DNA of 64,000 nucleotides, taken from Heterostelium multicystogenum. Its lineage: Eukaryota; Evosea; Eumycetozoa; Acytosteliales; Acytosteliaceae. The position numbers and the translations under genes are program-made. Under the pieces are notes generated by a model. It was not told where the DNA came from. It ran no database searches and saw nothing but the letters and a program-made list of their open reading frames with translations. Location of the stretch: the NCBI GenBank assembly GCA_003667245.1, contig RCNN01000025.1, positions 1 to 64,000 of the forward strand, written 5' to 3'. Below are positions 1 through 64,000 of the stretch, piece after piece. Each line of letters begins with the position of its first letter. Positions within the stretch are counted from its first letter, which is position 1.

Positions 1-271
1 TAAACTTTTCCTCTGTTTGATTTCTTTTGTGCAACACGTTCTTCTCTTTCTTTTCTTTCTCTTTGTTTCTTTTCGATGGTGGTTTTTAATTAATGTAAAT
101 ATATCCAACTGCTTGGGTATCTCCTTGAGATTGATATTTAGTTTCTTTAGGTAGGTTAGATCGGGTTTTTAGGTTGCGAAATTGATGTTCCTCAGTGCAT
201 GTTTCAAGCCGAGAGGGTCAAAAGTCACGAACTCCGCTACGGATTGCCCTCGCGATATGCGACCAAGATGA
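1..271. other. 3' flank of the Munc13-like gene, no gene seen
   Basis: Downstream side of the minus-strand gene ending at 272. It is T-rich on the plus strand over the first 100 bases. I see no open frame of note, no tRNA and no repeat. Confidence 0.5.
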
Positions 272-3200
272 TCATGAATCTCTCTGATTCTTTTCGATAG
301 CTTTTTGAGTGAGACCTTTCACCGTCGACAAAGAAGAATTCGGCAAAAGCACTTAACCATTCCTTCGATTAGGTCAAGTTGCTGAGTGGTCAACTCAAAG
401 TCATTTTTCTTTTTGGTAGGGAATATCATTTCGTCGAGAATATTGATGATTCCCGACCAAAGTCGCTTCAGTAGTTGTTTGGTGAGTGGGTAGTAAAGAT
501 AGGTTGAAAATATTTGCAATTTGTTGGCGATATACTGCAGGAGTGGAGTCAGTTGAACCCCAATAGGGATATTCTGATTGTTCTGGTTTGTAAGTTGGTC
601 GATATTTTTCTCAATCTTTTGGAAAAAATCAATAACTACATTCTTTGCTTTGTCTGATGGATTCAATGTCTACAATTCTGTAGATTTCACCAACGATAAC
701 TGGAGAAAGACGAATCGTATATTCGGTCTATCAGAGTTGTTACATTAGTTTGTATAACAACATAAGATAGAGAAGACATTTCGTTAACGATCGATGGTGA
801 AAGCTGATAGGTATCCATCATTCTCAGCAAAACTGCGATGAGATCTTCAGTATGTCCAAGACATGCTTGAATATTGTTGAAACGTAAAGATCTTTTTGAA
901 CTGTCTGAATCAGTTCAGGAGACAACCGATCTGTGAGCTTGAAGATATCATTCGCTGCGGCATCCAATGCAGCCAAACTGATATTCTTAATGACATTGGT
1001 ATAGTAAATGACTGTTTCTGATAGGACATCGTAAAATTACTAAATATTTCAAAGAGAATATGCTGTCCATTTTCATGTTGATCTGCAGGTCTTCCCAACG
1101 CAAACTCTTAATGACATCTACTGCGTGATAACATCCAAGCAAAACCTCTCCAACAGACGCTGAGTGTAAAGTATCATCGCTGACTGGTGTCCATGTCTCA
1201 TTCTTGCATAGCTTATCAACCAACTCTCTAAGCTGACCAGCGGAATGTACGGTCCACTGCAAAACACATTGTTTAAAGAGCATTGGAATCGGTAGAAGCT
1301 CTGTATTTGGATAAACGTCCTTAAATTTTACACCTAACTCTTTTAGTTTAAAGTATAGCTCCAAATACTCTGAAAGCTCCTGTGGACTATTTGCTCCCTT
1401 GATAGTGAGCTCATTAATCTCTTTTGTCAATCTCTTGTTGAATAACTCGACAGATATATCATTAATATATTACATTCACTTGGAAAATCACGGCTATAGA
1501 ACTTCTTATCGATCTCCAAGTTAAAACAATAAAATATCGCATACTCTAACTAGGCAAGCTGCTCGGCCACCAGTACCTTGGGTTTGGGTTGCGGTAATTG
1601 ATTCTGCCAAAGTAATAGCGCATTGATATCTTTTCTGATATACTTCATTCATCAAATCGATAAGGGATGGTAATTGATAAAGCTCTGATGTTCTAAAGAG
1701 ATAGTAGATGTCAATTAAATTCTTCATTGCACCAGGAGGGTTATTCTGCGGAAAGACTGATTGGAAGTTCGAAATCCAGCTCTTGAAAGTGTTGGCCAAT
1801 CGCTCTACCGAAGTACTGAATATCTTTTCTTCCTCCAAGGTCAAACCAATATCTCCAAATTTAAAATCGATAATATGTTTGAGTAATCCTCTGATCTCAG
1901 CTATACACTCGAGAGCATTATAGTCTGTGATGATCCGTGTTAGATGCTCTAGTAATAGAATCTTACTAGTAGAATCTAAAATACCATATCGATCAGCATA
2001 CTCCTTCAGTAATAAAGTTGATTGTGATGAAAGAATCGATGATGATTTACTGCTGTCAATGTTTAGTGACTTCTTTTTAGTTTGCTTTGGTGGCTGATGA
2101 TATAGCTGGAGAATGATTACTATCTTGGAGCAATTGATAATTGATTAGTCTATCTAACAAAATCCTATAGTAGTGAACATGATTTGGGAGCGAGGTGGTT
2201 ACCTCTGGGAATACCAAATAGTGAAACTGCAATCTTATATCTCCACTAATCTTTGAACGTGATGATCTCTTCTGCAATGGGTACCAATTGACTTCACGCT
2301 TTGTAAACTGCATTAATTCTTTAGCGGTAAACTTATACTTTCCTAGGAAGTGATCTTTCTCTTTGGTATCCCATACATTAAATTCGATTTCAGAGTTTTG
2401 TATTGAACTTTGTAATGTGGAATGAGAAGTGATCTTTGAATACTGGGTTGACTCCACTAGACTTTTTTGGTTCTCTTCTTCTCACCAGAAAAAACTATAT
2501 TTCGACGACTGGGTCAAAGCTTTGTATTTCCTTCTTTCAGAATTAAATCACGTGCCTGAACAATTTTAATAGCTATAACACCTAGGGTATCTTTATCCTT
2601 TTGCCTAATACCCCATATTGATTTTAAATAGTCCTCTCGTGGTTGTATCACTGTCCAACCCTCTGTAGCTGCCAATTCTTCATGCTTCTTCCATGCTTGG
2701 AAGCTCTTATCGTTCCCTTTTGAAGGTGCACGATTGTAGTATGGATTTGAGTCAATGTTGATCTTTCTGCACTTCATCTGGTGCATGAGGAACTCCTTAC
2801 AAGAGAGGTGACTTTGCTTTCAAGTATGCAATCTTCTCCTGGTAGCCATCCAACTTCATTGCTTCACTGATAAATTCTTGATTTTCTCTTGGTTCTCCCA
2901 GGCATCCACAGCCATTGAGAGGATATAGTTGAACTTTTGCATGCAATCGTTAAAGATGGAACTTTCAATGGATTGTCCACTGCTATTTGTAGTTTGGTGT
3001 TTTTTGGCAATCTCTGTCAAGTGATTGGTAAATTGCTTTTTGAAGATGAGATAAGCTATACTGAGATGCGTCCTCAGACTATTTAATGTTTCATCGACAA
3101 AACTTCTCGAGTGAGTTTGCTAGCAGCTCAAATGTCTTTGAATCTGACTCTGATTCCTTTTTGGCTATACCCAAGTAATAGGAAAACACTTCATTCACGC

Positions 3201-3772
3201 ACGATAGAATTGATTTTATCTTTGAAGGATTCTCTGTTATCATCTGCAAAAAGTAGTTGTTCATTGATTGCACTACTTCTCTTCTGTAGGTACTAACAGA
3301 TGTATTCATTGGGAAAAATAAAACAATAATGTATATTCTCAAAGACCTGCACACTATCTTCTCAGCACTAACAATCAATGGAGACGATGGTTGAGCCTGT
3401 TCATTTTTGTTGCTGTTCAAATTTGATTGTCTAAAATTTGGAAATTAATATACTATCTCGACCTATGACTAATCTATAGATATACATACAAGATCTTTTG
3501 AATAGACTATCTTTTTTATCGGAAGTAGTGGTCCACATTGAAAACAGACCTTCTTTTGATGCTTTAGTTGTAAAAGTCAATTTCACTCGATTCTTCACCA
3601 GTGGTGTAACTATTAGATTGATCGAAGGTACTGCTACCGCAGGTGACAAAGTTGGTGATGTTACATTTGAAAATGGTGATGTGGAGGTAGCTCCACCATT
3701 AGGTGAAACACTGCCATTTACACCAGGTTTGTTTGGTGAAGATATCATCAAAGAAGTAGAAGAAGTAGACAT
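272..3772 (-). CDS. Munc13-4/BAP3-like exocytosis factor (C2 + MUN domain)
   Basis: Family role: Munc13-type proteins prime or tether vesicles for SNARE-driven exocytosis. Order seen from the N-terminus: a Ser/Pro-rich start (ATG at 3772), a helical region (3420-2790), one C2 domain (about 2740-2240; LGVIAIKIVQARDL, GVNPVFKDHFSFH, EIEFNVWDTKEKDHFLGKY), a stretch like the segment after C2A in Munc13-4/BAP3 (YRILLDRLINYQLL; LLKEYADRYGI), then MHD1 (1430-990) and MHD2 (666-300; YYPLTKQLLKRLW, QQLDLIEGMVKCF, FFFVDGEGLTQKA). The protein ends soon after MHD2 with stop 272-274, so there is no C-terminal C2B. Several one-base frameshifts interrupt it (near 330, 317-319, 2440-2520 and 3100). At least one intron is likely near 3425-3490 with GTATGT donor and TTTTAG acceptor, but the phase does not close cleanly. 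The C2/MUN assignment is firm; the exact subfamily is inferred from domain order. Confidence 0.75.
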
Positions 3773-4083
3773 CCTACCACTTAACTTTGTTGTTCTTGAA
3801 AGTACAAACTGTATTACTAAATAAGATATATATAGATAGATAGATATATAGATATATATAGATAAACTATTATTTAGATTATAATAAAACAAATTATGAA
3901 CAACAACCAAACCAAAAAACAAGTTATCAAACTACCCCACTATTGCACCACATTTTCACCATGAATCACCACAAACAGCACTTAAATTTAATGACAATGT
4001 GGTAAAAACCGAATTTCAATAGTTGTTTTTAAAAAAATAATAATATATATATTATTGATAAATTTATTCATTGAAATAGGCAC

Positions 4084-4821
4084 CTATTTCTTGGTTTTAA
4101 CTGATACTTTGGCAGCTGGTTTGCTGGCGGTCTCTTTTGGTGATGTAATTGGTGAGTCTGAAGAGACTTTCTTTGCTGGTGATGGTGATCTTGAGCTGGA
4201 GCGTGATGCTGATCTGGAGCGTGATCTTGATTCCGATGATGATCTGGAACGTGATCTGGATCTAGATGGTGATCTGGACTCGGATCTTGATCTGGAACGT
4301 GATCTTGATCTCTCTTCTTCCTCTTCACTCTCGTCGTCGGACTTGGATTTCTTGGTCTTCTTTGGGGTGGTAATTCCTTCTTTGCACGATCTTTGTGGTA
4401 GTTCATGTGCTTTCTAATTTGTTCCTTTGAACGAGTCTTAACATGCTCAAAGAGCTTCTGGATACGGTCTTCGTGGTCGGCATAAATCTGCATACCCTCC
4501 TCCAAAAGCTTTTCTTCCTTTTCTGTCCATACACCAGAGTTGATACCTGGTGGCTTTGGCTTCATTTGACGCTTCTTCTTGTCACCATTATCGGATTTAG
4601 AGGATCCATTGGAGGTCTTTTGTTTTTTCTTTATCAGCCTTCTTCTCGTCTTCAGATGACTCATCGTCGGAACGGTCTCTCTTCTTTGGGTCGAGAGCAG
4701 CTTTAATCTTGGAGATCTTATCCTTTGCTCTGGTGCAAGCTGTGAAAATATCTTCCAACTCTGACAATAAAAATTCTAAATCTTTGTTATTGATGGATGT
4801 TGAAGGTGAATTTTTACCCAT
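4084..4821 (-). CDS. SANT/Myb-like domain protein with SR-rich tail
   Basis: Starts MGKNSPSTSINNKD at 4821. An N-terminal helix (LEFLLSELEDIFTACTRAKDKI) and an acidic/lysine-rich linker lead into a SANT/Myb-like fold around GVWTEKEEKLLEEGMQIY ... HVKTRSKEQIRKHMNYHKDR. The tail is a long Arg-Ser dipeptide region ending near SVKTKK at 4084. Two frame changes are needed, one near 4625-4640 and one near 4385. The SR frame differs from the longest open frame there (a Pro/His-rich reading), but the regular AGATC(A/C)AGATC(A/C) codon pattern makes the SR reading much more plausible. SANT domains bind histone tails or DNA, and SR tails are typical of nuclear speckle or splicing-associated proteins. 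A nuclear role is inferred; I do not recognise the specific orthologue. Confidence 0.65.
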
Positions 4822-6031
4822 TTTATCTCTTGATTTTAAATAATAAATAAGTATTTAAACCTAAAATTATCATATTCGATGTTAATAAGTTTGAATCTTT
4901 TAGCAGATTTCATTTTGCATTTAAATGTGCATGTTCAATTTTTATAATAATATCTACCTCTAATAAAAAAAAACAAAAACAATAAATATAATATACAATT
5001 AAGTTCTTATAAATAATATATATGTATAAAGTTATCTGTATAGTGTGAGTGAATAAGTAGAATGATAGTTGTTGTGAGAAGTGTGGATGTTTGTTGTTGT
5101 TTGTTGTTGAGGATAGAAGACGCGACTTGAATGGAAACAAAAAATTAAAGCTAAAAAATAAAATTTATATTGTTACCAACCAACACCACTCACTCCCCTT
5201 AACTTCTGTGACAACAACTCCAAGTCAGCAAGCAAGAAGTGAACCCAGTTCAGCAAGCAACTCTAACAACAACAGGCAAGGCAAGAACAAGGTATCCACT
5301 GGCGCGATAAAAAATGAAATTTTTAATGAAAAGGAAATTCACTTTTATTTTTTAATTCCATGACGGCGCTCTCTGTTGCTGGCTCTTTGACAGAGTGATG
5401 TTTCTGCTGCTGTTGTTTCCGTAATGCAGTGGGTGGTAATACTATTGGCATCGTAACAAATGTTTTTAATATTTTTACTGAGCATGGAATGTGGTTGTGG
5501 TGGAAGGAAAAACGTGTAAAACATTTCGCTGCAGCCTACCACCACCTAATGGGAAAGGAATGTTTTTTTTCAAAAAATCAGCTGGTCTAAAGGCAGCAGA
5601 TTCCAATGTAACAAAAGTGTGATGATTTAGTTGATTGGTTATAGATGGTGTCGTGGTGTGTTTTTCATGTCTTCGACCACCTGTGTTCGCATGCCAACCT
5701 AATTACAACCCCTAACACACAACACAATCTCAGATTGCTCACCGTTGTCCCATCTCCAAACTTTTTCATTGTTGGCATTTGACCATCAATTTTATTACAG
5801 AATGGACGATGTAATAAATTATAGTTATTATTAGTTGTGGTATATATTTATTGGATTATCATTTACCTCAATGATACAAGTGAACTGCATAAAGAAAACA
5901 TGTTAAGGTTGTTCATTCATTGTTAATGTTTATCTATTTTTTGGCTTTTTTATTTTTTTTGATGATGTAGATCTTTTTTGTTTCTTGGAGGCACGTCTAT
6001 ATATGTTTATATTTTCTTTGTTAGTAGATAG
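4822..6031. other. Intergenic, divergent promoter region
   Basis: About 1.2 kb between the minus-strand SANT gene and the next plus-strand gene. It is AT-rich with some CA-rich and GC-richer patches (5090-5740). Short open frames on both strands lack start context, composition or similarity to anything I recognise. It probably holds both promoters; I see no structured RNA. Confidence 0.4.
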
Positions 6032-6470
6032 ATGTACAAAATAGTACAACACACACTAATGACAAAGAAGAATGAGAACCAAGATTTGAATGGCTTATCG
6101 GGCACTTTTAACAGAGACCGCAGATCAACCAATTATAATAGTCTCGATTCCTCTCGACATCGTAATGCTTTGTTTCAAAGTGTAGATGTAGATTTAGTTG
6201 CAGATGTAGATTTAGATTATATGGATATAATAGGAGGTCATTTTAAAAAAGAAAAGGAAGAGCCTGAATTCAAATGATAATGACCCTAACAGAAAAAAAT
6301 TAGATGGACATATCGACGTTGATAGTTTTGACTATCCACTGATTCTAGATGATTTAGAAGACGCTGAGATACCTGCTAAGGGCAGCTTTGATCAGAATAC
6401 AGTTTCATCTCCTCTGTCATTAGATTCTACAACATCCAGCAGAGAAAATAAAAAATCAAAAACAAATTAA
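6032..6470 (+). CDS. Hypothetical acidic protein, about 145 aa
   Basis: Not recognised. Begins MYKIVQHTLMTKKNENQD at 6032 (a second ATG at 6059 could be the true start). It is rich in Asp and Asn, with a repeat-like VDVDLVADVDLDYMD segment at 6181-6222. The frame breaks at about 6270, where EPEFK is followed by a stop; a one-base shift continues as NDNDPNRKKLDGHIDVDSFD to a Ser/Thr-rich end at TAA 6468-6470. Asp/Asn content and codon use match the neighbours, which supports real coding. The next gene starts 63 bp downstream on the same strand. No domain is visible. Confidence 0.4.
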
Positions 6471-6532
6471 AAAAAACAACCACAAAAACCAAAAAATATA
6501 ACATATAATTACAAACTCAAACATTAGATATA

Positions 6533-7731
6533 ATGGACAATTTAGCATCTCTTTATAATACTTTAACTAAATATCATAATCACAAAGATAATTTAAAAAA
6601 GGTATAGTATATATACATTATTATTAAATCAAAGTATTTCTAACTTGTAGAAATAGATGAAATTCGGTATGAACCATCAAATGATAGATTTTCTTCGTGA
6701 AGAATACAAATGTGAGAAAGCGGACCAAATATGTAAATGGTTTTTAGATACATGCTGCAAATACTGTTCACGAAGTGATACTTATATACAGTTTAATGAT
6801 TCGGTTACAAACATATATGACCCGGGAAATATCTAATATTAGTAATATAGCTACAAAAAAACCGAAGATACCAAAGATCGATATAATAATAATAATAATA
6901 ATAGTAATAGTAGTAGGAGTAATAGTTCTAGTACTCACATATTCTCAGTCTCAGAAAATAGCAAAAACCAACAAAAACCGCCACCATCAACAACAACCAC
7001 GACAACAACAACAACAAACACAACATCTCTAAATTCGCTTATATCACCCGTGCCACCAATCGGTTTCAAGTACTTTACCAAAAAATAATTCAAACTATAA
7101 AACAACAAATAGCCCAAAATCGTCAACGTCTAAAGTTTCAAAACCATCATTATCATCCAAATCTCTAATCATACCAACAGATGTACTTAGAATAGGGAAT
7201 AAATCTCAAGCTTCACAAAACAGATCCACCAAAAATAGTGAGGAAATCTCAAGCTTCACAAACAGATCCACAAAAATAGTGAAGAAATCTCAAGCTTCAC
7301 AATCAGACAGACCAAAAGGAGTGGTCAAAGCCTCACAAACAGATACACCAAAAACCGAGACCAAGGGCTCGCAAACAGAATCAACTGGGAAACAGTCACA
7401 TCTCGACCCAGATTTACTTCTCAGTGAAATTTCAAAGATACATAAGTTATGTGAAAGTATAGAGTCCGACTCAAGTTTATTTCAAACCAAAGAATCAGCA
7501 ATACTGAAAGAAATGTTAGACATTTTTCAACAGTTTGGAAGTCAATACCAGTACGTTTTGAGTAGTGCCAATCAGAGTAAACTAAGATATGACAAAGCAA
7601 TCAAAGAACTTACAGCCATTAAAAGCGAACTCTTAGCACAACAAAAACATCCACACGACCATCGCAACACGTCCAAATTATTTATGAATAAAAGCGAGCA
7701 TAACGCCACCCCACCGAAACAAAATAGGTGA
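6533..7731 (+). CDS. Low-complexity protein with tandem K-x-S-Q-T-D/E motifs
   Basis: Begins MDNLASLYNTLTKYHNHKD at 6533. Intron from 6602 to 6650 or 6656, both with AG acceptors. Exon 2 has a short Cys-containing region (CKWFLDTCCKYCSRSD), then poly-N/Ser, Pro and Thr tracts, then five tandem copies of a K-x-(A)-S-Q-[TS]-[DE] unit at 7201-7383, then a predicted coiled coil (LLLSEISKIHKLCESIES ... DKAIKELTAIKSELLAQQ). It stops at 7731. Several indels break the frame; in repeat copies 1 and 2 an extra A and a missing C compensate each other. The repeated motif fits the general LC8 dynein light chain ligand pattern, so a dimeric LC8-bound scaffold is my inference. No catalytic domain and no recognised family. 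Confidence 0.5.
7201..7383 (+). repeat. Five-copy coding repeat, K-x-SQ-[TS]-[DE] units
   Basis: Copies at 7201-7243, 7244-7284, 7285-7320, 7321-7353 and 7354-7383. The first three share AAATCTCAAGCTTCACAA almost exactly; the last two have diverged at DNA level but keep the S-Q-T-[DE] core. Retention of the core while the DNA diverges suggests selection on the peptide. Confidence 0.75.
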
Positions 7732-7991
7732 CCCTCCAATTTCAAATGTCTCTGCAACACTTTGGCAAGAATTGATGTTGTTGTCTTTGTTCATGTTTTA
7801 TGCCAAATTCTCAAATCCAAGATCTCATTTATTTTTTTTAAAATTAAATTTGTTTTTTGTTGTTGTTTTTGAATTTTTTATATTCTCCTTTTTATGATAC
7901 CTTTTTAAAACATTGTGTTTTGCCCATCAACAGACAGACAAGCAAGTGATATCAATGATAAACTCTGTTTCTGTCGACGTAGACACTGCAG

Positions 7992-9651
7992 ATGATGTCT
8001 GTAAGCTTGTCAAGTCTACGGAATCATCTGTTTGCAGAGCAATCCGACCCAACTTCAGCATCGCCTTCTTCGTCACTGTCATCGACCTCATCAACTTCCA
8101 TTCTCATACAAGAATTCAACAGCAATCTAGTTCTTAGCGACCATGGCGATAGTCTGTACGAAGACGATCATTTTTTAGATACGATAAACAGTGGTTATTA
8201 TAGAGATATATCGTTGGCAACATTACCAATTGAGATCATTGATAAGATATTGCATCTATTGAACCAATCTACACTTTCTATACTTTCACTCGTATGTCGC
8301 CAATGGAACAAGATTATTAACGCATTGTGGCATACAGTTGATCTTTCAAAATCACATCATCACTTTACTCATCTGAGCACAAAGATAAAGCAGTCTATTC
8401 AAACTCTAAAGAGGACCAACAACAAATCAAACCCATACATTCAAGAAAATAACCAGGAACAGCATTCAGCAAAGAAGAAATCACTCACCTTGGAGTCGAT
8501 TGTCAATAATCTTATCTCTAATTATGGATTTCTTATACCCGGACTTGGTTCAGACAAGTCTCCACCTATATTTCGCACACACAATCGCAATCTATTGAAA
8601 TCAAAAGAAGCACAAAACAATATATCCAATCAGTTTGACATGCGCACCGAACAATTTTTTATTGACATTGCTAGGAGATACCAGAGAATTGAAGTTTTGG
8701 ACCTAAGTGGGTGCAGCGACATTAAAGATGGATTCAATCGCCTTGCTCATCGAGCGTTTTTCATCAACTCTAGTAAAGTTAGTAACACGTCGTTGCAAGT
8801 CAGAGACTATAACAGATGAGGCATTTGCGCAGGCCATTCGAAAAGCTACCAAGCTCAAGTGTCTCTGTGTCGGAGAAATGCCCAATATTGGTGACTTAAC
8901 ACTCCAAGTAATATGTGAATCGAATCCGCATATCGAATCACTTGGTCTTGGTCGTTGCTTCAAGATAACAGACAAATCCATCATGAAAAATGGCGAAAAC
9001 TCCTTCTATTCGCTCGAAGCTTAAAGTTGTGGGACTTAATCACCTTTCGCACCTTTCAGATGCTGCAATTAGACACCTTGGAACCAGTTGCCAGAACCTG
9101 GTGATATTCAGCATCAGTAATTTCAAAAATATCATGTCCGAAACAATGGCAACCATTTTCATGGCTTGTCCTCATCTTGGATCGATTGATGTTGGTGGTT
9201 GCGAACACACTGACGATACAGCACTTGAAGCAATCTCCATTAACTGTCATGAACTATTCCAATTGAATATCAGTCGTTGTAAGAAGCTGACGGTCTATTC
9301 GCTCAACCAAGTGATCGCTCGATGTAAGCAACTCCGCATATTGTTTCTCTCAAAAACCTCAGTCGACGACGACTGTCTCTTGAATGCAATCGAAAATTTA
9401 AATTTAGAAATACTGTATGCCATTAATTGTTGTAAGTAAACTCACAAATTGATCTCATTCGAATGCCCCATACTAATTTCCATCCAGCCAACCTATCAGA
9501 CAGGATTGTGCAATCTTTATTTAAACTTGGCAATCAAAAACTCAGCAAGATGATCATTAACCTTGGACAGTGTCCCAATATTTCACAATCATTAATTTCA
9601 ATTCTACAACATTTAACTAAATCAAATTCACCAAACCTACTGGATGAATAA
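7992..9651 (+). CDS. F-box / leucine-rich repeat protein (FBXL/AMN1-like)
   Basis: Likely substrate receptor of an SCF ubiquitin ligase. Starts MMSVSLSSLRNHLF with a Ser/Thr-rich leader. The F-box lies at about 8208-8350 (SLATLPIEIIDKILHLL ... LSLVCRQWNKIINALWHTV). Cysteine-containing LRRs follow: IEVLDLSGCSDI, IESLGLGRCFKITDKS, LGSIDVGGCEHTDDTAL, LFQLNISRCKKLTVYSL and LRILFLSKTSVDDDC. One-base frame changes sit near 8735 and 9010-9020. An intron at 9432-9487 (GTAAGT ... CATCCAG) joins INC to SNLSDRIVQSLF, and the protein ends NSPNLLDE at 9651. Family assignment is sound; the target is unknown. Confidence 0.8.
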
Positions 9652-10161
9652 CTAATAAACCGTGTAATATTAATCAATTATTATTAAAATCGCTTCAAAT
9701 TAAATTATATATATATATCTGAACAATCATCTGAATTTCATTGTATTTTTGATTTGTTTGTCGATCGTATCTGAAGTCAAAGATTTTTGAGAAAAAATAC
9801 ATAAAAAAATTCGAATTTTTGAAGATTATTAAAATTTAATTCTCAACCTGAAAATTACAGCCAACCATGCCTCACTCATATCAATATTTAACATTGTGTT
9901 TCCAATTCCAATTTTTAAAGATACATAAATTATAATTGAATAAACAATAATATTTCAATTGAAACCTTTTCATCCCAACCACACACTTTTTTTTTTAATC
10001 AGATCTAGATTTAATTAAAACAAGAACATTTTTCATTCATCGAAAAAATAAATATCTTGTTTTATAATTATTATTAAAATTATTAATATTTTCAGTGAAA
10101 ATTAATCATAGTCAAATTAATTTCTAAAATTACTCTTTATACATTTTTTTAAACAATAAAG
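9652..10161. other. Intergenic, AT-rich promoter
   Basis: Over 80 percent A+T by eye, with a T9 run near 9990 and long poly-A/T runs immediately before the ATG at 10162, typical of dictyostelid promoters. No other feature seen. Confidence 0.5.
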
Positions 10162-13100
10162 ATGACCGACATAGACAATACCAATGTAGTGGATGATAAT
10201 ACATCCAGTACTATCCCAGTCAAAGGTGTTGAAGATATCAAACATGTATTGCTATCATCCAAGCTGACTCTTCAGCAAACCAATCAAATCCTCAAGTCTC
10301 CACTTAAGGATGAGTTCATTGTAACTTTTTATATTTTATTAACAACAACTGGTAAGCTCTTTCAATCCAACCAAATGGCAAATTACACTATGACTAACTG
10401 CTATATTTATAATAGATTTACATTCAACCACCAAAGTATTATTCTTGGTTGGATGTTTTGAAAACAAGTTTTATGACCTTGCCAAGTCATTGCTTGAAAC
10501 TGAGAGATTCACTTTTGTTGAAAATCCTTAAGTGTATCAAGATTTTAGATTCCAAGCGTGCTCTAAAGGCACTGAAAAAGAAGTATGACGCTATGATTGC
10601 TAAAGAAGATGAGCGTCAAAAGAAATCCAGTTGGTTTCAGAAGAGTATTTCAAGAAGAAAGCTTTAGAGTCTGAAAAGAATAAAAAGCCTGATGGAAATA
10701 ACAACAACGACAACAACAACAACAACAATCTTGAAAATGTAAAAGTAGTCGAGGAAAAGAAAATTGTTCAAGACAAAAAGAAAGTAGGAACTAAGAAAAA
10801 TACTAAAAAGCCAAAGGTCAAGTGTGAGGCAGTGGTAGAGAGAGACCCTCAAGATCAGAAGCGTATTGATAAGAAAGAGCGTGAGGAAAAGTTTCAAAAA
10901 AATGTTTTGAGCGTTCTAAGTCCAACATGGAACGTAAAATACAAGAGTTAGAGCAATTATATTGCACAGCTTCTTTATGTGGAAGTGTCTCACGTATATT
11001 TAAGAACTGGTTCAAGACCATCCCACCAAAGACTCTCGAATATTTTGCTTTGGGTCAGCCAAAGGACACTTGGAAGGAGTTGGCTGATCTTCTTCATTTG
11101 GCCCCATCGGACTTCCAGATTCCATGGTTCCTTGAGTTTATGTTTGGCAAGCCAGCACCAGAGGGAACATCCGCACGTGACTTTGATGATGCAAAATTGC
11201 GATCAGAAGCTGGTGAAGAAGTCAACTATGTTCAATTGTTAGAGAAGCATCGTCCACCTTACAGCTTCTTGCGTAAACGTTTGACAGCTGAACAATTAAA
11301 TCCATTGAAGATGCAAATCGCACAATACGAAGATATTAATTTGGTACTCTGGTGGTTCCACGAGTTCAAAGATGTCAAGGGAATTAACAAGTTAATTGTC
11401 GACCGTGTAAATACTGTTGAGTTAACTCTTGCCTATGGAACATTGATTGAAAAGACAATGTCTTTAACAGAAGACAGCAACCCAGCAATGAAACCAGTCT
11501 TTTCCTCATTGCTCAAAGCCACTCTTACCAAGTTGACCAAATTTGCAACTAGATTCTCTCTTCCTCCACCAATTGCAGTATTTGGTGATCGTTCTGGTTC
11601 AATGGATATTGCCATTAGATTGGCAACCATTATTGGATATCTTGTATCTAATCTTTCAGAAGGATCTAAATTGTCATTCTTTAATAATGAAGACATGGAG
11701 GCCCCAGTCCCACCCTCCTCCATTGGACAGCTATTCAAGCTGACCACTCTTGTTACTGCAGAAGGTGGTACTGCCCCTGCAATTTCACTCAAACCATACC
11801 TCGACCAAAAGAAACCATTGAAATATGTTGTTGTAGTAACCGATGAGGAAGAGAATGAGAGTGTAGACAATATGAGTTTCGCAGCAATGTTTAACAAATA
11901 TCGTCTCGAAGTGGCCCCGAATGCAAGCCAGTATTCGTATCTTTCTTACGTGCAAATGCCAAAGGTTACATGGTCGCTGCTTTGAAGAAGTTTGACATAG
12001 AACCAATACAAATTGTATTGGATAGATCAAAGCCAGATGTTACTAAAATTGACCAAATGCTAACTGCTCTCTCTTGTGAGTCACCTTTGTTCAAGAGTAT
12101 GTTCCCTCGCCTATGATTTTATGATACACAAAGAACTAACCAATGATCATTTATTTATAGCTCAACTTGAATTATTAACCAAAGTATTTACTTTGTTTGA
12201 TAATAAATTCTTTGCCAAATTTCTATCAGAGCACAAGAAGAGTCTCTTTGGATACTCTTTCAACTCTGAGATTTTGATTATGATTCTTCAGAATCTATGC
12301 AAATTCTACTTGAAGAAGTTGCCCACCGATGAAAGCTACTCCTATTTCAAGGCCCGTGTCTTCAATGAGTCGAACTGCCTCCAACTTATCACCGAGAACT
12401 TGAAGCAGCTCTCAGTAGTCTCCAAGGAGTGTGAGTTGAATTCTCTTTCGTCAATTGTCGAAGAATCAACAAAGACTTTCAACTCACTTCAACGTCTTCA
12501 GTCGGTGGAGTTCCTTGATAAACTCCTCAATACCTTTGACAAGGAGCTTTTGTCCAGACCATCCGATGTTGCCGCTGCAAATAGAATTCTCGATGTAGAA
12601 GAAGATTTGGCTGGCAATAGCAACGATTCAAATACCGACAACCCAACAATGGAGGACGTTTTAGAGTTCAAAGATAAACTATTAAGTGGTGAGCTCACAA
12701 TCCCTTATGCAGTCCAGATGTTAAAGAGTAACTTTGTAAAGGACAAGTTTATCCCCGTGTATATTATGTTGTTAAATTCTATAGATTTATCATCCAAAGT
12801 AAAGATCAATGTGCTCTGTGCAGCATTTGAGTGTAAGCAATATGCTTTTGCTCAACTTATTCTTTACAATAAGAAATATGGTTTCAAAGAGGTCTCAAAG
12901 GCAATCAAAATATTGGACTCTGCTCGTATGATCAGACAGTTAGAGAAGAAGCTAGCTAAATGCAAGCTTAACCATGAACAAAGATTAGAGAGACTGAAAA
13001 AAAGTGTCCGAAGAATTCATTATGAAGAAAGAGGCACAGAAGAATGACGGAAACAACAACAATGTAGAAAAGACTGAAAAATCAACAACAACAACTGCAA

Positions 13101-16100
13101 CTACTCCAACAGAGAAACCAGAAACAAAGACAGTTACCGCAGTTAAAGGTAAAGGTAAAGGAAAAGGTAAAGGAAAAGGAAAAGGAAAGAAGGGAAAGAA
13201 AGGAGACAGTGGAGATGAGGAGAAAAAGAAATTCAAAGAAAAGTTAAAGTCTGGCGACCTCACCCCATTTGAAAAGAGACAAAGAGAAAAGATATTTGAG
13301 TCCAATTATGAGACCTCTATCAAATCAATGGAAACAAAGATTGCTCAAATGAAGGCCAATGCATCAGGTGGAAGCTTGTCAGGTAACATCATCAAGATGT
13401 TCAAGAGATGGTTGAAGACATTCCCAGAGAAGACTCTTGAATACTTTGCCTTGGGACAGCCAAAGGAAGTATGGCGTGAAATGGCTGATCTGCTCCATCT
13501 TTCTTCAAAGGATTTCCAGGTAGAATGGTTCCTTCCAAGTTGTTACAACAAACCACATACCGGTGAGTCCGTGAATGCATTTGCTCCAACCGATCACTCT
13601 GAAGATCAGCTGAAGCAGCTTATTATCAAGTACAAACCTTCCTACTCCTATATTAGAAAGCGTATCGACCCATCCACAATGACAGATGAACTTAGATTGA
13701 TTATCGCCAACTATGAGGATTTATCCATTGTACTTTGGTGGTACCACGAATTAGCTAGTTTCGATGTGGATAATTGCATTGCTCGTCGTCTTGCAAACAA
13801 CGAGTTGGGTTCAATTTCACTTGGTACACTTTTGGAAAGAGCAATCCATTTCCAACAACAAGGAATTCCATTATTTAGAGATATTCTTCCAATTATCCGT
13901 AACGCCTTCTCGGTCTTCTCTAGAAGAATCGCATTGCCGCCACCTTTGATGACACTGGGTGATGCATCCAACTCGATGGATATTGCAATTAAGATATCAA
14001 CTATCATTTCGTCATTGGTTACCTCCTTGACCGACAAAGCATCTCTTAGATTCTTTAATCATGCACCAATTTGGGCTCCTCTTGACCCAACATCACTAAC
14101 CGATGTCTTCAATGTCGCTAATATTATTCAAGGATCTGGTTCGACCTCACCAGCCGCTGGTCTGTACCCTGTGTTTGAAAGTGGTCAAGTTCTTCGTTAT
14201 TTAGTTTTGGTAACAGACGAAGAGGAGAACTCTAACTAACAAAAACTATAACTTTTTAAAGTTATACCAGGAGTATATTTCCAAGATAGCACCCAACTGC
14301 AAATTGGTGTTTGTATCTTTCTTACGTCCTAACGAAGAAGGACAAATGACAGCTCAACTTAAAGAGGCTGGAATCAACCCACTCCAATTTTGCTTAGATA
14401 AGAATCGTCCCGATGTAACCAAGATTGATGATTTAATCACAACTCTCTCCTGCCAAAGTGAAAGCTTTACCAACCAAATGGAAGCATTTGAGTTGGTTAT
14501 CAAGATTCTTGGTGAAAAGTATTTCTATAGCTATGTCAACAGTGATAAATACTTTGTAGAATCGTATACATTCGAAACTTTGGTCCATATCCTCGAGGTA
14601 TTGGCCAAATTGTTGAAAGCTCCTTAATGGAGGACAAAAACAATGAAGAGCTTGTTGAAAAGTTGATGAATCTCACCAATAAGCGTAGTATGATTTCAAT
14701 TATCACTGAAGTGATTAACAAAATCCAGAGTTGCAATGGTGCCGACCAATATGGACAGCTACTTGAATCAGTTTAATAAGATCAATGACCTCGTGACATC
14801 CTCCAAGTCTGATTTGGAAATTTTCCAAATGTTTGACTCGATAATCAATGAAATCAAATCAAATACCAATATTTTCAAAACCAACTCTGAGATCATGGTT
14901 ATTAAGGAGAAGCATGAGGTTGCCCAAAAACAATAACAACTCCAAAGAGATCTATTAAGGTCGAGAAAGTAAAATATGAAAGAGAATATGGAACCTTGAC
15001 AGAATATGATGTCAATATTTTATACTCTTATATTCATGATCTGGAGACTTTGAAGAATTGCGCATTGGTTTCGAAAACTTGGAGAAAATGTACAATGAAT
15101 CCTCAACATTGGACTAGATTTATGAATGTTAAAGATATTCGTAAACTTGACTTGGTGTTTGTTGTCGATGACACCGGTTCAATGGGAGGTGAGATTCCAA
15201 GGTGAAGCAAGAGATCCAAAACATTGTAAATGATATCGTATCAATAGGTTCCATTGAAATTCGTGTTGCTATGGTGTTCTACAACGACCACACTATACAT
15301 ACTGATTATTCCAAATCTGTATGCAAAGTATTTAAGTTCACCAGTGATATCCCACAACTTCGTCGAGATTTGATTCTGTTTCTGTACATGGTGGTGCCGA
15401 CCATCCAGAAGCAATGGCAGATGGATTCTATGAAGTCACAAAATTGGATTTCTCAAAAGGATCAACCAAAGTATGCATTGTTATTGGTGATGCACCACCT
15501 CATGGTTTCGGCGGATCTGGTGATTCTTTCCCACAAGGATGTCCATGTGGACACGATTTAATTGCTTCTGTGCGTCAATTAGTTCAGCGTGGAGTGACAT
15601 TCTACACAGTGATGTGTCGTGGTGACAGCCAAACCTTTGAAACAATGAGTGCAATTGCTGAACTCTCAGAGGGTAAGATTTGTTTTACTTAAGAACGCTT
15701 CTGAGTTAACTGATATCATTACAGGTAGTGCTAAGGCATCTCTTCTCCTTGACTCAATTGCTGAAGAAGTAATCAAGGAAATCGAAATGTGGCAAATTCA
15801 AGATGCCTCATATTGCCAAGGAAGAAGCAATCTATCGTGCTTCATATTCGCTCAGATCTCGTGGAATTAAAGTACCCAAAATCAAAAATGCCATGTCCGA
15901 TTCTCAAAACTGACTACACTAAGGTGCTATTTTCCAGTCAATCATGAAATCGGATACGCATTGCTGATTACATCGTGAATCATGCTAGATTGAATGGTTC
16001 CACCATCAATCCGCAAAGAAAGTAAAGAGTGTTACCAAAACACCAACTGCTTCAAAATACGGAGCAAGTAGAACTAATCACCATAGATCACGTAAGAAAG

Positions 16101-16183
16101 ATTGCCAAAAAGAATCACTTAATATAAATATAAAGATTAATCTAATCAATGAATGTCTCGAATTGATACGCTTTACAATTTAA
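10162..16183 (+). CDS. Giant tandem TROVE-vWA protein with F-box and third vWA
   Basis: Two homologous halves plus a distinct tail, roughly 1,950 residues. Half 1: helical N-module (10162-10560), Lys/Asn linker, TROVE-like domain (10980-11550; LEYFALGQPKDTWKELADLLHL), vWA (11560-11985; GDRSGSMD, an intact D-x-S-x-S metal site; VVVVTDEEE), C-module (12161-12640). Half 2: N-module (12652-13000), Lys-Gly repeat (13145-13205), TROVE-like (13380-13920; LEYFALGQPKEVWREMADLL), vWA (13930-14600; GDASNSMD). Tail: F-box-like segment (14990-15125; LETLKNCALVSKTWRKC) and a vWA (15142-15700; VFVVDDTGSMGGE). Introns at 10352-10415 and 12097-12160. The frame at 12161-13047 runs from half 1 into half 2 without a stop, so the halves are fused; joining the F-box/vWA tail relies on crossing one indel at about 14930. 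TROVE-vWA proteins (Ro60 family) bind noncoding RNA. Many one-base indels. A separate gene starting near 14740-14990 remains possible. Confidence 0.65.
13145..13205 (+). repeat. Lys-Gly coding microsatellite
   Basis: A run of GGTAAA/GGAAAA codon pairs encodes alternating Lys and Gly inside the linker of the second TROVE-vWA half. It is low complexity and likely a basic, RNA-binding or nuclear-targeting linker (inference). Confidence 0.7.
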
Positions 16184-17586
16184 TTAATTTGGATTGATTA
16201 TCATTGATTATATATTTTTAGTCACCCAATGTTAACATTTATTTATATATATATTCAAGAGGAAGATCTAGATTATTTTAAGATAAAAGGCATCCAGTGA
16301 TTTTAGATTTCATTCATTCCAACGTTTAATTATAATTATATCATTCATATAAATACTGATACCACCTTAGAGTATATATTTCTACTGTTGATTGTCAAAA
16401 TTAGAAGATCTATAAAAAGAATTGTTTGTAAATGATTGGTCCTGTTTAAATTTGATTAGGTATTTTTAGGTTGAAAAGCTGTGTTGTTACTTTATTGAAT
16501 TACTATTTACTAAAGTAGAATGTATCAATATGCCATTGGTGAATCTCAACTTTCAAAAAGATTAGATTTAAATTTTAATTGAATAAAAATAATTACCAAT
16601 CAATCAAGAGAAGAATGCAAGTTCTTATTGACAACAGTTTTATCTACAATATTGTTGTTGGTGGAGTTTATCTTGTATTTGATGCTCAACACATGCAATT
16701 ACGAATTTAATATTAACATCCATGATAAGTAGAATGTCAGAATCAATAATATAATCCTAACTGCAAGTGAGAAACACAAAACATAAGAGCAGAAGGTAGT
16801 ACTAGATAATTCAACCTTAGGAATATATAGTATATCAGATCGAGATTATCACACTCACCTTGTTTATTAATGAGGATTAAATTTGTATTAATGTAAGTAA
16901 ACAATTTGGTTATTATTGTAAAAGTTTATCAATGTATTCTTGATAGGATGTTCATACCAGTGAGTATCGAAAAGGGTATGAATTGAAACGCCAACCAATT
17001 TAATAGATAAAAATATAAAGAAAATTGAGATGGTAAATTTAGAGCTTCCACCATTATATTTTTTTAAATACCACCAACTCAACACCAATGATCACACCTA
17101 TCAATAATATAATGTCTGATCGTTCACTTTTGATTGGATATTTGATCTCAAAAACTTATTAAATCTCAAATGTGGTGAACTTCGCATATATAAAATATAT
17201 TGATACTTGCTTGGAGTGATTTGATGCTCTAATATTGTTATTTATTATTATACTGCCAATATAGATTTCCATTGTAATTTCTAAATAATAATAAAAATTG
17301 TTAAAACAATCAATAAAAATGGTTCAATTATAAACTCTGTGTTCATGTCAAGATGTTGTTCGTAGTTTCCAACCTGTTAATATTTAAAATGTGGTGTTTG
17401 AATATGACCCCAAACACACAACACCATATATACTTTAATTTATCCCAACTTTGAAAGCAATTCTTTACTTTTTAAATTACTATAAATTGAAACCGATCAG
17501 TGAAATTCAAGAATCAATCCTTTGTATAACTTCATTCCTTCGCTTTTGAAAACTTTTCTATACTCAATACTATATAGATTTAAATA
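16184..17586. other. Intergenic 1.4 kb, nothing recognised
   Basis: AT-rich with no long open frame. The short minus-strand frame at 16888-17088 is a chance AT-rich frame. No tRNA, hairpin or repeat of note was found by eye. Confidence 0.4.
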
Positions 17587-17938
17587 TGGAAAAACTCTCA
17601 ATTCCTATATATCCCAATAAACGAATCCTATAATCGCTACACTTGCTACTATCCTTCTATGGTTATACCAAACTCTCTGAATAATCAAGTAGTCCTGAAA
17701 AGAAGAAGGGGACGTCCACCCAAAGAGGAAAAAAAACATAGAACATGTGCTAGATGTGGAACCTCCGATACTTCCGAGTGGAGAAAAACCAAATAACGAA
17801 TTCTTGTGTAATGCCTGTGGAATAAAAGTCTCCAAACAACTTACAAAAATGAGAAAAGGTGAAAAACGAAGAATACCTATATCTCTTCTTATAAATTTTA
17901 GAAATTATCCAATAGGCTCATCAACATCATTATACTAA
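17587..17938 (+). CDS. Very small GATA-type zinc finger with AT-hook
   Basis: Reads MEKLSIPIYPNKRI, then after a one-base shift YNRYTCYYPSMVIPNSL ... KRRRGRPPKEEKKHRTCARCGTSDTSEWRK; after another shift at about 17785-17790 (AAAAA) it continues NNEFLCNACGIKVSKQLTKM. This gives a GATA finger of type C-x2-C-x17/18-C-x2-C with TSEWR and LCNACG, preceded by an RGRPPK AT-hook core. A basic patch (KMRKGEKRRIP) follows as in GATA factors. Total length is only about 115 residues, so it is little more than a DNA-binding domain. An alternative start is ATG 17659. Role: transcription factor; targets unknown. Confidence 0.7.
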
Positions 17939-20136
17939 TAAAAAATATAAACAAACTTTTGTATTTGTTTTAATTAATTATAAACACTCAAATATTTTCA
18001 TTTACATTCTATCAATGATGAATCTTATTATCCATTGTTCATTGATATGAAATACATTATTAGTATTATTCATCATAGTAAAGGAGAAATTTGTTTGACA
18101 AAGTTTTATTTATTGGAATGATAATATTCAAATTAATTAAATGGTTCAAGAGTAAAAAGACAATAGGTTGTGTAGTGGATATTTTATCTAAATATATTTA
18201 TATATGGAAGGCAAAGAAAAAAGTACCTGACACTGGAAAAACAATCGATACTTACGAGATGTTATTAGTAATAAATCAAAGTTTTATATCAAAAAATCAT
18301 TCATATTGATTAGTTCTTTATTAGTCAATCACATAAATAATACATACTATTATGATCTACAAATGCATCAATAGTCTTTCTATTAACTGACCTCCCACAC
18401 CTATTACTGTAGGTGTACAATATGTGAGTTGTTAATGATGGTGCTGGTGTTAGTGGTGGTGGTGTTATATATGATAAATTAATTTCAAATGAATCATCGA
18501 TACATCAAACACACAAAATAGCAACACATACACCCCACCACCAAAGTATTGTCAAACATATCAATCACAAATTGCAACACTCTATATATATTCAATTTCA
18601 TAACCACAAATAACCTTAATAGGTCTATCATATCATTTGTTTGTTGTTGGTTGCAAACATAATATATTAATTAAACAATCAAATATCTTTTTTTTTTTTC
18701 ATCATCTGTCAATCCATCACAATAAAAATAAATAAATTAAAATAAAATCAGACATTTTCAGCAACACAACACAAAGAAATTGTATGACCATCATTATTTA
18801 TTCATTTTTTATTGTTGTTTGTGTATATTGTTTTTGATTTTGATTGCTAATTTTAATAGTGACATTTACTATTCTATATCATTCAATTATAATTAAAGCG
18901 AAAAACTATCATTAAATGTTATAGTTATTATATTTTACTTTCTATATATTACTAAAAGGATCAATATTTATATTTTATATATTGTTTTAGTTTTAGAATT
19001 TTTAAACTAGCTTGTGTAAGTATCTCAGTGTAAGTGCACTTTATTAAAGTGTGAAAAGCAAACAACATCAACAACAACAACAATAATCTCTTTTAAGATA
19101 GTTACATATCGATCACACACATAATACAACAATCACCACATGCATCATCGATTTTATCGAATCCAAAATGGACTTTAAGTTGGATTCTTTTGCTAGATTC
19201 ACCGTCCCTCATATAATTAACATCAAAAAAAACAATGAAAGCAACGCAAAAATAAAACAACAAACCACCCATCTGGTCCTCGTTGTTTATTTGTGAAAGC
19301 AACTCCTTGTGATTTTTATTATTTTTCAATTTTAAATGGTTTTGGCAATCAATAATTATAAAACATTTTAAATTAATTTCTTTAGAAAAAAAAAACAACA
19401 AAACAAAAAAATAATAATAATAATAAAATTATTGATAATTTATATTTTTTATAATTCCCTTCTTTATACAACCCAACAACCAAATTTCTTACTAACTCTT
19501 TTTTCACTACTCTTCCACACGCACCTGTCGTCCAATAATAACCAACATCCTCTATTATATATATATATATATCTATCGATAATCAATCAAAAACCTTTAA
19601 ATTGTATTATTAATTTATCATAGATTGTTACATTATAAAACATAGAATTACTATTCAGATCATTAGAGAGTCAGATAGAAAGTTAGAATCCAAAGATCGA
19701 TCACTCATTTGATCAACAAACAATAATCATTGGTGATAAATCGAGATCAAGTCGCAGAAATTACAGCTAAACAGTGAGAGTTTAGTTTAACCACATTTAC
19801 CACCAAACCAAAACAGAAATCCCAAAACTGTCAAACAACATCAGCAGCTAAGCACTTTTCTCTTGGTTTTCAGTTTAAGAAGGATATATTGATTGTTGTT
19901 TCATTAATACACACTATATATTACCCATTTTATATAGATTCATTTTTATTGTGATAGTTTTTTGTTTGGATCCGTATTGTTGTTGTTTGTATTTATTTAG
20001 AGAAGAATCAAAGTAGTTTTAAAACTCTTCATTTAGTTTAATATAGATACAGTAAATCAGAGTAAAGAAAGAAAGAAAGAAAAACATTGTAATAGTTTAA
20101 TAATATTAGTAGTACTACAAGCATAAAGAAAAAAGA
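17939..20136. other. Intergenic 2.2 kb, long upstream region of the kinase
   Basis: Poly-T/poly-A runs, CA- and GT-rich patches (18420-18560) and TA microsatellites (about 19560). An open frame at 18118-18309 (lysine/isoleucine-rich, 62 aa from its ATG) may be chance. The last 500 bases are A-rich and probably the kinase promoter and leader. I see no RNA gene. Confidence 0.4.
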
Positions 20137-23650
<3,514 letters not shown>

Positions 23651-23770
23651 CTCAACACAAGATATATAATTTATTTTTTAGAAAACAAACAACCCTAATC
23701 AACCAAAGGTTTTTCAATTAAATGTATAACTTAAAATGTAGTATAGATTTAAAAGAAACTTGTTGTTTAT

Positions 23771-25118
23771 TTACATTAAAATAATACAAATGATTGCCAT
23801 AATAATATACATTGAATGATAAATGATCATTGAATTACTATCACTTGGAATGTTGCTCTTTAAGGTGAATGTAACATTGTCATTAGAAACAAATCCATCA
23901 ACTGTTACTTTGACAACTTGTGGAGCTATTAGATCCTCCGATATTGGAGGTAGTTGACACTTAAGAATATTGTTGCCATAAGAAAAACAAAGGCTACCAA
24001 TTTACACTCTGTACTACCAATTGCGATTGATATTTCAGATTTGCTTGTATCAAATCTATGTTGATTTAACCTAAATCCAGTAATAGTAACATCAATTCCA
24101 TTAATTGAAGAAATTTTTTCAACCATTGGGTCTAATAAAAGTATTAGTATAAAATAATAATATTTTATTTTTTAAACTTACAGAGTATCTCTGAAAATTG
24201 AATAACATAGGGATTTGGTCTTCCAATGGATAATGCATATTCTATTTTCCCAGAAAATGTATTTGATGAATCTATATTTGATTCAATGGTAGTATGATTA
24301 TGTAAATATTTGGTACTTTTATCCACTCCATTCGCTCTCATATAGTTTATTTGATTACTATATCCAAAATTCGATCCCATAATTGTAATAATATTCTTAT
24401 CCCTTTGGTAAATAATTTGTTGAATTGAAGGTTCTTTTACACAGATTAGTGAAATCTAAAATGAATGGAATCATTTTTACATACTTAAAAAAGAAAATAA
24501 AGGAACATGATAGAAATATATTGATGAAGTTGAACTAAAACCTCTTATATAAACTTCAAATATTATATCTTTACCAGAAATCAAGGTTGAAATTGTGTCA
24601 TCTATCTGGAAATAAATTTCAGATCCATTTTCATTGGAATATTTTGAAATTAAAGGTTTTGAAGATTTAGAAAAATAAATATAAGAGATATCAGATTTCA
24701 ATGATATACCCTTTAAGGATATATTTCCTCCTTCTGTTGGTATTTGGTTAATAGACTCGATGTAAAAAGGGTTCCAAAAACCTTGGTCAACACATTGATC
24801 TATGGTTCCACTTAAGTTTTTACATATTTTCGAAATTTTGAAACAAAAGAATTTAAAATTTCTGAATTATAAGTAATATAGGCATTGGTATCGTTCAGAA
24901 CTTCAATTGGTATCAATAAATTGCGAAATTTGGCTACATCACTAACATCAAAAGATTGTCCAATTAACAAGGCACCATTCTTTTCATAATAAATTTGTTC
25001 TATTGATTTAAATTAATATATTAAAATACAAAATAGAGAATGAATTGAACCTACCAACCAAAGTTCCAAAAACAATGTAGTTGAATAAATATAAAACAAC
25101 AAAATATAAATAATACAT
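23771..25118 (-). CDS. IPT/TIG-domain cell-surface protein with signal peptide
   Basis: ATG at 25118 begins a clear signal peptide (MYYLYFVVLYLFNYIVFGTL), followed by an intron of about 60 bp ending TTTAAATCAATAG. The ectodomain includes an IPT/TIG-type start (EPSIQQIIYQRDKNIITIMG, then SNFGYSNQI), a second beta-rich segment (EKISSINGIDVTITGFRLN) and an intron at 24135-24182 (GTAAGT...TTATTAG). The C-terminus is a Ser/Asp patch followed by a hydrophobic end (MYIIMAIICIILM), which fits a GPI-anchor signal or short anchor. In dictyostelids IPT/TIG proteins are used in adhesion and allorecognition (Tgr family), but this one is short (about 420 aa) and I cannot assign it to that family. A few indels interrupt the frame near 24840 and 23960. 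Confidence 0.65.
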
Positions 25119-26781
25119 TAATTTAATTTGAAACAGTTTAGAAATGAAGTTTAAAACAGTGATTTCAAGTGCTTTAATAATTGATGAAAATCAGTTTTTA
25201 TTAAAAATCTTGTTGGGGCTTTCCCCTTGGTCCAATTAAAATATGTGATCATTCAAATAATAGATTTACTGTTTAATTTTGAAGTTGAAGTTATAATATA
25301 CGTCACTTTTATCCAAAAATGTTTAACTCATCAATTGTGGAATTTTTGGGTTTGTTTTTAGTTCTTACAAAGAAGAGTATCTCCCATTAGATATTCTTTT
25401 GGGTAAAGAATTCAAATTTGTTTTATTTGAATTATTTTAGATATGATAGGACATTTCTCTGTAAACTAGTTAGATATCGATTGTCTCCCACAATATTAAA
25501 TGTAAAGAATTCTTTGTTAATAAATCTCTCCCATTTTAAAGTAAATTGATAGATAACAATTTAATTTAAATTTCCATTCATCCTTTTCAAAAGGAACCAA
25601 AAACACTCATTTTTTGATAAAAACTCAAAAACCATTCCAAAACAATATGGAAGTTATTACACAACTGTTACATTGTTTATAAAGGTAAAAAAAGAATTTA
25701 ATTCTAATTTTATTTCAAATTACTTTTTATCTGTCAGATGAAATCTCTACCTACTCACCAATTAATTAGTTAAATGCATTTCCCTCCTATAACAAAATGG
25801 TGAATCATTTCTTTGAACTATTACCCATTATTTTATATCATTGTTAAAATGACATATAAATTATAATTCCATATATGAATATAACAAACTTTACTTCGCG
25901 AAGGAAGAGTAGGGTATTATCATCAAGTGAAATAACCCATTAATTGTATGTAACCAATTCTAACCTCTATTTTAAATATATACTTAGAATGAATTTAAAA
26001 ATTAAATCAATCAAACAATCAATCAAAATCTTATCGTTCATCTTTATCTGATCTTCTATAGAATAACTCCAAGAAGAGAATACACTTTTTAAATTAGGCA
26101 ACCAATAACATTAACCTCATCTGATATAACACTATACGATAAAGATAATACAAAGTGGAAAATGTTTATATTTTATCTTTGTTAATTTCCACTTTTATTA
26201 ATTGGGAACATCATCGCTTAAGTTTTGTTAAAGGTGGTCATACAGTGTGTTGTGGTTGAGAATTACGAAATAAAAGTTTTGGCGCCAATCTTTTATTACC
26301 AATATCCAGGAGCCATTAAAATGGTTGGAATAGGTGATGATCAGCAAAATATGAACAATTTTACATCGTATTCCATATCAATCTCCACATCACTCAAAAG
26401 TTTAACTCTGAATTCTGGAAAGTTGATCATTACACAAAATTATTTAATAATATTTCTCACTAAATCTTATCTAATAATAATAAAATGTGGTTGACTTACA
26501 TATAATAATTATGAATTTGTCGACAATATCTACATGAACATTCCTCCAAATATATATCACATACACCTCCTCAACATCATGATTCAGGGGTAGTGGAGAT
26601 AAATAAACTTCCTCATTTTAAACTATTAAAATTAATTTTTTGTACTTCCCTAATTTAGAACAAAGAGAATTCCTGCAAACTATTTAAAATTGTTGTCAAC
26701 TAATGGGATCAAACCAAAACATTCCAATCCTATTCTATCCCAATACTTAGTAATCCAAGGAAAACCTATAACCATTTTAAA
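25119..26781. other. Intergenic 1.7 kb
   Basis: Very AT-rich. One plus-strand open frame at 26225-26494 starts from TTG and is Ile/Ser-rich with no visible domain; I do not call it. No RNA gene seen. Confidence 0.4.
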
Positions 26782-27083
26782 ATGGAATTTGTAAGTACAT
26801 CTGAATCACTATAATATCTTCATTAACATCAATCAATACTAACTTATATAATTAATTCAATCAGAATCATTACTATTCATCATTACATATGGAGCATACT
26901 ATTTCTTCTTTTGGAAATCTCTCAATTAAAATGAGTATAAACAACAACGGAAGAAATTGTCATCAAACATCTTTAAATGATGCTCAAAGCTTCAACACAC
27001 CAATTTGTCCAGGTGCCCCAGTTAAAAAATATGTCCCTATTGAAAGAAGAGGAAGTGCGGTGCCAAGAATACTCTTTACTTAA
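26782..27083 (+). CDS. Small two-exon protein, 75 aa
   Basis: A three-codon first exon (26782-26790, MEF), intron 26791-26864 (GTAAGT ... TCAATCAG) and second exon 26865-27083 give one uninterrupted reading: MEFNHYYSSLHMEHTISSFG, then an Asn/Ser-rich middle and a basic C-terminus (VKKYVPIERRGSAVPRILFT). The very short first exon with canonical splice sites resembles many small dictyostelid developmental genes. No signal peptide, no membrane segment and no family recognised. A start at ATG 26889 is the alternative. Confidence 0.5.
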
Positions 27084-27826
27084 GATAAAAGTTCCTAAGT
27101 CTCTATAAAATAGGACAAGTTCATTTCAACTAATTTATTGTAAGTAATTTGATCATTGTTTTTATTATTAAATTATTAATTGTATTTAAGAATTTAGTTA
27201 GTCTAACTTATACAATAACCATTTGTAGTATTTATGGTTTCATTGTGATATTTCTCTGTTCTTTGGTGGTCTAATTGGTCCAATACATTTCAAGAACTTC
27301 GGTTAAATTTAGGTGGTTTAAGTCAATTAATTAGCAAAAACCTCCTACATGCTAAAATTATAAAAAACTACCCCCTTTACAATAACAATGTTTGATTATA
27401 AATAAAACCGTGATCGAATAGAACCATACAAGTCTGAGATCATGAAAAACAAAAAAACTAAAATAAAAAAAGAAAAAAATAATCAAAAAAACCAACTCAT
27501 TAATCACAAACAATAAATTTTTTTTGACACTATTAACAGTCAATCAATCAGACTCAAACTCATTGTCCCAAATCTATCTATCTTTGCAAATCAGACAGAG
27601 AATCATCACATCTCTTTAGTATATATTATCATTAGCTAGTAATATTATGTTGTAAATCAAAACGAAATATTATAGAGTATTTGTATTTTAATCATAGTTG
27701 TTTTTTTTTAATATATATTTATATAATTTAATATATTTAGTGATAGGATATTTATTTTTGTATATTGTAATTTATTGTAAAAAAAGAAAAAAAAAAACAA
27801 CAAAGATAATACCTATAGATCAAGAA
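27084..27826. other. Intergenic, AT-rich
   Basis: Contains a GGTGG-rich patch at 27240-27330 and a poly-A/T region directly before the phosphatase start. Nothing recognised. Confidence 0.4.
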
Positions 27827-30433
27827 ATGGCTATGAATTTAAAAACATTGATCTTGTTGGTTGGTGCGAGTGGAGTGGCTCTGTTTGCATTTTTGATGAC
27901 CTATGAATTCGTAGAGCTGATTATCAATATTATGTATACTTGTCTATTGATGATCGTGATTGCATTCTTTTATCAAAACAAAGATAACGCTATTGCTGCA
28001 ATCAGTTTCCTCTTTGATATTCAATTGGCCGAAATTTTAAGGTACCACCACCACCATCACCAGCGACAAGGAATCAGATGCAGGTAGCGACCAACAAACT
28101 GGTTCTCAACAGAAAATTAACGGTACCATTGGACAGCACCGAGTGAGCGGTCTTTTTACAACCGAAAACAGTGGTGTTGTCGGCTCAAGCTCTCAGGAGA
28201 TATCCCCAACCGATACCAATCAAAAGAGAAAGTCTGACAAAGAAATCGTTGCACAGCTATATGAACAGATCAAAGATTTGAATCTACAGTTCTTTACAGA
28301 GCGTGTTAGCTATGACAAAGAGAAATTGGCATTGCAAGCACGCATCAAGGCAACAGACGCTGCTGCACCGACGCTAATCAGGAGAGAGCCAAATGGAAGG
28401 TCGCTGCAGAGCAACAAAAGGCAAAGAATAATGAACTCTTGAAGGAGCGAGAGCACCTCCTATCTCAAGAATCACGTCATTTATCAAAGCTACACGATTA
28501 TGAAAGAAAAGAAAGAACTGGAGCGAAAACGAGAAGACACTTGTTAAAAAGATTTCGGAGTTTAAAGATACTATTGCCCAACAAAAGAAAGAAAACGAAG
28601 AGAAGACAAAGAGAATCGCTAAACTTGAAGAACAGCTTGCAAAATTACAGAAACAACTTCAGGTTAATGGTGTTCAACTAAAGGAGTTACAAGTCATTCA
28701 ACCTAATTTAAATATTGGTGCGACCATGACAACCTCACAATCACCAACATTAACTAAGCCAATTTTAGTTGAGCCCAAGCCTCAACAATCAGAGCAAGCT
28801 ATTCCAATTATTCAACCATCACCCGGAACTTCACCGAATGGCGGAATTCAATTGCCTCCTCCTTCCATTGTAACAACCACGACTACATTGTCTCAGCAAA
28901 CCAGTTCTACTTTTTCAATGAATACCAGTATTACACAAAGTTCTAGTGGCAGCTCGAGTAGTTTGCTAGGAGTTAGAGATTCCAGTGAAGATGAAGATTC
29001 CTCTTCATCAGTGTCCTCCTCACCCTCTGGAGAAGCACCAAAACAACTTAAGAACCTTTTCAAAAAAGTTAAGAGCGGATCCACCAAGATTATTAACAAA
29101 GCATCGAACCATCTTAACAAACAATTCCACACAGACTTTTTTCACTCCACCAACATCATCTTCACCAAACAAAAGTGATTTAGAGCGCGATATATTTGAG
29201 AGTTTCAATACACCAACAAAAGCTGAATCAATACAAGTTGTACAGCCCACAGTAAAAGAGCAAAAGAAAGTTATGTTTGATGCTAATGTAGAGAAGGAGA
29301 TTTTCGGAAACGGAGCCGATATTTTCAAATCTACGCCAGCAGATAACGGAGCCGACCTCACAAAGAACATTCCAGATATCTTTACATTCGACGAGGAAAG
29401 CGATACCAAGTCGAGTGGAACGGATCTCTCTGACTTGCTTAGCCAATTTGGTTCGGATTTGAAATTCAATTTTAATGAGACCAGCAGTAATAGAAGTAGC
29501 GTCAGCAGCATCTCAAGTGAAGACTCATTGTTTTCATGCATCAAAGAGTTTTCCATCAAAGAATCTGAAAACAAAGCCGGTTTGAGACGTGCCAAAAAGA
29601 AACCATTGACTCCAAATGCAACAATGATGGAAGACGTATCTTTTGGACTTTTCCCATTCAATAACTCCAATGAGATTGCATTGTTTGGTATTTTCGATGG
29701 TCATGCTGGTCGTGAAGCTGCTGATTTAGCCAACACTTTGTTCCCTGCCGAAGTCCAAAAGCTCATCAACAGTAACCCAGAATATTTAGAGAAAGCTGAC
29801 ATGACTGATCTATTTAATACTGTATTCCAATTGGTTGACAATCAAATGAAAGAAGAATGTCAATATGTAGGATGTACTGCAACAGTTTCATTAATTTGGA
29901 CATATAATGGATCACGTTATCTTCAGGTAGCAAATGTTGGTGATTCATCCTCATTCCTCTGGTAATTAATTTTTGTTAATTGATCTCTAAATACCATTTA
30001 TTCTAATCTCTTAAACTTTAATAGTCGAAATGGTGTTGCAGTTGAAATGACATTTGATCATAAAGCAAGCCATCCTTTGGAAAAGAAGAGAATGATTGAA
30101 GCTGGAATCACTGTTGGTGATCATCAAACTAGAATCAATGGTGTTGCCGTTAGTAGATCACTTGGTAATCACTTCATCAAAGATCAAAACATAGGAATGA
30201 TAGCAATTCCACACATCTCAAAACCAATTCTACTACAAGATACCGACACCTTTTTAATTATGGCATCTGATGGACTTTGGGATGTGATCAACGGTGAAAA
30301 AGCAATTGAAGTTGGAAAAGATCTCATTGAAACACGTGGTGCCCAATCTGTATCATCCAGCTTACTCCAGTCTGCTTTGCAAATGAACGATTGTAAAGAT
30401 AATGTAACAATTATTACTGTAAAAATTTATTAA
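27827..30433 (+). CDS. Membrane-tethered PP2C (PPM) phosphatase
   Basis: Starts MAMNLKTLILLVGASGVALF with two adjacent hydrophobic segments (residues about 5-25 and 30-50), then a Ser/Thr linker, a coiled coil (28220-28690), Pro/Ser/Thr-rich and acidic Ser segments, and a C-terminal PP2C domain (29560-30433). Motifs: MEDVSFGLF, FGIFDGHAGREAAD, GCTATVSL, VGDSSSFL, VSRSLGNHFIKD, MASDGLWDV, DNVTIIT. Metal-binding Asp residues of DGH, GDS, SDG and DN are present; the Arg of the usual GDSR is Ser and the Asp of the usual LGD is Asn. Intron 29962-30024 joins FLC to RNGVAVEM. Frame changes at about 28045, 28370, 28510 and 29140. Predicted Ser/Thr phosphatase at a membrane; which membrane is unknown. 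Confidence 0.75.
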
Positions 30434-30516
30434 CATACATGACAAATCAGCAACATTTTATTTGTAATAAAATTGATATCTCTAGATATTACTACTTTTA
30501 AATAAGGTTTTTCTTT

Positions 30517-33292
30517 TTATTGTTGTGGAGGTATTGGAACTTGATTTGGTTGTTGTTGTTGGTTTTCTCTTTGAACAATTCTTTGTCTACGTACTACGAG
30601 ATATCCAAAATAATTAATAATAAAACAATAATAAATGAATCTATTCGTGACTCTCTCATATGTTCTGCTGCTTGTTCGTTTAGATTCACATCCAAAAGTA
30701 GATTAGCGTCTTCATCGAGTGGGTTGGTCGAGGTTCTTTCGCCTGGCACTGAGGGAAGTTTAGAATCTTCTCCTGATGAGCTCAAGAGTGGTGTAATTGG
30801 TTCGCCATTTATAAATGAAAGTAAATATCTATATAAAAAGTGTGCAGCCAAACCGGCAAGTGCTAAATATACAGGAATATATGCCTTTGGTTTGATTAAG
30901 AGAGCAGTATCGTAGTATCTTTTAGCCAAATGGAAATCTTGTGGACGACCTTTACCAAATTGATGCATATATCCAAGATTGAAAGAGGCTTGTGAGTTTT
31001 GGAGGTTTGCAGCTTGTTGATAGGCATCGGCAGCCATCTCGACAGATACTGGCGAACCTCTACCATAGTAGAAATAGTCACCCATCTTTAGGTGGGCATA
31101 TGGATTCTTTTGCTCCGCTGAGTGTGAGTAATATCTAAATGCACTGCGATCGATCTGTGCTTCATCTTCGCTCTCCAAAACTCCAAAACCTTGATCATAC
31201 ATCCAACCAGCATTGTTTTGTGCCAAATCTATTCCCATTTCAGCAGCTTTCTCAAAAAAGATGAGTGATCTCTCTTCATCTCCTTCTGAAACAACTCTTG
31301 GGCTTGTGTCAAAGCTAACGCCCATGGACCTTTTTCGGCTACTTTTTTAAAGTAAATAACGGAGCTTTGACAAGTTGGTTGAGTATGATGGGCAAGATTT
31401 AACTTGGCTAAATAATAAATTGCTGTTGGATTTCCTGTTTCTGATGCAGATAAAAAGTATTGGAATGCTTTGTTTCTATCTTTTTCAACATGAATACATC
31501 TATAAAAAACATAACAATACATATTAATAATAATACAACGATATAGAAATAATTATTATTACTTACAATTATACATTTTACCAAGATTAATAAATGCATC
31601 GGTATCCTCTTTTTCAGATGCCTCAATAAATAATTTATATGCATGAACTTGATTTTGTTCGACACCCCAACCATTGAGATACATTTCAGCAAGATTCGAT
31701 TTAGCACCCCAATGTCCGAGTTTGGATGCTTTGAGATAGTATCTGACTGCGGTTTGGTTGTTTTGTGGTACTCCATAACCTTTAGCAAACATGAATCCGA
31801 CACCAGCAATTCCCGCTGGGTAGTCCTGTTCTGCAGCCTGTTTGTAATAATCGTAGGCGACACGGAAGTCTTGTTCCACACCTAATCCACCTTGTAAATA
31901 GAGATTGGCCATTGTAACTAATGCATTGGGATCACCAAGAGAAGCTGAATACTTGAAAAAGTCAACAACCGATTCCTCTTCATTGTGTGATTTAGTAGTA
32001 TGGTCTTCATCAATGAAACGTTCTGCCTCTATATGATAACCAAATCCACGTCTTTCGTAATCATCGACTACATATCGTGCAACCTCTTCGTAGAGACGGG
32101 CAGCTTTCATACAATTACGATTAGTTCCATATCCATAGAAATAACGATAACCAAGTGATAGTTTGGCTACCATATTACCAGCGGCAGCCGCAAATGTATA
32201 ATAAAGAATAGCACGTGCATCATCAAGTGGAACTCCCTTACCGGTTGCATAGAGGAATCCAAGTGCTTGCTGGGCGTCACTATTTCCGAGATCAGCAGCC
32301 GCTTGATACCATTCAGCAGCTTTTGTAAAATTAATCAAACCAGTTTCACCAAGTTCCTCTATTGTTCCAAGTGTGTACATTGCCTTGTGGTTTCCAAGCG
32401 AAGCGGATGCAACCAATGATGATATTGACTTTTCCATATCAATCATAGATCCAGTGTATTGGAATGACTCTTTTGAATCTGTATCAGATGCTCCATCTTG
32501 TTGCTTTTTGACCAGGGTATAACCACGGTAAAGTTGTCCGTTAATGAACTCCTCATAGCCAGGTAGTTTATCGAGTGGTGGAGCAACGGTTAAGGTGTGG
32601 GCCAATAATAACTTATCTTCAAAGGCACGATCCAACAGAATTTGAGTTGGATCTTGCTCAAGGATCTTGTTATTACCAATACGGAATTGGTTTATCATCT
32701 GTTGTTGTTGTGGAGTCAATGTCTGGAATTGCAAATCTGGTTGCAACTCTGATTGAAACAACTCTGGCTCCAACTGTTGTTTCTTCATCAACTCATTAAG
32801 AAGTGCTTTCTTTATTTCACCGGCGGGATCATCTGTATTGGAAAGATCATCTAATGATAGTGATATAAAAAATGGTTCACCAGCAGCATCAACAGTGTTT
32901 TCAGTAGCAGATGAATCCTTATCAGACTTGATTTCAACTACATATTCGGAACTATCATCATCATCTTCTTCTTCTTCGTTATTGATTGTTTCTCTTGCGT
33001 TTACCATTGCTTTCTTCACATATTGATGAATCTTTTGTTTTCTCTCTTGCTGTTGTTGCTCAGACAATTCTTTTTGAGAATCATCCAAATGATGACCATC
33101 CTTTCCTTGTTGTTGAATATTCTTTATATATTCCTTTAGCTCTTTATTGATATCATCCTTTTCAAGATCATTCAAGATATTCTGATCATTTTCCTTTACT
33201 TTTTTCTTTTTTATATGTTGCTGTTGTACATTATTCTTCGACTGTTGATTGAATATTTTACTTTTTGATTGTTGTTGTAATTGTGGTTGTTG

Positions 33293-33323
<31 letters not shown>

Positions 33324-33435
33324 TGTTGTTGTTGTTGTTGTTGGGAATATACATTTACTAACAGAATATTTATAATCAATAGTATCAATAAATATTTTAG
33401 ATATTTAAGGTATTCAAAGAAGATATAGTAAACAT
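30517..33435 (-). CDS. SEL1L/Hrd3-like ERAD protein with Sel1 repeats
   Basis: SEL1L/Hrd3 organises the HRD1 ubiquitin ligase in ER-associated degradation. Hydrophobic signal (ILLIINILLVNVYSQ), then a poly-Q run (33284-33345), Gln/Lys- and acid-rich region, and at least nine Sel1 repeats (AMYTLGTIEELGETG, AQQALGFLYATGKGVP, AKLSLGYRYFYGYGT, AGIAGVGFMFAKGYGVP, AKSNLAEMYLNGWGVE, ASFNLGYMHQFGKGRP). Near the C-terminus are a hydrophobic segment (AYIPVYLALAGLAAHFLYRY) and a final membrane helix (DSFIIVLLLI ... GYLVVRRQR) with a Gln/Pro tail ending at 30517, the SEL1L layout. An intron lies at about 31508-31566. Frame changes occur near 30605, 31280 and 31510. The N-terminal start is uncertain; ATG 33435 needs one indel to reach the signal. 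Confidence 0.8.
33284..33345 (-). repeat. Poly-Q (CAA/CAG) tract
   Basis: Runs of TTG and CTG on the plus strand encode about 20 Gln, broken by a Pro near the end, directly after the predicted signal peptide of the SEL1L-like protein, hence lumenal. Confidence 0.85.
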
Positions 33436-33876
33436 CTTTTATCTATAAATACAAATATATAATATATATGTATGTTATATATATAAATATATTAGTTTGA
33501 ATAGTAAAATGTCTTTATTTTATTGGCAATTAGGCATTTGGGTAGCATTGATGACCTGTCAAACAAACAAACCTTTAAGTTCAAAAATAAAATGTAAAAA
33601 AAATTGCAAAATAATTTAATTGAAAAATTATGGTGTGGTGACTCACTAACTAACAATGACCAGACAGAGAGAGAGATAGATAAATAGATATGCATTGCGG
33701 TGCAGTGTGTTTATTGGCTTGCAGTGATGTGGCAATCCACAGGGTATCATAGATTAATTGAGAATTAGATTCATATTCATCAGTTAATATATATATTATT
33801 ACAATTGGCTCGATTAATATTTTGGCTGAGAGGTATGATGGATGCTACCAGTTAGATTGATTATGGATTCATACTA
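33436..33876. other. Intergenic
   Basis: About 440 bp between two minus-strand genes, with TA-rich and TGTG-rich patches. Nothing recognised. Confidence 0.4.
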
Positions 33877-36434
33877 CTAATAGGGTGTTGGTGGTAGGTA
33901 TTGAGTGTCCCGTTTGTTTGTGTTATTTTGGCACATTTTAATAGCTATTTTGAGTTTTTCCTTTTTGTTTGGGAAGATAGTCATAAGCTTGGTCAGCCAA
34001 TCACACAGACCATGTCTTTTCAAGAAACTGATGTCACTGGTTGGCAAGTCATATTCTTGTAGCAACGGACGGTACCGGTCATTGTTGTAGATTTGATCAA
34101 TGATAATCCACTCAACCCTGCCAACAATATACAGTGACCAGAGACTGTTGAGTGTTTCTTTAAACGATGTGCTGATCTCTTGTGTATGTACATTGTCGAG
34201 AATTGTTTTCAAAATAGGCCAACTTGGAGTAATTTTGAAGACTACTTGCACCTTAAACTCTGACATTATCTCTTGGACCAGTTCCACTCGACCAGCTTCG
34301 CAAGCAGTTATAAAAAGATAGTTAAGCATTCCTTGTTCAACGTTTATCACTGACTTGATGATGCGGTACGCTTGGATATCGCCATATGCACCAATCGACC
34401 TAATCAATTCTAAATTTCCAATCGATAATGAGACATCTGAGTGATGCTTTACAATATATTCTGCCACTCATATTCGAGATAAAGTATAGCGGTTTGGAGT
34501 TGCGAGTTGCGATTGAATCCATTTGGAAAATATTGGTACTGGCCAAGATAGAGAGGATGCTGGTCAATAAACTTGTATATCTCCAGACAACCATGGGCAG
34601 CAGCAACCATTTGAGTGATGTGCAGATCAATGGAACTTGCTGAGTTTAATAGAAATTTCACCAAGCTAAGATGATGGTCGCCTCTTGGCAAAAATGGAAT
34701 GGAACGGCTTCCAACCAAAGGAAATTTGTCTCCCAGTATATGAAACAATTCCAATTCGTTCAAATTGTCATTAATAGTTAATCCAGAGGGACCATAGAAA
34801 TAATCTTCAACTTCGGAATCCACATTTTTAAATATTTGACCGAGAGGTGTCTTCGATGAAGGCTGTACCCGTTGTGAGTAGATGAATTGTGAGTTCATTG
34901 AAGGTTGGTGTGGTGATGAACTGAATGTGGCTATATTTATTGGTGGTGCTGTTGTTGAAAATGAATGGGTGGCTATTGAGTGATTATTAAATCCTGTTCC
35001 ATGTGATGAACTGAATGTAGCTATATTTGGTGATGTTGCTGTTGAATGTGAATGAGTGGCTATTGAGTGATTATTATATCCTGTTGGTGCAAGTGATGAA
35101 CTGAATGTAGCTATATTTGGTGATATTGCTGTTGAATATGAATGAGTAGCTATTGAGTGATTGTTAAATCCAGTTCCAGAAGGCGCAAGTGATGGGCTGA
35201 GTGTGGCTATATTTGGTGATGTTGCTGTTGAAAATGAATGAGTAGAAATTGAATGGTTACCAAATCCTGTTAAAGATGGTGGAGAGTTGAATTGTGAGTT
35301 CATTGGAGATTGACTGAATGTAGATATATTTGGTGGTGCTAGTGTTGAAGATGAATGGAAACTTGACTCGTTTATAGGTTGGTTGCCACCAACAAAGTTT
35401 TGAAAATGATTAACTAAACCAAATTGTTTTATGACATCATATAGATTGCTATTATCACTTTGAATAGGTGAGGAGTTTAAAATTTGTTGACGATAGATTT
35501 CCAATGAGAAAGCTATGACTTCATTGCTCTTTAAGTGTTGTTGTTGAATCATAGCCTTAAGAAGATCTACCGTCATAAATAAACCATGCGTAGTATGAAT
35601 ATTTTTTAGAAGTTCAACATCTTTCTTTTCCAACAAAGTACAGAGAATTACATTATAGTTTTGCCATTTTTCCAGACTTGCATTTTTCTGATGGTTTGGC
35701 AAACAGTTTGTGGAGGAATTGAAATTTTGGTAACAAGTGAATATGATTCCTGAGTATATCTAAGAAAATATCAAGCTCTTGATTCTCGTTTAATCTTTCA
35801 TTCTTTGCAATTAGCACATCCAAAAGATCCATCTTATTATACCGTACGCAATAAGAAAAGTCTTGTGGATGTGGATTGAATCCACCTTCACTCAACAGGA
35901 ACTCCAGAATTTTAGGTGTCATGTTGAAAGTAGAATATGTACTGTTGATGATCGGATCTTTTAAGATAATGTAGCAGGACATATTCTCTATAAAAGGAAT
36001 TGGGGAACTTTTGATATACTTGTAAATCTCAATGAAAGCTTCTTCATCCATGCTGCCTTGAATCTGAAGGTGTTGAACAGGTTATATATCGCACTTGGAT
36101 CGACTTGTAAAATCTCTCTATGTCTAATCTTGTCAAGCAACAAAGAATAGTGACCGAGTCTCAACATCCATGAGACATGAGTAATATCTTTATATTTATA
36201 GGAAGGATTGAAATACATGGGTAGTAAACTAGGTACTTTATGTTGAGCACTTTGTGCTTCTGTATTGAAACCACACACCTCGATGATGGCATGTGGTTTA
36301 CGATTAGCCAGCGCAGTTTGATCATAAACGATTGTGGCCATTTGCTTTGGTTTCAGTTTGGTCATCATAAGAAAGATGTGATTGACCAACACCTTGTTTG
36401 TCAGTACCTTTGTTATTGGATTGTGCATTATCAT
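33877..36434 (-). CDS. Dictyostelid ankyrin-like repeat protein with internal 30-aa repeats
   Basis: Starts MIMHNPITKVLTNKVLVNHI at 36434. The N-terminus shares the F/L-x-NKxLxxHIF pattern of the ankyrin-like genes at 38.9 and 57.4 kb. Helical repeats follow (ILEFLLSEGGFNP, KMDLLDVLIAKNE, LSLVKFLLNSASSID, CLEIYKFIDQHPL, RVELVQEIMSEF). In the middle, 34915-35283, are four copies of a Ser/Thr/Asn-rich 30-32 aa unit. The C-terminus is NTNKRDTQYLPPTPY. Frame changes at about 36045, 35690 and 34455. No catalytic domain. These proteins form large lineage-specific families in dictyostelids; function unknown. Confidence 0.6.
34915..35283 (-). repeat. Four-copy coding tandem repeat, 90-96 bp
   Basis: Units begin at 34915, 35005, 35095 and 35191, each opening with GATGAACTGAATGT or a close variant on the plus strand. 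Spacings of 90, 90 and 96 bp keep the frame. The peptide unit is of the type NNHSIATHSxSTATSPNIAT followed by a FSSS linker. Confidence 0.85.
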
Positions 36435-36857
36435 ACTTGTTGAATGTTTCTTTGGTAAGAAAAAAGCTGTGTTTTTATTTCATGAGTAATATATAAATAT
36501 CTAATTTTTTACTCCAAGTATTTTTTTTAGTGGAATTATAGTTTTTTAGTAAAAACAAAGAATTTTATATGATAAGGTTCATTGATTAAACAGATTCCTC
36601 ACACGCAAATATAAAAAATTAAGAAATATCAATAAAAATTAGAGTGTTTTTTTTGAGACAAGCGAATAGGATGTAAGAGAAATAAGGAGACTCATGCGAG
36701 TCTTGAAAGATATATACCTTATTGTCTCAACAGGTAACAACTAGTAACATAGGATGGTTATCATCTATAAAAATTAGAGTTTGTTTTTTTGAGACAATAT
36801 AAAAATTAGAGTATTTTTAATAACAAATCACTTTATATTAACACAATCGGATGAAAT
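36435..36857. other. Intergenic upstream of tRNA-Tyr with direct and inverted repeats
   Basis: The sequence AAAAATTAGAGT followed by T-run and GAGACA occurs at 36634-36660 and 36769-36796, with a third partial copy at 36801-36812. An inverted-repeat structure occupies 36653-36730. No coding frame. Confidence 0.5.
36653..36730. repeat. Nested inverted repeat, three-helix fold
   Basis: TTGAGAC (36653-36659) pairs with GTCTCAA (36724-36730); AATAAGG (36681-36687) pairs with CCTTATT (36717-36723), directly abutting; AGACTC/GAGTCT (36688-36693 and 36698-36703) forms an inner hairpin with ATGC loop. All pairs are perfect. It could be a small structured RNA or remains of a small inverted-repeat element. 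Confidence 0.5.
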
Positions 36858-36947
36858 CCGACTTTAACTCAAGTGGTAGAGTGTTTGACTGTAGTTTGTA
36901 TCACAAGAGATATCAAAAGGTTGCTAGTTCGAGTCTGGCAAGTCGGA
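36858..36947 (+). tRNA. tRNA-Tyr (GTA), with intron
   Basis: Acceptor CCGACTT pairs with AAGTCGG (36940-36946), discriminator A 36947. D-arm ACTCAAGTGGTAGAGT, anticodon stem TTTGA/TCAAA, anticodon GTA, T-arm GCTAG-TTCGAGT-CTGGC. A 17-nt intron (TTTGTATCACAAGAGAT) sits one base 3' of the anticodon, the canonical place; eukaryotic tRNA-Tyr genes commonly carry one. The A and B boxes are intact. Confidence 0.93.
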
Positions 36948-36954
36948 TCTTTTT
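36948..36954 (+). terminator. Pol III terminator of tRNA-Tyr
   Basis: TCTTTTT immediately follows the discriminator base of the tRNA, a standard RNA polymerase III stop. Confidence 0.8.
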
Positions 36955-37432
36955 AAATGATTATTACGCATGCGGGGTTGCTTTTGTTGTAACGAAAGAA
37001 CGGAGAAATGTAACTTCGGTAATATACCCCTGTTGTCGAAAACGATCTATTGTCCAATTCGCTTATCCTGTCGGAGTATCATAATCATGTATCTGTCTTG
37101 TCTCTCGTCTCTAAGAACGACGTCGTTAAGCTCGGTGCCAAACTCATGTAATTCAACCAGTGTAGCTCTGTATCAGCTGCTTCATCAACTTCTAACACTT
37201 TTTCAAATCCTATCCAACTCATATCAACCAATTTCAGCTCATCGCAACTATCAATCTATCTCGTACAACTATATTAACTTAATATGACGAAAATAGAATA
37301 CATAAAAAGAAAGAAAAAAAAAAAATAGAAAACTGATGGCTTTCGATCATCCGAAAAATAAAGCTTAATACTCAATTTTTACTCCTTAAAAAAAAAAAAA
37401 AAAAAGAAAGAAAGGAGAAACAAAGCAGAAGA

Positions 37433-37529
37433 CTTGAAATCACTAATGTTAATACTGTGGTCTTTATTGATCCATCGTTTAATTACATACCTTGAAATCA
37501 CTAATGTTAATACTGTGGTGATTTCAAGG
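37433..37529. repeat. 29-bp direct repeat, second copy closing a hairpin
   Basis: A 29-bp sequence beginning CTTGAAATCACTAATG is present exactly at 37433-37461 and 37491-37519. The second copy continues into an inverted end: CCTTGAAATCAC (37490-37501) and GTGATTTCAAGG (37518-37529) are perfect complements with a 16-nt loop. Confidence 0.8.
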
Positions 37530-37573
37530 TTCATGGTTTTTTACGTTATATAGTTTCTTATTTCGAGATTCTG

Positions 37574-37610
37574 GGATTTCCTAGAAATCACTCCTATTTC
37601 TTGGAAATCC
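37574..37610. repeat. Imperfect 15-bp inverted repeat
   Basis: GGATTTCCTAGAAAT and ATTTCTTGGAAATCC flank a 7-nt loop; 14 of 15 positions pair. Lies just before the retroelement relic. Confidence 0.7.
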
Positions 37611-37632
37611 ATCTTACAGTTTGTGATTTTTA

Positions 37633-38235
37633 AAGTGGGATTTTTTATGTATGCTTGAGGAACAAAGGTCCGGCCTGTAGAGACGTTATATTCCCTTTCT
37701 TCTCCTACGCTCCCCATCAACCATCTCAGAGAAGAGCATAACTGTGTCCTGTGTGGTCTTTCAATAGACTCAAAGCCATATGACCATTATTTCTTTGGTT
37801 GCAGTGCTCTTTTTGGGTTAACTTTACTATCCAAAATCAAGAATTGAAGATATTGCCGTTACAATCTAGTAAACTGGTCCATCACTAACATCTCCTTTAT
37901 TAATACCAAATCAGGTAAGAAACCAAATTGCCATTCCTGCATTTAACTGCTTGAATCATCAGATCAATATGGAGAGTGGTGTCCAACAATCTGTATGGTC
38001 ATAAGACACTTGACTTCACAAACATTACTAAGTTGTCAATCAAGTACTATAAAAGCTTGGTTGTAAACAATTAAGCGATAAGCAGAGCTTATTGTAATTG
38101 TGGATCCATCCAAAGGCAATGCTGAATCAACCACCACTTGCTGTCAATGAGTTCAAAAAAGACTGGAACATATTCACCATCTTTGGTTGCGATATCCCCA
38201 ATCTGGTGCTCCATCATTAATTTATAGATTAATAT
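37633..38235 (+). mobile_element. Relic of a non-LTR retrotransposon (RVT zinc-binding region)
   Basis: Decayed coding sequence. At about 37700-37820 one frame reads LPINHLREEHNCVLCGLSID with a downstream HYFFGC, a C-x2-C-x10-H-x4-C arrangement as in the zinc-binding region after reverse transcriptase in LINE elements. Further on, other frames read IWRVVSNNLYGHKTLDF and VNEFKKDWNIFTIFGCDI, ending near 38220. Stops and frame changes are frequent and no intact ORF remains. A-rich stretches follow (38270-38310, 38427-38442), consistent with a 3' poly-A end. Dictyostelid TRE elements insert next to tRNA genes and tRNA-Tyr lies about 0.7 kb upstream, so a TRE-like origin is likely but not proven. 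Confidence 0.6.
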
Positions 38236-38313
38236 TTAATTTGGATATCAATACAAAATACAAAATCAACAAAAAAATTGGAAAATAGGAAAAGTAAAAA
38301 AACAAAATATTTC

Positions 38314-38406
38314 GGACAATCACGACTGTCCCTTTGTGTCGTGAAAAATATATATAAAAACACTGTGAGGTTCTGACCCTCACCATTTATTAATTAATTA
38401 ATAAAT
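38314..38406. repeat. Cluster of three hairpins and a palindrome
   Basis: CACGAC/GTCGTG (38321-38326 and 38338-38343), an overlapping alternative GGACA/TGTCC (38314-38318 and 38327-38331), GTGAGG/CCTCAC (38365-38370 and 38378-38383), and a perfect 22-bp AT palindrome at 38385-38406. Placed between the retroelement relic and its possible poly-A, so perhaps its 3' untranslated structure. Confidence 0.55.
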
Positions 38407-38917
38407 TAGATCACCTTGATGATTAAAAAAAAAAAAAAAATCTTGGTTTTTGTACTCAGGTTATTCAATTGCAATCTTAATACTTCATTTATATATTTAC
38501 TCCATAAACAAAAAACAAAAGAGATAATCTGTAGTTGACTTTGACTCTATATCCATACTTCTTTGGTCCAGTCTCATCGTTGGTAAATAGAATCATTTGT
38601 TCCTCAAGATACAAAAAATTTTGAAATCAATATAATGGCTCAGGAAATCCTATTAAATAAAGTTTAATATTACTCCTTTAGTGAAACAAAATTTACATTA
38701 CAATTGTTTTTCCATTAAATGAAATTCAAGGTTGGAATTGTAAATTTATATTCAACTTAGAGAATCAACATTTAACTACATAATATACATTAATCTTTGA
38801 ACTAATGTTTAATAAATTTTAAAAAATCTATTTTTTTCTTTTTTCTTATTTTTAATCTTTATTCATTTAATTTTGGTGATCATTGGCATTTATATAGATT
38901 AATTGTATACAATTAAA

Positions 38918-40813
38918 ATGAATTATATTCTATTTTCAAAAGTATTTAAAAATCATCTGATCAGGAAGCATATATTTGATCAGGTGAAAGATGTTCATAA
39001 ATCTCTAGGCGATCTGACATATAGTTGGGCAGACCTACAGCAGAGATTTCCTTTGTTGATCATGTATAACTATATCAACCCTTTTAAAGAGTTTTTGAAA
39101 CGCTATCAACAAAATAGACAAAAAGATATACTCAGCTATTCAATCATTTATTATGAATCAATCAGAGTTGCAATTAGATTTGCACGATTCGAAATACTCA
39201 GGTCACTGCTCAATGATTTCAAATTAAAACCTGCTCACTATGTCAAGCCAAGTATACTGTTAAAGGAAGCTGCTTATTCTGGAAGTTTTGAAATGCTCCA
39301 GTTCGTATATCAACTTGATTCCATTGATTGGTCCTGTCAGGATTTAGTTTGAAGCATTCAATATATCACCAGTTAGCTTAGATCTTGATTCTGTCAAATG
39401 GATCTATGAAAAACTTAAAGTAGCATCAACAACTACAACAACAAACAATCGATCTTATAAAAGTCTATGAATCAACAGCAATCAAGGAAATATTAATATG
39501 TTTCAATGGCTGATAGACTCCAATTATATATAGATAGCTATCATTCTATCATTCAGCTTGCACTGGAGAATGGAAATCTTTCATTCTTAAATTATTTAGT
39601 TGAAAATCATTCAAACTTGATCGATGTTGATAATATTACCATTGATTTATGCAATAAATTCTGCGAGAATTTACATAAAATCGAAAATGCATTGGAGACT
39701 ATCAAATGGGTACATCAACACTTCAAGAATGTCATTTGTTCAACTTCTTTAATGGATAGTGCAATACAAAACAACAATTTAGAATTGATAAAGTGGCTCC
39801 ACGATAATCGTAGTGAAGGTTATTCAGCTGAAGGTCTGGATAGTTTTTGCTCTATCGAAATTTTAGAATGGCTTAAGAGAAATCGTAATGAATGGATCTT
39901 AACAGAGAAAGCAATGGAGAGAGCAATGGATAGAGCCGGATTCAGTAGTTTAGAGAGAATTAAATGGTTTCATGAAAATACGACTCAAGGATGTACTTTT
40001 CTAGCAATGGAGAATGCTGCATTCTCAAATAAGTTTGATTCAGTAAAGTTCTTACATTCGCATAGAACAGAAGGGTGCACGAGCAGGGCAATGGACAGAG
40101 CTGCGAGATCAAATAATCTGGAGATGGTACAGTGGTTTCATTCGAATAGAACTGAAGGGTGCACAAGTGAAGCAATGAACCTAGCATGCCAAAACAACAA
40201 CTTAGAGATGGTGAAATGGCTGAATGAGAATCGATCTGAAAAAGGGACCTATATTTCCATTGTGTACTCAATCATCAATAACAATTTTGAAATGTTTAAA
40301 TACCTCATTGAAGACGTTTTTGCTAAAATCACTCCCTCAAATGAGCCTTTCATCTTCGATTGCCCCAAGACAACAAAGAAAGCAATGTCAAAGTATTTTC
40401 TTCCGATTGTTCAAAGAAAATTTCTTTGCCAGTGAAAGTAAAACGCGATTATTACACAACATCAAAAATCCTCGAAATTGCTGGAGAGAATGATTGCATA
40501 GAATTAGTAAAATACTACTTTGAAGTAGGTTTATTAGGTTTAGACAAATTCGATGATTTGGATATGCCACTGTTTTATGCTACATTGTGTGATAGCTTGG
40601 ACATCGTCAAATATTATGTCAACAAAAAGAAAAGAGAAATGGAAAACATCACATTTCTTTTATGCACTTGATATGTGTAATTTCAACATTGCTGACTTCT
40701 TTTTAGACAGTTCATCAGTTTTCATTAACCTCGAAGATGAAAATATTCCCGAAGAAAAATCTAAAATATTATATTTTGAAAACCATTCATATTTTCTTTA
40801 TAACAATAAATAA
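38918..40813 (+). CDS. Dictyostelid ankyrin-like repeat protein
   Basis: ATG 38918: MNYILFSKVFKNHLIRKHIF. The N-terminal module matches the gene at 57.4 kb (F-x-K/N-F-x-N-x-L-x-x-x-I-F-x-Q-V-K-x-V/I-H). Degenerate ankyrin-type repeats of about 27-33 residues follow, with units such as AMDRAARSNNLEMVQWFHSN then RTEGCTSEAM and LELIKWLHDNRSEG. Frame changes at about 39350, 39470, 40420 and 40655; the last frame ends NHSYFLYNNK at 40813. Function unknown; repeat scaffold. The gene sits between two tRNA genes and downstream of a retroelement relic. Confidence 0.65.
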
Positions 40814-41068
40814 TCAAATGTTTATTGATGACCTAAATTACTTTGGAGAGTCTGGTCAAAATTGAAATCCACAACTGGTTTTTTTTTGTTTTGTTTTTAT
40901 GTTTTAACCATTCACCACTTAAACCTGAGGCTCTCTTAGCTTCCTTCCACCTCAGATGAGTACTGCTCAGTTAAAAGCCGAGTTTGATGGTTGTTATGAC
41001 CCATCATTTTACAATGTTATTTTTAGGAAACTTTCCCCGCATACGGTATTAATTTCAATTTAGGAATT
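40814..41068. other. Spacer between ankyrin-like gene and tRNA-Arg
   Basis: 255 bp including a CCTGAGG/CCTCAG pair (40925 and 40952). On the tRNA strand I see no run of four or more T directly after the tRNA. Confidence 0.4.
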
Positions 41069-41141
41069 CGATCAATGTGGGGCTCGAACCCACGACCTGC
41101 AGCTTAGAAGGCTGCCGCTCTTCCAACTGAGCTAATCGACC
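41069..41141 (-). tRNA. tRNA-Arg (TCT), no intron
   Basis: On the minus strand the acceptor GGTCGAT (41141-41135) pairs with ATTGATC (41076-41070) with two G-T pairs; D-arm TAGCTCAGTTGGAAGAGC; anticodon arm GCAGC-CTTCTAA-GCTGC giving TCT; T-arm GTGGG-TTCGAGC-CCCAC. Discriminator G. A 73-nt standard cloverleaf that decodes AGA. Confidence 0.93.
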
Positions 41142-41416
41142 CTTTTTGGGTGCTATTTTTTTATGTTATCTTTATTCATTTAAATTTTAAATTTGTGAAT
41201 TTAGACTTTTTCTTTGAATCTAATTTGTAGAAGTGTCATTTTTTATTATCACTTTCAAATGATACTAAAATCAAAAATATTTTTATAAAACTTTTCATTT
41301 AAAATTTTGGTCTGATGTCGTTTAAATGAAACCCATTCATTTTTCAACACTGTTAAAAACTTCTATCAAATCAACGCATTTATATTTGTAGAGTAATTTC
41401 TTTGCTGATTCTAAGA

Positions 41417-44400
41417 ATGTCTAGCGATTCGCCATCGTTAGAACATATTGTATCCAACAATGATAGCCATACATTACAACAGCAACAACAACATCCATTT
41501 ATAACTAGTAAAAATAGCGATAATATTCCAAAATAGAAGTACCAATAATTTAGCAGATCAATGGAGTGACAGTGAAGACCCGTTGTCACATCATTCCGAT
41601 GGCTACGACAAAAGTATCATTCACAACAAGCTCAACGATGACGAAAAACGACGATGATACCATGACAACCAACTCGGTTTCAGATGAAGATGATAAAGAG
41701 AGTGAAGTCGAAATGGACACATTTAACTCTGACTACTTCCACATGGAAGAAGAAGAGGAACAAAAGAAAAAGAAACGTTTGCTACTCTATAAATATTGGT
41801 ACAGTAAAGTCGACTTCATCATGGAGCATTGTAACATTCTACTGAGTGTTGCATCGGTTGGAATTTTCATTGCCATGAGTTACATTGTTACAGACTCTGA
41901 TGCATGGCACAGATTAAACACAATTATGTTGGTTTTATCTATCTTTTTTGTCATTGATTTCGTTCGATGCTTTATATTTACAAAGAACAAGTAATGTATT
42001 GCTAGCGTTTAATCACTACCAATTTACATTAGGTATTAATTTACAGCATTATTGTCTAGAAATAAGTTTTTCAAGAAAGGAAATACAATATTAGACATTG
42101 TAACATTGCTACCAATTTTTGTAACATTACTACCGAATTCACTGGTCAATGTAATTCCACTTGGTTTTCTACGTGTACTAAGAATTTTAAAAGCACCTAG
42201 AATCTTTAAAATACATGGTGCAGGCAGTATGTATATCAATCAAATTACTATATAATTGATCATTCAATTCTACAATCTAAACTACAATGCAAGAATAATA
42301 TTATTGGACTATCGAAATTGTTAACCATTTTATCTTTATTTCCATTCTATTTCAATTTAAATCCATTCTCTCATTTATTTTGTTTTATTATTCTATTTTT
42401 CTCCTACTTCTTCTTCTTTTTCTTCTTTATCTTACTCTTCTATTTCTTGATTTATTTTGTATTAATAATATATCCAGCTGTATTCCAAAAGACAAGTCAA
42501 TTGTTATTGTCTTTACTCATTTTTATTGTTTTATTTGCTTCAATGATTACTTCGGTGGAAGGTATATTATTCCACGATGCAATCTACTATGCCGTTATAA
42601 CACTGTCAACTGTGGGGATATGGTGATATCTCACCAAGGACTGCTTTGGGTCGTGCCCTGACCTGTGTTATTGTATTGACTGCTTTAATTTATTTGCCAT
42701 TAAAATCATCACAGCTACTGACTCTTATGGCTGCCACAAAACCATGGGATGGTTATTACAAAACCAATAAAAAGAAGTTTGTTGCTGTAGTTGGAAATAT
42801 CTATGAGAAATCTCTCAATGTATTTATGAGAGAGTATTTTTATAACGTAAGTATTAGTTTATCCATAGATTCTAAGGATGGACTTTGATGACCAACTAAT
42901 TCATTTTCAGTCAAGAATTAAACTTATGCCATTGTTGGTATTTTCATGTCAAGATCCACCTGGTTATTATAGACCAATGATTGAAGCCAACAAAGTAAAG
43001 AGACTATGTATTTATATTAAGGATCACCCGGTGTATGTTTATTTCCAACAACAAATCTATAATGTTACATCTATTAATACTTCATTTTTCAATTACAGAG
43101 AGAAACAGATTTCGTACGATCGAATCTACAAAAAACAAGTAGTATTTTCATTTTCTCCAAGCAATCGACAGCTGATCTTGAAGATGATAAAGAAAACATT
43201 CTAAGAGTAATGTCCATCAGAGCATTCTTACCAAGAATCCCAATTTTTGTACAGGTCATGAACCATAGACTAGTATCAAAGATGATATCTGCTGGTGCAA
43301 CACAAGTAATTTCCATTCAAGAGATGAAAATGGTAAATCGAATCAAGTAATAGCAATCGACCCAAAAACTAATATTTCTTTATTTAAACAAGAATTTAAT
43401 TGCACAATCATGCTTATCACCTGGATTTAGCACATTGGTAATGAATTTATTGAGATCTGATCTTCAAAGATATGACGACATCGATGAATATGGATCAGGT
43501 AACAGCTATGAAATTTTCACACAAAAGTTCTCATCTGTATTTGTAGGCTTATCATTTAAATATGTTGCGAATGTATGTTAGTACTGGATGTAGTTGATCG
43601 TCATAATACTAACATAATACCAAATACTCGTTTAGATCATTTATGAAAAGATGGGTATGATTGTTTTTGGCATTGAATCACAAATTAATAAGAAAACAAA
43701 GAATCAAAGTAAATCCAACAAAGACTATATTATAAACGAGGATGACATAGCTATTTTACTTGCCAAAAATAAACAGGCAGCCAAGAGAATCAAGTTTGCC
43801 GTCAGCAACTTCTTGGAAGAGAGAAATACTAATGCCAATGAAAAATCAGTAAGAATAACCCTACCTAACCAAAAAATTGACCGTACTAATTCTAAATCAA
43901 TATTAGTTGGAAGCCAAAGTAGCATGGAGATATGATCCAGATAATCAAATCTATAAGTGCAAGTTAATTTTAACCGAAAAGAAAGAAATATCTTCACCAA
44001 ACAACAGAAAGTCATTGCATAAGCTAATCATTGAGAAAAAGAAGGAAATGAAACATGATATGTCAGTATTACAAACAATTCATAAAGATGAAACTGTACC
44101 AATCTCCGCTAAAGATATTTTCAACAACAACAATAATAATAATAATAGTAATATAAATGGAGCAGGTGGTTCTTCATCAAATTCACCACTTTTGAATGAA
44201 AGAAGTAGAACACCATCTACTGATTCATCTTTTGAACTATCGCCAACACCTTCAGAAACCATAACCAACGATTTAACAACTACAATTTCAATTCCAATCC
44301 CTCCAAAGCTCGACAATAGCTCAAAGATACCAAAGAGATTCTGGACATCTCACTTTTTGGAGGATTATTTGGTATTTACAGTAGAGGAAACTTCATCGAT

Positions 44401-45236
44401 TCATAATCATATTATTATTAGTGGTCATATTCTATATATTGAAGCATTCATTCGACCTCTACGTGAACCATATTTGAGAAGATACGACCCTATTGTTATT
44501 TTGACACCCAAATTCCCAGTAGAAGAGTGGGAGCAAATCAATAAATATCCAGAGATCTACATCGTCGAAGGAACACCAGCATCACTTAGAGATCTCAAAC
44601 GTGCTGGTATCAACAAATGCTCCAAACTAATTGTACTATCACCAGAATCACATAGTCACGAGCCATTCCTAAACGATAAAGATACTTTACTAAGTGTAAT
44701 TGGTGTTAAAGATATACTCAAGAAAAATAATATTTTCCCAATTTCGAATTGTGTAAGTAATCAGTGCCATTAACTATTCTCCTACAAGGATACTAATTTT
44801 TGTTGTAATGTAGCTGATCCGATGAATCTTCATCTATTACCAAACAACCAAAATTGGAATCAAAATGATCCATATTATATGGCACCTTCATTTGCATGTG
44901 GTACTGTATTTCTAAGTACTGTGTTTGATAGTTTGCTATGTCAATGCTTTTTCAATCCACATCTGTTGGCGCTCATTCAGATTTTAGTTGGAAAGTCAGA
45001 TAGTTTGCAAAAAACCAAGGTCTTCCAAGTAGATCTTCCTCTCGAGTTTATTGGTCAGCGTTTTGGTTACCTATTCGAAGTATTATTAAGTTGTAATGTT
45101 ATTTGCTTAGCTCTTTTTCAGAACCAAAATAGATGGTAATAAGTTTGTCCATACCAACCCTTCATCTGCCACAATTTTACGTGAAACAGACAAATTGTTT
45201 ATCCTTCACAGAGTTAAAAATGAGTCACCCCATTAA
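41417..45236 (+). CDS. Slo/BK-family potassium channel with RCK domains
   Basis: Start MSSDSPSLEHIVSNNDSHTL at 41417, acidic cytosolic N-terminus, then S1 (CNILLSVASVGIFIAMSYIV), S2 (TIMLVLSIFFVIDFVRCFIF), S3 (ILDIVTLLPIFVTLLP), S4 (FLRVLRILKAPRIFK), S5 (LLLSLLIFIVLFASMI), a pore STVG-Y-GDISP (an extra G at 42614-42617 breaks the frame) and S6 (ALTCVIVLTALIYLPL). Two RCK-type cytosolic units follow: KLMPLLVFSCQDPPGYYRPM and, after a Ser/Asn linker, HIIISGHILYIEAFIRPLRE with APSFACGTVFLSTVFDSLLC. I see no extra S0 helix. The position of the BK calcium bowl, just before PSFACGTVF, is Asn/Gln-rich instead of an Asp run. Several introns, including about 41994-42046, 42235-42478 and 45092-45120. 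The final exon ends NESPH at 45236. The ion-channel call is strong; the activating ligand is unknown. Confidence 0.8.
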
Positions 45237-45367
45237 CCAATCAGGTCATCATTAATAAATGTGTATTTAATTTAAAAAATAATACTATATTTCTTATTTA
45301 TTTGAAGAATACAATATTTTTGTTGTTGCTAGGGGAGTGGATTATAATCATATAAAATTCAATTAAT

Positions 45368-46650
45368 TTAGTTATTAATTGGAGCAGATGGCGCACCTGG
45401 CTGTGGAGCTCCAGCTGATGGATTGTATGGAATACCATAAGAGTATTGATAGTAGTTGGCTTGGGGAGCTTGGTAGGTCTCTGATGGTAATGGTTGGTAG
45501 ATAACACGGTAGTTATATGGTTGTTCTTCGTCTTTTTTGGCATCCTTTTTGTTTTGTTTCTTGTTGGCTGGCTTTTTGTGATGAACAATTGGCTGGTGTT
45601 CGTGGTGGTCTGCGTGCTTGGCCTTGTACCATTTTGCAGCGTAAACAATGGTGGCTATCAATGAGATGAAAGCTAGTCCAAGAATGACACATGTCAATAC
45701 CAATGAGGTGTTATTGTATTTAGGTGGTGGGAACCACATTGCATTAGCTGGTTGTTCGGTTTGGTAGTAGCAAGTGTAGGTTGATCCGACAAAGAAGTTA
45801 TTTAAATAAGAGTCAACCCATCCTTCATCAGATGACCAGAGTCCACGAATCGATGTTTGAATTGTGTCACCACCTTCTGTAACAAGTGAAAACATAGTTT
45901 ACACCTTGAGCACAGTAGTTGTATCCGCATTGTGCACCCTCACTGCTGTTCCAAATATTATCAGAGCTGTCAGAGCTTGAGCTGCTGTTATTGTTGTTTG
46001 TGAGTACAGACAAGAATTTATCAGAGTATTTCTCATCAAGTTTCTTTTTGTTGATACGAACGTAGACTTGATGAAATTCTTCTGATTTCTTGACCAAGTG
46101 ATTGACCACCAGTAGTTGACTCGTAGGACGATTTAATGAGGAGACCGCTGTCACCACCACCAATACCAGAATCCTCACCACCACCACTGTCACCTCCACC
46201 GCTGTCTCCATCATCTTCACCATCCTCACCATCATCCTCACCGTCATCTTCTCCATCGTCTTCACCATCATCATCTCCATCGTCGTCACCGTTGTTGTAG
46301 GAGCTATCAGTTCCACCACCTACATAGACAAAGAAATAGGAAGGACCCCAATATGGGTACCACCAAATTTGATCATTATAATTGGCACATTCGTCTGAAT
46401 AACAATCTGCCAAAATTACAGATTTAGTGACTGTACATGATCCTGAAGAGTAACCTTTAGCTTTATTAATCTATAATTTTGAGACAAACATTTGTATTAA
46501 TAATAGATTTCATTTATAAATTTTTTTGTTATACACTACACTTGGTACTAAAGATCCAAAACAGACACCCAAACTATGGCCACAAATATACAAAAAAATG
46601 ATAAAGCAAACAACAAACAAAACAGAGTTTTGTTTAACAGCTTTGGACAT
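45368..46650 (-). CDS. Two-hydrophobic-segment surface protein with Cys-containing, acidic ectodomain
   Basis: MSKAVKQNSVLFVVCFIIFL begins a signal peptide or first membrane helix. An intron lies at about 46470-46540. The ectodomain has C-T-V-T-K-S-V-I-L-A-D-C-x4-C, WWYPYWGPSYFFVYV, an Asp/Glu/Gly run (46180-46310), a poly-Asn/Ser part, CGYNYCAQ and, before the second helix, STYTCYYQTEQPANAMWF. The second membrane helix is NTSLVLTCVILGLAFISLIA; the cytosolic tail of about 90 residues is Lys/His-rich then Pro/Tyr/Gln-rich, ending PSAPINN. Frame changes near 46080 and 45900. Topology and Cys pattern recall BK beta subunits (see findings), but the similarity is weak. The gene converges on the potassium channel, with 131 bp between stops. 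Function otherwise unknown. Confidence 0.6.
46180..46310 (-). repeat. Asp/Glu/Gly coding repeat
   Basis: Repeated GAC/GAT-GGT-GAA codons give DDGEDDGEDD-type peptide inside the ectodomain of the surface protein; a possible divalent-cation-binding or spacer region. Confidence 0.7.
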
Positions 46651-46870
46651 TGTGTAATTAAAAATACAAATAAAATTGAATGAAGTAATTGTAAAGTCTG
46701 GTTAAAAACCAAGTCATTATAAAGAAGGACCTCTGATGTGGTGATTTTTTATTTTTGTATTTTTTTTTGATCAAAAATTAAATTAATTTCTTTCTTCATC
46801 TCCAAAGAAAGTCGAAAAATATCAAAAATGTGAGAAGATTTTTACCACTAGGATCACTCAAGCGAATTAA

Positions 46871-49800
46871 TTAATTTATTTTTGAAAGAATTGTTTTGAA
46901 GAACTCTGGGGGTTTGTTGTTTTGGATTCCTTGATTGTAATTGGAAGTTGGAGTTGCTCTCAGCTTTGGAGAAGATGGGGCACCTCTTGACTGTTGTTGC
47001 TGTTGTTGCTGTTGGTGCTCTTCATCAAATTGATTTCTTACATAACTGATACTGGATACGATGGCTTCATCTCTAAAGTTGTACGATTCTGCGAGGAGAA
47101 CAAGCAGTAAACAATTCAATTCTCCAATTTGTTGGAGAAGTTCTCGTTTTGTTGGTTGTTTGACTTGTGTTTCATTCGCTTTCATACATATAAGTTGGTT
47201 GATAAAGAGGAATGTACCAAAAGTGGATCGATCCATATAGTGGGGAATGACTGGTATGAACTGTGGACATTCACGGATAAAATACTGAAGATTGATCAAC
47301 GAATACAATACATTTCTAAGTATGAGATAGTAGGCGGATTGAATTTTCATGGTGAATCGTGATGGTCCAGCTGTCGTGCCGTCTGGCTTGGGGGGAGTGA
47401 GGCTTGAAAGTGTCAAAGGTGATTGCGAAGATGATTCAACTTTGCTTGGGCTTTCCGGAGATTTGTTATATTGTTGTTTGGTGCTCTGGTTTTTCTTTTT
47501 CTCCTCCAAAGTCATTGGTTTAAAGTAGTTCTCAATGAACTGATGTTCGTCGAGTTGAGCAGTTAAAATAAGCGCGAGTCTGAAGCATAATGATTGGAGA
47601 TCACCAAATACTCGGTAGCTAAGGTGATACTTTCTGGTTTGTTTGGAAAGAGCATAGATGATATTCGTTAGCTTAAGGATCTGATTGAACCACTGGCTTG
47701 TAAAATGTTGTTGTGATTGTGAGTTGAGGAAGCACATTGGGTCGGCATAGTAAAAGAATCTTTCCTTGTGTGAGATGACAAATTCAATCAGTTGCTCAGG
47801 TAGTCTATCACTGTTTTTCATTGTGTCGGAGATTGAGATAACCAAAGTCAAACACTTTGACCAAAGTAGGTTCCATTTGTTCTTTACATATATAGAGTTG
47901 GCGCTTCTTGAATTTTTGGATGCTAAAGTATATGGGTCAAACGCTAGCTTCAGGTATTTTAGGTCAATCGATGATAGAAGATCCATAATATTTTTCAGTA
48001 CCAATTGCTCACAGAGTAATGGCTGTCTTGAAAAGGCAATGAATAGATCCAGAATTGCATTAGCATTGATGAGATCTGTGGATTCATGAGATTGATCACC
48101 AGAGCCAATGTTGAGGTTAGAGTGTAGGGCGTGTAGAAGCTTATCGATCATCTCATTTGGTAGTTGTGACGGGAGTATACATTCAGCACTGATGGCAGAT
48201 ACCAATGTATTCATTGTATACATAGCGATGTTGGAAAGTGGTTGATAGTTGGTAGACGAGGTTCTAGATAGAATAAGAAGTGAAAGTGGCCTTAGGAGTT
48301 GATTGTACATATGGATGTCGGTTTGTGGCGCAATTTTTAGCACTGTTAGGAGCAAGGAGGTGATCAAAGTAAAGATTGTTTGCAATGAAGTGTTGTTGAG
48401 ATATTTCATGTAGTTTTTGAAGGAGCTGGGTAAGATGTGTGAGAAGTGTGCGTGTTGTTTTGTTTGTCAACTTTAGTTCCTTGTTGTTAAGAATGTTTGA
48501 TGTCGTTACCGCAACAGTTTCAAGAAACAATTTGAAGCCACACACTCTCTTCATTTTGCAACACTGATTGTCCACCATCTAGCTCAACGCGGTCTGTCAT
48601 TGCAAGGTTAATCAGCAAAACGGCGAGGTTGGATAGCTCCTTCTCACGGTCTCTTTCCTCGGTCGACTTGAGAATCAAATCGCTTCTCTTCAGTAATGAG
48701 ACAACTATGAATCTAGAAAGTGATCGAGAGACTTCTATTTCTACCATTTGTTGCTCAACCAAAACGTTCCAAGCATCTAGGGCGCCAAGTATTTCATCCT
48801 TATGTTCAAGTTTACCAAACAAAAGTCGATCATTAAATTCGTGATCATATATTTGAATACCATACTCTCGTGAGCGTGACTGAATAAAGGATCCTACCTC
48901 TTGGGTACTTGGATGTTTGGCACAGAGCTCCATGATCTTTGATTGAAGTTGGGTTCGCTTTAAGATATCGGGCAATACCATGTATCTCTTTACATAGCCT
49001 TCGGTAGCGCCACGGAAATGTTTGTGCATGGCATCTATAAAGTGAACATCCCTGTTCAGATGGCTGGTGGCTGAGCTCATGGAGAGTGTATGAATCGAAA
49101 GTATCTTGAATAGCGAAATGACAGTGAGTTTGCTGTGCTTCGATTGCTTGATCAATTCCTCCCAGAAGTCTTTGCATTCGTGGAGTTCACTTAGGAAACT
49201 ACCGTAGTAGATGGAGTTCAAATGGATGTTGGCAAGCAAAGTAAAGAGGTCATTCAGCAAAGTTGTTTGGGGTGGATTCTTGAGTAGTTCAATAATAAAT
49301 TTGGTAGATGCACCCTCTGGTAGGAGACGATTGGTTAATTGGAATTGCGATACCGATAGGTCCTTGAGCAATCCAACAAGATCAACGAGATGTGATTTCA
49401 AGATTGGGTTGTTTATCCTTTGGTAGAGGATGTCTACGATGTTATCCACTTGCTGGTCACTGACATACGATGAGATGAAAAACTCTCTGTTGTTTGAACG
49501 AATGAGAATCATGAATGAACGTAGCACGTTGATGACGAAATACGCTAGCTTGTTGGGCGATGTTACTTTGTCAAAGAGTTTAGAAAGTAGACAAAGAGAC
49601 TGTTGCTCGTTTGCTCTGCGGTCTGTGTAGAGAATGGAGTTGACTAGAGAGTCAAGCTGGTCGGTGTCAAGTTGGTGTTGGAGGATTACCTCAAGCACAC
49701 AAAGCGCCTCTCTAGAGAGCAAATCAGCCTGCGAGTTCATCTGATCGGATGCAAGGAATTGATGTTGTTGTTCAATGGCAGCAAATAGAGTGGCTTGAAC

Positions 49801-52800
49801 TGATCCTTGCTGTGTGAAGCCTCGGACAATTTTATCAGAAAGTGCGACAATCTGTTCGTTTGGAGAAGCGCAATGGGTCTTGACCATGATCATCTTGAAG
49901 CAGCTGAAAATAGATCTGCAGATGCCTCTTGCATTGGTGAGGTCATCGACTTGCAGAAGCCAATAGTCAGCCAAAACCTGCAGCATAAAAGTAACCATCG
50001 CATCGATGGGCGCCAAATCGACACTGTGTCCCGAAGCATTGCATCCAACGATAAAGTTATCGATGTAGTTGATAAACATTTCCACGATTCTTTGGCTGAG
50101 TATGAATGAAGATTTGAAGTTCTTTTCGTGCTCGTAGAGTTGAAGGAAGCTGCCACGACGATATTGGGTTCTGATCAAATCGACAGAGCCACCACGAGTC
50201 CAGCAGCCTTTTTCACAGAGGAAATTGAGTGTCTCGCGTGGACGGTCCTTCATAAAGATGCCAAACAGCTGAAGCACTGCGCTTGATATCTCTCGTAGGT
50301 GCGAGCCATCCTCTGCAATAATGAAGAGCAAATCGACCAATGCGTCTGAGATTCTATTGCCATTAAGCACATTCCAGTAGTAGAGCCTGGCGATGTCGGT
50401 GTACTGACACAGAGCGCCGAGCAGGCGAAGCGACTGCAAGAATGGGTTATGCAATGCCATTGAAGCAGATGGGTCCTTTGTAAAGGCAACGATTGTATCT
50501 AGAATACGGTCACCAATTGTATATACTGAGCAGGACTGTGCACCATTGTCGAGTAGCAAGAAGTATTTATAGGCGCCTTTGTAGATGGCTTGCTGATTCA
50601 GCTGAAGATACTGCTTTGCAATGGCAGTGATGACTTGACCTTCTTTTTCGATCGACTCAAACGACTGATTCAACAAAAGATCCAGCTCTCTGTTGCTTAT
50701 CAGCTTTTGTAACTCCTTTATATTGGTTTTGAATGATAACTTTGAACCTAGAGTAATAATAATATCGTTGTTGGTAAGTTTGTTGGCGAGATCGATCATT
50801 GAGCATGCTATTGGCGACAGCTTACATTGAAATGGAGGATGACTCATCGTAGATGGCATTTGTCAGCAGCTTCAGTGTCTTTTCGAATTGGTTGATGATG
50901 ATGGATGGCGATAATACATAGGCAAAGATATCGTGATTGACCAGCTCTTGTTCGGTGAGGTGATTATAGCATAGTGAGCTCGTAAATACATCGAATATAA
51001 TATTAACTGCGTTGGGTTCAGTTGAGAGCAAGTCGTATACCATGCAAAATCTATTGATAAACAATTGTATAATATCAATGTATCCGGTTGACGATGCCTA
51101 TATAGGTTTAGCATTAACAATCGATTAGACATGTTGTTATAGCTGCTGCTTCCGACGTGTATTACTTACACTTCCGGTGATATAGTTGGAAGACATCATT
51201 AGCTTGAGATATTGGAATGGATTGTATTCCAAGCATTTAGAGAAAAGATCAGCTTCAACAAATGCTGGTGATAATATCATTGCGTTCATCAACACCGAAT
51301 AGATAATCATAGAGAGTGATGGTGACATCGAGCATCTTTCAAACACCTTAATCAGATTCAGAATATCGGTCTTTTGATTCCTGGATAGTGAGAACAATTG
51401 AGAAATCTATTGGTCAGTATTCATCTTCAACTGACAAATTATTGGTAGTCAATCATTTAACAACGTACTCTGATAATTGTTGTTGTAGTTGTTGCTTTTG
51501 TTTATCGATAGTTTCCGAGGGTACCTCTCCAATAGACAGCATTCCTATCAACACCAATATGTACTCTATGTTTTGGAGATTCGATCTTATCACATCATTA
51601 CATTGTAATAAATAATCTGAATATCTACCTATTCTTATTTCCTAAATGTTATAACATTATTATGTTTAGTAAGTTTTGTTAGGCTTTCATACAACTATCA
51701 TGATGATTGTGATGATTATGTTGATGTTGTTGTAGTTATTCGATTGTACTTGATATCTGTTGAATATATCTTTAAAGTCCTTGGGGAATGATATCTTTGG
51801 CTTGTAGTATTGCAATAGAAATAGAGTCTCAACTGTCAAGAGCTGCTCGTTGATAATGTATTCTGTGTATATGTTGTAGAGATGTGGTTGATCTTTGAGA
51901 TAGTCGGGTATAGAGAAGCTAGACAACGGTAGAAGAGACTTCAAAAGCTTTTGTTGCCATGACTCCTGATTCTCCTTTACATATTTCATGGGTACAGCTC
52001 TTAATGGTGACTCTTGATCTTGTGCTTTCTTAATCAACGATGAAATCAAAGATAGTAACAAGTATCTTTCTCTATAATAGTATTCCAAAAGCTATATAGC
52101 AATAGATAGATAGATTAGATTCTAAGTATTCATTGCTTTCCTCACGAATATAGATCAAAATGTAATGTAATGCTTACATTTGAGAACTCAGATGAGTCGT
52201 ATTTAAGTTCTTTGACATTGGTTGAATAGGATTGTATAATGATAAAAGTTGTTATTTTGATCCAAGTTCTAGTATATAGATAGTATATAGATAGGTAGGT
52301 AGGCAGTGATTAGTAAGGTAAATGTAGTTGCTGAGGAAATAAGGTAAATAGATACCAAGATTGAGCTTAATTCGATGATGAACTGTTGTAGTTGAGCAGA
52401 TAGTTGGTATTGGACACCTTTGATCTTAATCTTTCCTGTTTGAATCTGTTCTTTGGATGCTGTCGATGGTGGAACATAGTAATCAAACAATTGTGTAATC
52501 TTGTTGTCTATATTCGATAGTTCTTCATCCTAGTGTTGATCGAGTTGAAGATTAATATATACTAATCCAATTAACAATAACATTATCTATCAGTCTACAT
52601 ACAATCCATTTTGGATCAGTGATAAGATCATTATCAATATAGTAGTTTAATACTGCTAGATTATCTGATACCGATTGCTTCTCTTTGCTGGTTGTAATAG
52701 TGTCGGGTGAAGATGCTGGTGAACTTAAATCTTTTAGTGATAAACTATTGGTTGTTGCTTCTGTTGCTTCGTTGTTTGTTGTTGTAGATGTAGATGCAGA

Positions 52801-52983
52801 TGTAGATGTAGATGTAGAAGTGGTTGTAGGTTCAGTAGTAGTCGAAGTGGCAGTAGCTGCAGTAGGAGTTGTTACTGGTGTAGATACTGCATTCGTGGTA
52901 GCAGAAGCAGTAGCAGTGTCTGTTGGAGCTGGTGTTGTAGCTGTCGCTGTGAATAAATTTGACAATGGAGTAGGACTGCTCAT
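46871..52983 (-). CDS. NUP188-like nucleoporin (inner ring)
   Basis: About 1,900 residues of alpha-solenoid. N-terminus MSSPTPLSNLFTATATT with a Thr/Ala/Ser-rich leader (52983-52740), then LAVLNYYIDNDLITDPKWIV and FDYYVPPSTASKEQIQTG. The most telling segment is EYYYRERYLLLSLISSLIKK ... NEQLLTVETLFLLQYYKP (52088-51740), matching the YYxxER and 'second LLE' helices of NUP188. Long helical blocks follow (50859-48520 is one unbroken 779-codon frame) to a C-terminus ending FFKTILSKIN at 46871, with a poly-Q at 46990-47015. Introns or frame changes occur around 52500-52550, 52100-52180, 51400-51690, 51065-51170, 50820 and 48540. The family is a scaffold of the nuclear pore. NUP205 is the main alternative. 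Confidence 0.6.
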
Positions 52984-53218
52984 TGCTTATCTATATCTCA
53001 ACTTCAATTGCACCAATTTAGTAGTAGATATGTCAAATATTGATCAAACAGTGAAAGTGTAATAAAATTTCACTGATCATCAATCGCACTGATCAGTTGT
53101 CGTTTTCCTGATCTGGCGGTCAAATTTAAAAAACATATTATCAATTTTAAAATAGACAATGAACTTATAGGTGATAGAACAAATAATCTTTATTGATTGT
53201 GATACTTTTGGAAAGTGC

Positions 53219-54305
53219 CTAAAAGTCCATGGTTTTCAGTACTCTCCAGGGATACTTAGCAGGGTCCTTAATAATCAGCATCGCAAAAATAACGAGTTCG
53301 TGACCAAATGGAAATCTGGTGTCTTTATAGGCACTGAGAATGGCTGCAGGTGTTGCGCTTACTGGCCTTGCATCGTAGCCTATGATCTGTAGATTGGTAC
53401 CACTGTCCATGAGTTCGCGAAGCTTCTTAAAATCATCAGTCTCACTTGCGAGTCTTTCATAATAGTTGCAATAGAATTGCCTGCACTCGAGCGCATCGAG
53501 TCGTTTCTCCTCACCATCTTTGGTGTACCAGACAAAGAATTCAGGTCTGTCACCGCGCTGATACTTGTGACGATGAGGCTCAGCATCGTTATACATCTTG
53601 TCACGACTGGCTCTGTATTTTTCTCCGACGGAGCCGTCCTTCTCCAAATCAACTTTGAAGCACTTGCTTCCTTGGTGGAAGTTCTCCAAGTTCAGTGAGA
53701 CCGGTGCGTTTGGCTGGTTATGAACGATGGGGCCAAGTCGCATTGGAGATAGCGAAGGCATTCCCAAGCCGTCTTTACGACCACCATGTTTGTTGTTTGG
53801 GAAAATCTTACGATAACCATCAATCTGCTCGGGTGCCTTCATCATCTTTAGCTGCGAGAGCACAACGTTGCCGGGCACGCCTTTGGACTGATTGGCCAGA
53901 CGCGCTTCTTCAATCTTTTCATTCTCAATCAGCATCAGTTGTTCCTGGTGCTTCTCCATAGATTCCTTTGTACGTTTTGGCAGTGAAGTAGCCAAAGTCT
54001 TGTATGCTTTTGAATGAACACCACACAAATACAAATTTGGAGGACTCTTTAACAGCACTTGAAAATACGCTTTATTATCACAAGGCTTCTTTTGATTCAT
54101 ACACTTTAGCTCACCATAATACACTTGATCATCAGCTAACTTTTTCTTTTTTGAATCATCAACTTTCTTCTTCTTTTCCACAGTGGAGACTTTGGTGGTT
54201 GGTTTTAAATCTTCGATTTGTTCATCATCATCACCACTTAAATCATCATCCTTTATTATTTGTTTGTTAAGTTTTTTAGTGTTTAATTGTTGTTTTTTTA
54301 CTCAT
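53219..54305 (-). CDS. Conserved protein with Cys/His N-terminal motif, family shared with large DNA viruses (tentative)
   Basis: ATG at 54305 (MSKKTTIK), one indel in a poly-A run, then an acidic leader and a Lys-rich stretch. A zinc-ribbon-like N-domain is ELKCMNQKKPCDNKAYFQ followed by LYLCGVHSKAYKTLATSLPK. The middle has KIFPNNKHGGRKDGLGMPSL and LSPMRLGPIVHNQP. The C-domain includes FFVWYTKDGEEKRLDALECR, QFYCNYYERLAS, LQIIGYDARPV, RFPFGHELVIFAMLIIKD and YPWR, ending LKTMDF at 53219. Apart from the leader the frame is intact over 320 codons. I recall this combination of segments from uncharacterised proteins of giant and algal DNA viruses, but cannot verify it here. No function is known to me. 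Confidence 0.55.
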
Positions 54306-54478
54306 TTATTAGAAAAGAATGAAATGTGACTACCACCAATCAATTGATGTTTCTCCTTTAAAACATGTGTGATTTTTTAATTTTTTCCAAGAAATCATTG
54401 TCATATGATTGTGACATTGTTGATCACAAAAATTTTAGATTAGGTAAACAGAGAAAAACAACAGAAATTTAGGGTCTT

Positions 54479-57031
54479 CTAAATGAAGTTTTCATTTTGG
54501 TCTTGGGTCTTTGGCAACTGGTCCAATAGAGAGTTAATATCGTTTTGATAATAATTAAAAAGTTCCAGTCTATTGTATTTTCCAGTTCCACTTATCAAAT
54601 TGTTGTTCATTGTCCAAATGGTTGAATCCAACTTGATTAGTTTTGGAACTTCATAGAAAACAATCTGAAACAACAGGAAGGAAGTTAACAATTATTATTT
54701 GAAATTCTAAATCTAAATGAATCATTCTACTTACATTCTTCTCCTTTGCAATGAACAAGATTTCATTGTAAATGGTTGAAAGCAGCTCCGATTGATGGTC
54801 ATTGTTATTAATATCCTCAATGTTGGCAATATTAAACTTGTTGAGAATGAAGTCAGATGGCACCACAATAGCAACTACATAGGGATGAGAAGAATCTCCA
54901 TGAACAAAAATATCACGAATCATTGGTGATTTAAAAATGCTCTCAATACTTTCAAGACTAGAATGGAGTTAGCTTAGATGATGTCCAAACAACTATGTGG
55001 TTTAGTATTTAATGATGAAGATGCTTACCTGATAAACTTTCCATAACTAGTTCTAACTCTATTCTTGATTCTGTCAATAATTTTAATTTTTCTCGGTTCA
55101 TATTCTTCAACTATATCGCCCATGAAATACCAGCCATCAATCAGAGCTTTCTTGGTTGCCTCTGGGTTTTCTGTAATATCCTTTAAACAATCTTGGTGAT
55201 TTTACTTTTAAATGTCCAACAGGGTATGGTTTGTCATTGATTTGACCTTCAATTGGAACGATTTCATATTCAACATCTGGAATAATGTAATCATTAAATG
55301 AAACGGTTGTGATTTCTGATGAACCATAGTAGTTGCTTGCCTTAGATCCCCAGACCTTTTTCATTAAGTTAAATGACTCTGGCGGAATGATGGAGCCAGT
55401 AGTAATTACCATCTGAATTCTATCACCAAGAAGATTCCTAGTCTCCTCTATACACTTTGATTCACACTCTTCAATGGAAAGTTCAGAATGGCTACTCTTC
55501 ATTTCATTTACCAATCTAATGTATCTATTATATAGATAATTCCAAAAACTATTTCAATCATTCTATTAATCTACTATGCTATTTGTTACTCTATTTCATA
55601 TTTATTTACCTTGGAGGTGCCCAAAAGATATCTAAATTTGATAATATAGTTAGCTAGGATGAAAATATCTTTATACTTCAAGTATCTTACTTGGTCTAAT
55701 TTTTTGGACATCAGCTATAAATTTCTCTTGAGTTGATTCAGTGAATATTGCAAATCTTCCTCCCTTCATTACAGTCATGTAATCAACAACTCTTTGTGAA
55801 TGAGCTTTAAAAACATATTGAGTTTCATTAGTTTGTTTGTCCAAAAGTTTAAACAACCATACTTACACAGTGAAAGGTATCCAATTTGAATTGGTGAAAG
55901 ATTTTTGTTATTCAAAATAAGTGAAGGTACAATATTATTGTTTTTACCAAACTATACCCTTGGGCTGCCCTGTAGAGCCACTGGAGTAGGCTATCAATAA
56001 TGTAAATATCATGGGGTAATATTAAAACACATTATATAATATACTTACTAATGGTAATAATTCCATCATCTCCCACAGGTGAATGTGGTAAGATTTCAGT
56101 TACTGAACCTACTATTTCAGAATAAGTAATAAACTTGGTTTGGGATGGTAGTTTAGATCTTAAACTACTATCAAAAATCATCTTCAAGATGAATAACTAA
56201 TGTTAGTTTTGAATATGATCCTAAAGATTTAAGTAAAGTTTCAAAAGTAGATTTGGATACGACAATTGCTGCTGGCTCTGCATTTTGTAATATTCCATGA
56301 CAACTTTCAGTGTCTTCAGAAAATAATGTAAGTTTAGCTCATATTGTAAAATATAATAGTCTTACTTATTTGTTGATTGATAGCAACAACAGCATATCCA
56401 TAGAGCAAACATCCAAAATCTATCTCATACCATTGAGGAACATTCTTTAGCATCATTGCTACTTTTTCTCCCTAAGACGGTAAAAGTTAGATTTCATTGC
56501 CAAATCCAAATAGTCAATCAAGAATTAATACCTCTTTGATATGTTTTTTCAAACCAGATCCAAAAACTTGGACTTTGTGGTATAGCTCTTTATAGGTAAT
56601 CCACTCATAATCTCCATTTTTATTTGCAATTCCCATCACTCTTCTATTGGTATACGAAGTAAAAGCACTAACTAGGTATTGATAAATTGATTTAGAAGTA
56701 TTGGAAGAATCATATTCTGAAGGTGATTCTAATTTACTTTTAATTAGACAAATAGAAAATTTAAATAATATAATATTACCTACTGGTTTCTAAAGAGCAA
56801 AAATGTGGCATTGGTGCAAGATCAGTATGAACCTTTTGAGATGATGGTAATGTATAGCAATTTACACATAGAAATACGGCATCGCATTCCGAGCATCTAT
56901 ATCTTTCAGTACCAATTTCCAATTTTGTTTGGCAATTTGAACATTTTGTTTCTATATTATATATTCATAGTATAATTAATAAGAAATAAATTACCTGTTA
57001 AACTATTATTATTACCAGTAATCTTTTCCAT
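54479..57031 (-). CDS. ZZ zinc finger fused to AMP-binding acyl-CoA-synthetase-type enzyme
   Basis: Start MEKITGNNNSLT at 57031, intron about 56953-56996, then a ZZ-type finger: CSNCQTKLEIGTERYRCSEC, FLCVNCYT and HTDLAPMPHF. After more introns comes the adenylate-forming domain: RVMGIANKNGDYEWITYKEL, VAMMLKNVPQWYEIDFGCLL, the AMP-binding signature YSSGSTGQPKG (about 55950-55985), GDRIQMVITTGSIIPPESFN, NYYGSSEITTVSFND, LFKGYYRKP, DGWYFMGDI and KIIDRIKNRVRTSYGKFISL. The C-terminal subdomain ends SLLDQLPKTQDQNENFI at 54479. Ten or so short introns. Chemistry expected: ATP-dependent activation of a carboxylic acid, probably a fatty acid, to an acyl-CoA. The ZZ finger, normally a protein-interaction module, is the unusual part. 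Confidence 0.75.
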
Positions 57032-57380
57032 TTTTTATTTCCTTAATGAAAGATTTCAGTTTATTGTTAATGAAAAAGAAATGAATAGGATTATTTATAG
57101 TTGACTTCCTAGTCGTAAATAAGAACTTGTAAGGTTTTCAGTTAGCTTGAAGTTGGTAATTATCTAATATATCAAGACATTAATATTTTATTTATTGGAT
57201 AAGATAGGATAATATTAATAACCCTAATTCACCTGGATTTTGTGGTTATCAATAGTTTGCAAACTCGAATCTGAATAAATTTTTTATAAATCTCACAGGG
57301 TGAATCTGAATAAAATACTGTATGATGTAACCTTTTATTCACACTTAATTTATATTTACGAAATAGTTACAAATGTCAAG
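57032..57380. other. Intergenic
   Basis: 349 bp, AT-rich. A 12-base phrase, GGTGAATCTGAAT, resembles the nearby ACTCGAATCTGAATAAA, giving a short imperfect direct repeat at 57262-57315. Nothing else seen. Confidence 0.4.
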
Positions 57381-59111
57381 TTATGATGAATAGTTTCTAA
57401 TCAATTGATGCATTTCTTCACGACCTTTCTTGTAGGTTGCTGTTAGAAATTCCTCAAATTTAACCAACAAATCTTTTGGAAATGTAATAGTGCTAAATAG
57501 CCACTCGATAAAACTGACTTTGTTTAAACGGATGGCTTCGTAGAGAGAGCTAATTTCAAATACATTCAGTTGACCCGACAATCTTCTATCGTTTACCCAT
57601 TTGATTAATTCTCGATTTCCAGTCATGATTGCCAAGTTCAAAGAGTTATGTGATAATTTTGCGTTTAGTGGGTCTTCATCATACATCCATTTGACCAATT
57701 CCTGGTTATTAAAAGTTATTGCTTTGTCAATTAAATAAGTTGCTTCTTCAGGTCTAATTTCCTCTGTATATTTTGAAATTAGCCATTTGATCATTTCATT
57801 ATTCTTTTTTGGGATAGCATTTTTAATGGCCTCGAAACTAAAACCTTCTGTTCTATTCTGATGTAACCATTGAAGAAGTTCAAAGTTGTTAGAACGAGCA
57901 GTAAAGTCTTGAGCGTCAGTGCTGCAACCTTCAGTTCTGTTGGCATGAAGCCACTTCAAAACATCAGTATGTCCATTATATGCTGCTTGGTCAAATCCGT
58001 CAGTGGTCATGCCTGCAGTGGTGTTACGATGCAACCACTTAAGAGCTTCAAGCCTTCCGTAGGCTGCTGCACAGTCCATTGTCGCCATTGTCGAGCATTT
58101 CAATTGTAAATTCTTTTGGAGCCAATCCAATATCTCCACATTTCCAATGCATGCTGCCACGTCAAGTGCTTCATCAGTGACCTTCTTGTAGTCATGATCA
58201 AAGAGCCATTGAAGGATTTCGACATTGTTATTTCCAACAACCATGTCAATCACAGGACTCTTGCTTTCTCGAATATTATTGTCGTACAAATATTTCAAAA
58301 TTTCAAAGTTGTTTGGAGTGTTAGCTCCAATGGCATGGTCAAACAATGGAATGACAGCGTTCGATCTACTCTTGTCACCCTCTGTAATCTTAGGGTTGTC
58401 ACTCTCGAGAAGGTATTGAATAACATGCTTATGACCCTTGCTTATTGCGAAACGATGCATCATACTAGTCTCCAAAAAATCGGGATAGTTAGTCTCTATC
58501 CACTTGATCATCTCTAAATTACCAACTGTGGCTGCAACATCAAGTAGATTAGAAAAACGAAGTCCCATGATTTTTCCTCTGGGTGACTTGTTTTTGTTGT
58601 ACAAGTCGCAACAGTATTGCAATACTTTAATGTTATTCGAGAGAACTGCACCAAATCTAGCCAATTGATAGTCCCAATGACAGGTGTGATTCAAACTATC
58701 AAGGTATTCGATGATGTCTGTATTGCCAGAGAAAGCAGCATAATAAAATAGATCCTCTTGCATCGACCTCAACTGACTGACAACTTGCGGAGTAAATGTA
58801 TCGACCAGGAATTTAAGTAAGTCTAATCTTTTCGCCAAGACTGCTTTGATCATACATCTATAGGCAGTACCATCCTCTACCAAAGGCTCAATGTGAAAGG
58901 TATCAAAGAATTCTTTAATCTCTTTGAAATAGCCATATTGAACCAGTATTTCTAAATAAAGAGTGTTCAAATCTTGCCAATTGCATACTCTTACTTGGAT
59001 TTGCCGATGAATATTCTTTACTTGTGCAAAGATTAATTGGTTCAAAGGTTTATTATTAAATATATCTAGAAACAATTCTTTTTTCATTGTTATATATTGT
59101 GTGATGATCAT
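57381..59111 (-). CDS. Dictyostelid ankyrin-like repeat protein, intact
   Basis: A single uninterrupted frame of 576 codons from ATG 59111 (MIITQYITMKKELFLDIFNN; an internal ATG at MKKELF is the alternative start). N-terminal module as in the gene at 38.9 kb, with NQLIFAQVKNIHRQIQ and a W-x-DL motif (CNWQDLNTLYLEI). At least eleven ankyrin-type repeats: TDIIEYLDSLNHTC, LEMIKWIETNYPDF, VEILQWLFDHDYKK, VEILDWLQKNLQLKC, LEALKWLHRNTTAGMTTDGF, TDVLKWLHANRTEGC, FELLQWLHQNRTEGF. It ends MHQLIRNYSS. Intactness contrasts with nearly all other long genes here. Likely an interaction scaffold; partner unknown. Confidence 0.8.
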   Translation of the reverse strand: MIITQYITMKKELFLDIFNNKPLNQLIFAQVKNIHRQIQVRVCNWQDLNTLYLEILVQYGYFKEIKEFFDTFHIEPLVEDGTAYRCMIKAVLAKRLDLLKFLVDTFTPQVVSQLRSMQEDLFYYAAFSGNTDIIEYLDSLNHTCHWDYQLARFGAVLSNNIKVLQYCCDLYNKNKSPRGKIMGLRFSNLLDVAATVGNLEMIKWIETNYPDFLETSMMHRFAISKGHKHVIQYLLESDNPKITEGDKSRSNAVIPLFDHAIGANTPNNFEILKYLYDNNIRESKSPVIDMVVGNNNVEILQWLFDHDYKKVTDEALDVAACIGNVEILDWLQKNLQLKCSTMATMDCAAAYGRLEALKWLHRNTTAGMTTDGFDQAAYNGHTDVLKWLHANRTEGCSTDAQDFTARSNNFELLQWLHQNRTEGFSFEAIKNAIPKKNNEMIKWLISKYTEEIRPEEATYLIDKAITFNNQELVKWMYDEDPLNAKLSHNSLNLAIMTGNRELIKWVNDRRLSGQLNVFEISSLYEAIRLNKVSFIEWLFSTITFPKDLLVKFEEFLTATYKKGREEMHQLIRNYSS

Positions 59112-61174
59112 TTTGAGTGAGATAAATCATAGTTGATTTTTGCGAGATTTTCAGTTGCATTTGCCAAATTTCACCTATGAATAAAAAGAAATTTTATGGA
59201 AAATAAATATCTGGAAACAAAGATCTTTGATTTTTTACTATATGATCTTGATATTCAAAAATAGCCAATATGAAGCATTTATTATGAATCGTTACTTTAG
59301 TTTAATGCATTAATAATATGTCTATGTGAATTATTATAATTATTAGTTGTTCTTATAACCATGCATGGTAGTTGATTGAATTGTAATAATAATATTAATT
59401 AGCAGTGTTGACATATTATATCAAAAGTTATTCATGCTTGTAATTCATATTGGCGTACTCTGACTACGGAACATTCTGTAGGAATTTGGATGTTCTCTTC
59501 TTGAGTTTAAGAGGCTCTGTGCATTCAGAGTTTGAATGCTTAGTAGAGTAGGAAATCGAAATTATTTCTTATCTCCGGAAGAAATAATTTCGATCGATGT
59601 TATAACTCTATAGTATGTTTTTTTGTAAGTATGAATAGATAAAGTGAATAAATATACAATGAAATATTATGATACGCACTTTATGTTTTAAGATCTTATT
59701 GAGGAGGTCGATTTAAATATCACAGTTGCAAAGGAAATCTATGGGAACCTTAAACCTATGATAGACTGACTCATATTCATTGATTGATATAGTGAGAAAC
59801 CCAAACAATCCATATGTTGACGAAATACCAAAAATGAATGCTGGAAACTAACTTGTAACTTGCATAGTCAAATAAGATACAGTGATGCTGAGCAAAATGA
59901 AACTCCCATAAACGATAGTGATTCCACAAGATGATCCTCGAAGGAAATAAGAAATTGGATGTTTATAACAATAAGATGACTGTTGTTGTACCATTTGATT
60001 GTGCCATTTGATGATCCATTAATGTTGGTCTTTTCTTTTATTATTATTTTGTATTATTGTTTTATTATTATTGTTTATTATTTTTATTATTAATGTATTT
60101 ATTTATTTATATTGTATTTACTTTAACTCAGGTATATTAAAAAATATATTCATAGACACCAATAAAACAAACAAGAAATGATGTGTAGTCTCTGAGCATT
60201 TATGACATAATAATATTTGTTAATAGTTTAAGATCCATAATCCATACAATTGTTATTTTGCCATTGATCAATGTAGTAATCCAATTCCATGCACTTTATA
60301 GATTGAACTCCGCAAAGTTTCCCAAATTTCAAATGTACAAAAGCAAATACAAACCAATGAAAGAATCGTTCACATATTTGTTAACAGAAGAGGAAGGGGA
60401 GGAAGAGGAGGAATGAATGAATAATCCACACAACAGGTGATTAGAAAAAAAACAAGAAAAAGAATTAAAAAAATATTGAATTAGTTTTTGTTCTTGTTGA
60501 CGAAAGAATTATACTAATTAATATATCATTTTGATCTTTGATTGATCCTTTGGAAGTGTAAATTGGTTATTCATGAATAACAATGATAATTATCTATTAT
60601 TCTTATTATTATTTGATAAAAGATAACATTATTATACTATTATAATTTTATTATTATCTAATGAATATAATGTTTATATTTGTTATCTGTTCATTTCTAT
60701 GTGTGATTTATTATTGTTTGAATCGGATGCATAAGCTCTGTATAAATAAGCTCCTATTCAGTTTTTTATAAAAATTGAATTATACAGGTGTTCTTTCCTT
60801 TTTTGTATTTTTCTTTTTTTGTACACCTTCATTCACATCCTAATTAAGGTTCATTGGACCTTTTTGAAAATCCCAATTATTAATTTAGAAAAATCAAATA
60901 AATTTGATTAGTGTCCTGCAAAGATTCAAAAGAATAATAAATGTTAAATACTAATTTGGATGGGATTCCATTATTATCAAAAAATACTAAAATAGAAACT
61001 CACTGTTCTTCATTGAATAATTGGTAATCCATTAATAGTTATAATGATTTATTTAGAAGTTGATGTTATAATATTATTCTTTTAAAAACTTTCTTTTCTT
61101 TTGTTGGAATGTTATTAGTAATAATGGAATTAAGGAAAAAACTAAACGAATTTATACAATTATAATAATTAAAC
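59112..61174. other. Intergenic 2.1 kb with one structured, less AT-rich block
   Basis: Mostly AT-rich with TTATTATT microsatellites (60040-60120, 60590-60660). The block 59440-59600 is visibly richer in G+C and contains three consecutive hairpins. No coding frame seen. Confidence 0.5.
59469..59594. repeat. Hairpin array including a perfect 16-bp stem
   Basis: GAACAT/ATGTTC (59469-59474 and 59490-59495), GCATTC/GAATGC (59521-59526 and 59534-59539; alternative CTCTG/CAGAG overlaps), and ATCGAAATTATTTCTT (59555-59570) with its exact complement AAGAAATAATTTCGAT (59579-59594) around loop ATCTCCGG. A candidate noncoding RNA or a strong terminator-like or cruciform element. Confidence 0.6.
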
Positions 61175-63524
61175 TTAATTGTATGTGTTGGTTTTGGAGT
61201 GCGTGGATGCTGGTGTATCGTGTGCTACTATCAATTGATTGCTATTTAAGTTAGTGTGGGTTGATGCTGAACTTCGGCATGATCTTTGTGCGAAAAAGTT
61301 AATTGAGTTGCTTCCCTTAAGTTGGAGTTCGTAGTCCATGAGTTGCTGGAGGAATCCTTGGTTGATGTTGATGTTTGGTATATGCTTGGCAACTGTCTCG
61401 TAGGCTTCGCGCAAACTGAGATTTAGTTTGCTCAATCCATAGGCAATTGCTATGGTAGTAGACCTGCTTCTTCCTTCGCGACAGTGAACTAGCACACCGG
61501 TATTGCTCTCGCCAGTGTCGATACTTTGCTGAATGTTACCATCTGCATTTTCATTGTTTAGAATATCGCTGCTGTGGTTACTGCTGTTGCTGTTGTTTCT
61601 ATTAAGATTTCTGTCGATAAAATCAATTGCACCGTTGAAGTGGAGGATGATACGCTGGTCTATTGAATCAGAGACATTTATACGCATGAAATTCGAGTCA
61701 ACTAGGTGCTTTGGGTGTGCCACCTCTTTGGTGACGTTGAGTATGGATGTTATCCTCTCTTTCTCCAGCCATTCTTTGTTCTCAAGACAAGCTTTTCCGC
61801 CCACGTATAGTTTAATGCCGCCGTTGATTCCGGCATATACTTTCGCTCCACACAGGCCTCGATACTTATTAAATTCATATATCTGATGTTGCTTTTGTAG
61901 CACCACATCATTGCCAAAAGAAAACGGTAACTTGGTGGGAGTATAGACGACCACTTGATATCCGGTGTTCGATTTACTCTTAAACGGTGAAAGTGTGAAT
62001 TTGATTTGTACCTTTTCAATGCTCGGCACATGAATGGGAGAAAGTCCATTGGTACTTGTCAAAATATTCTTGTTATTTTTACTACTGACACTCTTATTCC
62101 TACGGCTATGGCTATAACTAGAAGTGGTTGATGATGAAGAGGAAGTTGTAGCCTTCTTTGATCTACCTCTTTTGGAATTGTTATTTCTGCTATCCTTATT
62201 AGGCTTTTTAGGTGTATTACTATTAACAAACTTTTGTTTTTTAGTGACCTGAGCTTTTTAGCGGAGTTATTGCTGTGCTTGTCGAGGAAGTGGTGGTAGT
62301 AGTGGTGTTGGAGGTTGTTGTAGTAGGGGTTATTGTTGTTGTAGGATTACTTTGGGAATCATGATTATAATATCTCTTTGTCCTTGTCGTTGAGGTTAAC
62401 TGCCAATATACTCCATCCAAAGCAGATGCTAACTGGTTGTTCTTTTTCTTTTTAACTGGCTTAATACTAGGTTGTGCATCATTTGTGGACGAAGTAGTAG
62501 TTGTAGTAGAAGTAGTCGAAGTTGTGTTGGATGTGGTTGTAATAGAGGTGGTAGTGGTGGAAGTTGAAGTTACAATAGAAAAAGGACTAGTGGAAGTTGT
62601 CGTACTGTGAGAACTGTCAAACTGGTTATTAGGATTAAAGCTACTAATTTGCTCATCAACCGTATCCTTTGTAATATCCATCGGTATAATTTGAGCCTCA
62701 ATTTGGACATTTGTGGTAGTAATTGAAGGCGGTTTGACTGGAGTTGTGGGAGGTGAAGAAAGTGTAAAAGAAGTAAACTTATCGAGAAGGGAGTCTTGTC
62801 TCGATATGTTACTCTCTTCCATTGCCCTATCATCTGCTTCATTTATATCGCTGTCTAAATCATCGTTACTTTCTCTTAGATAGGAAAAAGGACGTGGGGC
62901 AGCTGGTGAATCATCTGCGCTAAAGCTGTTTTTCAATGCAAAAGCCCTACTAATAAGTGTCGGTGGAGTTTGAAACGGTGATACAAATGATATATTATTA
63001 TTATTATTATTATTATCAGAATTATTGTCAATATTACTATTACTATTACTAGTACTCTCGTTATTGATATTGTTATTTATATTATTTACAACGTTGATTG
63101 GTGAATTTAAAGATGGTATAGGTGTTGAGCTACTAGATGATAGAGATGTATCGGAAGTATTTGTAGAAGTCGTGGTAATCTTATCTGCAAATACTTTTGT
63201 TTTTTCCGATAGATCTAAATCTAATTGATTGATATTATTATTATTTTTATTATTATTATTGGTTATTGAATCTTGATTAATCTGATTCTGCTCATTTTGT
63301 TGAAATGCTGGTTGGAGTTGCTGAGGTATTGGCTGTTGATGTACTGATTGTTCTACTGGTTGCTCAATTACTTTTTGCTTTTGTCGCTGTTGTTGTTGTT
63401 GTTGCTTCTGTTGCTTTTTGTGCAAATCGATCTGGACATAGTTAACAACGCCATAGAATGTAGTATTTTTCCTTACTCTCTTGTCTGTTGTTAGTTTCCA
63501 ATAATCACCATCGAAGTTGTCCAT
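61175..63524 (-). CDS. Dual-specificity phosphatase with long low-complexity N-terminus
   Basis: Start ATG 63524 (MDNFDGDYWKLTTDKRVRKN). N-terminal half: poly-Q, poly-N, Ser/Thr tracts and a second copy of the opening motif (LDGVYWQLTSTTRTKRYY, about 62420-62370). One indel in the T5 run at 62257-62261 joins this to a basic Lys/Ser region (SKRGRSKKATTSSSSSTTSS) and the DSP domain: KLYVGGKACLENKEWL, ITSILNVTKEV, MRINVSDS, then a 35-residue Asn/Ser insertion, then VLVHCREGRSRSTTIAIAYG, the H-C-x5-R catalytic loop. Without this indel correction one would predict two genes. Predicted phosphatase of Ser/Thr/Tyr or other substrates; target unknown. Confidence 0.75.
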
Positions 63525-63832
63525 GACTGACTGACCGATTGACTGATTGATTGATTGATTGATCAATAGTGTGCACCAACAACTTCTATCGACTTGGGCA
63601 TAATTGCTATCCTTAAAATATTCTTAATATTAATTTAGCCTAATTTCCAATTCTGTAAAATTACTAACGTATAAAAATTTGAATAAATTGTGAACATACA
63701 GCATAGTTTGAGTTCAAACCTCCTTTTTTTAGTTTTCATTTTTAAATTTGAAAATTGCCTTGTGTATAGTGGAAATGAAGATGAAGCTGTTTATTGCTTG
63801 AATGGAGACAAAGTGCATATTAAGATTTTAGT
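63525..63832. other. Intergenic between phosphatase and MYND gene
   Basis: About 300 bp. Begins with a run of (TGAT/TGACT) imperfect repeats at 63525-63562, part of the phosphatase leader. No gene seen; the plus-strand frame at 63690-63875 overlaps the MYND exon antisense and is not called. Confidence 0.45.
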
Positions 63833-64000
63833 TTATTTTGATTTGAACTTTGCTGATGATTTGGTTGCTGTTTGACTGGGAGGAAGTGGTATGTCTTCTG
63901 TAACGGGTGGCTTGCAAATGAGAGTATGATTGAGTAGTTTTGCATCTGCTGATTGACACTGTTCACTACAGTAATAGGCAGCTTTGCAGGTTGAACATCG
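63833..64000 (-). CDS. C-terminus of a MYND zinc-finger protein (partial)
   Basis: The window edge cuts the gene; only the last 55 codons are present. They read CSTCKAAYYCSEQCQSADAK followed by LLNHTLIC, the second half of a MYND finger (C-x2-C-x5-YCS-x2-CQ-x2-D-x5-H-x3-C), then a Pro/Ser/Thr/Lys tail stopping at 63833-63835. MYND fingers mediate protein contacts in methyltransferases, PDCD2-like and regulatory proteins; which one this is cannot be told from the tail. Confidence 0.75.
   Translation of the reverse strand, partial: RCSTCKAAYYCSEQCQSADAKLLNHTLICKPPVTEDIPLPPSQTATKSSAKFKSK

Follow-up and report, generated by a model that had tools for sequence, protein, structure and literature searches.

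Ro60 is a known RNA chaperone and autoantigen. Both Ro60 and Rsr combine TROVE with a vWA domain (PDB ID: 1YVP, 2NVO, and 9KOP). Ro60 takes up single-stranded RNA ends in a positively charged cavity, whereas Y RNA sits on its outer face. Passages of a review (PMC11277228) describe the Ro60 ring as binding small and misfolded RNA, and state that Ro60 and Ro52/TRIM21 seemingly do not interact directly; the latter, an E3 ligase that the literature on autoantigens mentions alongside Ro60, is not fused to it. In Dictyostelium, the F-box protein FbxwD and the vWA protein Vwa1 are reported to work together (PMC10539598). As for a paper on vWA conflict systems (PMC7159879), a search of it for TROVE returned one unrelated word in the references.

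Here, we describe a gene in a 64,000-nucleotide stretch (the window) of Heterostelium multicystogenum contig C25, which belongs to a 29.7-Mb genome of 528 contigs. The closest named relatives of this twin-unit gene are dictyostelid proteins, Acytostelium subglobosum first. Its product is most likely one intracellular protein of about 1900 aa, in which two Ro60-like ring/vWA units stand in tandem ahead of an F-box and a third vWA; on the sequence evidence, we are nearly certain of this architecture. As in Ro60 and Rsr, a predicted helical ring is closed by a C-terminal vWA with a MIDAS, and the likeness extends over most of the unit. In contrast to them, the window protein is duplicated, carries an F-box and an extra vWA, and does not reach the Pfam TROVE cut-off, while a long Lys-rich linker and additional helices at the C end set the dictyostelid units apart. 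The nearest match in layout is P0010 (EukProt gene4295-5370_t, 1905 aa), an intact predicted protein with unit 1, unit 2, F-box, and vWA in one chain, albeit with its F-box just below cut-off. The layout is thus real but not unique, and the preliminary description, which knew of no described protein with this order, has to be amended on that point.

Gene layout and frame breaks

In a six-frame translation, the protein is spread over three frames (Table 1). Our read-through to 15910, guided by the alignment of the gene's two halves and leaving out 15911-16079, joins 15 pieces across two GT-AG introns and yields 1879 residues (unit 1, 759 aa; unit 2, 792 aa; tail, 328 aa). The gene had earlier been taken as a single frame ending at 16183. 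Instead, besides the two introns, 13 other frame changes are needed up to 15910, with at least one more to reach the C-terminal motif, and because this motif is common to P0003 and P0010, we end the coding region at 16127.

Table 1. Features of the twin-unit gene in the window
Feature	Position	Strand	Remarks
Whole coding region	10162..16127	+	Start ATG to stop, read piecewise owing to frame breaks
Intron 1	10352..10415	+	GT-AG, 64 nt, G+C 0.31; splicing restores the unit 1/unit 2 alignment
Intron 2	12097..12160	+	GT-AG, 64 nt; splicing restores the unit 1/unit 2 alignment; fits the frame start at 12161 given in the preliminary description
Unit 1	10162..12564	+	Predicted Ro60-like helical ring, vWA, and dictyostelid C-terminal helices
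Unit 1 MIDAS, DRSGS	11587..11601	+	Motif; then TDEEEN at 11839-11856
Unit 1-unit 2 junction	12559..12669	+	Within one open frame, 12160-13002
Unit 2, second Ro60-like unit	12565..14933	+	Clade with unit 2 of P0010 and with P0003 at 100/99
Lys/Gly-rich basic loop of unit 2	13145..13204	+	Sequence
Unit 2 MIDAS, DASNS	13961..13975	+	Motif; then TDEEEN at 14213-14230
F-box-like motif	14990..15121	+	PF12937, 27.4 bits (cut-off 24.3)
Tail vWA, VWA_4 type	15140..15798	+	Several frames; DDTGS at 15167-15181
Conserved C-terminal motif and stop, ending NHLI-stop	16080..16127	+	Resembles the ends of P0003 and P0010

We conclude that the frame breaks are assembly indels and not decay, since homopolymers adjoin them more often than by chance (at least four identical bases in a row near 9 of the 14 sites inspected versus 4.2 expected; P 0.007) and since conserved genes of the same assembly are broken in a like manner. 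Overlapping-frame breaks interrupt HSP70 on C480, C511, and C209, with one HSP70 gene on C212 being whole, and RPB2 on C187 is matched as two stretches that overlap while the query runs on without a gap (2-110, followed by 108-373). Caution is therefore needed with any "split gene" of this assembly. While a count of at least 13 breaks might suggest a decaying pseudogene, we rejected that reading as extremely improbable: both MIDAS sites are kept, the breaks lie near homopolymers, HSP70 and RPB2 share the same fate, and each stop codon falls at a frame change with none read through, bearing in mind that the pieces were hand-chosen to be open.

At the unit 1-unit 2 junction, the frame that had been said to carry the first half straight into the second does so, being open for 281 codons (12160-13002), a length over which 0 of 2000 base shuffles stayed open. 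Moreover, G+C at 12500-12750 is coding-like (0.41) versus 0.20 and 0.25 in the flanks. These observations bear on whether unit 1 and unit 2-F-box-vWA are two adjacent, separate genes, apparently fused via a stop or spacer lost to assembly error. Such a reading can draw on the richness of the assembly in indels and on the annotation of P0001, P0002, and P0012 as single units, yet the unbroken junction frame with its coding G+C, the fused P0010 of another predicted proteome, and a weak unit 1-like remnant at the N end of P0003 all go against it, and we consider it very improbable. The unit 2/F-box junction is less clear in the window, owing to an intermediate G+C (0.33 at 14770-15000) and a frame change, and the case there rests on P0003, P0010, and P0011.

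Duplication and the dictyostelid relatives

The halves of the protein align end to end (local alignment score of 1097 versus a maximum of 71 in 200 shuffles), and BLASTP of unit 1 against unit 2 gave 36% over 689 columns. This end-to-end paralogy, together with the clades of the tree, bears out the intragenic tandem duplication proposed earlier. Unit 1 shares 57% identity with A. subglobosum P0001, whereas for P0010 the identity is 38-40% with unit 1 and 49% with unit 2. In a 42-row tree, with five unit 1 and three unit 2 sequences of dictyostelid type, the unit 1 clade (window, P0001, P0002, P0012, and P0010) and the unit 2 clade (window, P0010, and P0003) are each supported at 100/99, and all eight group together at 100/100; placing P0011 as the sister of the dictyostelid units gave a p-AU of 0.461, which does not reject this placement, nor establish it. 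As both clades extend across species, the duplication, by these sequences, predates the divergence of the sampled dictyostelids.

The relatives differ in how the parts are distributed. P0003 of T. lacteum has the order unit 2-F-box-vWA, with a separate unit 1-type protein (P0012) on a different contig, and P0001 of A. subglobosum and P0002 of P. violaceum are annotated as single unit 1-type proteins; P0001, P0002, and P0012 each have a single unit and lack an F-box. Three named dictyostelids thus have single-unit relatives, so the fused form is neither universal nor needed everywhere. A hint of an earlier fused gene may lie in the N end of P0003, which weakly resembles the unit 1 C end in a seven-sequence search without composition correction (BLASTP E 2.6e-5 to P0012 and 4.8e-5 to unit 1 of the window). 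A genome search with the unit 2 piece found no copy beyond the two in the window, except for two matches at E 0.08.

Ro60-like fold, vWA sites, and the TROVE profile

In predicted structures, which are models of relatives (P0001 included) rather than of the window protein, a helical HEAT-like ring is closed by a C-terminal vWA. A Ro60-like fold is thereby very probable for the unit, and the ring and vWA of the preliminary description find backing in these models. The two TROVE-vWA modules, F-box, and third vWA that it placed in one protein are also found as pieces at the positions it gave, but not as TROVE by profile, which is one of the tests it had named for refuting itself: the TROVE profile (PF05731) matched none of eight scanned pieces of the gene at E≤10 and 0 of 131 relatives at E≤0.01. 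As for the vWA_Ro60 profile (PF25045), there are matches at E≤0.01 in three of the 131 relatives, none over the cut-off of 27.7 bits (26.0 bits at best, in P0120; 15.6 bits in P0001). Profile-profile comparison of 30 members with eight planctomycete TROVE proteins matched in the vWA part only (E 0.0012, probability 19%; control 0.17); of the 11 planctomycete TROVE loci, L019 and L028 (middle part not spanned by an open frame) and L026 (short) had been dropped. Without a TROVE profile match, the link to Ro60 rests on the fold and a weak vWA-profile match. Searches with NCBIfam on seven proteins gave matches that were all far below cut-offs, and the PDB searched by sequence with the unit 2 piece gave weak matches only, most of them to a low-complexity Lys/Gly stretch.

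The vWA metal sites (DRSGS and DASNS) are intact in both units, as had been described, and the full MIDAS pattern DxSxS...T...D is present in each. In alignment A2 of 15, Asp470, Ser472, Ser474, Thr531, and Asp555 (P0001 numbering) are invariant, and in alignment A4, 22 columns hold conserved Lys, Arg, or His at ≥85%. A Lys-rich, net-positive linker occurs in all eight dictyostelid units; in the P0001 model, this linker, including the counterpart of the unit 2 basic loop, lies at low confidence between two long helices.

Elsewhere in the genome, an exon-by-exon search found no canonical Ro60 and one gene with the TROVE profile (L001, C73:92925-93914), which we take to be TEP1-like. While it holds a TROVE domain and has an RG-rich start, L001 differs from the twin-unit gene in that two of its pieces match Pfam TROVE strongly, and the genome search with the unit 2 piece did not find it. 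The vWA_Ro60 scan of the genome gave one below-cut-off match elsewhere, on C197. An Rfam scan of the window and of the surroundings of L008, a bacterial relative, found neither Y RNA nor any other family except for two tRNA genes in the window, at 36858-36947 (+) and 41069-41141 (-).

E3 modules across the family and proposed function

The F-box claimed for the tail is supported by PF12937, for which P0003 (24.4 bits) and P0011 (31.1 bits) also pass the cut-off, unlike P0010 (21.7 bits). In the P0011 model, residues 643-725, which include the F-box, have low confidence, and among the matches listed for P0011 the tail vWA fills the top, with the F-box absent. For the tail vWA of the window, the first piece scored 12.9 bits (cut-off 27) and two other scanned pieces matched nothing, whereas the relatives P0010, P0003, and P0011, all intact, have VWA_4 above cut-off. 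A search with unit 2 and the tail found the alpha-kinase protein P0021 (E 1.6e-14); as P0021 holds VWA_4, the match presumably lies in the tail vWA. The assignment of this vWA to the VwkA type therefore stands as a kinship with the P0021 vWA, but not as to the alpha-kinase domain, which is present in P0021 and absent from the scanned window pieces (up to 15689) and from P0010, P0003, and P0011. Upstream, a gene at 7983-9650 that is split over several frames also has an F-box (PF12937 E 4.4e-10), with leucine-rich repeats by eye.

A profile search found 127 relatives, and among the 120 listed are named members from a lancelet, molluscs, a starfish, a crinoid, rotifers, Myxococcales, and Klosneuvirus, as well as from the amoebae Acanthamoeba, Balamuthia, Filamoeba, and Pelomyxa; an annelid member was found in another search. 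Scans of genomes and viral contigs added one close bacterial relative (L008, 62%), four distant bacterial loci, and five distant viral-collection loci. Judged by these similarities, the family of the Ro60-like unit reaches animals, amoebae, bacteria, and giant viruses. The rotifer member P0034 is named "TROVE domain-containing" in one public source, so part of the relation to TROVE had already been seen by annotation. For four of the five bacterial loci, a search of the genome found no TROVE (0/4), nor did a search of a phylum sample including one of them (0/5); across 199 genomes of the phylum of another bacterial locus, TROVE occurs in 10 and the family profile in five. A search of plasmids found no relative of P0013. 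A more distant family in Planctomycetes (L009:5392-7008, L011:5515-7008, L013:5572-7116, L031, and L032; one member lies on a viral-collection contig) has a helical-looking part and a vWA whose motifs are DKSGSM-like and either TDEEEN or TDEGEN, and the three members scanned, L009, L011, and L013, reached no Pfam cut-off.

An E3 module is present in 20 of the 131 retrieved member clusters, where such counts are lower bounds over 90%-identity clusters and not independent events, and only candidates sharing most words were scored. The modules are 15 RINGs (13 C-terminal, with N-terminal ones in P0014 and P0114), two U-boxes (P0052 and P0053), and three F-boxes (P0003, P0010, and P0011). The Pfam U-box model matched 3 of 70 members at E≤0.01, one more than the two counted here; the end of P0081, by eye a truncated U-box, had no match at E≤0.001 and was left out. 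Over 39 labelled rows of the tree, the E3 state takes at least six changes. No E3 module was detected in the other 111 members, many of which come from short metagenome contigs. In the Acanthamoeba "Ubox domain containing protein" (P0053), P0038, and other RING relatives, the same kind of unit is joined to an E3 module as in the window protein, but there is one unit, and a C-end RING or U-box replaces the F-box and vWA. Rarer fusions are to CUE (1/70 and 2/61 members) and Death_3 (1/70). RG-rich stretches at the N end mark 18 of 130 members versus 4 of 685 other windows; members that start RG/RGG-rich include P0005, P0016, P0027-P0031, P0033, P0049, and P0050, and among such members are some from molluscs, a lancelet, a crinoid, and rotifers. 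Such RG/RGG-rich stretches are typical of RNA-binding proteins.

The link to ubiquitin ligation drawn in the preliminary description gains from these recurrent RING, U-box, and F-box fusions, which make an E3 role of the protein fairly probable. From the F-box/vWA cooperation in Dictyostelium and the RNA binding by Ro60, we propose an RNP-directed ligase. Here, the F-box would dock on Skp1-Cul1 as part of an SCF-type E3 ubiquitin ligase, and the two rings and the vWA domains would recognize the cargo, for which small RNA that is misfolded or foreign, or the RNP proteins bound to it, is the most plausible candidate; the proteins of the bound particle would then be ubiquitylated. We give an even chance to the protein being an SCF substrate receptor whose Ro60-like rings recognize cargo, probably RNA or RNP, and for RNA or RNP as what the rings bind, the balance tips slightly to the negative. 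More tentatively, the widespread Ro60-like family could provide the recognition arm in ubiquitin ligases directed at RNA or RNP, repeatedly joined to RING, U-box, or F-box, and in dictyostelids doubled into a two-ring SCF receptor that would sense defective or foreign RNP and have its proteins ubiquitylated. Speaking against an SCF receptor for RNA are the lack of TROVE matches in all 131 relatives, the below-cut-off scores of the P0010 F-box and the window tail-vWA pieces, the low confidence of the F-box region in the P0011 model, the F-box-free single-unit proteins P0001, P0002, and P0012, the profile-profile match being confined to the vWA part, and the 111 members without a detected E3 module.

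The strongest rival, albeit an unlikely one, is that the rings no longer handle RNA and form a protein-protein scaffold, with ligand binding by vWA/MIDAS, which would serve as the recognition arm of E3 ligases, for example in development. Consistent with this are the intact MIDAS in both units, a sequence that bears no sign of an RNA cavity, the description of vWA, in passages of PMC11277228, as a protein-ligand domain in many proteins, and the FbxwD-Vwa1 cooperation reported in PMC10539598. Against a scaffold stand the prediction of the whole ring fold, beyond the vWA alone, and the RG-rich N-termini of some animal and other members.

Single-unit forms in giant viruses, namely Klosneuvirus P0082 and Indivirus A0A1V0SE27 (BFVD, TM-score of 0.82 by target length), possibly arose by gene exchange with protist hosts. 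They also lend themselves to an immune or anti-element reading that overlaps with the RNP-directed ligase, in which giant viruses or transposons would supply the foreign RNA or RNP that the rings bind, the E3 module would signal or destroy, and the viral copies would be captured decoys. The Death_3 match and the mention of TROVE and vWA in a figure legend of a fungal cell death review (PMC12881547) fit this as well, but an ORF list shows no recognized defence genes beside L008, and the three giant-virus rows of the tree do not group with the dictyostelid units, and we regard such a sensor as distinctly improbable.

Returning to the RNP-directed ligase, we found no description of a Ro60-like ring and a ubiquitin-ligase module in one chain among the matches listed in a search of titles and abstract starts, mostly outside subscription journals. 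The E3 modules on some relatives of the Ro60-like unit suggest that RNA handling and protein disposal are linked in a way not yet explored, and with fusions of this kind, amoebae would allow a direct test of RNA surveillance by ubiquitylation. In animals, among them lancelets, molluscs, and starfish, these fusions also indicate a protein family that has yet to be named. Elsewhere in the window, long open frames at 39497-40435 (+) and 57381-59126 (-) carry WLH/NRTEGC-type repeats and, by eye, look like members of ankyrin-like repeat families.
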